Below are positions 1 to 64,000 of a stretch of 64,000 nucleotides of DNA, piece after piece. Location: positions 52,498-116,497 of the forward strand of contig BQKZ01000297.1 of assembly GCA_036244855.1 (NCBI GenBank). Direction: 5' to 3'. The first letter of the stretch is position 1. Each line of letters begins with the position of its first letter. A program made the translations under genes and the position numbers. The notes beneath the pieces are model-generated. The model worked only from the letters and a program-made list of their open reading frames with translations, was not told the DNA's origin and did no database searches. Source of the stretch: Temnopleurus reevesii. Taxonomy: Eukaryota > Echinodermata > Echinoidea > Temnopleuroida > Temnopleuridae.

Positions 1-2
1 AC

Positions 3-41
<39 letters not shown>

Positions 42-107
42 TATCATCACCATCATCATCATCATCATCATCATCATGATTACCATCATCATCATCATCA
101 TCATTAC

Positions 108-146
<39 letters not shown>

Positions 147-300
147 TATCATCACCTCCGCCACCAACACCACCACTAACACTACCAGAACCACCACCAC
201 CACCACCAGAACCACAACCACCACCACAACCACAATCACCACCACAACCACAATCACCACCACAACCACAATCATCACCACCATCACCACCATCATCATC
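1..300. repeat. CAT/ATC and ACC trinucleotide microsatellite
   Basis: Almost pure CAT/ATC repeats run to about 155, followed by interrupted CCA/ACC/ACA triplets to about 300. Any open frame here is only the repeat read as Ile/Thr runs. Low-complexity sequence at the window edge. Confidence 0.95.
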
Positions 301-1190
301 AATGTGGCTGCTGCCATCATCATCATGATTATTGTTCCTGTCTTTGTATCACAATTCTTTAAAAAAATCTCAGATCTTACCAAGACAAATAAGCATATTC
401 AAGCAACCAGTTTAAGATTTCCCCAAAGATCTGTCCCTTTCATAATACAATATCTCTGTCGGGTGTTGCTTTCAACATGGCAATATTCGTACATTCTCAA
501 TTCATTAGTGTAGGCCTCTTTGTAGTGTGGAGGAACACACAATTTGATAGCATTGTTGTCAAATATATACATGTGGATTGCATCCAAGAGGAATTCATCT
601 CAATTTGTGCCAAAGAGAGAGAAATGAATCCAGAGGGAGGTTGCAATAAGGGTGGAGAGATGAGAGATTTTAAACTATTTCTCCTTTTAGATATTCTTGA
701 ATTCTGAAATAATGTTCACAATTTTTGTTTGTCTGAAACAATATTATGTATTTTACTTGTATGCAATATGTAATTATTTGTTTCTATTTCCATCAAAATT
801 TAAGTTTCTATCAGAACTTGGCACAAGCACTTATGATCTGGACATTATGTGGATGGAAGAGATCAGACTTGTCCTGACAAGGGAAATTTCAGTCAAGTTT
901 TATTCACCACATGCTTTTAGGTTTATCAACAAAACAGAATTTTTTTTTTTAAGTTTATGCAATACCAAAAATACTGGTCAATACTAAGACCAGATTTTAT
1001 GTTTGAATGGGAACCCTCCCATGGAATTTCATTACTACACAGAGAATAATTTTAGTTTTCATGTTTGATTTAATAGCAGTTTTAGACACCGAGAAAACAT
1101 TTCAAACACTTTACTGTACAGTTCTATGTGAAAAAGTTGCTTAACAAAACATATTTTGTGTAGCAACCATGCTAAAATGCGTAATAAATT
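301..1190. other. No gene seen
   Basis: AT-rich sequence with only short frames lacking any recognisable motif. If the pirin model is right, this is probably intron of pirin (inference). Confidence 0.5.
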
Positions 1191-1199
1191 TTGATTCGA

Positions 1200-1690
1200 A
1201 ACTAGGAAAATTATTCTCTACTGCAAGTCGACTCATGATCCACTGTCAGGGATCCGTGAGATAGGCAACTTTGACAAAATTTGTGACGTCATGTCGGACA
1301 ACTCTCCATTTATTCCACATACCAGATTTCAAATTGTCTTCTTTTTTCAGAAAAGTCAACAATTGTTGCTTTTTTGCTGAAATATAGCTCGTGTTTATGG
1401 ATTTTGCATACTGTACTTTTGAAAGACTCATGTTCAACCCTTATTCTAAATTTGGCATTGATCAAATTTTGAACAAAAAATATGGACACAAAATGATGGG
1501 GTATGTCCGCAAATATATGTCACCAATTCTCCCCAAGTTGCTGATCTGCAGGATGCCCATTAGTGGCAGGGATCATTAAAACTTTGAAATTTCATAACTT
1601 TTTTAATGGATTGTCAGATTTCACTCAAATTTCCAATGAATGTCCATCTAATTATTCTCAATTCAAAGCGTTCCGTCCAGAGTGGGTACT
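1200..1690. mobile_element. Decayed internal part of the AAAGGGGAACTT transposon family
   Basis: The left half (about 1230-1380) matches 13790-13930 and 12440-12540: a segment around 'ggatccgtgagat', then 'gacgtcatgtc', then a T-rich run. The right half (about 1500-1690) is the same kind of sequence in inverted orientation. Terminal repeats were not recognised, so this is an old or truncated copy. Confidence 0.5.
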
Positions 1691-3026
1691 TCTTTGATAA
1701 AGAATCGATCATGATTGCTTAGATCAGTTTCTCTGTCATTCAATTATCTTTTGCCATGCAAATGTGATTGAATTTATGTTGGTCAAGGGAAGATAAAAAT
1801 CATTCTACCTTGGCCAATTTATCACATACACATCAATGTAAATAAAAAAAAAAATCACCAATGGAATACGGTAAACATATCTGACCAACCTCTACATCTT
1901 TTTATTGAAACCATCGATGTAATTATGGCATTAAAAGGCAATCATGACACTCACTTTTATACCATTAAATTTAATTTAATCAGATCGCCGAAACCAATAT
2001 TCACCTTTTACCTTGATTTTACATCAATTCATCATTGTTGTCTTTTTCAATGCATACAAAAGGAGTGGGAGGATTGATTGTTAATAAGCCAAATTAAAAC
2101 CCCATTCATTGAAGAGTGTGGTTTAATATTAGGAGTTTGATGAAGTAGGCAAAGGGGATGGGAGGGGCGGGTCAATACCCACAACGTTAATAACTTATGT
2201 TTTGTGAGAAAAGATTTTTGTTTAATTGAATTAATTGAATGACCCCTGAATTATCACTCATTGTCTGATAGAAAAATCTTCATCAGTCTTCTTTTGGATG
2301 TCACAGATGTTATTCAATTGTATCTAAAGAAAATATAATGATGTGTCATTCATCTATCATTTTCTTAGTATAAAGTATTTTTTTACCTGACTTATTCAAA
2401 TCAGAAAAAGCACTTTAAAAGGATTCCTTTTCACAATGAAGTGTTATCATGAATACTAAACAGTGTTGATTAGAAACATTTCCTGCCAATACACTTTTAA
2501 AACTTTCCATGTTTAAAAGTCTATGGCAAAAATGCTCTTTCTTGGATTTTTTTTTTGCCAAAGATTTCTATGGCAAAAAGTTTTATGCAATAGGCCCTTG
2601 GTGTCATATTTTGTTCACCAAGTAGAAAACTAATTTCAAAAGATTAATAATCTTGAACTTTGTCCATATGCTGTAAAAAAAAAAAAAGAGGAAAAATATT
2701 TTTTTAATTTTTAGAAGAACAGATCTTCATATTTAAACATCAATTCAAGCTAATTCAAATTATAATTTAAATCAGTTTTCACAGTTTCCCTCAGGTCATA
2801 TTTTTAACCAAATCAAATTAGCAAAAAGACACAATCAAGGCTTTAATTCGCTATTTTACTTTTACCAATTTGATATATGTGTTACATATTAAGCTTTGAG
2901 ATTTAACTAAAGTCAACACTGTATTTGGTACTTTGCGGTTTTATTTTTCTACATTATACTTGCACCCCTTCAATGGAAGATTGATGTGTCCCAAAGAATT
3001 TAATATTTTGTTGTATCACAGATATG
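1691..3026. other. No gene seen
   Basis: AT-rich sequence with several poly-A and poly-T runs. No exon-like segment, hairpin or tandem repeat stood out. Confidence 0.5.
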
Positions 3027-3029
3027 TAA

Positions 3030-3159
3030 GGCCCTGGTCACATAGAGCCCCGGAAGCAACACGATTCAACACGACTCTTTGTTAATTCACAGGTAACTGC
3101 CTCAGAACAAAGAGTCGTGTTGAATCGTGTTGCTTCCAGGGCCCTATGTGACCGGGGCT
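3030..3159. mobile_element. Palindromic Harbinger-like MITE, copy 1
   Basis: A ~130-bp near-palindrome. The arms carry 'aagcaacacgattcaacac' on the left and its reverse complement on the right, with an outer GGTCACATAG / CTATGTGACC. It is flanked by TAA on both sides (3027-3029 and 3160-3162). Related copies lie at 16583, 17733 and 39859. A 3-bp TAA/TTA target duplication is characteristic of PIF/Harbinger elements, so the superfamily is an inference from the flanks. No coding capacity. Confidence 0.85.
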
Positions 3160-3329
3160 TAAGCCTCTTGTATGAAAATTTCATTCTTTTCTATGTTCTC
3201 TATTAATCTTAAATTTGATGTTAATGGTAATTTAGCAAGATTTATGTACTACAGTGCTGTAAACATCTCTATTGCACAGGACACACCTTGTTAGGTAAAA
3301 AAAAGATGTTTGGTTGCCACCCCAGGGTT

Positions 3330-3515
3330 CTACAAGAATTGTTTGCACCACTTGCCCAACAGCACAAGTGGCTTCTCAACTTAATGGCCCAAACACAATT
3401 TCTATATGCTTTTCGGGCAAGTGACAATCTTATTTATTTGCCCAATGGTTCAATTTTGTTGCCCTGGGCATTCGGGCAAGTGGGTTTGTAGCGCCCTGCA
3501 CCCACGAACTGACCC
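3330..3515. repeat. Dispersed 'gggcaagtgg' repeat, copy 1
   Basis: A segment rich in TTGCCC / GGGCAA motifs, ending in 'gggtttgtagcgccctg'. A related segment at 14950-15045 ends the same way. The short open frame through it appears to be an accident of the repeat. Confidence 0.55.
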
Positions 3516-5560
3516 TATGGAATTAGCCCAACCTTATTTTGTAACTTTTATTTTTATACTTATTTCATATTTATTTTTTTAATTATTATTCTTTTTTTTT
3601 ACTTTTCATTCACATAGAAAAGCCAAAAGAAATGCATAGGTGGGCATATGAAAATTGGTATTAAAAGAGTAATTTAAATAATACCCTTGCATTGCTAGGT
3701 AAAAATTCATTCCTTTCCAATATACAGCAATATTTAGCCATCTGATTCTAGGCAATTTATTAATTTTAGGGAACTTGTAACTTGAGGCTGAAGATTTTGG
3801 TTGTATTTTTCATAGAAAACAAAGTCAAAAGTAAAAAACAAAATGAAAACAAGCTTTTTCGGACCGGCAGACGACATTTTTTTTTAGAAATGGCATCCTT
3901 GGGCAAACAAATTCTTTTTTTTTCTTTGCCTTGTCGTTTACAGAGATAGAAATCTATTTCCTGTAGAAAATGATCTCATCTGCCCACTTAAATTTGTCCT
4001 AATTACACAAACATATATTCAGTCTAGCATCCATTTAGAATACCACTACAATAACCAGCTTACCACATGCATGTCCTTGTCTATCGCCAATCAATCTTGA
4101 TATTTTTTCGCCCCTTCAACCCCCGTTTATTTCGTAAGATTGATTTGTGGCATACCTTTTAGAGGTCTTCGCCTCATTTCGAGTTTGACTTCTGTATGTA
4201 GCGCATCCCTCTCCCCTTTCCGCATCCATTTTCTGTCGAAGAAAGCAACAGGTAAATTATTTGCATTGTCCCGGGGTACGTCTTTGACCGAGCGATGGCG
4301 TCACTATTCATCGACTCCCCCCAAAAAAATGATGAATAGAGCCCTCATTTGTTAAAAGTCAGACATCGACTTCATCAAAACGAGAACAAAAAAACAGCTG
4401 ATGAATTACCTATTCAACATAACCCCATTTCCTTTCTTTATGATTGGCGGAGGGTGCATTTAGAAGCCCCAATTGAAGTTGCCCCTTAAATATTTATCTA
4501 AAATGACAGTGGTATAAGAGCGTTTATTGAGCTCATTTTGCCCTGTATTCTTTGAGTATGACCTTTGTAAAATGCTGAATTCCTTTAGGCTACGTGCGCT
4601 GAGTATCGCCAGGTACTGAATAGTATCTAAACCATACCATCTTTGTATCGTACAGTCAGACACATTTTTATAAGCTACTTAGTGGTTTTTTCTCATTTGT
4701 TAACATATGCCTAATCTCTAAATGAATTTATTACTAATTTTATAAATATGTTCATAAATCACTACAGAGACATATATCTTATAAAGTTGACTTTAGCAAT
4801 GCATGACTTTTCAAGTCAGTAAACACAATTGCTTTTTGTAGTACATGCCTTCACAGTTGTTCATATCAGAGAGCATTATCGGTAATGTTTCTTGTATAGT
4901 GTAAACAGTGTGCACACTGGTGTGTTATTCAAAATATATTCTGGGCAGTCTCCATGATAGAACAACTGTATAGGCAGGTATTACAAATAATGTGATTTTG
5001 TCTGAAAAATTTTCTGGCATTTTGTCAGTCACAGAGAGAGTAAAAAAAAGTCATATATGCTGGAGTTGATAATGAAAAATATTGGACCAGTACGGAGGAG
5101 AGGGGCAAACAAGTTTCTAAACAAACTTTAAACGCCCTCATCAAGGTATGATTCAAGGTATGATAAAAATGCCAAAATTATTATTCTTTCTCATGATTTA
5201 CAACCACTCCAGTAATATGAACTTACTAATGCATTTCTACAATGTAACGGGACTACTGCCATGGATGCAATATACCTTTCAAGAGTTGTGAGAGATGTAT
5301 TCAAAGAGGGAATTTCTTACACCGATGTGGAAATATCTTTGGGACATCTGGAATTATTTTTTTTAAAGTTGGAAAACATGATAATACACTTTAAAAAGAT
5401 ACTTGTGTTAATACAAAACATTAATAACATATAAAACGTTTGTTTTTATAGCTTAATTTGAAACAAATTCTTTTAGGGGTATTGGTACCACTATATTCTT
5501 TGCATTGGTCCACACTGAATGGTCATTGTTTGTAGATGACCCCTATAGAGAATGTCATTA
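3516..5560. other. No gene seen
   Basis: No exon with supportable splice sites and no clear repeat structure was recognised. Frames at 4140-4355 and 4460-4663 show no family motif. Confidence 0.45.
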
Positions 5561-6203
5561 ATACCCCATTCATATTGGGCTCAAACACTGCTACAGTCGC
5601 GGAACAGTCCCGCGACTGTAGCAGAGTTGGCTTCAGTATGAATGCTCCAGACCCGCTATAAACTATCCCGGGATAACACCGCTCTGCTATAACTCCGCAA
5701 CAAATTATCTCGCTCAAACCCTAGTAACAGCACCGAGACAGGAGCGGGACAGAAGCAAGATGCCTTCAGTATGAATACACTCCGCTATAACTCTGCGATA
5801 AAGCACGTATGGTTTGTTTACTTTGAATGTTCACTCCGCAATCGGGTATACATGACGTACAAATAAAGCAACTTATGGATTTAAATGAATTCTATTATTA
5901 TTTGAATAATAAATTTTACAAAAATAAGATATATTGCATTTATTTATTGAATTTATTTTTTTTTAACTTTTATTATTTTCAAATTATAAAAAAAGAAATA
6001 CTTATCGAGGACCAAGCTAACATGTGTTTTGTTACGGAGGTCGTAAAAATCACTGCCGCAGTATGAATGGGTACATGATATCTATCCCACGATAGAAGCG
6101 GGATAGCTTTTCCACTGTGAATGCATTTATGGCGGGTTTATAGCGGTGTTGCCTTCCTGCGACAGCAGCGGGATAAATTTGAAAACCAATATGAATAGGG
6201 TAT
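5561..6203. mobile_element. 643-bp non-autonomous TIR transposon with a subterminal hairpin
   Basis: Ends are inverted: ATACCCCATTCATATTGG at 5561 and its near reverse complement CCAATATGAATAGGGTAT ending at 6203. Inside the left end is a perfect 15-bp stem (5588-5602 with 5610-5624, 7-nt loop). Motifs resembling 'CCGCTATAACTC' and 'AGTATGAATG' recur in both subterminal regions, as expected of transposase-binding repeats. The centre is AT-rich and non-coding. Superfamily not assigned. Confidence 0.75.
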
Positions 6204-6549
6204 ATGATACACGCTCATAATCACACAAATCACTGTAGAGGAGGAATATTTTGGATCCAAGGCTACCAGTTGCAGTTCAATCATCATTGATTAATATTGA
6301 TAGATATGCAGTAGTTATTTTTCAAATCCAAGTATAGGTGAACCAGTATATGAACTTTATTTAGTGAAAGGGGGACCCAATAATTTTAGATATTCGTTCT
6401 GGAAATACTTGACTCAGTGGACGATAGAGACAATTTACCTCCTGATGGTTAGGGTGTGTATGGATTCGCAATATTTGCTAGGTTTTAGGGTTAATACAAT
6501 GTATCTTGAAAAGAAGCTGGTCAAGAGGTACTCATGAGTGAAGAATGAT

Positions 6550-6722
6550 TAAGGGGGTGTACGTTGCTCAAAAGTTGCAATTGATCGCAAGTTGCAGTTG
6601 ATCGGAACATGCCAATCAAAATCATTGTTTCATGCGCGCCTTGTTAAATGTGTGTACCGTGCGCGAATGAAAATGCGCGTTACAAATTGCAAAGTTGCAG
6701 TTGATTTTGAGCAACACCCCCT
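6550..6722. mobile_element. Hairpin MITE (GGGGGTGT / TTGCTCAAAA ends), copy 1
   Basis: The left end 'gggggtgtacgttgctcaaa' pairs with a right end reading TAGGGGGTGTTGCTCAAAA on the opposite strand. The arms also share the AGTTGCA motif. A diverged relative lies at 55302-55505. The open frame starting at 6695 begins inside this repeat and is not a gene. Confidence 0.7.
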
Positions 6723-8573
6723 ATGTCAATAAAATTCCCTTTTCATGTCTACCAATTACCACCTGTGAACATAATATACACATACAGCTGGTTTTATATG
6801 AATTTTCAAATGGGCAAAATAACACAGGGGTCCATGGAGAAATAATTATATCCATTGATCAGTCCCTAAATGAGTCTAGCCCCATCATTGTTCAGTTACT
6901 GCCATTGTGTTCTTCTTGTCTATCTCCCCCAAATTTTGCTCCTTACAACTATAGGGCACACACCACTAATTATATTGTCATTGACTCATGTGTAAGAAAG
7001 TAAAAAGTAAAAATTCATCAAAAATAAGTGCTAGGAACAATAAAATTCAGACTTGAAGTGTTAGCAGATCATCTTATTTCCATGAAATATGAAGGGTGGT
7101 CTTTTAGCTCATTGTCCCAGAAAAGGGTCTGAAAATTAAACTACCTATGAATTGGCTGGGACCATGTTGGGATAGGGAGTTTTGCACTGAAAAAATTGCC
7201 CTAAAATCCCATTTGCACCGATTCCTGCCATCTCTTGGGACTCATCCAAACCACCAATAACTGCTTTTAATGCTCATATATGAAAAACATATCATATGAA
7301 TATCTTTGGTACGATGTCACCTGACCAACAATGATCACCTGACATAATTAATGGTGTGCGGTCTATAGGTAACTCTGCCTAAGTGGAATTTAATGGGAGT
7401 ACAAAAGTCAGAATGTTACTTGCATACATTAACGTAGCTAGGTTGGACAAACATTATAGCTTGACCAACCTAGAAACAACCACTGTGAGCTATCCACATT
7501 TCGTCTATTGAAATGTCATTATTTGATAGCAGATGAACAAATAGTTGGTCATTGTGCATTCGACAAAGAAGCGTGCATAAAATTTGAATGTATTATGAAA
7601 CTGGACTATTTACATGTGCATGAACCTGTCTGTAGAGACCACCTGCTGTTAAAGACCACTTATTCTGTCTCCCTTGGGTGGTCTTTAAAGACAGGTTTGA
7701 CTGTATATGAAAAGTTACTTGACTGCAGTAAACTGCTGCAAACCAACCATCTATTTGTAAAGAACTTGCAGTATTGAAGGCGATTTTTATTCCATTTATT
7801 AGAAGGCAGTGACTTCTCAGTTGTAAACATCAATCTGGGTGTTACTAAATCTACAGATTTAATCCGATATTCATTCATCAGCCTTTTTTCCCCAAAGGAA
7901 CCCCCACTGATAGCGCTTTAGTTCAGTGATAAGCAAGGCTTTACAACCTCCCTCTACCCACAAATTAGCCCAAAACGCGGCAGATTTGCGGACAAGAGAG
8001 AAAAAAGAAAGAAGAGAATTGTAGCAAATCAAATGAATGGAAGCCCAAATACACAGACCCATCTATTAAGATGCTTAGTTGGTCGCCACTTTGTAGGCTT
8101 TAGCGTTTGATTCTCTGCACCTTCCCTTTATCTTTCTAATTGATTTGCAACCTTTACAGTGCTGTAAGAAAGTGTTTAGCGTCCTATTAATAAAGAGGTC
8201 AACAGCCGATGACTTGAATGCCATCAAAAGAAGTTGTCAGTTTATGGTTCTTGGACTTTATTGGTCCTCGATACTGAAGAAGAAAAAATGTTTAACATCT
8301 TGATGAGATAGTAATTGAATTGATGTTATACAAAATAGTTTACTTTGCAAAGTATTTTGTAAGTTTTATTGAGGGAAAAATGCTGTATCTGGAGTTTATC
8401 AATAGCGTAGTGAGCCATGAAAAGTTCAACGATTTGTGAACAAAACCAGTGATTGAAGTGTGTGGTCCAGAAAATATATTTCTTTACCTGTAGATGAGCT
8501 CTTTGTAATATTCTTATTCAATTTCAAGGGCCTGATTTTTTTACAGTATTATGGGGATTCAGAGTTTGAAGTA
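6723..8573. other. No gene seen apart from a small hairpin repeat
   Basis: Unique-looking AT-rich sequence. The only structure recognised is the hairpin at 7623-7698, listed separately. Confidence 0.45.
7623..7698. repeat. Short inverted repeat (AACCTGTCT...AGACAGGTT)
   Basis: AACCTGTCTGTAGAGACCACC pairs with GGTGGTCTTTAAAGACAGGTT across a ~30-bp centre. It looks like the end of a small dispersed DNA transposon. No coding content. Confidence 0.6.
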
Positions 8574-8637
8574 TATAGTATATTAAGGTCAGATGGATAA
8601 TATTTTGCTGTTTGTCTGTTTTGGGTTGTTGTTTTGG

Positions 8638-8682
<45 letters not shown>

Positions 8683-8773
8683 AAGAGACTCTGATCACTA
8701 AACGAAAAATTNTAGTATATTAAGGTCAGATGGATAATATTTTGCTGTGACATGTTCTTAATTTGATCTGTTT

Positions 8774-8805
<32 letters not shown>

Positions 8806-8841
8806 CTTTTTGAAGAGACTCTGATCACTAAACGAAAAATT
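8574..8841. repeat. Duplicated block around a single N (likely unmerged contig overlap)
   Basis: Sequence after the N at 8712 (starting 'tagtatattaaggtcagatg') repeats 8576-8606. Sequence before the N (ending 'ctctgatcactaaacg...') repeats 8811-8841. Both copies include a long poly-T. The simplest reading is one locus entered twice where two contigs overlapped at a homopolymer. Confidence 0.75.
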
Positions 8842-9539
8842 GAAACTTTGACTCATGTTTCAATAATGATGTTTAATGTATCCACTAGACTTTAGTCATT
8901 ATCATTTCGGCAATGTTATCTTCTTATCTGTCACCTCTCCATTCACTGCAGCCTGTTTCGTCATTGCTGGCGACAGATAGCCTCTCGCTTTAACTTGTAC
9001 ACAAAATCTACGCACAGACAGCGAAACGAAAGGATGGTGGTGACAGATAGCACGATATGGCCATCATTCCTAACCATTGGTTTTATACTTAAATAGACCA
9101 TCAAAATGACGATGGATTATCTGGGGTACGTTATACATGTACTTTGCTACCGAGATACAGCCATATTTTATGTACTTGTGTTTCATTTTCTTAGAATGAG
9201 TACACACTTGGTAGCCACATTATTTCCATTTGTCTGTATGATGTAAGTACTTTTTTTTAGGCATAGTTATGTTCAAATAACTTGCTTGAAACTTTTCTAA
9301 ACTGATATAAAGAAGAAGGATGATAGAGCAATATACTGTAATGAAAAAAAGAAAGAAATTTATGAACATTGATTTAAATATAATTCGAATTCAATATGTG
9401 TTTTGTATTTTTTCTCTCTTCTCCATATTTCTTTCCTCCCCACTCTCTTTCCTCATTCTTACACCTTGGTCCATGTTCTCCTCTCCTCCCACCCCTCCCT
9501 ACCTCTCATTCTTTTGTTCTTTCTCTCTCTTAACCTCAG

Positions 9540-9606
9540 GAATCTGAAATATGCCATTTTCTACTTATTGCTGGAAAACCATTACAAGAACCTGTAGAAA
9601 GAGAAG
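9540..9606 (+). CDS. PIR: Pirin, penultimate coding exon (partial gene)
   Basis: Pirin is a nuclear, metal-binding protein of the cupin superfamily, described as a quercetinase-like enzyme and transcriptional co-regulator. This 67-bp exon follows a long pyrimidine tract ending in CAG (9539) and is followed by GTAAG (9607). Read from its first base (phase 0 acceptor) it gives ESEICHFLLIAG then KPLQEPVERE, plus one base. HF-LIAG-PL-EPV is the recognisable C-terminal cupin segment of pirins. It ends in phase 1; the leftover G joins AT of the exon at 50153 to make an Asp. The five residues between EPV and FVMNT then equal the vertebrate pirin spacing. Earlier exons were not found in 1-9539 and presumably lie outside the window. 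Confidence 0.87.
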
Positions 9607-9765
9607 GTAAGATTTTTTATTTTGTTAAATATAAACAGTTAAAAGTTGCAGTCACATTTGCAGGAAAATGGAGAGACAGGGGAAGACAGAAATTTTGTTT
9701 GAGGCATGTACATTCAAAGTTGAATAAGTAAGGGAAAAGAAAAAAGAGAAATTGTTTGAACCGAT

Positions 9766-9890
9766 CTTTAAAGAGGAAGCAACGCCTGGAATTATCGTGC
9801 TCTGGTTGAATGAAGAATAGTCAGATAAGCAATCTGAAAATTTGAACAAAATCGGACAACACTTCAAAATTACAATATCACGTCACTGCC
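9766..9890 (+). mobile_element. Partial copy of the AAAGGGGAACTT transposon family
   Basis: 'tctttaaagaggaagcaacg' followed by 'cctggaattat' and 'atttgaacaaaatcggac' parallels 13668-13770 and 12304-12400. It starts about 160 bp after the pirin exon. Truncated on the right. Confidence 0.55.
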
Positions 9891-9939
9891 GCTGATTTAT
9901 ACATCTGCATATTTTTTTTTTTTTTGGGGGGGGGGGGGN

Positions 9940-10262
9940 ACAAAACCTCGGTGGAACGTAATTAGTGCCTAATGATTAACCCATTGACTACTGAAGCTGA
10001 GTAGTTCCTGCACAAAGTCAATGGGGATTACAGAATCCCGAAGTCAATGGTTTAACGTGCCTTTTGATTTTTGGACCATTGGCCTATCATCGAGGGCTTT
10101 TGGGGTTGATTTTTGTTTTTCTACTTGTAATCCAATTAGGGTGAACACGTTTTTACTTAAAGAGGGTCACCAAAATTCCTGAACCCCTTTTTAGGTGCAC
10201 AAATTTACTACTGTAAGCGGGGTGCCAAATGTTTTGTGTTTTTTTTTTTTGGGGGGGGGGGG
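9940..10262 (+). repeat. 323-bp segment duplicated at 13086-13410
   Basis: Starting 'acaaaacctcggtggaacg', this is nearly identical to 13086 onward and ends in the same T-run plus G-run. A single N at 9939 sits immediately before it, preceded by another T-run plus G-run. It could be a real recent duplication or an assembly join at the homopolymer. Confidence 0.75.
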
Positions 10263-10770
10263 GTTCTAAGCCTGAAATTGTTATCCATTTTAGGACTGAC
10301 TTGCTCCTCTCACTGCCACCAGTGTTTTGCCGATATACCGAAAGGGGAATGCGCGGTCACAAGTTGGACATTTTAACTGGCACACTTCCAAGGTGCATTA
10401 TGACATCATAGGCAACCAGAAAATTAAACATCATCTATTGTTCTTCAATTCTTTGATCCTTATCTGGAAAGATCTAGATAAAGATCTATTCTTAGTCAGT
10501 ATCTTGAGCAGAAGGCGTGGTCATTTGTAAATATTAGATCAGTATTGGAACCAAGGCTGCCAGCTCATTGGCCTGTACATAAGGCCCCCCCCCCCCCCAA
10601 ATTGTTTGGATGCCCTCGACCGACCGGCCCTCTATAAATGGCCCCACCTGAACTTTTTTTGCCTATTTTGCTTTTCACCCAAATTGAAAATTGTAGTAAA
10701 ATTATCAATTAACATGTGAGATATGATATGGAAATATTTTGACAGGTGCTCTGTTGCTTTTCATCGTCTA

Positions 10771-10963
10771 TTAAAGCCCATGTATAGTTTTGGTAAAAGC
10801 GAATATTTTTATCGCCAAATTTTGGCTTCAAATCTACTTAAAAAGAAACATGATATCATGAACATGTTGTACAAAAGATTGTACGAAAAATTAACAAGTT
10901 TTGGAAAAGTTATAACCTAAAGTGTGGAAAATATTTTAGCGTCGTAGGCCCCGAATTTCAGAC
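10771..10963 (-). mobile_element. Inverted right-end fragment of the TTAAAGCCCATG element
   Basis: The first ~190 bp match, in reverse complement, the right end of the full copy at 11236-11755, from TTAAAGCCCA to the segment around 'gtcgtaggccccgaattt'. With that copy it forms an inverted pair about 0.8 kb apart. Confidence 0.8.
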
Positions 10964-11235
10964 CAAACATGAATAGGAGAAAAATGCAATGAGTACTTTG
11001 AGCCTATTTCCAGTGACTTTGCATTCCTGATTTTGAGCATTTTGAATGTATCAAATGCATATGATCCTTAAATTGGCAATGCAAAGTAGCCTTGGCATAC
11101 TGTATTTGTTCTGATTTTTTTCACAAAATCTGTTTGGATATAATTACCTAAATCTACTCTTTCATATCATTTAACAGAATGCAAACTTCATAAATGTGCT
11201 AATTTAACTACTGATTAAGTAATAATTTTTATTTC

Positions 11236-11755
11236 TTAAAGCCCATGTATAGTTTTGGTAAAGATTAAAGAAATGTGAATTTTTGGGATATATACCATGA
11301 CATGTAGTTTCTATACACATTTCAAGATCATAGCATATTTTTCTACGAGCAAATTCTTTTGAAAATTTGAATTTGACCGTTAAATCGTATTTAGCGCCCT
11401 CTCTTGGTTATAACAATATTTTGCTTCTTATCGGGCATATAGAAAATTATTTACAAGATTTTATTAAAGCATGCTAAAAAGGAATACATAAAGAATAAAT
11501 TCTGAAATTTTTATCCAATTCTGTTCATGAGAAGCTGTCTTTTATCAAGAAAAAAAATATTGAATTCGCATCGGGGGCTACGAAGCTAAAAATATTTTCC
11601 ACACTTTAGGTTAAAACTTTTCCAAAACTTGTTAATTTTTCGTACAATCTTTTGTACAACATGTTCATGATATCATGTTTCTTTTTAAGTAGATTTGAAG
11701 ACAAAATTTGGCGATAAAAATATTCGCTTTTACCAAAACTATACTTGGGCTTTAA
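11236..11755 (+). mobile_element. Full-length TTAAAGCCCATG element (~520 bp), copy A
   Basis: Starts TTAAAGCCCATGTATAGTTT and ends with 'accaaaactatacttgggct' then TTAA, so the termini are inverted and bounded by TTAA. Internal landmark: 'tttagcgccctctcttggtt'. The same architecture occurs at 30444-30973 and 56857-57375. No transposase frame. TTAA at the ends suggests TTAA-targeting DNA transposition but does not prove it. Confidence 0.85.
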
Positions 11756-12303
11756 GCCTTATTTCCTAATGACTTGTTTAAATTGTGCTCGAAAAAGAAA
11801 AAAATTAACCAAAAAAATTTCTCCGATCGACTGATGCTGTTTTAAAAAATGGCAATCAAGGGCATCCACAATTTGTTTTTGTCCCATAAATGTAAGAGTC
11901 TGATGAAAGAGCTACTCAGTATGTTTATGGTTATCTGCCTTCTGTTCTGAATATTACATGATGGTTTTGATAGTCTTAAAGCTATTGAGGAAGTTTAATT
12001 AACACACTTGTAAGTGAACATAAAACAAGAAAATGCCGTGGAGAGTTTATAAGAGAAAAGCAAAAAAGAAAATGAAGAGAAGCTTTGAATATTCAGTTGC
12101 TCATCAGTAAAGATATTACAAACATTGCATTTACAGAAACGACAAGAACAATATTTAGAAGTTTATAACTGTATTATTTTATTATGTTATTATCTCATTA
12201 TTACATGAAAATGAAATGGTTTGCCATATATGCCAGAATAAGTACAGCAAGAATATAGCAGGACAGAAAAGCTTTTCCTCTGCCATTTATTTGGGAAATA
12301 TTA

Positions 12304-12535
12304 TTAAAGTGGGAACAAACCCCTAGAATGATTGTGCTGTCTGTAAACTTTAAAAAAAAAATGAATGAACAGACTGTAAAAATTTGAGCAAAAATTGTTT
12401 CATCTGTTGAAAAGTCTTGAACTTTCAAAGTCTTAATTACATTGTGATCTCTGTCGCTGATGGGGACCCTTGAGGTCGGCAACTTCTAGGGAATATGAGT
12501 GTGATGTCATGTCTAGCAACTTGTCCTAGGGGGTA
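12304..12535 (+). mobile_element. Partial copy of the AAAGGGGAACTT transposon family
   Basis: 'gggaacaaacccctagaatg' followed by 'tgaaaatttgag'-like and 'gatggggaccc'/'gtgatgtcatgtc' segments, the same order as at 13668-13890. A poly-G tract at about 12547-12565 follows it. Confidence 0.6.
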
Positions 12536-13085
12536 CATTAGTTGTCGGGGGGGGGGGGGGGGGGTGATTGTCACGAGGGTAGTTTGCCGGACATCGTGTC
12601 TTATGTCCATTTATTGCTTTTTATGCACTTTTACTTTCTCAAGAGCTCAGTCATGTTTATACATAAATCACATGCATAAAGCATAGATTGATCACGCCCC
12701 TCATTATATTTCTGCACTTCTCTCTTCTCTGCTATGTCTCATGTATAATTTACTCCACTTCTTCGCATCGTAGTTTTTTTAAGGTCCATTCGGCGCCATA
12801 TAACTTGTATTATTATTATAAAATGTCATTTCATTACCCATAAAATCACCCTGATCTTCTGCAGTAGTTCAAGGACTTTCTATTTCCAAATTTGAGTTCA
12901 TTTTCCTGATATAGAAGAGGAGAACTTCCTCACAAAATATTGTTTTTGCATGTGATTTCTTATCAGCTTCAATCATAGTTTTTCCGTTATTTCTCAAAGC
13001 TCAATGTTAAGTTCAAAGTCAAAATTTCTAATCACGAGATTCAATCAGTAACTGAGAATTTCTGTTATTGTTTACATCTTTATTC

Positions 13086-13410
13086 ACAAAACCTCGGTGG
13101 AACGTAATTAGTGCCTAATGATTAACCCATTGACTACTGAAGCTGAGTAGTTCCTGCACAAAGTCAATGGGGATTACAGAATCCCGAAGTCAATGGTTTA
13201 ACGTGCCTTTTGATTTTTGGACCATTGGCCTATCATCGAGGGCTTTTGGGGTTGATTTTTGTTTTTCTACTTGTAATCCAATTAGGGTGAACACGTTTTT
13301 ACTTAAAGAGGGTCACCAAAATTCCTGAACCCCTTTTTAGGTGCACAAATTTACTACTGTAAGCGGGGTGCCAAATGTTTTGTGTTTTTTTTTTTTTGGG
13401 GGGGGGGGTT
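13086..13410 (+). repeat. Second copy of the 9940-10262 segment
   Basis: Near-identical to 9940-10262 and likewise ending in T-run plus G-run. The sequence beyond each copy differs ('ttgctaggagcc' here, 'ttctaagcctg' there). Confidence 0.75.
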
Positions 13411-13667
13411 GCTAGGAGCCAAAAGGGCAGGAGGCTAAAAACCCTTGAGCCCCCTGCATGGTATGTAAAATCCTAGATACAGTAAATAAGATATCATTTT
13501 CTTTTTTTGCTACTTCTATGTGTTTGAACACTAAATTTTTTAAAAATCTGTTTGAGAATACAGAAATATTTTCCAATGTAGATATTTTGTTAGAGAAATG
13601 TTTACCAAAGGGTGCTGTTGAAGAAACTCCTCTAAAGAATTGAAAAATTAAGGATTCAGATTAATCT

Positions 13668-13930
13668 TTAAAGGGAAACAAACCCCTGGAATTATTGAGC
13701 TCTCCTTAAATGAAAATAAATCATATGAACAAAGTGTGAAAATTTGAGCAAAGTCTGACACTCCGTTCAAAAATTACAAATTTTCAAGGTCACAGAGAGC
13801 TGATGATCCCTGCCGGTGATGGGGATCCGTGCGATCAGCAACATTGACAGAACATGTGGCATCATGTCACACAACTCCTCATTCACCCTACATTGTATGT
13901 ACACAATTTAAAATTTTCTTTTTTTTTCGT
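13668..13930 (+). mobile_element. Partial copy of the AAAGGGGAACTT transposon family
   Basis: Begins 'aaagggaaacaaacccctgg' and runs through 'gaaaatttgagcaaagtctg', 'gatggggatccgtgcgatca' and 'catcatgtcacacaactcc' to a T-rich run. The right terminus is missing. It lies just downstream of the 3' end of the minus-strand gene. Confidence 0.65.
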
Positions 13931-14096
13931 CAATTTAACCAAATGATAAAGTCAGGTGGTATTAAAAGGTCAGTAGTAATTAGACAATTTGTTCTTGATC
14001 ATCATGAAAATAGCTTGATTAAGTATGAATTTTTCTTTTTAATCTGGCAATGGTGGAGTCCTAAATTTTGCCTGCCTGCCTGCCCTCAATGATCCA

Positions 14097-14277
14097 TCTA
14101 GTCTCTGTTCGGATTGGTATTCTTGGCAATTCGGCAATCAGGAATATCCAGCTCAAAATGCTTCTGAGCATGATTTGAACTGATATAGATCTAGTCTCCG
14201 TTGAAATTGGTATTCTTGGCAATTCGACAATCAGGAATATCCAGCTCAAATTGCTTCTGAGCATGATTTGAATAGAT
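14097..14277 (-). pseudogene. Two decayed tandem copies of the nested gene's 3' coding end
   Basis: Immediately 3' of the stop codon of the minus-strand gene, the last ~90 bp of the exon recur twice. Boundaries are marked by TCTAGT at 14097, 14190 and 14277 (periods 93 and 87 bp, both multiples of 3). Each copy would repeat a peptide like SSNHAQK-FELDIPDCRIAKN followed by TAG, so the copies lie behind a stop and are untranslated in the native frame. A different frame stays open through all three copies but has no meaning. Substitutions and a 6-bp deletion separate the copies. Confidence 0.85.
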
Positions 14278-14591
14278 CTAGTATCCGTTGAAATTGGTAT
14301 TCTTGGCAATTCGGCAATCAGGAATATCCAGCTCAAATTGCTTCTGAGCATGATTCGAACTGATATAGATCCCCACGTAAGAGATCTCAAACTGCACATT
14401 GTCTTGCCATTCGATGATCGGCGTTGAGTCCCCCACCAGACCAACTTGGTAGTAGTTCTTTTCAAAGTCGATCCACCAGTGAGCGTCTTTCCGGCAATCC
14501 TCGTAAGACACAGATTTCAAATAATCTAAGCGAAAGAGAGATCGCTTAACCCTCACCATCCAGCCGTGCGTGTAGTGGAATACACAAAGTC
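14278..14591 (-). CDS. Nested secreted protein gene, exon 5: C-terminal half of FAMeT-like domain and stop
   Basis: Minus-strand exon after the acceptor 'aacttaaattacag'. It starts with GA, which with the last base of exon 4 makes AGA, and stays open for 103 codons to TAG at 14278-14280. Key stretch: HWWIDFEKNYYQVGL, then VGDSTPIIEWQD, then YVGIYI. The pattern W-I-x5-7-VG-x-G-x2-P-x3-W-x-D...YVG is typical of the farnesoic acid O-methyltransferase-like (Methyltransf_FA) domain, found in many extracellular invertebrate proteins. Despite the name, catalytic activity is not established for such modules. The last ~90 bp are repeated twice downstream. Confidence 0.72.
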
Positions 14592-14949
14592 CTGTAATTT
14601 AAGTTAAAATGCTAGTTATTCATACTTGGAAGTGGTTTGAATTAGGTATAAGTAATGGAGAGGATGGAGGAATTGATATGAAATGAGCTGATATATCTAC
14701 AAATTGCTTCACTAATCAAATGTGTATGAAATAAGGATGATAGGATTCTCACACATCAATATACAACAAGGATTTTTCGCACCTCTTGCCCAACACAGAA
14801 AAGCAAAAAAAATCAGCTCCACTTGATGTGTAACATTAAATTTGGCTGAGCTGTCTGTAAAGTTGGTCAAATGATAGATCTTGTAGCTGGATTCTCGCAA
14901 AGAATTTACTGAAAGCCAGTAACTTACCCTCATGGACTTTAAAACCATT

Positions 14950-15045
14950 ACTTGCCCATTTGGGCAAGTGGCAATTTCATTTACTTTCATTTACAATGTT
15001 GCTCCCCCGGGCATTCTGGCGTGTGGGTTTGTAGCGCCCTGCGCG
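14950..15045. repeat. Dispersed 'gggcaagtgg' repeat, copy 2
   Basis: 'ttgcccatttgggcaagtgg' through 'gggtttgtagcgccctgcg' parallels 3440-3500. It lies in intron 4 of the nested gene. Confidence 0.55.
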
Positions 15046-15892
15046 CATTCCGGCAAATTTTAGTTCAAATGTCACGAGAAACAGTTAATCCTACGAGCCA
15101 CCAGCAGGATTGCTTTCCTGCGGAATCAATGTTCAGCAGGACAGCATCCCCATTTATGACTGTGTAATCTGCACTCGAATTGAGTTTGCGTGTGAGTTCG
15201 TGTCCTAGCAAAAATAACTAATGCACATCATTTTCTTTGTTTTGTGTTGAATATGCCATTTCAAATTTATCCCCCTTCCCCCCCCCCCCAAAAAAAATGT
15301 GAACATATTTGACTTTGCTCTAGAAAAACAGTTTGTGAATAATGTCACTAGTGTACCTTCCAAAGTAATCAAACATCTGAAGCTCCCACCTTTGAATATT
15401 GAATATTGAATATCTGTATAGATTGCATTCTCGATTATGCTTTTTTATGTCAGATTCTTTTTCTGTTCTCTACCCTAATATGATGACATGACAATCAAAC
15501 AGTAACCCCCTCCCCAAAAAACACAAATATATATATAAATATATATATATATATGTATGTAGATATTTGAACCCCTCAGAAGAACAGCCTTATGGCTGAG
15601 GAGGGTGTTCCACCCCATGTGTAGCAAATAAATAAATAAAGAATAAATAAATTAATTAATAAATAAAATAAAAAATAAAAATGTTATATACCGGTGTATA
15701 TACATCTTGAAAAATAGGGGACTTTTTTATTTACTCACTCTGTATATAACAAAAGACATTAACAAAATGTACTGAATGATTGATAGCCCATTTTAGTGGT
15801 TTCGTCGCAATACTGCTATTCTTTCATATGGTCCACATCAAAATTAATTTGATATATAAAAACAATTATTACCCGTATCAGACATCTGAGCC

Positions 15893-16080
15893 ATGTGATT
15901 TTTACACTTTATCGCCCCGTAAAAGACAGAGCGGTCCATGAATTACTTTATTGCCCACGGTCAAATGTCTATGGAATTTTGCGTGTAAAACTGCGGGCAA
16001 TAAATTCACGTGGAAATACGCGGACCGCGATCTCGCGAGCAACCACTTTTAATTTTACCATTGGTTTATGTGCATAAATT
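15893..16080. repeat. GC-richer imperfect inverted repeat
   Basis: 'gcggtcc...attgcccac' on the left is mirrored by 'gcgggcaataaattcac...gcggaccgcg' on the right. It is locally GC-rich compared with its surroundings. It may be a MITE; boundaries are uncertain. Confidence 0.45.
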
Positions 16081-16553
16081 CAGCGCAGTTTTTGTGCATT
16101 GAACAGCTCGCGACGTGCCTTGTGATACGATTCTACTCAGGGCCATAAATGTTGTGTCTCCCTCAAGGCTAGTCCATATTATTGTAAAACCAAAAAATTA
16201 AACATCTAATGTATTGAATATGCAACAATCGACATAGGATCATAATTCTATAAATAAGCATTTAACCATCAGCAAAAACGTATGCAACCTAAAATACATC
16301 ATAATGCAAACTTTAGGGAGAAGTTTATAAGTTATTGTCTGCAGTCCCCGAATAGAATGTGAAAATCAAATTACTCAGCAGTTTTTAATATGAAACTTCA
16401 TTTTCTGGATCAACAAATTGAACTTTTGTTCAATGTACATGTAAGCTGTTGAATTGACTTCAACAATCAGTATCATTACGATATTCACACCAAGCTTTGT
16501 AGCCATGATTTTATCATTGCTAGAAAAAAGTACTGTTGTTTTCTATTACTCTT

Positions 16554-17216
16554 ATTAAAGGGGAACTTCACCCAGATATTAAAGCCCCGGTCACATACGA
16601 CCCTGGAAGCAACATGATTTAACATGACTCTTTGTTATTTCACATTTAGCTGCTTGCGAACAAAGAGTCGTGTTGAATCGTGATTCTTCCGGGGTCCTAT
16701 ATGACTAGGGCTTAATGTGCTGCCATTAAATAAAGAAAACAAATATGAATAAACTGAAAATTTGAGAAAAATTGCATAATCCGTTCAAAAGTTTAAACAT
16801 TTCAAATTGTTCATGCCCACCTGTTATGGGCATCCTTGAATGAGCAACTCTTGCATAATATGTGATGTCACACATCTCCTGACTTCATGCATTACATGAA
16901 TTTATTTTATAAATGGATAAAAGTTGTATTCAACTTCCAAAATCAAATTGAGTATACTTTTCTTGAAAAAAAAAGGAAACATGGAATGATGTGTACAAAG
17001 TACAATGTACAAACAAGTTCTCCATGATGCCATCACAAATTATTTCAAAATAACCCATTTAAGTATGCCAATCACAGTTAGAAATGAAAACTTGGACAAT
17101 TCACTACTGTTCAACAAATCATCTGATTTTTTTTAAATTCTCAGAGTTTGTTCATCTAATTTCTTCATAACTTCACTGACGCGCATTAACATCTGGGGGA
17201 AGCTCCCCTTTATAAC
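16554..17216. mobile_element. AAAGGGGAACTTCACCCAGA transposon with nested MITE
   Basis: The left end TTAAAGGGGAACTTCACCCA is matched by an inverted right end ('catctgggggaagctcccct' then 'ttata'). A Harbinger-like MITE is inserted at 16583-16712. The right terminus lies only ~23 bp from the exon 4 donor of the nested gene. The interior shows the family landmarks ('gaaaatttgag', 'gggcatccttgaatgagcaa', 'gtgatgtcacacatctcc'). Confidence 0.75.
16583..16712. mobile_element. Palindromic Harbinger-like MITE, copy 2 (nested)
   Basis: A 130-bp palindrome from AGCCCCGGTCACATACG to ATATGACTAGGGCT, flanked by TAA at 16580-16582 and 16713-16715. The host element's empty site can be read at 28258-28275 ('cccagacattgatgtgc'), which lacks the insert and the second TAA. 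Confidence 0.85.
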
Positions 17217-17239
17217 ATTAAAAGCCACTTTTAACTTAC

Positions 17240-17401
17240 TAAAAGTTATCATGGGATAACTCATGACAGAATTCTTAGCAAGCACAACGGTTGCAGCCTC
17301 TCCTCCATGCGCCACCACAATACGAGTCCTCGACGGAGGCAAAGCAACCAAGATGATCGCTGTGCGTTTGATAAAGTCCGCAAATTTGAGAGTGCAGTCT
17401 A
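17240..17401 (-). CDS. Nested secreted protein gene, exon 4: N-terminal half of FAMeT-like domain
   Basis: A minus-strand exon of 162 bp between acceptor 'tttattcgtaaacag' and donor GTAAGT. It starts in phase 1 (T of exon 3 plus TA = Leu) and leaves one A that joins GA of exon 5 to make Arg. 53 complete codons are open, including TRIVVAHGGEAATVVLAKNS, resembling the early strand of Methyltransf_FA domains where a DAHxALS-like segment precedes the W-rich half. It is locally GC-richer than its flanks, and skipping it would create a TGA stop at the exon 3/5 join. The donor has A rather than G at -1. Less certain than exon 5. Confidence 0.65.
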
Positions 17402-17456
17402 CTGTTTACGAATAAATATAAAAAATAATTATCAAGAAAATTATCAAAACAATTAT

Positions 17457-17514
17457 CAACCAAGATGTTCACTGTGTGTTTGATAAAGTCCGCAAATTCC
17501 AGAGAACAGTCTTA
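17457..17514 (-). pseudogene. Decayed partial duplicate of exon 4 (5' part with acceptor)
   Basis: About 112 bp upstream of exon 4 on its own strand, the first ~54 bp of the exon and the preceding 'gtaaacag' acceptor recur ('aaccaagatgttcactgtgt' on the + strand versus 'aaccaagatgatcgctgtgc'). An extra base after the acceptor (TAAGACTG versus TAGACTG) shifts the frame. There is no matching 3' half, so it cannot serve as an intact exon. Confidence 0.7.
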
Positions 17515-17732
17515 CTGTTTACAAATAATTTTTAAAAAGAAAGAGGAGTGCTCAAATAATGTTTGAAAATATAGTGAATTTAGAGCATATGTGTGAGTGA
17601 CTACAACAAAATCGAGTTCAAATCACAAAGGTTAATTTTTTATTTTTGTTTTGCGTTATTTAGGTTGAAAAGGTTTTTTTTTTTTAAAACAATGATATGT
17701 AATAAACTTCTTGCAGAAAAGCACATGTTTAA

Positions 17733-17873
17733 AGCTCCGGTCACATATATAGCCCCGGAAGCAACATGATTCACCACGAATCATTGTTTATTTCACAGTT
17801 ACCTGCCTGTGAACAAAGAATTGTGTTGAATCTTGTTGAATTGTGTTGCTTCCGGGGCTGTATGTGACCGGGC
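17733..17873. mobile_element. Palindromic Harbinger-like MITE, copy 3
   Basis: Same arms as the other copies (AGCTCCGGTCACATA... and ...TATGTGACCGGGCC). The centre is slightly longer ('tcttgttgaattgtgttgct'). The left flank has TAA; the right terminus is degraded. Confidence 0.75.
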
Positions 17874-18849
17874 CATACATCATGACACGTGACCAAAAGT
17901 TGCCGATGTGCATATAAAGTCACTGTATAGTGATATCATTGAAATATTCCTAACTTTCTTATTTATTTTACAATTTGCTTCAATTTTTTTAACCCTTTCA
18001 GGACGATAGAACACGTTTTGTGTTTTGGTCCAATAACTTTTGACGTAGTGCTCTAAAAATATACCAGATATATGAGCAGAAAGAGAACAAAATTCTACAC
18101 TAGATCTGACCTTTTTTATTCTATCACCATTTGCCGCTATATGCAGAGAATTTTTTTAATGAAAATAATCACTAAAATGGCCATAAATCCTTAAATTGGT
18201 AATGCAGAAATCATTTGAATATCACCATTTTCCACGCAAATTGGCAACTTTTCACTTTTTAACTCGCTTTTTGACAGAGAAGATTCCATATTGTAACATA
18301 ATTTCTAATTGCGACATTCTAAAAAGAGAATTAAAAATTTAAATGTTGCCAATTTAGGAAAGGAATAGTGATTGAAATTGTTGTAAAATAATTCCTGAAT
18401 GGGTTAATCTATGTGTCTGAATTTTGTGCTGTTTACCCATTGGCTACTTGATCCTGTACTCATATTTACTTGTGCCGAGACAGTCTGGTTCCAGCAGTCA
18501 ACTGGTTTAATAATCAAAGCAAAAATTTTCTAGCCCAACCCCAGCCTTAATAATTGTGAAGGAGTCAGACAAGCTATTCTCAACACGATATAAACTATTT
18601 CCGAAAAATTAAGTTGAACGCAGACAATAGATCCGTGCACCTTGTATTCAACTGTGTGCACACAACAATGACAAGCCAGTTCTGATTTCTGTAGCTGCTA
18701 AATTACAAATGGGCATTGAATTCGCGTTCGATCTAATTTTTTGGAATTAGGTTATATCGTTTTCTATAAGACTGAAAGCTGTTTCTGAGGTTTTATAGGT
18801 AACAGGTTGCCATGGGTTCTGACCGTATTGTACCTACTAGTATACTTAC

Positions 18850-18942
18850 ACTCGCAATTAGGCGAACTGAATCCGAAAGGGCATTCACACCCTGATTTGA
18901 ATCCTTGATGGATGATACTCCGTCCACGATTTTGACAAGGAC
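18850..18942 (-). CDS. Nested secreted protein gene, exon 3: EGF-like module
   Basis: A minus-strand exon of 93 bp with acceptor 'tatcacacaaag' and donor GTAAGT. It is phase 1 at both ends, as is usual for shuffled extracellular modules. It encodes PCQNRGRSII, then HQGFKSGCECPFGFSSPNCE. The CxCPxGFxxxxCE ending is the EGF signature. The position where a Cys normally follows the N-G-G turn is occupied by Ser/Ile, so one disulphide seems to be missing. EGF modules mediate extracellular protein contacts; no specific partner can be named. Confidence 0.78.
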
Positions 18943-19299
18943 CTTTGTGTGATACGTGAAGATGGTAGAAAAGACAAGAATTTTGTTTTATTTTGCAAAC
19001 ATACTGATTGCAATGGTGTCCATGCCCTATGATCAGAAGGGACAAAGTATAAAGTAATAGCTAGATGGATGGAAATAATTTCCATCCTTCTTATTTTGTG
19101 GAAGAATACTGAACAAGAGTCACACATGAGAATTTCTTTCGTGATCATGAAGCAATTGTGAATACATGTATAAAGATGTTCTGGAACATGCATGATGTTA
19201 AAAGTAAAATGTGAATAACACAACAGCTGAACACAATTGAAAGAAAACATGACAACAATAATGGTTCTCTCAGCTATTCTTATGTGTTGAAAGCAGTGG

Positions 19300-20280
19300 A
19301 TGAATACACCTCATGCACATTCCAAAACGGTTGGCATCCCCACATGCAGGAATGCAATTGCTTCAACCCTACCATACTTGGCATAATTGGATGTTGCACC
19401 ATTTGGTGTGCCACAGGGATTCATTTGTAGACCTTTCTTATTCATGCCATATACATGTATAAAGTCACATTGCTAAATAATACATTGTTTGGTTACCCAT
19501 GCAAGAATGCAATTGCTTAGCCCTGACTCACTTGTCAACATTGCATGTTGCACCACAGACTAAAATTCGGTGGGCCACAGGGATTCATTCATAGACCTTT
19601 CTTATTCATGCCATATATAAAATCACATGGCTATTTCCATTAGACTAAAAAATGTGTTCAGTTGCCCATACAGAAATGCAATCGCTTTAGCCCTGACTCA
19701 CTTGTCAACATTGCATGTTGCACCACAGACTAAAATTTGGTGTGCCATATGGATTCATTCTTATACCTTTCTTATTCATGCCATATATAAAATCACATGG
19801 CTATTTCCATTAGACTAAAATAAATTGTTTGGTTGTCCATACAGAAATGCAATCACTTTAGCCCTGACTCACTTGTCAACATTGCATGTTGCACCACAGA
19901 CTAAAATTTGGTGTGCCACATGGATTCATTCTTAGACCTTTCTTATTCATACCATATATAAAATCACATGGCTATTTCCATTAGACTAAAATAAATTGTT
20001 GTCTATACAGAAATGCAATCGCTTTTAATAGCCCTGACTCACTTGTCATCATTGCATGTTGCACCACAGACTAAAATTTGGTGTGCCACAGGGATTCATT
20101 TGTAGACCTTTCTTATTCATGCCATGTACATGTTTAAAGTCACATGGTTAAGTAAATTGTTGGTTACCCATGCAGGAATGCAATTGCTTAGGCCTCGTCT
20201 CACTGGCCATTATTGTATCTTGCATCACAGACTAAAACTTGATGTGCCACAGGGATTCATTCTCAGACCTTTCTTATTCA
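19300..20280. repeat. ~168-bp satellite-like tandem array, six copies
   Basis: The anchor 'ggattcatt' recurs at 19417, 19581, 19751, 19922, 20092 and 20252 (spacings 164, 170, 171, 170, 160). Units share 'gacctttcttattcatgcca', 'cagaaatgcaat' and 'gttgcaccacagactaaaa'. The array lies within intron 2 of the nested gene. Copies 2-5 are close to each other; the outer ones are more diverged. Confidence 0.9.
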
Positions 20281-20350
20281 TAATAATAATTATGATTAGA
20301 TAATTTATATAGTGCAGTCTATAAATAGATATACTCTACTGCACTGTGAT
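20280..20350. repeat. SINE-like tail fragment
   Basis: 'ataataataattatgatt' followed by 'atttatatagtgcagtc' resembles the ATT-rich end and adjoining body of the SINE at 24108. The head is absent. Confidence 0.45.
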
Positions 20351-20524
20351 GTTAGGGTCTGTGAATATTGTTACTAAATAATGCTTATAGGTAGAAGCTA
20401 TCATTGAAAAGTTTCAAGAAATAAATGAGTGTTCAACAAGCTTTTAAAAACAACAGAAGGAGATGATCTTATTTCTATTGGCAATATATAAAGTCATATG
20501 GTTATTGCTATTATTACATTTAGG

Positions 20525-20600
20525 AGTCACGCTGGGAGTTATGTGAACTGGAATGGAAAGAATTGTCTCAACCCAATCTGAATCCTTGATGAACGATAAT
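20525..20600 (-). pseudogene. Probable decayed copy of the EGF exon
   Basis: Read on the minus strand, 'cattatcgttcatcaaggat' then 'tcagattgggttgaga' resembles the core of exon 3 ('catccatcaaggattcaaat' then 'cagggtgtgaa'). The similarity thins out toward the donor end. The CxC codons are lost, so it would not encode EGF cysteines. Confidence 0.5.
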
Positions 20601-20877
20601 GATAATTAACTTTTTTTTACCTATATCTTCATGATGTAGACAGAATGAGAAGGATAAAGAGTTTGGACAAAACTTTTTTTTTAAATCGTGAAGTAAGAAT
20701 TATTGCATTGATATTTACAGATGATTGGTTGATTCTTTAGAGTTGCAAGGTCTGAGGAATGTCTCCCATTATCTAGGGGAAGTATATACATTTATATACA
20801 GATGACAGGTCGAACATCCCTTAGGCTTAGGCTGATAGAGCATGGGCATAAAAGTTAATTGAAAACAAAGAACTTAC

Positions 20878-21030
20878 CTTTCAATTGGCAAAATTCATAT
20901 GAAGTGTTATCATTCATCTCAACATCAACGAGACCGTGTGTCGCTGGTAATAAGCTCCCATTTTGGAGCTGAACTAGGGTTTGCCTTTGAGGACAGATGA
21001 TCTTAAGTTTTCCATCAAAACACTGAGAAC
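20878..21030 (-). CDS. Nested secreted protein gene, exon 2: Cys-containing module
   Basis: A minus-strand exon of 153 bp between acceptor 'gattatttgtttacag' and donor GTAAGT, phase 1 at both ends. The first codon is completed as TGT (Cys) with exon 1. Residues include SQCFDGKLKIICPQRQTLVQ and, near the end, SYEFCQLK. GKLKIICPQ resembles the opening of sea-urchin-egg-lectin (SUEL/Gal_Lectin) domains, but the module is only ~52 residues and has fewer cysteines, so the lectin label is tentative. Splice sites and phase support the exon more strongly than its family assignment. Confidence 0.7.
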
Positions 21031-21535
21031 CTGTAAACAAATAATCCACAAGTAACTCGATAAGGGGCGTTTGTACAATGAAATTTAAGGGGTATATACA
21101 GTTTATGACACACTTGTGCTTCTTTCACTGTTTATGGCATTCACCTCAATAACGTTGCTACATATTCCTAGCAGAAACGTCAACATATCATTTCAGGCAC
21201 ACAAAAATATTATCAAACAATTCCGCATTGGCATATGAATACAAACCTAAAAAAGAGATTGTGGACAAGTTTTAGAGATAATCACTCATCAGAATCCGCT
21301 TATATTTGGTATAAAATAGAAAGAAATGCTTAAAAAATGAAGTGATTTGGATGTTATTCAGCAAGCATTTGCACAAATGAGTTGATTGAAATCACAATCC
21401 AGATTTTGAGCCTTTAATGACTGACAGAAGCGCTCTGTGGATTTCCAACCTGGAAAATGAAGGGAATCAAATTCCACAAAATGTTTGACAAATAAGGCAA
21501 ATTACATTTTATCGCAGCAAGTGCTGTGTAAGTGT

Positions 21536-21684
21536 CAATTGAGTGATTTTTGTGTTGGGTAGATAATAATGGAGATAATTCTTGCCTTATCCAAACACTG
21601 TCACTCAGTGTGCATTCATGTTGGGATAAGGCAAGAATAATATTTCAATTATTATTTACCCAAAACAGAAATAATTCAATTGAA
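21536..21684. mobile_element. Hairpin MITE next to the exon 1 donor
   Basis: TCAATTGAGTGATTTTTGTG, GGGTA and 'attcttgccttatccaa' on the left are mirrored by 'ttgggataaggcaagaat', TACCC and TTCAATTGA on the right. It ends ~14 bp from the GTAAGT donor of exon 1 (21698). No coding content. Confidence 0.75.
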
Positions 21685-21698
21685 ACGATATTACTTAC

Positions 21699-21783
21699 AG
21701 TGAATGAAAGCTAGCAAGAAATAAAAGCAAACCATGCCGTCCATTCGGACCAGTGTTATCTGATGCCTGTGGAATTTCACCAT
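21699..21783 (-). CDS. Nested secreted protein gene, exon 1: start codon and signal peptide
   Basis: A minus-strand ATG at 21783 opens 28 codons plus one base before a strong GTAAGT donor. The peptide has a basic start (MVKFHRHQITLVR) then MDGMVCFYFLLAFIHC, a hydrophobic core typical of a signal peptide. The Met at residue 14 would give a more compact signal and is an alternative start. The leftover T joins GT of exon 2 as Cys, in frame. With the other exons this gives a 268-residue predicted secreted protein. No promoter motif was identified. Confidence 0.7.
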
Positions 21784-22542
21784 TTTGGACTGATCTACTG
21801 AGACTGCCAGCAGACAAGTGTGAATGATTGCCAACTCAAATATTGAAGCCCAATTTTTTTTAAACTCTAAAATAACAATCCCAGTTTTTCATGCTTTTGA
21901 CTTTATGACTGCCATGTTTTGCTCAGTCGCATTGTTATTGACAGAAGTTGTTTGGTATCCATCGACCGACCCTCAGAAATACGCCTGACCTAATTTTTTT
22001 TTTTGGCTCTCCGTTCAAATTAAATATCAAAAGAAATTTGTACTGATACATACAAAGTATGGTTGTAGAGTATCATTTGTAATAATTTATTACCATTCCT
22101 TTGCATTTAAGTTATTATTCTTTAATAGATAGCAATTGCTATATATTTCTGAGGAATATATTTTATTTTATACATGTATGTGTTCTGATGATTTCGGTCT
22201 AATTTGTCATACGAAATGTGGGCAAAACTGAAAAAGACAATTTTCAAGAAACCTTTTCTGACTGAACGAATTATTCTTAATAAATTGGCATCCTAGGGCA
22301 ACCAAATATTTTTTTTCCAAGGCCTAATTGTAATAAAAAATAATGTTTGCACTTATAAAGTTTTTTTTAGTTCTTCTCTTGTAGGCATTACCATTATTTA
22401 AAAGGTAATGATTCTCGGCTATCACCAACATCACAGGCATAGAAATAGTTGTCAAAAGTCGTCTAGTCCTCTCTTTTATGGCATTGCCATTGAATATTAG
22501 ATAAGTGCAATAAGGTCAAATGTTTTCTTACGCAGCATTCAT

Positions 22543-22934
22543 GAAAGGGGAACTTCACCCAGACATTGATCAATGGACTCTCAGTTGAAGAAGAAAAATA
22601 CAATGTTCAATCTGTGAAAATTTGAGCAAAATCCAACAATCCATTCAAAAGTTATGAATTTTCAAAGTTTTGATTTAAACCTCTCATGGGCTCCTTAAAT
22701 TGGCAACGTACAGGCACAAAATGGCTGCCAACATGGAGAACTCTCCATTAACTTTGTGCACAGAATTTCACATTTTCTTCTTTTTCTAAAAAGATGGACA
22801 ATAAATCAACAAAATTCATTCCCAAATGCATGCAGAATACAAATGTCCATTTCATTTAAAGAGAAAAGTAAAATTTTATCTCCTATACATATATACTGAG
22901 CGCACATCAATGTCTGGGTGAAGTTCCCCTTTAA
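22543..22934. mobile_element. AAAGGGGAACTTCACCCAGACATTGAT transposon, complete
   Basis: Left end AAAGGGGAACTTCACCCAGA then 'cattgatc'. The right end is its inverted match ('catcaatgtctgggtgaagt' then TCCCCTTTAA). 392 bp, no coding frame. It lies about 760 bp upstream of the nested gene's start. Confidence 0.85.
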
Positions 22935-23029
22935 TTCCTTCACCTTCTTCGCTTTGAACTGTACAGCAACACACATCTTCATAATTATGAAGATAATAAT
23001 CTGCGTGATAAACTTGCTTTAATGGGGAA

Positions 23030-23100
23030 CATAATGATAATGATAATAATAATGGATGCAGTTTATATAGTGCATGTATCCACTCCATGGCATTTCAACA
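23030..23100. repeat. SINE-like tail fragment
   Basis: 'aatgataataataatggatg' then 'cagtttatatagtgcatgta' matches the 3' part of the element at 24108. A short local duplication of 'cacatcttcataattatgaa' at 22973 and 23101 flanks it. Confidence 0.55.
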
Positions 23101-24107
23101 CACATCTTCATAATTATGAAGATAATAATCTGCGTAATAAACTTGCTTTAATAATAATACATAACGTTTATTAGGCGCTTAATACGGATGTTTCTAGGCG
23201 CACAGTATTCTGATTACGGAAAGATTATTAACCGGTAAATTAAGTGAAGAAAAAGAGGAGGAATAGGTAACATAAATTAACAAAACAAAATAACAAAAAC
23301 AGAGGCGATCAATTAAATCAATGTAAATATAGTGTGCACCCCCACTGACCGACCCACAACAACATTTTACTGTTTAAAGAAATATGTTTTTAGCAAGGAT
23401 TTGAATTGAGATACGGAGGGGGCACGATGAATAGATACGGGCAGTTTGTTCCAGAGAGTCGGGGCGATAACAGAAAAGGCGCGGTCACCATAATGAGTAT
23501 GGGTAATCAAATTAGGTGAAAATTAGGCAAAAATAACAGAGCTTAAGATGAGAGAGGCTACCTATGGAGGTGCACACGCCCCCCCCCCCCCAAAAAAAAA
23601 AAAAAAAAAAAAAAAAATGGGGAACTTACAGGTATAGATTCGGAATGAACAGGATGCAGAAAATGATGTTAAATGAGCTGATGTATTCCCAAGTTGCTTT
23701 ACATGCCTAAATATATCTGTGTAGGATATTAGGAGTACATTTTTGCTCGTATTCTGTGTATTTTACGTCAAACACGTCAATCAGCCATTATTCCTACGGT
23801 GTGCTAAGTGCTTTTGCACGGGGGAGCATTGGTCTGAAATGGGCGGTGCGATCGCTGGTATTGTCTGCGATGTGTGAGTTTGCGTTCATTTTGTACACGA
23901 AGCATGTTGTGTATTAAAGGGAGAACGACCGCAGCATGATTTTTTATTTTGCAATAATTAAGCCATTTCTAGGTCGATTTCATTCAAACAAACTATGAAC
24001 ATGCTCTAATTTACTATTGAAAAACTGCATTATGGTAATAATTTTACTGCAGCTCACAAACTAGTTAAATATCTGTAGCGCCCTCCTCCCAAACCGGGTC
24101 TATCGCT

Positions 24108-24390
24108 TTAATAATAATAATAATAATAATAGATGCAATTTATATAGCACACGTATCCAGTCCGTAGAGTGTTCAAGGTGCTTTGCATTATTATTACCCT
24201 GGCTTTAGCGCAGCGTACACCAACGTACATGGCATTTCAAAGAATAAGTATTCCTAACAGGTACTATTCACCTCACCTGGGTTGAGTATATTACAATTTG
24301 GATGAAGGAAATTGATGCCGTGCTTGGGGTCCGAACCCGCGACCCTCTGGTTGAAAGACGAGAGTCAGAACCACTACGCCACTGCATTAT
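24108..24390 (-). mobile_element. tRNA-derived SINE
   Basis: On the minus strand the head reads GTGGCGTAGTGGTTCTGACT and, about 30 bp on, GGTCGCGGGTTCGGACCCC. These match the A box (TRGYNNARNNGG-like) and B box (GGTTCGANNCC-like) of a RNA polymerase III promoter. The body contains CCAGGTGAGGTG-type sequence and the element ends in a (TTA)n tail at 24108-24130 on the + strand. Fragments elsewhere (20280, 23030, 45820) share the body. Confidence 0.8.
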
Positions 24391-24699
24391 TTTCTTCTTA
24401 TTTAAAAGTATGTAGTATTTTATGGCGCTTCCTGATATAGGAGGGATTACCTAATCAAAGCAAATTCATGTGTTCTATGTTCACAAAGGTTGATCTGAAT
24501 TATGCGAAAGCTTGCCTAAAGCTTACTTAGCATCGCAGCAAGTAATGTATACAAATTGGATTCCAAGTATTGTAGTTTAATTGTTACGAACTGGCTCGAG
24601 GAATACCATGTAAGTATGTTTTTGTGCCAAGAAACATGCATTTTCGTAGAAAAGTAGGTTATATTTTATTTTTTGTTCCATTAAAGTATAGACATATTG

Positions 24700-24991
24700 A
24701 TTCTGAATGTATTTTTGGATGAATTATGTCGATTCATTGACTACTTTTATTTAAAAGGAACAAAATGTGAAATTCTTTGTATCAAATGAATGGAACGATT
24801 TCCATGTTGGCAGCCTTTTTGTGTGTGCATACTGTTGCCAAATCAAGGAGCCCATTAGAGGTGTGAATCAAAGCTTTGAAAATTCCTACCTTTTGAATGG
24901 ATCATCAGATTTTGCTCAAACTTTCACATTTTGATGATCATATATTTCTTCATTCACTGATAGCACATTAAAACCTTGGGTTTATTTGCCA
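24700..24991 (-). mobile_element. Partial copy of the AAAGGGGAACTT transposon family, reversed
   Basis: Landmarks appear in reverse order: 'gaaattctttgtatcaaatg', 'tgttgccaaatcaaggagcc', 'gcccattagaggtgtgaatc' and 'attttgctcaaactttcac'. It abuts the TIR element starting at 24992. Confidence 0.6.
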
Positions 24992-25311
24992 TTAAAGGGG
25001 AACTTTTATGACACTGTATATTAACTTTTTCTGATTTATAATTTCAATATGCATCCATATCCACCACCCTTTTCATCCCTTTTTATTTCATAGCTCTAGG
25101 AGAAAAATCAAGAAATGTCATTGATGTTTGGAACGCTCCTCAAAAACGGACCGCGGGTGGTCCGGTGGGTTGGGACATCGATCTGTAAATCATGATGACG
25201 TCATATACAGACATTGCTGAGCATGAACCGGCGTTTGCGTGTGTCACTCTATGCATTTATGATGTTGTTTGGCGCCAATTACACCCGCGATATATTTTTA
25301 ATATGCGGGAT

Positions 25312-25431
25312 ATGGCGGATTCTTCAGAATTTGAGGAAAACAGTTAGTCAAGTCCTGACTCGGATTTCGAAGAGAATATTGAACAAGAAGGAGAAATATT
25401 AGGGGCACAATCTTACATGTTTGAGTATGTG
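25312..25431 (+). pseudogene. Broken N-terminal fragment of a transposon-borne protein
   Basis: From ATG at 25312 the frame reads MADSSEFEENS, then TAG at 25345, then SSPDSDFEENIEQEGEILG and AQSYMFEY before the inserted element. The acidic Ser/Asp/Glu-rich start followed by a YMFE motif recalls the N-termini of P2RX7-C-domain-like proteins common in marine invertebrate genomes. This is recognition from memory of a short stretch, so the assignment is weak. The internal stop and lack of downstream frame mark it as dead. Confidence 0.35.
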
Positions 25432-25444
25432 GTTTTGACGCAGG

Positions 25445-27127
25445 CCCCCATAGCAAAAAAACAGTGCACTGCAGATAGCCATCCGCAGTTCATCCGATAG
25501 TCATCGGATGCCTTGCCACCCGATAACCATCCCATGGCAATTTCATATGCAAATTAGTTGCCATCGGCTGGCCATCTGCAATACCAGATGGCTTTCAGAT
25601 GGCCTATTTCCGGATGGCCAGTGGATGGGTATGCATCGGATGGCCAGCGGATACCTATGCCATCCGATAACCATCCGATGGCAATTTCACATGCAAATTA
25701 GTTGCAGCAAGCCATCCACTGGCATATTGGATGATTCTTTCTGGATGGCCTGCTGATGGGTATGCATCGGATGGCCAGCGGATACCTATGCTATCTGATA
25801 ACCATCCGATGGCAATTTCACATGCAAATTAGCTATCAGCTGGCCATCTGCTGGGGTGGGTTTTGCTGATGGGCTGCTGATGGTACATATTGGATGGCCA
25901 GCAGATACTACCATCCGATAACCATCCGATGGCAGTTTCAAATGCAAAACCGTATCAGGAAGCTATCCGCTGGCACTGTAGATCTCTCATCCTGATTGGC
26001 TGCTGATAATTCAAATATTTCTTCTTTCATTAATATTAGATAATGACAGAAAAGAGGAAATTTTAGCTTTGGCAAGAATTAACATTCAGAGATATTTTCA
26101 CTTGCAGTTTGCCAAGATTGTCTGCGTCAGTTTATCTGATTTCTGAAATGTATGCATGAAATAAATGAACAAAAGAAGAACAATTTTAACATACAGTACA
26201 TTGCAAAGATCTTTGGCTCACTATTCGCTGATTCGTGCTCAATACAATAGGTGAGCACGAATCAGCGAATAGTAAGCCAAAGATCTTTGCAATGTACTGT
26301 ATATCAGTTCATAGCTATAGCATATAATAATCTTTGATTAATGAAAAGAATGTAATGAATTATCACTTTGTTCCATCTGACATAGGTTATCAGTGACATG
26401 AATATGAGAGTGCAATTGATGGCAAATATGCTGGGCATTCACCATTTTGTCATGTTTGAGAAAGACAAACTTACTGAGGTTCCACACATGGAATACAGTG
26501 TATGGGGCCCCAGTGAATTTGTCTACCTCAAACATGTAAAATTTCCAGATAAAATACAAAATTGATAAAATAAAACTTACTCAACACTAACTCAATGCAT
26601 TCAGCACACAACTGGTGTTCTATCTTCACAAGTTTTAAAATCAAATGATCCAATATTGGGTAAAATATTGATGAAAATGGCATGAGCAATCCACAGCTGT
26701 GATGCAGCTTTTTTCTCCAAGTTGGTATTTCCCGCCTAAATTCTAACTGAAACATTGACTAAGCTACCAGATGGCTACCCGATGATAAAGATGGACAGAT
26801 CAGGGCAATTCTAATTTTACTGGATGGCTTGCTGATGGCTATGCATTTACGAATGACTTTTGGAGAGCAATTTGAGTTGCCATCAGCAAGACATCGGGTA
26901 GCTGATGTCTTGCTGATAAATTCACATTTTGCGGATGTCTTCCTGAAAATAATCAATAAGACATCGGGTAGCTGATGTCTACTTGATAACTGGGTCGGAA
27001 ACCATCCAGAGGACATCGGGTAGCTGGTGATTGCTGATGGGTACCAAAAACTGTCCAAATGCTATCCGATAACCATACGATGGTTATCTGATAGCTATCG
27101 GATGCTCTTATTTTTTGGTATGGGGGA
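25445..27127. mobile_element. Inserted element with CATCCGATGG subterminal repeats
   Basis: Left 'cccccatagcaaaaaaa' and right 'ttttttggtatgggggac' form imperfect inverted termini. The left end carries four 120-145 bp units anchored by GATAACCATCC at about 25521, 25665, 25796 and 25916, each followed by GGCAATTTCA and 'atgcaaat'. The right end carries three units anchored by 'gacatcgggtagctg' (about 26891, 26958, 27012). GC-richer than the surroundings. Non-coding. Confidence 0.65.
26192..26301. mobile_element. 110-bp near-perfect palindrome
   Basis: TACAGTACATTGCAAAGATC through 'ctgattcgtgctca' is mirrored with essentially one mismatch by the right arm ending 'gatctttgcaatgtactgta'. The loop is ~10 nt. 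It looks like a very young or strongly conserved MITE bounded by TA, nested inside the 25445-27127 element. Confidence 0.85.
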
Positions 27128-27639
27128 CTGGATATGACGTCACAGACCCTGTCTGTCAATAGATGTGTCGTAGAGGGGGTATTTCCGGGAGGTGGGGCCT
27201 AGCTCTCTGACCCAGATACTAATGTTGATGGAAAATATATATTTTTTAGATAGTAAGAGGTGTATGTTTTGGAGGAAAATGGAATTATTATGTAAATACA
27301 CTGTACATATGTAATCTTCAATATATCATGATACAGGGCGTCATAAAAGTTCCCCTTTAATGTCCTTCTGTCTTAGCATGCTTGAAAATGAAAGCATCCC
27401 CGGCAAAAGGATGTGGCCTCACAATTAAAAGCAGTCATCACTAATGTCTATGAGGTAGCTTTTAATTACTTAGCTGAAATTGTTTCTGCATCGTTTGCAA
27501 CACATCTGAGGTTATCTTAGTAGACGTCCTATAGTGTGCCAATATCGGGAGGCATGCTGGGGGGGGGGGGGGGGCAGGATCCCAGACCTTCCCCGACCTT
27601 CCTAGACCTTTACATCTAAATTTCAAAAATTATTTCAAC

Positions 27640-27850
27640 TAAACTAGTTTCCAAAGTCGGTTAGAACAGCCTTTCAAATTTACTCACAAAGTGAACAATG
27701 GGGCGGGAGGGGGGGGGGGGGGGCTCCCGATCCCTCCCAGACCCTGTTTACATCTACTCTTCCAAAGTCATTTCCACTAAACTAGTTTTCAAAGTGGGTT
27801 CCAACAGCCTTACACATCTACTCACAAAGTGAGAACAAGTATAGTTCATT
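27640..27850. repeat. 'aaactagtttccaaag' repeats
   Basis: Two ~135-bp related segments ('ctaaactagtttccaaagtc' at about 27638 and 'ctaaactagttttcaaagtg' at about 27777), each followed by AACAGCCTT-like sequence and 'actcacaaagtga'. The motif recurs at 31690, 33765 and 34965. Poly-G tracts lie between. Confidence 0.55.
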
Positions 27851-28241
27851 TGAAATGGCTCTGTTGCTATGGTGATGGATTCAACAGGGTTACATTCTTC
27901 ATCAAATTGAATGTTTGCGATCGATATTCACAATCACACTGGCTAGCGCGTGCACTGCAAAATTAGCTGTGCGTGCTTGGCTTAGTACTTCTTCATAAAA
28001 GCCAATTAAGACTAGTTCAAGACATGACAAAAGTTTGTTTCCACCGATAAAATGTTTCACAGTCATGAAAAATACCTTGCAAGATGGTTTTAAGTCTAGG
28101 TTGAAAGGCCACTTAAAGCAACTTTAATGACCAAGACCGGGATCATTTCTACCATTAAACTAGTTTTTATTAATCTTGTTTAACAGCATAAATGTATGTG
28201 GGTCCATATATATGATGTGACCAATATATATTATGGTTTCT

Positions 28242-28729
28242 TAAAGGGGAACTTCCCCCAGACATTGATGTGCCGTCAGTAAAGAGAGAAAAATAAGATG
28301 AACAAACTGAAAATTTTAGCCAAATTGGATGATCTGTCGAAAAAGAATAATTATAAGTTTTCATTTCTGCCCGCAACCTTTGCATAATCTATCATGGCAT
28401 CATGGAGAACTCAATCACTTTGTACACAACATTCCACATTTTCTCTTTTAACAAGAAAAGTAGACAAAATGTTGGTTTGTTGAATATGATATAGCCACAT
28501 CAATTCTACAAGTATTTTTAAAAGAATGGTGGTGATATTGATCAATTTGTAACAAAGTCATAATGGAGTTGCCAACTCAAGGATGCCCATCACAGGTGTA
28601 AATGAAAACTTTGAAAGTTCTTGACTTTTTAATGGATTATCCAATTTCAATTAAATTTTCTCAGTCTGTTAATCATCTTTTATTCAATCCTTGACAGCGC
28701 AACAATGTCTGAGTGAAGTACCCCTTCGA
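28242..28729. mobile_element. AAAGGGGAACTTCCCCCAGACATTGATG transposon
   Basis: The left end 'aaaggggaacttcccccaga' is mirrored by 'aatgtctgagtgaagtaccc' at the right. About 488 bp with family landmarks inside. It gives the empty-site reference for the MITE nested at 16583. Confidence 0.75.
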
Positions 28730-29039
28730 TAGCCTTTGTTTACAATCTTAGTCTCTTCCACATGAAGTGTGTTTTATAAGAAGTATAGAAAACAAAATCA
28801 GATCGACAGTCCCTTTTTTTCAATAATGGCACTCATTGCACATTCAAACAATTCTATGATGAGTCTTAATCATCTCAATGAATGAAGAGATATGATTCTA
28901 TAAGTATATGAAAAATAGTTTAAAATAAATGGATTTATCTAATTTGTTGTTAGTTTCAGTTATGCAGTGAACAAAATTAGCACATCTTGGGGTTAATTTT
29001 CCCTGAAATTAAACAAAAAAAAGCATCTGCTGTCTTGAT

Positions 29040-29456
29040 TCACTGTATACTGTTTTCTGCTCTGAAAAAATACATTAAAAACAGCAAAGATGTCACTATA
29101 AAAAGTCGGACCTGTCTAAATGGCTCAATTTTTGGTAGGTCTTGGTCAAAATACTCCCTTTTCACGTAGCATGGCATTCCAAAGAAATTATGGCTATAAT
29201 CTTGTAGCATTTGGATGGTGATAATATCAGTTATTGTCTGATCGTGTGAGCATATAAATTTCTTAGGGCCAAATATCTTATCTGATGCTACTCTATTCAT
29301 TCTGTTCAATTCACATAGTTCCAGCAATACTGCAATTAGTGAAATCAAATGAAGGATAAATAGGAGAAATATATCAAATTTTTCATCGTACAAAGAATAT
29401 TTTATGACTGTATTGAGAGAATTGAATAAATAAGTCGTGAAATTCAAATTAGGCAA
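29040..29456 (-). other. Unassigned 138-codon open frame
   Basis: Longest non-repetitive open frame outside the gene models. It contains a hydrophobic stretch (FLLFILHLISLIAVLLEL) and a second near its C-terminus, so a membrane protein fragment is conceivable. I recognise no family and see no convincing splice sites. A chance frame is the likelier reading. Confidence 0.15.
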
Positions 29457-30308
29457 TAAAATATTTTAATGCACTGGTGTTATCATAATGATAGAGATAC
29501 ATTATCAATACAAACAGTTGATCTACATGGATAGAATGAAATAAATGACACCCAAAACTTACTGATCTATTATTCTGTTGTGGTGTCATACCATATCATA
29601 CCATTGAAAAATATATTTAGATATAAAATGGGTCAATGTTTTCCCATCGGGTGTATACAATTGGAGGACCACACTCCCCCTTCTCCTGTGATGTGGGGCA
29701 AAATAAGGAAAAAATTATTGTTAGTGACCCAAGAATACCACCTTTTTTCAAAAAAAAAACCCAGCTTTTAGGAAGGCCACATTTCATTTAGAAACTGTAG
29801 TGGGCTAAAAAACAAAGAACATCTTAAAATGGCTGTTCAGGTCGTATTTCACATGTTATAATTTTACTTTTTTTAAGTGAAAATTAAAAACAAGAGTTTA
29901 GAAAGGAAGGGGTTAAGTTTGCTAAATTACAAGTCCATCACTTAAAAAAATGCCAATCTGATGAATCACTATAAGAACCTTGACATACACCATACAAGTA
30001 TTCCCTTTCAACTACTTAACCCCACAAGAAGTAGAAAAGTTAAAATCAATACTACATCTCAAGTTTAATCCACCCCAAACAACACCCTCAGATGTCATCT
30101 TCTTAGAACCCGGATCATCCCTCCAAAGAAGTAAAACCAGAGAACTTGATCTTAATCCATTTAACCATTGATTATTCCCCTTTAATTAAGTTTGGATTAA
30201 CTTAAATCCTTTATCACTTAATACTTTTGTTGGTGCATTGTGGAAGAATTAGAAGGTGATGGGGGTAAAGATCAAAGTGAGAGGGGTTCATTGATACTCT
30301 ATTAGAGG

Positions 30309-31445
30309 GAATAAATGAGTGAAGTAGGTCTGCTTTGTCCTTAAATTGCCCCCATTTTTCAATAGGTGAGTTTTCACTGTCCCTAACAGGAGCATGCCAA
30401 AAACTATGGACTCAATAAACGTAGACTGCCAACAATCTCTATATTAAAGCCCAAGTATAGTTTTGGTAACGATTCAGAAATGTGAATTTTGTGGGATGTT
30501 TATCGTGACATACAATGTATATATCTTACACTTATTTTGAGACCATAGTATAATTTTTTACAAATTGATTCCTTTTTGAAAATTTGAATTTGACCGTTGA
30601 ATCATATTTAGCGCCCTCTCTTGGTTATAACATTATTTTGCTTATTATTGGGCATATGAAATGTTACTTCTGTGATTTAACAGTAGAATGATAAAAAGTT
30701 ATACATAACAATAAAACTCTGAAATTTTCATCCAATTCGGTACATGAGAAGTTGTTCTTTATCAAGAAAGAAAATATTGATTAAGTGTCATAGGACACAA
30801 CACTGAAATATGTTTGCATTAATTTTAGGTTATAGTTTTTCTAAAACTCATTCAATTTTACACAATCTTTTGTGCAACATGTTCATGATACTATATTTCA
30901 TTTTATTTAGATTTGGAGACAAAATTTGGGGGTGAAAATATTCACTTTTACCAAAACTTTACTTGGGCTTTAATGTGCACACTTTAAGGCATAAACAAGA
31001 AGTGGTCTCAGGCAGGGATATTTATCACACCTACCAGATCTTAGCTTGAGCTGAAACATCCACTAGGTGAAGAAAAAATACATTGGAAACTCAGCATAAC
31101 GAGGTGTTTGGGATCATGAAAATTTCAATATAGCCAGCCGAGTTACAAAACAATAATTTTTTTTTTTAATATTGTGTTAGATAGCATCCAAACAATTTTT
31201 TTTTTTCAGGAAAGGGGGCCTTACATCATTTTGTGTAGTATTGAGCAGAAAATGTGTATTCTTTCAATTTTTTATGGATCTTTCAGGAATACTGATTTTG
31301 ATAGTCCTTGTCCTAAGCAAGTCCATGGTTGGTGATCCCTGGAGCGGGTTTGAGCTACCAGTCTAATGAGAACTCAGAAAAAAGGGTCACTTACCACCCT
31401 GACCATTAAAAATGGGATGTTCACGGAGGATTGGGAATGACATTT
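30309..31445. repeat. First copy of a tandem haplotype-like duplication
   Basis: 30309-30422 ('ataaatgagtgaagtaggtc' onward) equals 31450-31560 after the single N. 31318-31445 (ending 'ggattgggaatgacattt') equals 32744-32866. Between the matching ends, this copy has the 530-bp TTAAAGCCC element, which the second copy lacks. The layout fits two alleles joined end to end at an N. Confidence 0.75.
30444..30973 (+). mobile_element. Full-length TTAAAGCCCAAG element (~530 bp), copy B
   Basis: TTAA-bounded inverted termini (TTAAAGCCCAAGTATAGTTT / 'aaaactttacttgggcttta'). Internal 'tttagcgccctctcttggtt' as in copies A and C. Somewhat diverged from them. Confidence 0.85.
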
Positions 31446-31779
31446 NGGGAATAAATGAGTGAAGTAGGTCTGCTTTGTCCTTAAATTGCCCCCATTTTTC
31501 AATAGGTGAGTTTTCACTGTCCCTAACAGGAGCATGCCAAACACCATGGACTCACTAAACATGGACCCCTGACAATCCTTATTTCTTGGGAATGGTAGAT
31601 CCACTGACAGATTTCACCTTTGCAACAGAAGGTAGAAAGAGGAAGAAGACCCTGTTCAAACCTAGTTTTCGAAAGCGGCTTCCTCTAAACTAGTTTCCAG
31701 AGCCGGTTTGGAAGGCCAGTTGTGTCTCGTTCAAACTACAGTCCGGCAAAGTGGTTTCCAAGTCTACTTCATGCAGAGT

Positions 31780-32027
31780 CCAGTTGAGGACTGAGTGTAC
31801 TGATAGCACCCACCTCTGCATATTCACTGTATTGTACACAAAGGGACTGTGCAGCACTCGACCACAGAGTCCTTACATAACATACCCCTCTGAGGGGCGA
31901 TCAGAGGGGTATACATATCGGAGGGTTATGTAAGGACTCTGTTGTTGAGTGCTGTGCAGTCCCTGTGTGTTCAGTGTTAGTGAATATGCAGAGATGGGTG
32001 CTATCAGAACACTCAGTCCTCAACTGG
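31780..32027. mobile_element. 248-bp hairpin MITE
   Basis: CCAGTTGAGGACTGAGTGT and 'tgatagcaccca' on the left are mirrored by 'tgggtgctatcagaacactc' and AGTCCTCAACTGG on the right. The arms run through 'gactctgt' / 'acagagtcc'. 'tacttcatg' occurs close to both ends, though not directly abutting on the left. Confidence 0.8.
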
Positions 32028-32309
32028 AATACTTCATGTAAAATGTTATGGTCTTTTTTTTTGCTTTGATGATGGCTAAATAGCTGGTCAGATTCTTCCT
32101 GTGACTCCACCCTTCCATTAACTACACTTCTAACTCCTGCGAGCGCTTCAAGGTCACCTGAAAGTTTAATCTCCTAAGGCCGCGTTCCGAGTCTCGAGCG
32201 TTCAAACTTCTGGATGAACTGGTTCCTGGTCACAAAAATCTACCTCGCGAAGTGGATTTTCAAACCAGGTTGGAAGTCCACTCTCATGACCGCGTGTGCG
32301 TGCCCCATT

Positions 32310-32516
32310 CAAACGCGCCTTTTCAGTCCCTGGCCCTACGACTCTGGAATAGTCTCCCCGCATCCCTCCGTAATACCAAATCACTCAACCTTTTCAAGAA
32401 ACACCTCAAAACCCATCTTTATAATTCTTAATGTAGCTAAATATGTCTTTTTAAGCAGCGCTTTGTATCCTCTGGAAAAAGCGCCATATAAATTCAATTG
32501 TTATTATTATTATTAT
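32310..32516 (+). mobile_element. 5'-truncated 3' end of a CR1/L2-like non-LTR retrotransposon
   Basis: Frame 32333-32431 reads ALRLWNSLPASLRNTKSLNL then FKKHLKTHLYNS and TAA. The LWNSLPxSLR...FKxxLKTHL motif is the C-terminal tail of many CR1/L2/Rex-type reverse-transcriptase ORF2 proteins. A short 3' UTR with 'aagcgccatataaattcaat' and a (TTA)n tail follows. Only the last 32 codons are in frame; upstream is lost or frameshifted. Confidence 0.85.
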
Positions 32517-33474
32517 CATGAAACCAGTTTCTCGGTTTAAGACAAAGTGGTTTAACACAGTACATCTGAAGTGGTCGTATAGTCTCAGTCAGGGATATGA
32601 ATTATCTATGCCAGATCTTAGCTTGAGTTGAAAGGTCTTACATACTTCATGTTGCATAATATGAGAGCCTTTTTCCATTCTTTCATTGGATCTCTCACTC
32701 TAAAGGAAAGGGGATTGTAAGTAGTCCATTTACAGAAGGTCCATGGTGATTTGGTGATCCCTGGAGCGGGCTTGAGCTACCAGTCTAATGAGAACTCAGA
32801 AAAAGGGGTCACTTACCACCCTGACCATTAAAAATGGGATGTTCACGGAGGATTGGGAATGACATTTTAATTACCGGTAGGTGATGATGCCTCCGTCATT
32901 TAGACATTTTTAACCTGTTCAATGCTCTAGATGAACAAAATACTTGTTGGTTGATGCTAGGAATAAGAAATAGGTGTTGCAAGTGGGAACTAAATTTTTG
33001 AAATGTCCAGAAACTGGCTGAAAGTGAATAAAGATTAATTTTAGATTTTCTCTATATAGAGAGAGAGATAAAGAGCAAAAATAGTATAGAAAATTACACA
33101 AATTGAAATTGGAAAACACCTCCCCAAATTTTATGTTTTGCCTCAAAATGTTCACACTTGTGCAAAAGAATAGAGGATTATAGAAAAAATATGAATGATA
33201 TGAATGGAATAGATTCAAATGCTAAATATAATTCTTAAAAATTGGCCCTATCAAAGCCTTAATCTTGTGCTTGTGTCTGAAATTAAATACTTTTCAGCTA
33301 AAATCTACCACCAAAAATTTCAGGGATTAATTAAAAACTCTAGCAACAAAAACTGCAAATGTTGGAGATCGAGAGCCAAAGAATTGGGGCACCATATGCA
33401 TTCAGATTTGGAAAGCTATATACGATTGGGATAAAATGTTAGTTAAATTTGTCACCATGGATACGTTCAACAAG

Positions 33475-34497
33475 CTTATATGAAACGTTGCCACTATTGT
33501 TTTATGGTATTTTCTGTATTCTAAAATACGGAAGGTCTACATTCCATGGGTATTTCCTGACACTTTGCTAATGCCAGGTCAGCAACCCTAATCATAGTAC
33601 TAGCGTTATAAAAAAAATGATACCATCATAATTGGCCTAATATTATCAATGAAAATCTTTTTAACTGCTAGAATTTATGGACGTTTTGGGCTCCTATAGG
33701 AACAATTATAATAGTACCAGTTCAAATTAGTTGCATCGATCCATTCACATCAAGTGACTTTTGTTAAACTAGTTTCCTAAACCAGTTCTGACTGGCAAGT
33801 TTGGGAGCATTCACATCTTTGCGCTCATGAAATGGACTTCAAGTCAGCTTTGTTGCTGTGATGATGGATAAACAAATGGGCTCAAATACTTCCAGCCTGA
33901 TCTTCACTTGTATACAGTGAAACCTCTTTATAACGAGATCATTGGGACCATGAAAATTACCTTGTTAAATCAGGTTCCTCACTATGTCAGGGTAAAAAAC
34001 AAAGAACTATAAAGAGCTTGGACCAATAAAATCACCTTGTTATAACAGGTATCTTGCTATATCCGACCTCTTTATAACGAGGTTCCGCTGTATTGTGTTA
34101 TACAATCCTCTGTTCCTGCATGAGCTGCATATTGCGTCCACAACATGGCAGAAACAGCCATGCTTGACATGTTCAGGGTGAAATTTACAACTTGGGGCCT
34201 CTTCACGAAAGTCCCGCTTTTACAACTCACCCTCCGAACTGAATCTCGGTCGCAGAAAAACACCTCGCGTGGTGGACTCCAAAACTGGTTTGGAAGACCA
34301 CTTCAAAGAAGGTTCAGATTGTTCACATCTACAACTGAACTAGTTTTCACTAAAGTGGTTTAATGCCGTAAATGTGAATGGGGCATAAGATACTATCAAT
34401 GTGGTGAATTATATAGTGCTTGTTGGGTGGGCTTTATAATGTTGTCTGTTTGAATGGTTTATAATAATCCCTGTTTGTAAATTAGCAGACGCTCTAT
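33475..34497. repeat. First copy of a second haplotype-like duplication
   Basis: 33478 onward ('tatgaaacgttgccactatt') equals 34501 onward. 34392-34497 (ending 'aattagcagacgctctat') equals about 35901-36008. The single N at 34498 separates the copies. This copy carries a Tigger-like MITE (33915-34090) absent from the other. Confidence 0.78.
33915..34090. mobile_element. 176-bp pogo/Tigger-like MITE
   Basis: CAGTGAAACCTCTTTATAAC on the left and GACCTCTTTATAACGAGG then TTCCGCTG on the right give inverted CAGYGRAACCTC ends flanked by TA. These ends resemble pogo/Tigger TIRs. The second haplotype copy (near 35110) lacks the insert. Confidence 0.75.
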
Positions 34498-34740
34498 NTA
34501 TATGAAACGTTGCCACTATTGTTTTATGGTATTTTCTGTATTCTAAAATACGGAAGGTCTACATTCCATGGGTATTTCCTGACACTTTGCTAAAGCCAGG
34601 TCAGCAACCCTAATCATATTCCTAGCGCTATCAAAAAAATGACACCATCATAATTGGCATAATATTATTATCAATGAGAATCTTTTTAACTGCTAGAATT
34701 TATGGATTTTTTTCCTGTAGGAAAAATTACAATGATACCA

Positions 34741-34911
34741 GGGCAGTGTTTCACCAAGATAAGAAAGACTTTACGCATGACTTAACGTTCGACTGGTAAC
34801 CCTTCTTGCGCGTAATCATTCATAATAGTGTGCGCATTCAGCGCAAGAATTGATACCAGTCGAACGTAAAGTTGTGCATAAAGTCTTTCTTATCTTGGTG
34901 AAACACTGCCC
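34741..34911. mobile_element. 171-bp hairpin MITE, present in one haplotype copy only
   Basis: GGGCAGTGTTTCACCAAGAT then 'aagaaagactttacgca' is mirrored exactly by 'aagtctttcttatcttggtg' then AAACACTGCCC. The corresponding site at about 33717 reads 'agtaccagttcaaattag' without it. Confidence 0.85.
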
Positions 34912-35287
34912 TGGACAAATTAGTTGCATAGACCCATTCACATCAAGTGACTTTTGTTAAACTAGTTTCCTAAACCAGTTCTGACTGGCAAGTTTGTGAG
35001 TATTTACACCTCTGTACTTCAATTCAGGTTCACATGAAGTGGTTTTGTTGCTATGACGATAGATAAACAGCGGAGTTCAAAAGCTTCCTGCACAATCTTC
35101 CCACTAGTAAATTGCTCTGTACATTTCTCTGTTCCTTGCATCATCTCCGCATATTACGCACACAGCATGGTGGAAACAGTCAGATGCTTGGCATATATAT
35201 TCAGAGTGAAATTTACAATTTAGGGCCACTTTACTGATGTCCTGTTCATTCACACTTTCTCCGAACTGGTTCTTGGTTGCTGAAAAC

Positions 35288-35716
35288 GGGTACTACCAAC
35301 GAGTCCGACAGCCTACGAGTCCGACAGCCCACGAGTCCGACAGCTTACGAGGCCGACATTTTGAATAATTGGTGCACGAAATAGACATTACATAAAAACG
35401 GATTAGAGTCAGACAACTCATTAATCCAACAAAATTATGAAAACACACATGATTACGACCGAACTTGAATTTTGCAAATGAGACCGACTCTAGGTAAAAT
35501 TGGTCTGTTAGTCCGATAGCACTATATTTACGTTAGTCACTCTTGTAGGTCTGTTTGCGTGCTGTCGGGCTCAAAGCAAATAATTTGTCAGTGTTGATCT
35601 TGCAAGCGTGAAAGTAAAAATGTCTAGCTCGAACCTCATTTTGAAAATTGTCGATGTAGTAGGCTTATATTCATTTCTGTCGGACTCATAAGCTGTCGGA
35701 CTCGTGGGATGCTCCC
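35288..35716. mobile_element. 429-bp TIR element with 9-bp target duplication
   Basis: Ends GGGTACTACCAACGAGTCCG and (reverse) GGGAGCATCCCACGAGTCCG, extended by ACAG. 'ACGAGTCCGACAGC' recurs three more times just inside the left end. GCTGAAAAC flanks both sides (35279-35287, 35717-35725). The other haplotype copy has a single 'gcagaaaaac' at the matching place. A 9-bp duplication would fit Mutator- or Merlin-like elements (inference). Confidence 0.82.
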
Positions 35717-36008
35717 GCTGAAAACCAGTTCACCTTGTACACAAGGTAGACTTCAAAACTGGTTTGGAAGACCACTTAAAATTGTCTGAAGGAAGATGTT
35801 GAGTGTTCACGTCTACTACTAAACTAGTTTCCACTTACCGGTATGCTGGTCTTACCGGTATGGTCTTACCGGTATGCTGTAAATATGAATGAGGCATAAG
35901 GTACTATCAATCTGGTGAATTATATAGTGCTTGTTGGGTGGGCTTTATAATGTTGTCTGTTTGAATGGTTTATAATAATCCCTGTTTGTAAATTAGCAGA
36001 CGCTCTAT

Positions 36009-36996
36009 TATGTCACTTATTGGTATCCCTCATATAGGTTTCCAAAGTATAGACCAGGTCCTTTATCCAGAATTCCGAGAAGGAAATGTTAGTTGAAGAA
36101 TGAAATGCATTCCAAAACATTCACCCATTTGAAAATTTACACAGAAACCTGTGTAATAGGGTAAAAGATGGTCATCTTTCAAGCAGGTGGTTTTTTATAA
36201 ACAGGTTTTATTTTTTATTGTGTTGAAAAAGAAGACAGACCTGGTTTAATTTTTATGAATCGATAAAATCAACAATATTTATGAATGATTTATATGATTG
36301 GAATGCATAATCATTCAGAAATATTAACAAAACAAAATCATTTTTTCATTTATTGTTTTTTTTTTTTAAATTTAATGCAAGTCACACATGGCCAGGTTTA
36401 CTTTGGTTTACTTAAGGTTTAATATTTATGGCCATGTCTTCACTGGAATTTCACTGAATACGAAATTTCACACATATGCAATTTGAAATAGTTTGGAATG
36501 TGAAGTGCAAAGGAAAATAAAATTGTCCAAATAATGTAGAATTGGGTTATATCCTCTATGCATTATTATATTACAATATTTTCATTCTTTGAAAAATTGA
36601 CCTTTTCAGGTCATAGTTTATATCTAATTGGCATTTAAGTAGATCAAGTTTTCTTCGCCATTTCATAACACAACAGCAACTATGGTATTTGTGTTATATA
36701 CCATGATAATTAACAAGGTAATATCAATTTAGGATGGAATTGATAATTATCATAAAATTTAATATAGCATGAAATGCGTAATTATCATTCATGAATTGTA
36801 TGAATTCAATGATTGAAAGAGATATTTATATTCATATAATTATCTCTGTATGTCTGTCATGAGATTGTTTGCTGTGATATATTGAGGGGAGTAGCTGATG
36901 TTAAAGGTCATTTTTGACATAGGTTTATTGTAGGTCATTTTACATCAAACTATCGGATGGGAAATATTGAAATTTAGAACCCATTTATACAAACAT
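36009..36996. other. No gene seen
   Basis: Very AT-rich sequence without recognisable exon or repeat structure. Confidence 0.45.
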
Positions 36997-37366
36997 TTAG
37001 GCTGGCCTGTATTTTGTTTTAAACTCGTGCAAGCCCATGTTCAATACCAAAAGTGGGCCCGCAGTTTGACAAGTTTTTGATGATACTTTGCGCTGGCCCC
37101 GGACCGGTCAATCATTGGTGTAAACACTCGCTGGCCCAAATATGGTTCCAAATGTGGGCCCTATAAATACTGATAACAGAGGTGCAATCCTCCATGTAGA
37201 TTTCATCAGTAGATTCCATCAAAATATTATCTTTGTGATTGTTTATCTGCAGAGCACCACAATTGGCAGAATTTTTATGTTAATTGGTTAGCCTATATTT
37301 TTTGTGTGAGAACACAAAATTGGGGTACCAATTACCTAATGTAGGTCCCGCTCAGGCCAGCCTATA
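36997..37366. mobile_element. ~370-bp TIR element (TTAGGCTGGCCTG)
   Basis: TTAGGCTGGCCTG at the left is mirrored by 'caggccagcctatattaa' at the right. The interior has 'gggccc' and 'ctggccc' motifs. Non-coding. Confidence 0.6.
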
Positions 37367-37677
37367 TTAAGGTGGACAGTGTAAATTGGGTCTTAGATGC
37401 AAGTTTGATCACTTTCAACATAAAGTCATTTGTTACTTTATTTCAAGATCAATTTGTACAGAATCTTCTCCACTTTTTCCATTACAATGGGAACTTTTTT
37501 CCTGTTCAAATAACGCTGTATAAGTTTACCCAACATTCATGCAGGTATGTTTTTTATGTACAAAATAATTGGGTGAACATTAATAAGATCATGCTTATCC
37601 CAATTGAATTAGAATGATCAAGTTAGTTAATCAATTGAGCTTCTGCAGTTATTCATAAAAGTTGATTTGATTGACCT

Positions 37678-37811
37678 GGGGGCCTGTAACCTAAAAGATG
37701 CAATTAAACTGACAATATATATTTATCGTATTAAAGTCTATGACAGAACGTGTACCAAAGAGGTGCAATTAATTGCAAGATGAATTGTATCTCTTTTATG
37801 TTACAGGCCCC
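37678..37811. mobile_element. 134-bp hairpin MITE
   Basis: 'gggcctgtaacctaaaagat' pairs with 'ctcttttatgttacaggccc'. The arms continue through GCAATTAA. Confidence 0.7.
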
Positions 37812-38043
37812 TGTTGTTATATAAATTGACTTAAATTTACTTCATAAGGTTGCTTCAATTTTCGTAAGATTAATTTGTGAGAAAGCTTTGATAGAAAAAT
37901 CGCATTCTTTCCCTGATATTCTGTAATATCAAAGCCTACATACTTGCTTTTATGTTCATCTTTCTCTTTCTTTTTTTTTCCTTTTTTTTGCTTTGTTTTT
38001 TTTTAGTATGTTCAGTGATATTTCAATAAGAATGTAAAAGTGG

Positions 38044-38538
38044 TTTAAAGGTAGAATACTTCTTTTGCAGCCTAAAATTTGACGTTCCAAGATTGTTTTG
38101 TTATGTTGAAGAGTACTTAATGTTAGAACTTATCACCAATCAATTAAGCACAAAGATTGGTCATGATAGGTGCATTTTCCAATAATGATTCTTCTATTCG
38201 GGCCTCGAATTAATGGACCGTGCGTTAAAAATTCAAAACAGCCGTTAACCCCTCATTGACCAATAGCGCAAGAGTCTCTCTCAGTGCGTATTCCGCATGG
38301 TGTGGCAGTGTATTGAAGTGCGCACTGAATGTGCCCTTATGTTTTTTTTTGTGTGTGTGTGGTACCGGAATACGCTAGGAGTATCGATAGAATAGAATAG
38401 ATTTGAATTTGAATTAAATATTCTGGACTACATTCGACCAAAATACTTCATAGAGGTTATCATTTTGGCATATATGAGGTACACAACAAGTTGTAAGCAT
38501 AACCGTAATGTGTGCAAATGTAGTTTTCTACCTTTAAA
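38044..38538. mobile_element. TTTAAAGGTAGAA element, copy 1
   Basis: Left TTTAAAGGTAGAATACTTCT and right 'aaatgtagttttctaccttt' then AAA are inverted. Near-identical to 49444-50038 over most of its length, including a (GT)n run and 'ggtaccggaatacgctagga'. Confidence 0.85.
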
Positions 38539-38549
38539 GGATTATGGAC

Positions 38550-41000
38550 AGTTATCTCTTTTTGATCACAATCCTTTTAATTGTACCATCAGACATCCAG
38601 ATTGGCAAGCAATGTAGAATTGACTGATTTAGGATCACTTACATCCTCTTTTCTCTTAATTAACTTTGATCATTAGAGCAGCAAGTGTCTTTACAAATGG
38701 CATTGATCAAAGATTTTAAATTTACTGTTACACAGTGTTTGATAAGAGATCTCATTTCACTTAGTTGTAATCCTCTCATACAAACGTTGTATCGGTGCTT
38801 TTCCTCTTATTTGATGCGAATGATGTTGGAATGAGATTACAAAAAAAAATAAGATACTTAGATGTATTAAAACTAAGCTTAAATCTCTTTTGAATGTACT
38901 AAACTTGCAGACACTTTAATTGGAGAATAAGAGAGCACAGTGTCACATAACACTAGATCATTCATGTGTGACCTATTCCTTAACTTTGTTCATTAACTAT
39001 GTTCATTAACTATGTTCATTAAAGCAGTCAGTGTCATTATGAAATTGACCAAAGGTTTTAAATTGACTGTTATATAGTGTTCATAAAAGATCTACACTTG
39101 CTTACATCATGGAACTGTTTTTCCTCCATTTTTGATGGGAACTATATTTGAATAAGATCATGGAAAAGTTAAAATAATTATCAAAAACCATTATATCTTT
39201 TGAATGTACCTAACTTTCAGACACTTCAATTGGAGAACAAGAGAGTGCAATGTCAAATAATATCATTTATTTGTATTCTCTTGATTAACCTTGTTCGCTA
39301 AATCACCAAGTAAGGTCCTTTACAATTTAAATTTTTTTTAACTGTTTAAAGTGCTATACAGCATATAATATAAGTAAATATAGTGTAAACCACTCATACA
39401 ACTTTTATGATATGCTTTTCCTTGTATTTCATGTGAATTAAGTTTTGATAAGCTATCTCGTTTCAATTTACTAAATTTTCAGACATGTTAATTGGTGTAC
39501 AAGAGAGTAATCTCAGAACACTTACATCTATTATTCCCTTGATTAACTTTGTTCATTAAATTAGCAAGTATCTTTACACAGAAAATTGATCAAGAGTGTT
39601 ATAAATTCCCGTTCATTCCCTTTTCCTTTTTTAATTAGTGAACTTTATAATGGTAAAAGGCTTAATGAAGGTTTTCACTTTTGATTGATCTAACTTTTAT
39701 TGTGATATCAGACATCTTGATTGAAGAACAACAAAACTTAATTCACATTGTTAAATTAACTCAGATATCTATTACATCTTTTATCTTCTTGATAAACTTT
39801 GTTCATAAAAGCAGCAAGTATCTGTATCCTTGAGCAAATTGATCAAATGACACTCTAAAGCCCCGGTCACATAGGACCCTGAAAGCAACACGATTCACCC
39901 CGACTCTTTGTTAATTCACAGTTAACTGCCTCAGAACAACGAGTCGGGGTGAATCGTGTTGCTTCCGGGGTCCTATGTGACCGGGGCTTTAATTAACAGG
40001 TACATCTATGCAGTATGAGGTTTAATAGAGCTGGTGTAATTCCCCTGTAATTTCTGCTTTCCTCTTATTTGTTGTGAATTTATGTATGAATAAAAAAAAA
40101 ATCAAAGGATGAACAGCTTAATGAAAGCTATCACTTTTGATTGCTCTAACTTTTATTGTAACATCAGACACCTTGATCGAAGAAGAAGAGAGTTAAAATC
40201 ACAATGTTGAATTAACTCAGATCTCTTCCATCTTTTATTTTCTTGATTAACTATGTTCATAGAAGCAGCAAGTATCTGTATCCTTGAGAAAATTGATGAA
40301 ATGGCACTCTAAATATTAATAACAGGTACATCTATGCAGTATGTGGTTTAATAGAGCTGGTGTAATTCCCCTGTTCCTGATTCATAATTTCTGCTTTCTT
40401 CATATTTGTTGTGAATTTATGTATGAATACAAAAACTTCAAAGGATGAAGGACTTAATAAAAGCGATCTCTTTTGATTGCTCTAACTTTTATTGTAATAT
40501 ATCAGACACCTTGATTGAAGAACAAAGGATCTCAATCTACAATTTTGAAAGGCATAGTTTCCTTTGACATCTTTTATTCTGTTGATTAACTTTGTTCATT
40601 GAAGCAGGAAGCCATATTGATACAAGTGGATTAAAGGTGTTTTATGAGTAAAGTAGTGAATGTTTTCAAACTTAAGCTTTATTTTTGTTGTTGTTATTTT
40701 GATAGAGTTTTGAACAAAGATTTTTTTTAATGTTTCCTGTTTCGTTTTATCCCATTTTAAAAAAGCCACCTCAGACACCTTGATTGGTTAACAAAAATCC
40801 TGATGCACAATGTTTTGTAAAGTGTATTATGAAGATCACTTAAATCATTCTTTTATTTTCTTCATTAACTTTTTTTCATTAAAGTAGCAGATCACTGTTT
40901 AAATGAGATAGGCGGGTTTACTAATAGATGCAAATTTTATGCATACCTCTAACACAAAGGTTGTTCTTGACAACCCGAAAGCTTGCCCAAGGCTTGCCCG
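38550..41000. repeat. Degenerate ~300-bp tandem array, eight units
   Basis: The anchor TTAACTTTGTTCATTAAAGC (with variants) followed by 'agcaagtatc' occurs near 38661, 38981, 39286, 39544, 39793, 40248, 40577 and 40865. Spacings are 249-329 bp except one of 455, which contains the 130-bp MITE. Each unit also has 'agacaccttgattggagaac'-like sequence. Non-coding. Confidence 0.8.
39859..39989. mobile_element. Palindromic Harbinger-like MITE, copy 4 (nested in array)
   Basis: The best-preserved copy: AGCCCCGGTCACATAGGACC mirrored by 'ggtcctatgtgaccggggct', with a TAA left flank and TTAA right flank. The next unit of the array ('gcactctaaatattaataac', about 40304) is the empty site. Confidence 0.9.
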
Positions 41001-41220
41001 ACATAACAACAAGTAAAGTAGGCAAACTGGATTCCAATTATTGTAGTCTTATTGTTATCAACCGGTCTACGGAATACCACGTAACTATGTTAAAGGCACG
41101 TAAATTTGAATAAAAGTAAACCCCGCCTATTGATTCTGAATTGACAAGTTTAGTGATACTTTGTTCGATGTATATATGTATAATTTTTGTATATTTTGAA
41201 ATGCGCATAATAATAAAGAA

Positions 41221-41440
41221 TAAAGAAGAAAAGGAAAAGAAGAAGAAGAAGAAGAAGAAGAAGAAGAAGAAGAAGAGGAATAATAGGAGGAAGAAGAAAA
41301 ACAGAAAAAGAAGACTGCAAACATGAAGAAGAAGAAAACGGGGAAGAACAAAAAGGAAAAGAAGAGGGAGAATAAGAGGAGGAACAAGAGAAGAAGAAGA
41401 TGAGAAGAAGAGAGAAAAAGGAGTTAAGTGATATTATCCT
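41221..41440. repeat. Purine-rich (AGA/GAA)n microsatellite
   Basis: More than 200 bp of almost pure A/G, with a clean (AGA)n core at about 41239-41275. Apparent Lys/Arg and Ser/Phe open frames on the two strands are artefacts of composition. Confidence 0.92.
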
Positions 41441-42646
41441 TTGCACCAATGGTGTATTAAGATTGATGTTTTAAATCTATCAATTTAATAAGTGTAAATT
41501 ACTTAATTTTTCCTTATGAGATTCCTCGATATCACATGGATGTTATATGGGGATCATGAATTATGCTTACAGAAAATGTTGATTACTTCCATAAAAAGCA
41601 AAATATCAAATATCTTACTTAATCGTAATCATTTGTTGATTAATAGTTTTCATTGTTAAAACAATTTAATAGATTTCTATACCATATTAACCAGGCAGTT
41701 GTAGTAAGCCGTGCCCTAGTTTTTGCTTTATCCTAAAGGATTACACTCAGAGAAAAGTAGTGTATGTTTTGAAATGTCAATTTTCAGCCGATTCTCTAAA
41801 TCATTGTTAATTGTCTAGGGATATAATAATAATCCAGCAGAAAAATACATTTCACCCACCCATGACCCCAATCAGTGGTGGAAAAACTAATTAACTTTCC
41901 ATTTTATTTACTTCTCTTCATTTGTATCCAATCATTGACTTGGGTTACATTTAATTCGCTTTATTTGATTTAATTTGCTGGGTATTGATACTTCATAAAA
42001 TGTCAATTAATTGAGGTTTGATTGCAAAGTTTGGTATTAGTTTTTTCCCATGCCAGGGATCACACCTAAATATGCAATCACAAAGTACCCTCTGAAAGTA
42101 TTCTGCTAGCATATACTGTATGAGAGAGTTTACCATACGCATGCACATACTACATATATTTCACTGAATGAAAAGTTGTGCATAATCATATTTAGATATT
42201 CTATGTTTTTGATGGACATGTTAGCTTAAAAATTATTCTATATTGAGTAAAAAAAAAAATTGTAAAGAGGCTATCAATGCCTCCTAAATATTCTCGCCAT
42301 CGACTGAATACAAATGAGAACCGTTTTGGGTGCTTTGCAGTTTTTTACCATAAACATCTCATCTGAGCAAGGGTGCTCATTTCTGGTTACTGACATTCGT
42401 GCAAATGCATCCATATTAGTGCTATTTTGCTAGGTTTCAGATAGAAAAAGATCATGTTCTTGATGTTAAGCATCATTACAACATGGGGTGTTTCTTCGAT
42501 GCTGCATAAAGCACCTCTCCTAATGTTAAGGAAGAAAAATTGAAAATCATTTTGAAATGATAAATGTCGTATTTGTGTATTAGCAGCCCAATCTGGAAGT
42601 TACATCATCAGCGCAATTAGATCAGTATTGTCCATGTCGAGAGATG

Positions 42647-42892
42647 ATGGGTGACTTCAAGTACAGTGTTCGGTGTTGGTTTTGGTGTTGAGAGAGCAAA
42701 ATGGTCAGTAAACCGAGCTCCAACACCGTTGGTCAGTTTACAGAAGTGATACAGAAATGACCGGAAATACATCAGAATCATGCTATAGGTCTGCCCCAAA
42801 CACCGACAGACTTCAAGTTTGGTGTTGAGGCTGGTGTTGGTTTTGCCGCAACACCAACACCAGTGTTCAACACCGTACTTGAAGTCAGCCAT
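42647..42892. mobile_element. 246-bp hairpin element rich in GTGTTGG
   Basis: 'atgggtgacttcaagtacag' at the left is mirrored by 'gtacttgaagtcagccat' at the right. Inner arms carry several copies of 'tggtgttgg' / 'ccaacacca'. The minus frame 42617-42892 simply reads through the repeat. Confidence 0.75.
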
Positions 42893-43010
42893 TGATTGAA
42901 ATCACCTTTTTTCGTTGGGGAGAATTGCAAAAGCACTCGATAGGGGAAAGGGGTTGCACTCTGACATCAACCTATGGCTCTGTGCTTTGCCAAGTGGGTG
43001 TGTCTCTCAT

Positions 43011-43012
43011 TG

Positions 43013-43060
<48 letters not shown>
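43011..43060. repeat. Poly-C and (CT)n microsatellite
   Basis: A C-run followed by about 18 CT dinucleotides. Confidence 0.95.
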
Positions 43061-44002
43061 TGAGTATCATTGCAATTATCATGGTCTTGACAGATTCTTC
43101 TTTGTTTAAAGATCAGTAAGATTATCTGATTTAAATAATCTCTTTAAGAAATTGATATTTGAGACCACTTCAAGCTTTCTTACCCCTACCTGTACCCCCC
43201 CCCCACAAAAAAAAGAATAAAAAAGGAAGCACTCATTCTATGCACAAAGATTTTAAATGTCATTCATTATATCTGTTATTCAGTTTGTGTGTTTATTTGT
43301 TTTTATTCAGTAAATTAAAACAAAAGAAATCAAAATGAACATAACTTTTTTTTCAGCTCATCCATGGGGTCCTCAAGAATAAATATATTCTATACGTAAA
43401 ACAAAACAAAAACAACAGTGTTGTGAGCATATTGTAATCTAAATTGGATGGCAATTAAGATGAATAAACAAGTCATTACATTCAATTAATTTATGCTATT
43501 AATTTGATCCACAAAAAGGCATAATTTATTTAATTTTATTTATTTCTACCTCCAACATTTTACGCAATATGATAGAATAACATGAACAATATAATCATAA
43601 AACAACATGTAGAATGACACTTCCTCAATAAAACGTGAACAATGTTTAGATATAGGTCTGATCAATAGGTAAACCGGTATCTTTTTTAATCTTGGGATAT
43701 TATGAGATTAACTAATCTTAATCTTTCAATAAGAAAGAATGCTTACAAACTTCTTTCATGAAACTTCAAGATTTGTGTACCTCTAGGCTTCTATTACAAG
43801 GTGAGCAGGTATCCTCTTTGATCTTAGGTTCATAATCAGATTGACTGGTCATAATCTCTTTAGGAAGATGGTGTTATGTGTATTGTATGAGCCTCACTCC
43901 ACCTTCCCCCGCCTTGCCCTACCTTCCCCCACCTTACCAACCCACCCCCATAGAACGTTTTAAAAAGTGTGCTGTTATTCATATTATATGAGATCACTTT
44001 TA

Positions 44003-44341
44003 NNNNNNNNNNNNNNNNNNNNNNNNNNNNNNNNNNNNNNNNNNNNNNNNNNNNNNNNNNNNNNNNNNNNNNNNNNNNNNNNNNNNNNNNNNNNNNNNNN
44101 NNNNNNNNNNNNNNNNNNNNNNNNNNNNNNNNNNNNNNNNNNNNNNNNNNNNNNNNNNNNNNNNNNNNNNNNNNNNNNNNNNNNNNNNNNNNNNNNNNNN
44201 NNNNNNNNNNNNNNNNNNNNNNNNNNNNNNNNNNNNNNNNNNNNNNNNNNNNNNNNNNNNNNNNNNNNNNNNNNNNNNNNNNNNNNNNNNNNNNNNNNNN
44301 NNNNNNNNNNNNNNNNNNNNNNNNNNNNNNNNNNNNNNNNN
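44003..44341. other. Assembly gap (N)
   Basis: 339 consecutive N. The sequence on its right is the left end of a TTAAAGCCC element, so the gap probably hides the rest of that element (inference). Confidence 0.98.
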
Positions 44342-44455
44342 CTCGTAGAAAAATATGCTATGATCTTGAAATGTGTATAGAAACTATATGTCATGGTATA
44401 TATCCCCAAAATTCACATTTCTTTAATCTTTACCAAAACTATACATGGGCTTTAA
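44342..44455 (-). mobile_element. Left-end fragment of the TTAAAGCCCATG element, cut by the gap
   Basis: Reverse complement of the first ~115 bp of copies A and C, ending 'aaactatacatgggctttaa'. Confidence 0.85.
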
Positions 44456-45199
44456 TGATGGATTAACAGTTCTTAATCTTTTTAAGAAGGTGATGGTATT
44501 CACATTGATTAATAATTGGGTACCCCCACCCCTCTAAAGAAAAACGGAAAAAGAATATTTCATTAAAGCAACAACACTTTGACACAACTATATTGATCAA
44601 TATTATTACTAATGCCAAGGAATGAATTTCCTTCTCCTGTAAAGAAACTTTGACATTTTTTATGTGAATATATGGCTTCTATGAAAGTTTTTCTTTGATC
44701 TTAAGTTAATAATGGGATGTAACAGGTCTTAATCTATTTAGGAAGGTGATGATATTCACATTGAGCTATAATTGAAGTCCCCCCCCCCCAAAAAAAAAAA
44801 AAGAATAAATAAATTGCTGAATAGAATATTTCATTAAAGCAACAACACTGACACAAACGTATTGATCAATATTATTTTGAATACAAAGTAATGGATTTCC
44901 TTGCTCCTACGATTTAAGATTTTCTTTGATCTTTGTTCAATAATGAGATTTAAATGGTCTTAATCTCTTTAGGAAGGTGAAAATGGCAATAGGATATTTC
45001 ATTATAGCAAAAACATATTGATCAATATTATTTTCAATACAAAGGAATGGATTTCCTTGATCCTTTAAAGAAACTAAAGAGGTCTTTTTTTGTAAATATA
45101 TGGTTCGTATGAGAGATTTTCTTTGATCTTATGTTAATAACGAAATTTAACTGGTACTAATCTGTTTAGGAAGGTGGTGATATCCAATGCTTTTGTGAT

Positions 45200-45820
45200 G
45201 TCATTAAGACATAATGCATAAAATCAATATTGAATAAATAGTTTAGGAGAGGTTTTAACACAAGTTGATTAACGCCAATTTACAAGTCTGGTGATTTCTT
45301 AGGTTTATTGTCAAGTTTCATCTTCCTTATTCCATTTTGAGGACCAGTTATGTTTGGAAACCAAAATACAAAATGGGAGTGTGGCATTATAAATATTGAC
45401 ACACTCTTTGATAAATAACATAGCGGTATGATGTTATTAGTCCATTGATTTACTTTTTTGTTCATTATTCATTTATTCTTTCCAATCTTTGTTTGGATTT
45501 GTTATGCCAATCTGGGTTTTTACCTTTTAGGAGAGATCATTTTATTTGAAATTAGGAAAAAAAGAGAGAGATGGGGGGAAAATGTCTGAATATCGTACAT
45601 GACTGGCGTACAATATCAAATTAAGCAAGTATGTCTGCAAAGTTATCATTGGGTGCTTAAAAATGCTAATGTCTAAAATGTTACATCTATGGACATTATA
45701 ATGGAAGTATTGTCCTATAGTAATGCGTATTTATGTTGTATATTTATATCGTGATAGTGCATAAGTTGTGATTATCTTTATTCTTGCATTATCTATTGAT
45801 TTAAATTTGAATGTAATAAT
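45200..45820. other. No gene seen
   Basis: AT-rich sequence without repeats or exon signals that I can support. Confidence 0.45.
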
Positions 45821-45985
45821 AATAATGATGCACAACATTTATATAGTGTTTAAGTGTTTCTAAGCACTATGTGCATTATTACATGGCTCTATGGCTACCA
45901 TTTGGTGCTCACTGCATTAAAGGAATTTCTTCCTACTGGTACCCATTCACCTCACCTGGGTTGAGAGCAGCACAATGTGTATATA
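45820..45985. repeat. SINE-like fragment
   Basis: (AAT)n, then 'acatttatatagtgtt', then 'acccattcacctcacctggg' and TTGAGA. Same order as in the SINE at 24108, but the tRNA-like head is missing. Confidence 0.65.
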
Positions 45986-45989
45986 TCAG

Positions 45990-47460
45990 GCAGATTGATG
46001 GAAAAATTTAGAGTTTATTGCATAGCTCAGTCCCAATGTTAAGCAGTCAAGAATGACATCTGCCAGATTTTTTTCTTAATCCAGACTTTTTTCCTGAATT
46101 TTTTCAACATTCATTGGCCATCAAGAAAACTTTTTTTAATGTGATTAAAAGGATATCCAAATGGTTTTCAGACTTTTGCATTGATCCCCATTGTCGTCAC
46201 AGAACAACGTCATTAACATCAAATTGAGTCAGCTAAGTTCAAAGTTAACATTTCTACTAACAAAAAAATATAAACATCACTTACCACACTGGTGTTCATC
46301 AGAAGAAAATTGCTCTTCAGACATGTCAGGATTTTATCAAAGTCTTAAATCACGAAGCCTGATTATTGTCTATGTTGTCTGTGGGTTGTAATTGTAGGCC
46401 CTGCTATATTGAATGATGGATGTGTTTACAATTTTACAAGTCTTGATAGTAATTAATCTAATCCCATCAATTTATCAATTTTCACTGATAAGCTGCTTGA
46501 TCTCTTTTTTCGGTTTAATCCTAGTCATGTTATATGGCATTGCAATAAATTCTGCGAGGCAAAAGGCATCACATGCCTCTTCCAACATGAAAAATACTGA
46601 AAATTGCCAATCATTTAGTCATATTTAGTGGTTGCCCAATTTGCTATGTAATTTGACCAGAGTTTTTTCTATGTTCAGGTTCAGAAAGGATATGTAATTT
46701 TGGATAAATCATTTGTCCAGGTATATCTGATCCATGATACCTCAATTGTGTTTAATATTAGTATTGAAAAGCTAAATGTCTTCTTAGGAAGTATACAAAT
46801 GAGCAAGAAAGTGGGTTACTCTTTAAAATGAATAATTACAGCTTTGGTTACTCTTAATAATTTACAAAAAAGTGCTACGTCTTGAGACCATTCCATTCCA
46901 TGTTTCTTGAGACTCTGATTGAATCTGTTTTTTAGTTTAAATTGCTTACAAATATCATTGAATTCTCTTTTCCATCAGTATTGTTCTTTTGTTTTCCTTT
47001 TTTCTTATATCTGTTAAATTCTTCTCTCTTTCATTCCCTCATCCTAGTATCAGTAAAAGGATAAATCAATATATAATTCTATTAGTTTTCATTGTTTGTT
47101 GTTTTTCCCTTCCTCTGCCCATCCCTTCATCCATCTTTCATTCCTCTCCTTTTTCTTTTGATCTTTCTATGACGTCTATCTCTTTATCATCCACTGTATT
47201 TTTATCTCTCACGCATTATCTCTGTACCAATTTGGTGCACCATATTAACCAGGTTTTTGTTACAAGTGAGAATAAAATCACCACTTTTAAAGCCATTTTC
47301 TTTGCAAAAAAGAAACATTTATCATATCAAGGACCACATCACACTACATTCTACTTTCAAAGCGTCTATTCTATCCATACCACCATGCCAAGCAGTTTGT
47401 CTCGAAAAGTGATTTATCACCAAAGAAGAATAGCATGAAAGTAGATTGCTCTCTAACTTT
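45990..47460. other. No gene seen; pyrimidine-rich at 46980-47220
   Basis: A 149-codon frame at 46989-47438 is largely a reading of TTC/TCT/CCT-rich sequence and shows no domain. I see no supportable exon. Confidence 0.4.
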
Positions 47461-47465
47461 AAAAA

Positions 47466-47775
47466 CCTACGATAAAAGAGAATCTTCTTAGCGAATCAAG
47501 CAATCTAGAAGTCAGATTCATCTCTTTTGAGAAATTACAATGGAATGAAATCGATAACCAATTGTATCTGATTCTCCTGCAAAATCCTCAACCTGGACCA
47601 ATTTTTAACCTATGATGAAAAGAATCTTCTTAGCGAATCAAACAATTTACAAGTCAGATTTATTTCTTTAATGTCACGATGAGCATGCGAACTGATGAGG
47701 AAATTACAAAGGAATGAAATCGAGAACCAATTGTATCTGATTCTCGAGTGAAATCCGCAACTGGGACCAATCACG
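47466..47775. repeat. Two-copy tandem repeat (~142 bp)
   Basis: 'gagaatcttcttagcgaatc' through 'caattgtatctgattctc' occurs twice (from 47466 and from 47608). The second copy has an extra ~35 bp. Confidence 0.8.
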
Positions 47776-47979
47776 GACCAACAAAGGAAACAATGTTACT
47801 AATCCAGATTACCGTGACAGGAGTTTATGAGATTGCAGCGGCCATCTTGATACCCAGTTACAGATTTTCAATTATATTATTAACTGGCGGTATTGTGAGA
47901 CCAATTAGGGATGTCTGGCTATTGGATTTATGTCTTGGAGTTAAATGCGGATCACGCTGATATGAACCGATGCGTGTCT

Positions 47980-49200
47980 TCCTTTGGTTGCAACTCATTA
48001 TATTTCAACAATTACGGTGTGATTTTAGTCTGAAGGTGGTACAGTGTATGTGTATCTATTACTGCTTCAGCCAGATATCTACCGCTTTCTACAAGTTTTA
48101 TTTTCTCTCTCTCACTCTCTTTCCAATTCTGCATTTCTAAATTTCTTTACTTTCACTCTTTTCTACGATCTCTTTTCCTTTTGTCTAATTTTGGTTGCAA
48201 TAGATTCACTTTTCAACAATTTCAAGATTACATTAATTTGAATCTTATGTATTGCTGCTTCGTCCAGATTTCTACTGCTTTCTGCAACTTTCATTTTCCC
48301 TCTCTGTCTCTTTCTCTCTCATTCCTAATTTCTTACTTTCTTCCACTATCTTTTTTTCTACCATCTCTTTCACTTTTGTCTAATTTTGGTTGCATTTGAT
48401 TACATTTGACCAATTACCTTTGTTGTTTGAATCTTACGTATAGGTATTGCTGCTTCATCCAGGAGCCCTCTGATTTCTCCAACATTCGTTTGCTCTCTTT
48501 CTCTGTCTTTCACTCCCATTCTCAATTTCCTTTTTTTCTACTCTCTATCTCTCTACAGTACCTTTTGTCTAATTTTGGTTGCGATTGATTCTATTTTGAT
48601 AAGTACTTGATTACTTTTAAAGTTTGAATCTTACATGTATGTATTACTGCTTCGTCCAGATGTCTACTACTTTCTTCAATTTCCATTTTCTCTTTGTCTC
48701 TATCTCTCTCCCATTCTCAATTTATCATTATTTTCTATACCTTTTATGTCTTTTCCTCTTGTCTTCTTTCAGGTAAAATCCATTTTGTTTGAACTATTAT
48801 ATCATGATCTTTAATCACAAGCCGACTTGTCAAAATTACAGCATCAAGCATATGTCAATTGCTCTCTCGTGTTATTATTTTTCTGTCTCTTATCTATCTT
48901 CTATCTTTCTCAATATTCTTGTCTTCTTTGGTTGCAATTGATTCCAGTTCAATAATTACATCATGATTTCAGTCTTAATCTGACTTGTATCAATTACAGC
49001 ATCAAGTATATGTCAATCACTCTCTCCTATTGTTATTTTCTGTCTCTTTATCTCTCATTCTCGTTCCCTCTTCTTGTGTTTCTTCCTCTGTAGCATTTTT
49101 CCCATTCATGTCTTTTTTTTAGTTTTGATTAAGTCCATTTCACTGATTACATCATGAGTTTAGTTTGAAGCTGACTTGAATTGATAAACTCATAATCATT
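47980..49200. repeat. Pyrimidine-rich ~195-bp tandem array
   Basis: The anchor 'ttttggttgca' recurs at about 47983, 48190, 48386, 48577 and 48937. Each unit has 'attgctgcttcgtccagat' followed by a CT/TTC-rich tract. Roughly six units, decaying rightward. Confidence 0.8.
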
Positions 49201-49443
49201 TTTTTTTCAAATACTATGCAATCTCACCCTTTATATCTCCCCCCTTTTCTCTTCCATTCTTAAGCCCTCCCCCAAAGTTGTTTGTTTCTTGTATTTGAAT
49301 TCACAACTCTTGAATGTTTGATTTTGTTCACTCTTTCGGTTAAATATATTGTTATTCTTTTGTATAAGAAATATTGTGACTGATGAATTCTTTAATTTCC
49401 ATATACTTTGTGCAGGCGCAACCCGGTTCCAGTAGTCATTGGG

Positions 49444-50038
49444 TTAAAGGTAGAATACTACTTTTGCAGCCTAAAATTTGACTTTCCAAGATTGTTGTGT
49501 TATGTTGAAGAGTACTAAATGTTAGAACTTATCACCTAAAATTTGACTTTCCAAGATTGTTGTGTTATGTTGAAGAGTACTAAATGTTAGAACTTATCAA
49601 CAATCAATTAAGCACAAAGATAGATAATGATAGGCGCATTTATAGTTATTCCAATAATAATTCTTCTATTCGGGCATCGACCTAATTCACCGTACGTTCA
49701 AAGTTCAAAACAGCCGTTAACCCCTCATTGACCAATAGCGCAAAAGTCTCTCTCAGCGCGTATTCTGTATGGTGTGGCAGTGTATTGAAGTGCGCACTGT
49801 ACGTGCTCTTACGTTTTGTGTGTGTGTGTGTGTGTGTGGTACCGGAATACGCTAGGAGTGTCGCGATACCGTTGGTTTCAAGATGAATTATGATACAATA
49901 GATTTTTATTTGAATTAAATATTCTGGACTAGATTCGACCAAAATACTTCAGAGAGGTTATCATTTTGGCATATCTGAGGTGCACAACAAGTTGTAAGCA
50001 TAACCGTAATATGTGCAAATGTAGTATTCTACCTTTAA
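49444..50038. mobile_element. TTAAAGGTAGAA element, copy 2, with internal 65-bp duplication
   Basis: Same termini and body as 38044-38538. 'cctaaaatttgactttccaa' onward is repeated exactly at 49470 and 49535. A (TG)n run lies at 49815-49838. It ends ~115 bp before the last pirin exon. Confidence 0.85.
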
Positions 50039-50152
50039 AAGCAAGTAACTGAGATTATTCAAATAATGACTATAATTAACATAATGTGTTACAATTGCTC
50101 TAATATGAATCTTAACCATCAAATTTTCTTCTGCTTTCTCTCACATTTGCAG

Positions 50153-50286
50153 ATAAATTTGTGATGAATACAGTAGAGGAGGTAGAAGAAGCAATCAAGG
50201 ATCATCGGTTTGGACGCAACAGCTTTGAGAATGCTCCAGAGTGGAACTCCCAGTCTGCATTGGCATACTTGGACTCACAGTTCTAA
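50153..50286 (+). CDS. PIR: Pirin, last coding exon and stop
   Basis: Acceptor 'ctctcacatttgcag', then AT (completing an Asp codon with the G from 9606), then 43 codons and TAA at 50284. It encodes KFVMNTVEEVEEAIKDHRFG then RNSFENAPEW, the conserved FVMNT-x-EE-x2-AI...F-x3-RNGFE-type C-terminus of pirins. The tail NSQSALAYLDSQF is several residues longer than the end of vertebrate pirin, so it is lineage-specific. The 3' two-thirds of this exon (from about 50211) is the founder-like unit of the decayed array immediately downstream. Phase, spacing and family motif all agree with the exon at 9540. Confidence 0.88.
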
Positions 50287-51815
50287 ACGGTCAATTTGGG
50301 CTCAGCGGCTTCCAGAATGTTCTTGACCGGAACTTGCAGTCTACTTTTGCCTTCATAGACTCCCAATTCTAATTCATGATGAACCACGAGGAAGAGTTTC
50401 AGGACAATCAGTTTCGATGCAACGGCTTCAAGAACTCTCTGGAGTGGAACTTGGCCTATCTGGACTTCCTTTTCTAATCCATGATGAACCTCATAGAACA
50501 GCTTCAAAGACTTTTGCTTTTCGCGCAATGGCTTTGACAATGCTCCATAGTGGAACTCGCAGTAGGCTTTGGCCTACCTGAACTCCCAGTTCTAAACCGT
50601 CACTTTGGCCGCAAGTTCCAGAATGCTGTTGACTGGAAGTTGCATTCTGCTTTTGCCTACCAGACACCCAGTTCTAATCCATGATGAACCATGAGAAAGA
50701 GATGTAGGACAATGGTTGTGTGCAACGGCTTCAATAACTCTCTGGAGTGGAATCGGCAGTCTACTGTGGCCTATCTGGATTCCCAATGAAAAACTGTGCA
50801 GTTCTGCACCCACAGAATTCTGTAATCAAAGACCATCGCTTTGTATGCAAGGACTTAGGGGATGCTCAATTACTAGAACTCAATGTCTGCATTTGCCTAT
50901 CTGGACTTCAAGTTCTAGATCATTAGTGAACCATGTGGGAAGGGATCAAAGACCATTGATTTCGTCGCAACAGCTTTGAGAGCACTCCAGACTGGAACTA
51001 GCATTCGGCTTTGGCCTATCTTGACTCCCAGTATGAGCCTTTTGGTGCAACTCCGTTGAGAATGCTCCAGAGTGAAATTCATGAACTCCTTTGTCTGACC
51101 TAGACTCCCAATTATGATCTATGATGAACCATGGGGAATAGCTTCAAGGACAATTAGTTTGGGCACAACAGCTTCAAGAGCTCTTTGGACAAGAACTTGC
51201 AGTCTGCATTGGCCTATCTGGACTCCCAGTTCTAATCCATTATGAACCACATGGAACAACTTCAAAGATTATTGCTTTTTGGCACAATGGCTTTGAGAAT
51301 ACGCCAGAGTGGAACTTACAGTCTGCGTTGGCCTGTCTTGAGTCCCAGTTCTAAACATTCACCTTGGGCACAATAACTTTGAGAATGATTTGGACTGAAA
51401 CCCGCTGTCTACATAGACCTGCTTGGACTCCCAGTTCTAAACTACATTCAGCGATAGGAGATGATATCAAGAACCATCGCTTTGAGTCCAATGGCCTGGA
51501 GGTCTTCATAGTGGAACGCACAACCTGCCTTATCCTACCTAGACTCCTAGACTCAACTATGTTGAGCCCTAGGGGTGTGGGTTTCCAGCCTACAGTATAT
51601 GGACTCCCACTTCTAGACTACATCGAGCTTCAGAGGAGGGCAACAAGGGCTATCACCTCTGATGCAGCATCTTCGCGTAGTGCTCAAGAGTGGAAGTTGC
51701 AGTCTACTTTGGCCTATCAAGCTGCCCGGCCCAGTTCTAAACAACATTGAGCAGTAGGATGTGCCATTGTGAATCCCTTCCAGCTTTGGCCTACCTGACT
51801 GCAGGGTTTCCAAAG
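50287..51815 (+). pseudogene. Tandem array of ~14 decayed copies of the pirin terminal exon segment
   Basis: Each unit resembles the last ~75 bp of pirin coding sequence: a 'caacagctttgagaatgctc'-like start, 'cagagtggaact', 'gcagtct', 'ggcctatctggactcccagt' and TTCTAA. Units begin near 50294, 50408, 50518, 50600, 50712, 50838, 50957, 51038, 51158, 51277, 51363 and 51480; weaker ones follow at about 51570 and 51660. Spacers alternate between short ('aaaccgtcac', period ~82) and long ('atccatgatgaaccatg', period ~115). This gives a higher-order period of about 310-320 bp. Frames are broken by indels and most copies end at the same TAA. No acceptor precedes the units, so alternative last exons are unlikely. 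Confidence 0.85.
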
Positions 51816-51903
51816 TGGATAAGTATTTATTAATTTATTACATTTCACTATGACCTGGGTGTTGTTTTATCAAATTTTTATTGGAAAATCCCTGAAGAAC
51901 AAC

Positions 51904-52049
51904 AAGGTTGTGTTTTATAAAGCTGTCCGTAGAAGTAACCATTACTCTGTGCATGACTGGTGACCCTTTCCCAAGTGCTAACTGAGCAATATAAGAAAGG
52001 GTTATCAGCTGTGTGTAACTTTATGAAAACTTTCATGAAACACAACCTT
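51904..52049. mobile_element. 146-bp hairpin MITE
   Basis: 'aaggttgtgttttataaag' at the left pairs with 'ctttcatgaaacacaacctt' at the right. Inner arms share AAAGGGT / ACCCTTT. Confidence 0.7.
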
Positions 52050-53320
52050 CGCTATCATTTCTCATTTGAACTAAATGAGAAACTCAGAAGCATATCACCC
52101 AAAAGCAAGTTCTAATCATTCTTACATCTGTTCTTAAAAGAATGACTTGAAGAATGACTCGGATATGTTCTTGAGTGTCGCAGGGGCGAGATTCACATTT
52201 TAAGTGTAAGCAAAGACCATCAATCATTCTTAACTTAAGAACAGCTTGTGAAACACTATCTTGTCCCTGTTGTCTTCCGGAAGATTTAAACATCCATTGT
52301 TTATATCAAATATATTTTTGATAACTTAAAAACCGATTAAAGCAAAATGTTATATTGATATCCAGACGTTAATATTCAAAAGTGAATATTTACACCTTAA
52401 TAATGGCTGAGTATCCCTATGCATTACTACCTTGCATGAAAGAAGTTTTAAACATAAAGAGCAGTCTCTGAAGCGATATCATAATCGTTTCTTCCAATGG
52501 AACTTTATTTTCAATTCTGATTTTTTAGTTCTTATGAAGACACAAAATTTCTGTGGACATATACTAAGTTTGCTGTGAGGAAGCTGAAATTGGTTTTTAA
52601 AAGAAGCATGGCTGACTGAAATGTTTTGATTTGATTGCACTTTTGGTATTTCATGGGTCATACCGAAACCTTCCAGAGGTATTCTTAAAATTAGATTATT
52701 CAGTTGTTAAAGTATTCATGTACATGTTTTATGCATTTCTTACTGCCTACATTTATATCTATCTAAATGTGTTTTAATTTCCAGCTCATTTCTAGTAGGA
52801 AATTTGCGGGATGAAATATTTCTTCGTTTATGTGGATCTTTCACATATTTTCTCCTCTTCTTTCCACTATTCTAGATGACTATATTCTACTCAGTGTGTG
52901 ATACTTGCCATTATCTTGTCATCGATATATCGAAAAATGACAATTATTCCTATCTCATTGCCTAGTCCGCCTGTACAGACCCTTGGGTTTCGTTGTGCGC
53001 ACACACACAGAGTGATAAGGGTATGCAGTGTGTGTCTGCATGCTCTCCCCAATGCTGTATATGTGTGATGTAGTCACACACTATGCATACCCTGTATCAT
53101 GATCTGCGCATGCACACACCGAAAGTCTAGGGTATGTGCTTGCAAACTACTCATTGCCTAACTTGCTTTGTTGAATATGAAAATGAGATTACAACGTAAT
53201 CCATTCTATAGCAGGTCGACTCTGATGTTACTTGCAAATGCATCTTTTAGTTGTATCAAAACTGCACAAAACGACTCATGTTCTGCTGAAATTTTTGAAT
53301 GTGCCGTGAAATTTGATTAC
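52050..53320. other. No gene seen
   Basis: AT-rich sequence. A CA/TG-rich imperfect inverted repeat lies at about 52985-53135 ('agggtatgcagtgtgtg' / 'cacacactatgcataccct'). Confidence 0.45.
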
Positions 53321-53325
53321 GGTAT

Positions 53326-53965
53326 AAATTCTCTATCTCAGAGTAAAAAGAGGCTTTTATATGTCAATGTCTTACTTGCCCTAAACTTTATATTTGATTT
53401 GTTTCAGATTATAGGGAAGCTTTTATATTTATGGTAATGCCTGTACTCGCCCTAAACTTTCTATTTAATTTAATTGAATTGAATTGATTCTCTATCTGAG
53501 AGTATAAAGAGGCTTTTATATGTATGATAATGTCTGTACTTGTCCTAAATTTTCTCTTTAATTTAGTTCAATTAATTCTCAATTTCAGAGTTTAAAGAGG
53601 CTTTTATATATACGATAATGTCTGCATTTGCCCTAAACATCCTATTTAATTTAATTCAATTATATTTCAGAGTATAAAGAGGCTTTTATATGTATGATAA
53701 TGTCTTACTTGCCCTAACCTTTCTCTTTAATTTAGTTCAATTAATTCTCTATCTCAAAGTATAGATAGGATTTTATATGTATGATAATGTCTGTACTTGG
53801 CCTAAATTTTATCTTTTATTTGTTTCAGATTATAGAGAAGCTTTTATATTCATGGTAATGTCTGTACTTGTCCTAAACTTTCTCTTTAATTTAATTTAAT
53901 TGAATTGATTCTCTATCTCAGAGTAAAAAGAGGTTTTATTTCTATGATGAATGTCTGTACTTGCC
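53326..53965. repeat. ~65-95-bp minisatellite, about eight units
   Basis: Units contain 'tctctatctcagagtataaa', 'gaggcttttatatgtatga' and 'taatgtctgtacttgcccta'. Anchors for 'cttttatat' lie near 53356, 53419, 53514, 53603, 53682, 53772, 53841 and 53933. Confidence 0.85.
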
Positions 53966-54489
53966 CTAAAATTTTCTTTGAATTTGATGTATATATATGT
54001 TTGTTATAGAAACACTTCATCGATTTTCACTATGAGTATAGTGTCAAAGAGAGCAGATAAAATAAACAACTCTTCATTCTATTGTGCATATTGGCCCAGA
54101 ACACCATGGACTTTTAAGATGTGGACTTCTGACAATTTTTAGTGCTTTGAAATAGGGGGATCCACCAATACATTTGGAAGATAAAAGACTTTTGGCATTC
54201 ATGTTATGCAACATTTCGTAACAGATTTTTCAGCTGGAGCCAAGATCTGGTAGCGATGATATATATCCCTGATCGAGACCACACTTGCTTTATGCTTTTT
54301 CTGTGCTAATTTCAAATATGTCAGCTGAGATCCCACATCAAAGAAATAAAGGAAGTTTGTATTCCTCTCCTATCAATTCCATGAGTAGATATCAGAAATT
54401 CCCTTCTTTGCTTATTTTTCAACAGATAATGTAGATCGGGAAGGTCTACACTAGGAAGCTTGTCACAGTGACTATTAGTCTGCTCTGGC

Positions 54490-54780
54490 TAAATTCAATG
54501 AAGTCCTTGTCTTTGATTGGATGAAAAGCACTATATGTGTGACTATTAATGGCAACTGTTAGAGAAATTGCTAATCGCCAGTGACATATAGTTAGCACTG
54601 ACTATAAAATCCAATGAAGTCCTTGTCTTTGATTCGAAGGAAAGCATTATGACAGTTTCCATAGCAACAGTCAGAGAAATATTGCTAGTCGCCAGCGACA
54701 TATAGTCAGCACTGACTAAATCCAATGAAATCCTGGATTTTGATTGAATAAAGAGCACCGATTGTTAATTGCTATTGCAG
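54490..54780. repeat. ~114-bp tandem repeat, three units
   Basis: 'caatgaagtccttgtctttg' at about 54497 and 54611, and a variant at 54724. Each is followed by 'gagaaat', 'cgccag' and 'gacatatag' segments. Confidence 0.8.
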
Positions 54781-55301
54781 AGACTGACTGCTTGTAGCTG
54801 CAACATACTTCATGTCGCATGCATGGCCACCTCTTTGCATAACTTCAGTACAGGCAAATTGCTTTCTTTATCAGAACTCTCGCGAAGAGTTGACAAAAAG
54901 TTGTTTATTTTGTCCATTTTCCCTCTCTCATATTCACAGTGTTTTGTATTCTAAAAGTACTCTGACCTTGACTCGTCTTCTATTGTGTTTGAGAGCGCTT
55001 CAATAATTTTCCCGAATACATGTAATTGTGACGTTCTGCTGTCATACACTTAGCTTTTTTAAGTCCCAAGTTCAAAAGGTGCCATTCCAGTAGAATGTGG
55101 CCACCATAAATGGTTATAATCTATTCATTTCAAACTTTAAAAGAAATAGCAGCATACTTGTACAGATTCATTTATTCTCAGATTCTAAATTTTGCAATAC
55201 ACATACTTAGGTTTTGCACATGAAGTTTGAAGTTTGATTTTAGGACAGTCTTTTGAGGTAGGCCTTCAGAAAAAGTTGGAAACTTCATGAATATGTCTCG
55301 T

Positions 55302-55505
55302 TGGGGTGTTTGATTTTATTTTCCATGAAGTAAAAAGCAACAAATTTGTTGCCACAAATTGCTATCTATTTCAAGTTGCAGGTAATCAGCAATCGCCAAT
55401 CAAAACTATTTTTTTCATACGCCTCTTGTCACAAATGAAAAGGTGTGTTGTAATTTGCAACTGATTTGTAGTTGATAAACTTCAACTTTTTAGCAAACCC
55501 CCTGA
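55302..55505. mobile_element. Hairpin MITE, diverged relative of 6550-6722
   Basis: Left 'ggggtgtttgattttatt' and right 'tttttagcaaaccccctg' are inverted. Inner segments share 'aagttgca' / 'ttgcaactga' and 'caatcaaaac' with the 6550 copy. Confidence 0.55.
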
Positions 55506-56547
55506 GATTGCAGAGCATGAAATAAACATGGGATTGACAAATTAATTGTTAAAATCTCAATCCCAAACTAAGAACAAAACCTTAAATCATGAAAAGGTCG
55601 GCATCTGTGCGTTCTGTTTCCCCAACCCGTCCCACCTCATTCCACCCCTCCCCTACCCCTATTATAGATTGTGATATACAGAGAATGCATGAAGCGGAAA
55701 GTTGTGCTTTTCTTTTCAGATTAACAAGGGATTAAAAACAGACCTAAAAATAACTACGAGGATGCTTTATTTAGATCTGTTGCAATCATCCAACCATAAA
55801 TATTGTTGGGAACTAAAGGAGTTTTGCAGAGTAATAATTTTAAAAGACAATTACAATTCACGTAGAGTTGATCTGAAAATGTGTTAAATTGTGAAATGGC
55901 AAGGCACGTATCTCTCCTTTTTGCTTGAAACACTGAGAGATGGCATATCATTTCATGCTTGAAAATTTTGATATGGTTTTCTGCTCAATTTGTTCGCAAT
56001 TCATCAAAGCATATAGTGTATCAAAACAGAATCGTGAAGAAATGCTACTGTGATATGGGATTGTTTGTGAATTCATTAAGTTTTCCCCTATTAAAGAATT
56101 TTCTCAAAGTGTAGTTTTAAAATCTTGAAGGTAAATACTGTATTACATGTACAAAAAACTGTTCTTGCCTCATATCCGTGCTTACTTGTTTCTAAGCTTT
56201 TTTTTCAGTAATCTAAGCTTACGCCTTGAAAAGAAGCTTATAAAATGCCATTCTTTACGAAAAATTATAATTGGTAAATCTACAAAGTAATTTTTTAGGG
56301 GGTTGCCTCAAAATGAACTTAGGAACGTTGTTTTCTTATTATTGGAAAGTTTTCAAATCAAGATCCCACACCCATCATGTAAATATCCATCAGCCTGTAA
56401 GTGTACAGCATCTGCAACATCAATGTATTGATTTTTCCAATTTTCCGACAGTCTACAATACACTTGGGATAGATCATGCCAAAAGAATTTGCAATCCTAT
56501 TGAGCATAGCCATGTAGGAGATACAGTCCACCAGTAATAGGGGGTCT

Positions 56548-56821
56548 TTACAGGGGTGCAGTAATGCCCCCCTCGGTGTCCCTTGAGACACCCCCATTTT
56601 CTATCACAGGATGGATAACATGTTGAGGAAGGAATTTGTTTGATCCCGAAGAAATTGGGTCAATAATTTGTTTCCAAATCAGGGCCAATTCATCAGTAAT
56701 TTGTGTAGGAATAATGATAATATTGTGGTTTTCATTGAAGTACTGCTTCATATTGATGGTACAGTATTGGGTCTGGCAGGTGATGTGGGAAATTTGTAAT
56801 GCTTTGGCAGACTGAGTGTCT
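56548..56821 (-). other. Unassigned open frame
   Basis: About 90 codons are open on the minus strand, including QYFNENHNIIIIPTQITDEL and KFLPQHVIHPVIENGGVSRD, ending at TAA. Codon content looks more protein-like than most frames here. I recognise no family, and a TTAAAGCCC element interrupts the sequence just upstream. Possibly a fragment of an old coding element. Confidence 0.2.
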
Positions 56822-56856
56822 TATAACACCTGTTCGGTTTGGTGCTAGGGTGGGAT

Positions 56857-57375
56857 TTAAAGCCCATGTATAGTTTTTGTAAAGATTAAAGAAATGTGAA
56901 TTTTGGGGATATATACCATGATATATAGTTTCTATACACATTTCAAGATCATAGCATATTTTTCTACAAGCGAATTCTTTTGAAAATTTGAATTTGACCG
57001 TTAAATCGTATTTAGCGCCCTCTCTTGGTTATAACAATATTTTGCTTCTTATCGGGCATATAGAAAATTATTTCCAAGATTTTATTAAAGCATGCTAAAA
57101 AGGAATACATAAAGAATAAATTCTGAAATTTTTATCCAATTCTGTTCATGAGAAGCTGTCCTTTATCAAAAAAGAAAATATTGAATTCGCGTCGGGGGCT
57201 ACAAAGCTAAAATATTTTCCACACTATAGGTTATAACTTTTCCAAAACTTGTTAATTTTTCATACAATCTTTTGTACAACATGTTCATGATATCATGTTT
57301 CATTTTAAGTAGATTTGAAGACAAAATTTGGCGATAAAAATATTCGCTTTTACCAAAACTATACTTGGGCTTTAA
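56857..57375 (+). mobile_element. Full-length TTAAAGCCCATG element (~519 bp), copy C
   Basis: TTAA-bounded, nearly identical to copy A (11236-11755) throughout, so A and C probably moved recently. Internal 'tttagcgccctctcttggtt' present. The open frames on it are shadows of the repeat. Confidence 0.88.
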
Positions 57376-59310
57376 ACAACTTCTCGATAGATACAAAGTC
57401 AAGTTATTTATTGAGAGGTGCTATCTTGCAGTAAAGCACTAAGAAACATTTTTGAAAGCGTTATGTAAATACTAGATGTGTTTATTATTTATCTTTATAA
57501 AGTATTATTGTCTTTTCCACTGGTATCTTCATGGAGTCTAGGAAAATAAGTTTGACCTGGGCGCCATTTCCAAGAAACTCTCAAGTCGATCTGTCGATGT
57601 CTTGAATCAAATAAGTCCTCAGCCCAGTTAGAGCTTTCAACCTCAAACTCTCCACCGTTATCACTTTAAATGAATGCCAGTTCTATTTCTAAAAAATCCA
57701 CATCTCCCATTAACAACTCTCAAAAAAAGAATCTGTATGTATGCTTATTTAAGATATGTTTACAAATGTTATTTCAATGAGATCTTTTCAGTACCATAAA
57801 ATGAATTGAACAGGGCTGCTGTGGTGAACATGGACAAATCTTAGACAATTTAAATTTCCCTTTTTACGAGGTGGCTCATAAAGACCTAGTTTTAAGATTA
57901 ATTTTTCAATACATATGGAAAATTTTTAAAAAGTGAATGCGAAAATCATGTAAGCAGATATGATGATGCAAGTGTAGTGTATCTTTACCCCTGCAGTGCT
58001 GTTTACACCTACGGTGTACCCCAATACAGCAATTAACCTTTGGTTTCTCAAGTGGACCAATTTTTTTTCTGCTTCATGCCTCCAGAATATAGGCGCAAGG
58101 TAGGAAAGTGAATTGTCCCTTATTGATATTGACTCACTCAAAGAGTAACGCCCCCCCCCCCACCTAGTCGGACCAGACATTATCAATACTTATTGATAAA
58201 ACGAATAGAGGATTAAGTCTTAATCCATTTCTTTATCTGCCCTTAATCACAATGATTGTTGATGTCAAATGAAGTTTATAAATTGCTCAAAAAAGGGCAG
58301 TCGGTTTACAAGCGAGCATTGGAAACCCCACTGTGCTCAAGGGGATAAGTAATTTGAAATGAATGGAACAGTTTCTATTTCTTAATCTTTTGATTGTATT
58401 ACTTTAGCTTCTTCAGGACAATCACTTTACTGAGCCTCTTTTGTAAGATTTTCTTTGCATTTTTCTCTGAAGTTGTGAAGAGCAAGTGCTGGAATTAAGT
58501 AAAACCGTTTCAGAATTACATGTATTTGCTCATATCAATGGGTCATTTAGCAGTGATAGCTATTGTAGAGAAATCATTAGGTCACGCAACACAGAAAACT
58601 ATTTACATGCCTTGAAAAGAAAGTATGCAAAGTTTTGCGATATTCCTTACAAGCATTCTGATAGTTTGTTTAGCAAAATTTAATAGGGGAATCAGTCCCT
58701 TGGCATTTGGCAAACAGCCCCCACCCCTTTGTGGGCAATTTGTGATGTTCTATCCAAATTTCTTTCCAATTTTATTTCTTCAATTGCAATTTATATAGGA
58801 AATGAGAGAAGCTTGCAAACAGAAACACTGCAACATACAAGTATTGCATTCTGACATGATTTGGGTTATGCATAATCTTCTGTTTCATTTGTGTAGAGAT
58901 ATGTTCTCCATACAAGCCGTCATCTTCTTACAACACAAGAGCTTGATTTTGCCTCTAAATATTTAACTAGTCACATATCCGCCAACTTTCCCACATGATC
59001 TTTGCCTTACAAACATTGTTCAACATCGTTTTCGTTTCAAAAATTCTCAACCGCCATATTCTAAATCCTACCTAAATGGTTGACAGTCTCCGTAGACTAA
59101 GCCGTGAAAATATTCGGCTTCGAAATCAATGTTTATCGCTTTAAAACAATAGAATTTAAAATATCACCTACAGAGGCACACTGTGCAGTAATGAAGAGAG
59201 AGTGAATGCTCTATTTTCATAGATATCTTGATAGTTCCTGAATTATTTGTTTTTGATCAATATGAACATAGGTCTCACATCTTGATTTGACAATTTTTTA
59301 AAAAACAAAT
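57376..59310. other. No gene seen
   Basis: A 65-codon frame at 58486-58683 (+) and others show no motif or splice support. AT-rich single-copy-looking sequence. Confidence 0.4.
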
Positions 59311-59311
59311 T

Positions 59312-59347
59312 TCTTTAATCTTTACCAAAACTATACATGTGCTTTAA
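59312..59347 (-). mobile_element. Left-end stub of the TTAAAGCCCATG element
   Basis: 'ttctttaatctttaccaaaa' then 'ctatacatgtgctttaa' is the reverse complement of the first ~36 bp of copies A and C. Confidence 0.75.
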
Positions 59348-59689
59348 TATCCATGTCATATGAATGTGAGCAGCAGGAATTCATACTATTGGGGCCCCAG
59401 AGCCAAGGGCTATTTGTCCGCCAACAAATGACTACTGATGGGGGTATAGAATTTGACATAAGTCATGGTTTCCGCAACATGTCTCAAAAGAAACTGTTAC
59501 AAGTTGCCTCAGAACATTAACCCTTCACCATAACTTTGATCTTTGACATGGCTAAAGTGGGAGCAGATGAATTTTTTTTGTGAATTTTAATCCTTTCCAT
59601 GACTGCATAAGAGGGAGTTTGGAGTAATTAGTGAAATTTTTAGACAACCCAATGCTTTTGAAATAATTATTTATTTGTTAAATATTTAT

Positions 59690-60290
59690 AAAATATATTC
59701 AAAGGTCTCTCCCTTTTCCTGTCTCTTCAGCTTACCCCCCTCCCCTTCACCTCATCTTCCTATTTCCAATCCCCCCCCCCTTCCCTTCTCCCACTCTTCT
59801 CTTCTCATCTCTACTCCTCTTCCTCCCCTCCCCTATCATAATTCTCCTCCTTCCCTCTCCTCCTCCTCCTTCTCCTTCTCACCCTCTTTATCTATTTTCA
59901 TCCTTCACCTCATNNNNNNNNNNNNNNNNNNNNNNNNNNNNNNNNNNNNNNNNNNNNNNNNNNNNNNNNNNNNNNNNNNNNNNNNNNNNNNNNNNNNNNN
60001 NNNNNNNNNNNNNNNNNNNNNNNNNNNNNNNNNNNNNNNNNNNNNNNNNNNNNNNNNNNNNNNNNNNNNNNNNNNNNNNNNNNNNNNNNNNNNNNNNNNN
60101 NNNNNNNNNNNNNNNNNNNNNNNNNNNNNNNNNNNNNNNNNNNNNNNNNNNNNNNNNNNNNNNNNNNNNNACCCTCCCCCTCTCTCTCCCCTCCCTGTCG
60201 CCTCCTCTCCCCCTCCTCCTCCCCCCTTGTCTCCCCTTTCTACCGTCTCTCATCCTCATCTGTCCTCTCTTCCTCATCAACACATGACGG
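59690..60290. repeat. Pyrimidine-rich low-complexity tract containing an assembly gap
   Basis: CCT/TCC/TCT-rich sequence on both sides of N 59914-60170. The long Pro/Ser frame spanning it is composition plus N and is not a gene. Confidence 0.9.
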
Positions 60291-60599
60291 GTATATTAAA
60301 TCTAAATATGATCCCAATAAAAAATGGAATTTTAGAGAGCTTAAATTTGATGTTCAGGCATTCTGCACAATTAAATTGCTTGTGTTTATAGACTTGATGA
60401 TCTTGACATTTAGAAAACAGCTCTTGATGTAATGCCTGGTATTTATTACATTCATATAGTCAACACACTTGACTGGTCCGAGCCACAAGTTAGCTGTAAG
60501 TGTGCCAACACTCAGGCATTTATTATAGGCAATATTTAAAGGGGAACCCACGTCTGAAATTATAGTGTCAGATTGTGCTCAAATTGTCAGTTTCTTTAA

Positions 60600-60779
60600 G
60601 GTGCCAATTGCACAAAATGATCTTAGCTATACTCTTTTTGCTGAGACATCTTAACCTCTTGTCCCACCCTCTTAACATAGACACAAACATTGATGCATCT
60701 ATGTTATGAGGGTTGGATAAGAAGTTGGGATGTCTTAGTAAGAAGAGGATAGCCAATATCATTTTGAGCAATTGGCCCC
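60600..60779. mobile_element. 180-bp hairpin MITE
   Basis: 'ggtgccaattgcacaaaatg' then 'atcttagctatactctt' pairs with 'agaggatagccaatatcatt' then 'ttgagcaattggccc'. The minus frame at 60568-60792 merely reads one arm. Confidence 0.75.
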
Positions 60780-60799
60780 TGATTTTTAACATTTTTAAA

Positions 60800-63280
60800 A
60801 GTATGCAACCCTTTTGATATCTCTGAAACTAAGAATATCTGAAAGTATGACAGAATAAAATAAACATTTGATATCCAAGAAAGTGAAAATAGGTTAGCGC
60901 TCAGAAAGCTTGTGACTATGGCCTAGAAAAACAATCATGCTTTATTCTCCAGAGCTCCCCGCAGATGTTCATCAGCACATCAAGCATTGGTAAAAAAAAA
61001 AAAAAGATTAGCCCACAGCTTGAAGCTCATCAATGTATGATCGATTGTATCTCAGAACATACAGCACCACTAGACTTCACAAATTTGTGTGAATCCTGAC
61101 TGTCTATTGGGTTTTTCAGTATTCTATGCTACCTGCTATCACTCTAAACAATTAGACACTTAGATATGATCTAGTGATCCAATTGTCTTTGATTTTAAAG
61201 CAAGAACAAGAAGCATTCGGACCTACACCATATATCTTATACTGATTAAAAAAAAAATTAAAGATTTTAGTTTATTAGAGAGAGTTTGTATTTTGTTAAA
61301 TCATATTTACGATTAAATGAAATGATTGAGTCAAAGGTTCTTGTGTAGGAAAACTAGTTTGAAAAAAAAGATGTTTTTGTAATAAATTTAGCATAACTTT
61401 TCATTTTCACAAAGAATAATAATGATATTTTGTTGAGATTGTCTGTCTGACTGGTGGCCTGGTCACGTGCAGATAGTTGCACAAATATTCCAGAATAATT
61501 GAAATTAATGACATTTGATATATATCATGAATAGCAAGAACTCCATTGAGAATTCACAATAGTAAGATTGAGATGTCTGTAACATATGGCCATGAAATGT
61601 CACATTTTGTTATATTTAGAATTCTAAACAAATATGTATCCTCATTATTCATCCAATATTTCTTCAAGCCTGTGTTGATCTGTATGTCTGTTTTGTCACA
61701 TTTCATTCAAAGTAATTCACTGTCACGATGTAGTTCTCTTATAATTCAAATTAATTGAAATGCACTAGACCCATGACTTTGTAGAACTATTGGCTTTTAA
61801 AGTCATGTACATAAACTTAAAAGTAAGGAGTGACACTCATTTTTGGAGCACCAGGCCTCTTGTTGAACAAATGAATTGCCAAGGAAACATATCTGGAATT
61901 CGGGGTTGAAACAAAACAAAATTGATGTCATGCAGCAGCTTTATTAGCTCTGAACAAGTGTTCATTATTTTATTTCTCAGAACTGTCTTCTACAAAGCGA
62001 AGGTGCTCAGAATTATGAAATAGAATTTCAGATCTAGTGAAATACTTGTCTAAATTCTATATCTTGCCTTATCCTCTAATTTTGATGTGGTTGTTCTTTC
62101 AACATTTTAACCATGATTGAAACAATTTTATGATGCTAAATTTAGATATCTTTACACCATTGAAAGTCTGGATAAGCTGAACTGTTCGCTCGGGTTTTAT
62201 TTTCGTGAATTTTGCTACCATGATTGAGCTAAAATAATTTCACTCATTAGAATGCCCATAGACGTGTGTATAATTATTCATCTTTCTAAATGTGAAGATA
62301 ACAACTCGCTAATGTATGAAAAGGTTTGAAATTCAGTGCCTTTGTTAAAATATTGAATTTTGCAGTACCTGTATTAGAATTTACCTAATTTCATTTAGCC
62401 CTCACATCAGTAAGTGATTTAATGAAGTGGAATAATTCCCAAACTGCAATTTTTTTGGTGTCAACTACTAGTACTTGACCCGTATAGTGCAGTAAATACA
62501 TCAACAACCCTTCACTCTTGTGACCACACATTTTGCAATTATTACTCCTCCTCCATTAACTAGCTTTCATTTGATCAGGGGTCAAAATTTGTTTTCATCC
62601 TCTCAACACTGACCATTGCAATAAGGAAAGTACTTTTTTCCGCAACCAGGACTAGCCTTTATGGATTGATTTCATAGTCTTGAAAGTGAGAATGGTTTTG
62701 ACCCTGTTTACATTTATATTTTAATCCAGTGTGATGGAATATGGTTTATAGAATACCAATGTAAATGCTGATCATGGTCACTAAAGTGATCACAATAGGT
62801 CTTTTTTTATTTGGTTTAGAAATCTTCCAGTTTCCCAGACCGCTTCGCTTTGTAAAAACCGATTGAGTGAAAACACTGATCACAGCCATTGAACAAGCTT
62901 AAATTGGTATTCACATGAAAAAACTGTGTACCAATTGTCTAGAACAGTGGGTTGTAAAATTGTGCAGTTATAGTTATAGTTATATTGCAATTATTGCAGT
63001 TTGCACATGGCTCAAATCGAACAATATACTTCTGGATGGGGACAGCTTTATGTAAATTGGTTTAGGAAACTGCTCCATGACCGTACTATTACTTAATAGA
63101 ACACAGTTCAAAGTGATCTTCTAAATGTGCTTAATTTGTTCAAAATGATTTTAAAACTACTCTTGAAAAAAAAGATGAAAGTAAGGTCCAAGTGATATTT
63201 GAAACTAGATTTCCCTGCTAGAATGTTAGGATCACCTTTTGAAAACCGTATAGATAAGAGATTTGGTCCCAGTGATCTTT
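60800..63280. other. No gene seen
   Basis: AT-rich sequence. A few 'gtttaggaaactg' / 'agtggtt' motifs after about 62800 echo the 'aaactagtttcc' repeat family, but no element boundary is clear. Confidence 0.4.
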
Positions 63281-63293
63281 AATAGTGGTTTCT

Positions 63294-63830
63294 CAAAGTG
63301 GTTCACGAGAAACCACTTTTGAATGCTACATGAGAACACAGCCTCCCTACTTTCAGAATGGCTCTTGACTTTGTATTCAAACTTTCAACACCTCTGGACC
63401 CATCCTGACAGGTGAAAAATGGTTTTAGGGGACCATTTTGGAAGTTATATAGATGAAAAATTGGGTCTCAGTGTTCTTTAAAAGTGTTTTTTTTTTCAAA
63501 GTGGTTCACGAGAAACCACTTTTGAATGCTACATGAGAACACAGCCTCCCTACTTTCAGAATGGCTCTTAACTTTGTATTCAAACTTTCAACACCTCTGG
63601 ACCCATCCTGACAGGTGAAAAATGGTTTTAGGGGACCATTTTGGAAGTTATATAGATGAAAAATTGGGTCTCAGTGTTCTTTTAAAGTGTTTTTTTTTTC
63701 AAAGTGGTTTACGAGAAACCAATTGTGAAAACTGCATGGGAACAGGGTCTCGCTACGTTCAGAATTCCTCTAGACATTGTATCCAAACTTGCAACGCCTC
63801 TGGACCCACCCTGACAGGTGAAAAATGAGT
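63294..63830. repeat. 203-bp tandem repeat, three units (two almost identical)
   Basis: The anchor 'caaagtggttcacgagaaac' occurs at 63294 and 63497, with a variant at 63700. Spacing is exactly 203 bp twice. Units 1 and 2 differ at very few positions; unit 3 is diverged and diverges fully after 'ctgacaggtgaaaaatg'. Non-coding as far as seen. Confidence 0.9.
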
Positions 63831-64000
63831 GACAGTTGGTCCGGCCGTGTCAGTGTTTGTCGGTCAAGCGAGGCATGTTGATTTCGGCCACGCTTTTGTC
63901 CACCTATCAAGTGACCAGTATGCAACACTGACCTTTGGTAATTTCTCACTCCCAACACATGTCCGAGTCCCCCAGGCCAGCAATCAAACCCCCATTTCAA

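Follow-up and report, generated by a model that had tools for sequence, protein, structure and literature searches.

Tandem copies of one exon within a gene are known from Dscam-type arrays, and the sea urchin pirin gene analysed here carries such copies too. Tandem exon duplication is described as abundant, untranslated regions included, in the sections of PMC9013439 that we draw on, and in the corresponding sections of the Exonize study (PMC12343006), partial, inter-boundary and intronic duplications occur in more vertebrate genes than full duplications do. A review (PMC5615363), cited here for these passages, treats higher-order satellites and the way in which rDNA spacers or transposable elements seed satellites.

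The array that follows the pirin stop codon shares features with each of these systems. Like the classes set out in the cited sections of PMC9013439 and the Exonize study (PMC12343006), it consists of exon or part-exon copies, some degenerate, that sit within a single gene beside the exon itself; unlike the tandem exon duplications of those sections, it has about 13 copies that span the stop codon, lack acceptors and are ordered in higher-order triplets. With minisatellites and higher-order satellites, as presented in the passages used from PMC5615363, it shares tandem units of roughly 80-130 bp, distinct unit types and block amplification, but its seed is a live coding exon, found at one locus, rather than an rDNA spacer or a transposable element. 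Mutually exclusive terminal exons of the pip type (PMC9013439, same sections) are likewise tandem copies of one exon inside a gene; in contrast to the pip and Dscam types, the scored pirin copies have no preceding acceptor-like site in a simple scan, and most contain in-frame stops. No description of a pirin array was found in the open-licence PMC literature, among the matches listed. Duplication of exon parts is a kind of event already known, and the pirin array is a real and instructive case of it. To our knowledge, a live exon as seed, a unit that spans the stop, triplet order and three such arrays close together are less usual.

The window, by which we mean the whole stretch of 64,000 nucleotides that was analysed (C297:52498-116497), comes from an assembly of 558 Mb in 10433 contigs (G000). 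It holds the last two coding exons of pirin, which when joined match Pirin_C (PF05726; E 1.9e-10) and, over the 66 residues searched, are 88% identical to the pirin of S. purpuratus, 85% to that of L. variegatus and 70% to that of Diadema setosum. Their positions (Table 1) leave an intron of 40.5 kb between them. Over 42 residues of the last exon by itself, amino acid identity is 92.9% with the pirin of S. purpuratus and 90.5% with that of L. variegatus; the exon differs in residues from the records retrieved for S. purpuratus, L. variegatus and D. setosum, and the C-terminus including YLDSQF is common to the pirins of all three. The first half of the exon also resembles human pirin (53% over 32 residues; the human sequence was checked against 1j1l). 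When L. variegatus pirin was searched against the genome, all five matches fell on contig C297, two of them being array copies. The rest of the gene lies in C297:22501-52497, in which L007 (10000 bases) has 6391 N and L009 (9997 bases) has 9901.

Pirin seems to come in two kinds in sea urchins: records from L. pictus (P0018), D. antillarum (P0061) and D. setosum (P0003) are 53%, 54% and 59% identical, respectively, to an L. variegatus record (P0002), in a comparison of records from different species within the two genera. The window gene is of the P0002 kind. Within its last intron, inverted 25-bp arms at 49444-49468 and 50014-50038 (96% identical, ~570 bp apart) resemble those of a small DNA element, and a perfect 65-bp x2 duplication lies between them, at 49470-49599.

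Table 1. Exons and array units in the window, numbered from its first base.
Feature	Position	Strand	Basis
Penultimate pirin coding exon (ESEICHFLLIAGKPLQEPVEREG)	9540..9606	+	tblastn with pirins; Pirin_C PF05726 (joined with last exon)
Two further tandem copies of the last ~90 bases and stop of the Methyltransf_FA-like exon	14100..14277	-	TRF; identity
Terminal exon of Methyltransf_FA-like gene, within the 40.5-kb pirin intron	14278..14591	-	open frame and acceptor; PF12248; two paralogous exons
Last pirin coding exon with splice acceptor, end SALAYLDSQF-stop; array seed (E0)	50153..50286	+	identity to urchin pirins
U1, short type B	50287..50372	+	nhmmer; groups with U4 in tree
U2, type C	50373..50477	+	blastn, nhmmer, tree
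U3, type A	50478..50595	+	blastn, nhmmer, tree
U4, short type B	50596..50677	+	blastn, nhmmer, tree
U5, type C	50678..50790	+	blastn, nhmmer, tree
U6, extra unit, breaks triplet register	50791..50918	+	blastn, nhmmer; joins U12 in tree, support 60
U7, type A	50919..51035	+	blastn, nhmmer, tree
U8, short; assigned to B from length and position alone, sequence not grouping there	51036..51114	+	blastn, nhmmer, tree
U9, type C	51115..51235	+	blastn, nhmmer, tree
U10, type A	51236..51354	+	blastn, nhmmer, tree
U11, short; assigned to B from length and position, not securely placed in tree	51355..51440	+	blastn, nhmmer, tree
U12, type D left end	51441..51553	+	blastn, nhmmer, spacer comparison
Fragment U13	51554..51615	+	by eye, sequence only
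U14, type D left end	51616..51740	+	blastn, nhmmer, spacer comparison
Fragment U15, array end	51741..51815	+	by eye, sequence only

Directly past the pirin stop, 13 recognisable copies of the 3′ part of the last exon follow one another over 50287-51740, all on the plus strand. A blastn search of the 64-kb window with the exon gave 12 matches in 50388-51716 (E 3.4e-16 to 1.9e-5, 65-77% identity), and the best match elsewhere in the window had E 2.7. With nhmmer the exon returned 14 rows, namely itself and the 13 copies, all on the plus strand at E <= 7.6e-4 in the first pass and all at E <= 2e-14 in the last iteration, and no copy was found outside 50154-51717 in the window; a minus-strand row (51238-51192, E 0.029) appeared in a single iteration only. 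The initial annotation had described the sequence after the stop as a decayed array of about 14 units made from the last pirin exon. Both searches bear out the array, and contradict the non-homology to the exon that had been named as a refuting outcome; the count becomes 13 scored copies, together with two fragments (U13 and U15) judged by eye and unscored.

The units are homologous and stand head to tail, as in any tandem array, and as extra exon copies beside the exon in the same gene they constitute a partial tandem exon duplication. A satellite DNA family would comprise large arrays at several or many loci; here one place of about 1.6 kb was found, at limited search sensitivity. Array DNA searched against the 558-Mb assembly gave no second place (one candidate scored), in a search that copies as diverged as the array units may escape. 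TRF at score 50 did not report the array. Its G+C content is 46%, that of the exon 43% and that of the surroundings 33-34%.

In the self-match spectrum over lags 40-799, a lag of 306 was the strongest, followed by 760, 748, 440, 320 and 121, and the best score was 169, whereas 100 mononucleotide shuffles reached 14 at most. Measured between successive unit ends, with ends placed by hand and four units having no stop in the alignment, the spacings are 86, 105, 118, 82, 109, 132, 114, 81, 122, 119, 86, 106, 69 and 125; with a range of 69-132, they do not fall into the two fixed spacer types that had been proposed. Classed by length and position, the units run B (short)-C-A, then B-C-A with the extra unit U6 before its A, then B-C-A and B again, with A-to-A steps of 309, 437 and 322. 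The p-distances are 0.20-0.23 within type A (U3, U7, U10), 0.18-0.25 within type C (U2, U5, U9) and 0.23-0.40 between types; units n apart are closer than neighbours, both in these distances and at lags 306/320, as in a higher-order repeat. Among the short units, U1 and U4 (0.21) alone fit type B, and U11 (0.32) and U8 (0.38-0.40) do not. Tree support is 87 for U1+U4, 85 for U2+U5, 82 for U2+U5+U9 and a weak 63 for U3+U7+U10; deep nodes have 23-46, the exon has no secure position, and the short units U8 and U11 stand apart from U1 and U4. The triplet higher-order period is real, with its register broken once, by U6. The ~310-320 bp period suggested earlier survives in the lags of 306 and 320, but one unit is extra, and 50838, which had been listed among the unit positions, lies within U6.

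The unit had been defined as the last ~75 coding bases plus the stop. The units do derive from the exon, but nhmmer matches begin at exon base 28-42 in all nine long units and at 51-57 in the four short ones (U1, U4, U8, U11), and the 'spacers' are partly exon sequence. At their far left ends, types A and C carry sequence resembling TCCATGATGAACC, and U12, U14 and both fragments share another left end (D). Compared with the 5′ part of the exon under three gap settings, the D consensus (four units, two of them by-eye fragments) was equalled by 0, 2 and 3 of 2000 shuffles and the A/C consensus (six units) by 24, 11 and 120; 18 controls made with other stretches were each equalled by no fewer than 171 of 2000 shuffles. 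Taken singly, seven of the 11 spacers could not be told from shuffles, of which at least 98 in 1000 did as well, and the other four were better (0, 10, 16 and 37 of 1000). By these comparisons the D consensus is clearly related to the 5′ part of the exon, and the far 5′ ends of the A/C units are tied to it weakly.

Because the protein of the exon, down to YLDSQF, is common to other sea urchins, the exon is the source of the array. The copies have decayed, as had been claimed: read along the alignment columns with insertions omitted, 14 in-frame stops occur in nine of the 13 copies and none in the exon. In part, the copies also retain an older state of the pirin exon. A Gly of S. purpuratus, L. 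variegatus and Diadema setosum, at a site where the window exon has Ser, is encoded in 6 of 12 copies (Ser in 3), and an Asp of the same three species, where the window exon has Glu, is encoded in 5 of 13 (Glu also in 5).

Changes by codon position are even in three groups of copies, U1/U4/U11 (13, 12, 12), U2/U5/U9 (10, 7, 7) and U6/U8/U12/U14 (22, 17, 22), and number 6, 8 and 15 in type A (U3, U7, U10; chi-square p 0.10). The five private or near-private differences of the exon fall at 1, 0 and 4, and the exon differs from the type A copies at 17, 8 and 37 when its three pairs with them are added up. In comparisons between types A, B and C, too, third positions are somewhat favoured (0.32, 0.25, 0.39); six disjoint pairs of copies gave 37, 37 and 50 (p 0.13), and the copies against their own consensus 0.225, 0.168 and 0.251. 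The type A copies are not fully neutral in appearance; they and the comparison between types are slightly odd, which counts against simple inert decay. The third-position lean could have arisen by gene conversion involving the exon, or if triplets had budded from it more than once and at different times. Coding constraint on the copies, suggested by a third-position excess relative to the exon (26, 17, 41.5%), was considered and rejected, since the excess comes partly from the exon's own changes and is missing from three of the four copy groups.

We consider it very probable that this is a single-locus, now inert tandem array that arose from the last pirin exon by ordinary duplication across the exon edge; its lack of function, the breakpoint process and the order of events are what we infer. 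A tandem duplication with breakpoints inside the last exon and at or just past the stop codon would leave the upstream copy complete, with acceptor, coding sequence and stop, and would place the extra copy in 3′ untranslated DNA. Since the protein would be unchanged, selection would not remove that copy. More rounds may have produced units with different left ends, and unequal exchange or slippage would then have multiplied B-C-A blocks of three and so produced the ~306-322-bp period. The copies would have decayed without coding constraint, the exon meanwhile keeping its protein and changing mainly at third codon positions. A duplication running from an intron into an internal exon would be protein-neutral likewise, with the last copy staying complete; an edge-spanning duplication would be tolerated because one complete exon remains.

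Edge duplication recurs in the neighbourhood at two other exons, at the 5′ edge of one and, in a second gene, at the stop of the other. The first, SSISTRTPTMFLDVELDGKASFTQAIPQGWNACIYILSGKLDIG (L007:7666-7795, on C297 outside the window), is an internal pirin exon with four tandem partial copies upstream. Every copy has a pyrimidine tract and an AG acceptor followed by roughly the first half of the exon, and the copies are 72-89% identical to one another and to the exon. The second gene is Methyltransf_FA-like, its exon matching PF12248 (Methyltransf_FA) at E 1.3e-4 and 22.2 bits, under the curated cut-off of 24.2; the exon tail and stop stand three in a row (TRF 87 bp x3, 88%; 90-93% identity). 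Two paralogs of this exon in the same genome have open frames, with ends LDIPNCELIIPV and LDIPNCEIIRSE, and tail copies are absent within 1.5 kb of both. One length-limited search for relatives of the exon yielded none among six candidates at E <= 0.01. Edge arrays were present at three of the five exons examined on C297, the first of which was chosen because its array had been noticed, and each of the three, that pre-selected one included, lies on the side predicted if one complete exon is to remain.

The acceptors in the array at the internal pirin exon (L007:6869-7795) are possibly decoys. A further candidate case, L008:422-3898, in which a 1738-base stretch with a pirin exon occurs twice at 99.9% around a single N, was set aside as a likely assembly artefact; the duplication lies outside the radius used for that exon in the edge-array count.

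The neighbourhood is rich in tandem duplications, which favours edge-spanning events. At lags of 50-400, simple repeats included, tandem duplications cover 9312 of the 64000 window bases (14.5%, 21 clusters) and 4145 of 98786 non-N bases (4.2%, 16 clusters) in a sample of 16 stretches, each taken from a large contig at the same offset, of which four consist of N throughout and two for the most part; when either set was block-shuffled once, coverage was 0. The next 10000 bases downstream of the window (L010) have 2012 in tandem duplications. By hand calculation, arrays at three of five exons would arise by chance at 14.5% coverage about 2% of the time, where coverage is a rough approximation to the chance that an exon edge is hit, and the first case had been pre-selected. 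Set against that figure, the three of five exons suggest that duplications in this neighbourhood prefer exon edges.

Other repeats and frames were seen in the window. A 170-bp x5 array with a 341-bp dimer period occupies 19401-20281, and its frames contain FGVPQGFI..RPFLF-like pieces with some likeness to a LINE reverse-transcriptase motif. Very similar open frames (KICYDLEMCIETI.HGIYPQNSHFFNLY.NYTWAL) lie on opposite strands at 44342-44463 (+) and 56735-57028 (-) and are perhaps a dispersed repeat or element. The open frame at 18767-19060 (-) has a cysteine pattern that is presumably EGF-like; it had no Pfam match at E <= 0.1.

Several other accounts of the array can be considered. The units might be tandem alternative terminal exons, one chosen at a time, that give pirin different C-termini in the manner of Drosophila pip. 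Mutually exclusive exons have splice sites and an open frame in each copy, and here, in a simple scan for pyrimidine-AG over 50287-52200, one site resembled an acceptor (51774, in the last by-eye fragment), and nine of the 13 copies contain in-frame stops; we regard this account as very unlikely. It is also highly improbable that a satellite or dispersed repeat came first and that pirin took one of its units as a last exon. Short repeats can be exonised, and the initial annotation had itself named the same array elsewhere in the genome, unrelated to pirin, as an outcome that would overturn its claim; however, one place in the genome was seen at the search sensitivity used, and Diadema setosum shares 70% of the last 66 residues. 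That identity, together with the likeness to human pirin, indicates that the coding sequence is old, and its conservation largely contradicts an origin from a repeat. An artefact of assembly would have a precedent, in that C297 seems to hold one already, the L008 duplication, but the array copies differ from one another by 18-46%, far beyond alleles or misjoined reads, which makes an artefactual array extremely unlikely.

Between the pirin stop and 52336 the signal scan found no AATAAA or ATTAAA, the nearest sequences being TATAAA at 51916 and the weak variant AATGAA at 50785, so that a long 3′ UTR is permitted and the array would lie in one. Given also its exon-like composition amid A+T-richer surroundings, the array might have been kept because it has a function within the pirin 3′ UTR, for example by offering sense near-copies to which regulators of the coding exon bind. 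Descent from the exon explains the composition, however, and in-frame stops, indels and even decay across codon positions in most copies, as well as the lack of inverted copies in the final profile search, speak against such a role, which we judge improbable. Nothing that can be read in the DNA points to any use of the array in pirin, and we favour an inert array derived from the last exon.

The wider proposal is more tentative. Exon edges may be favoured minisatellite seeds in this genome, with protein-neutral 'exon-edge arrays' at many genes, but for now we hold this to be doubtful, its basis being the exons of one contig and two paralogs. A rule by which stop-spanning arrays always lie 3′ of the live exon and acceptor-spanning ones always 5′ is offered in the same speculative spirit. 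What the pirin locus provides is a simple, testable rule for which partial exon duplications persist, and an example of dead sister copies that record older states of a living exon, as with the Gly kept in 6 of 12 copies and lost from the exon. If exon-edge arrays are common, they would be an obvious origin of new 3′ UTRs and decoy acceptors in sea urchins, as well as of errors in gene annotation.
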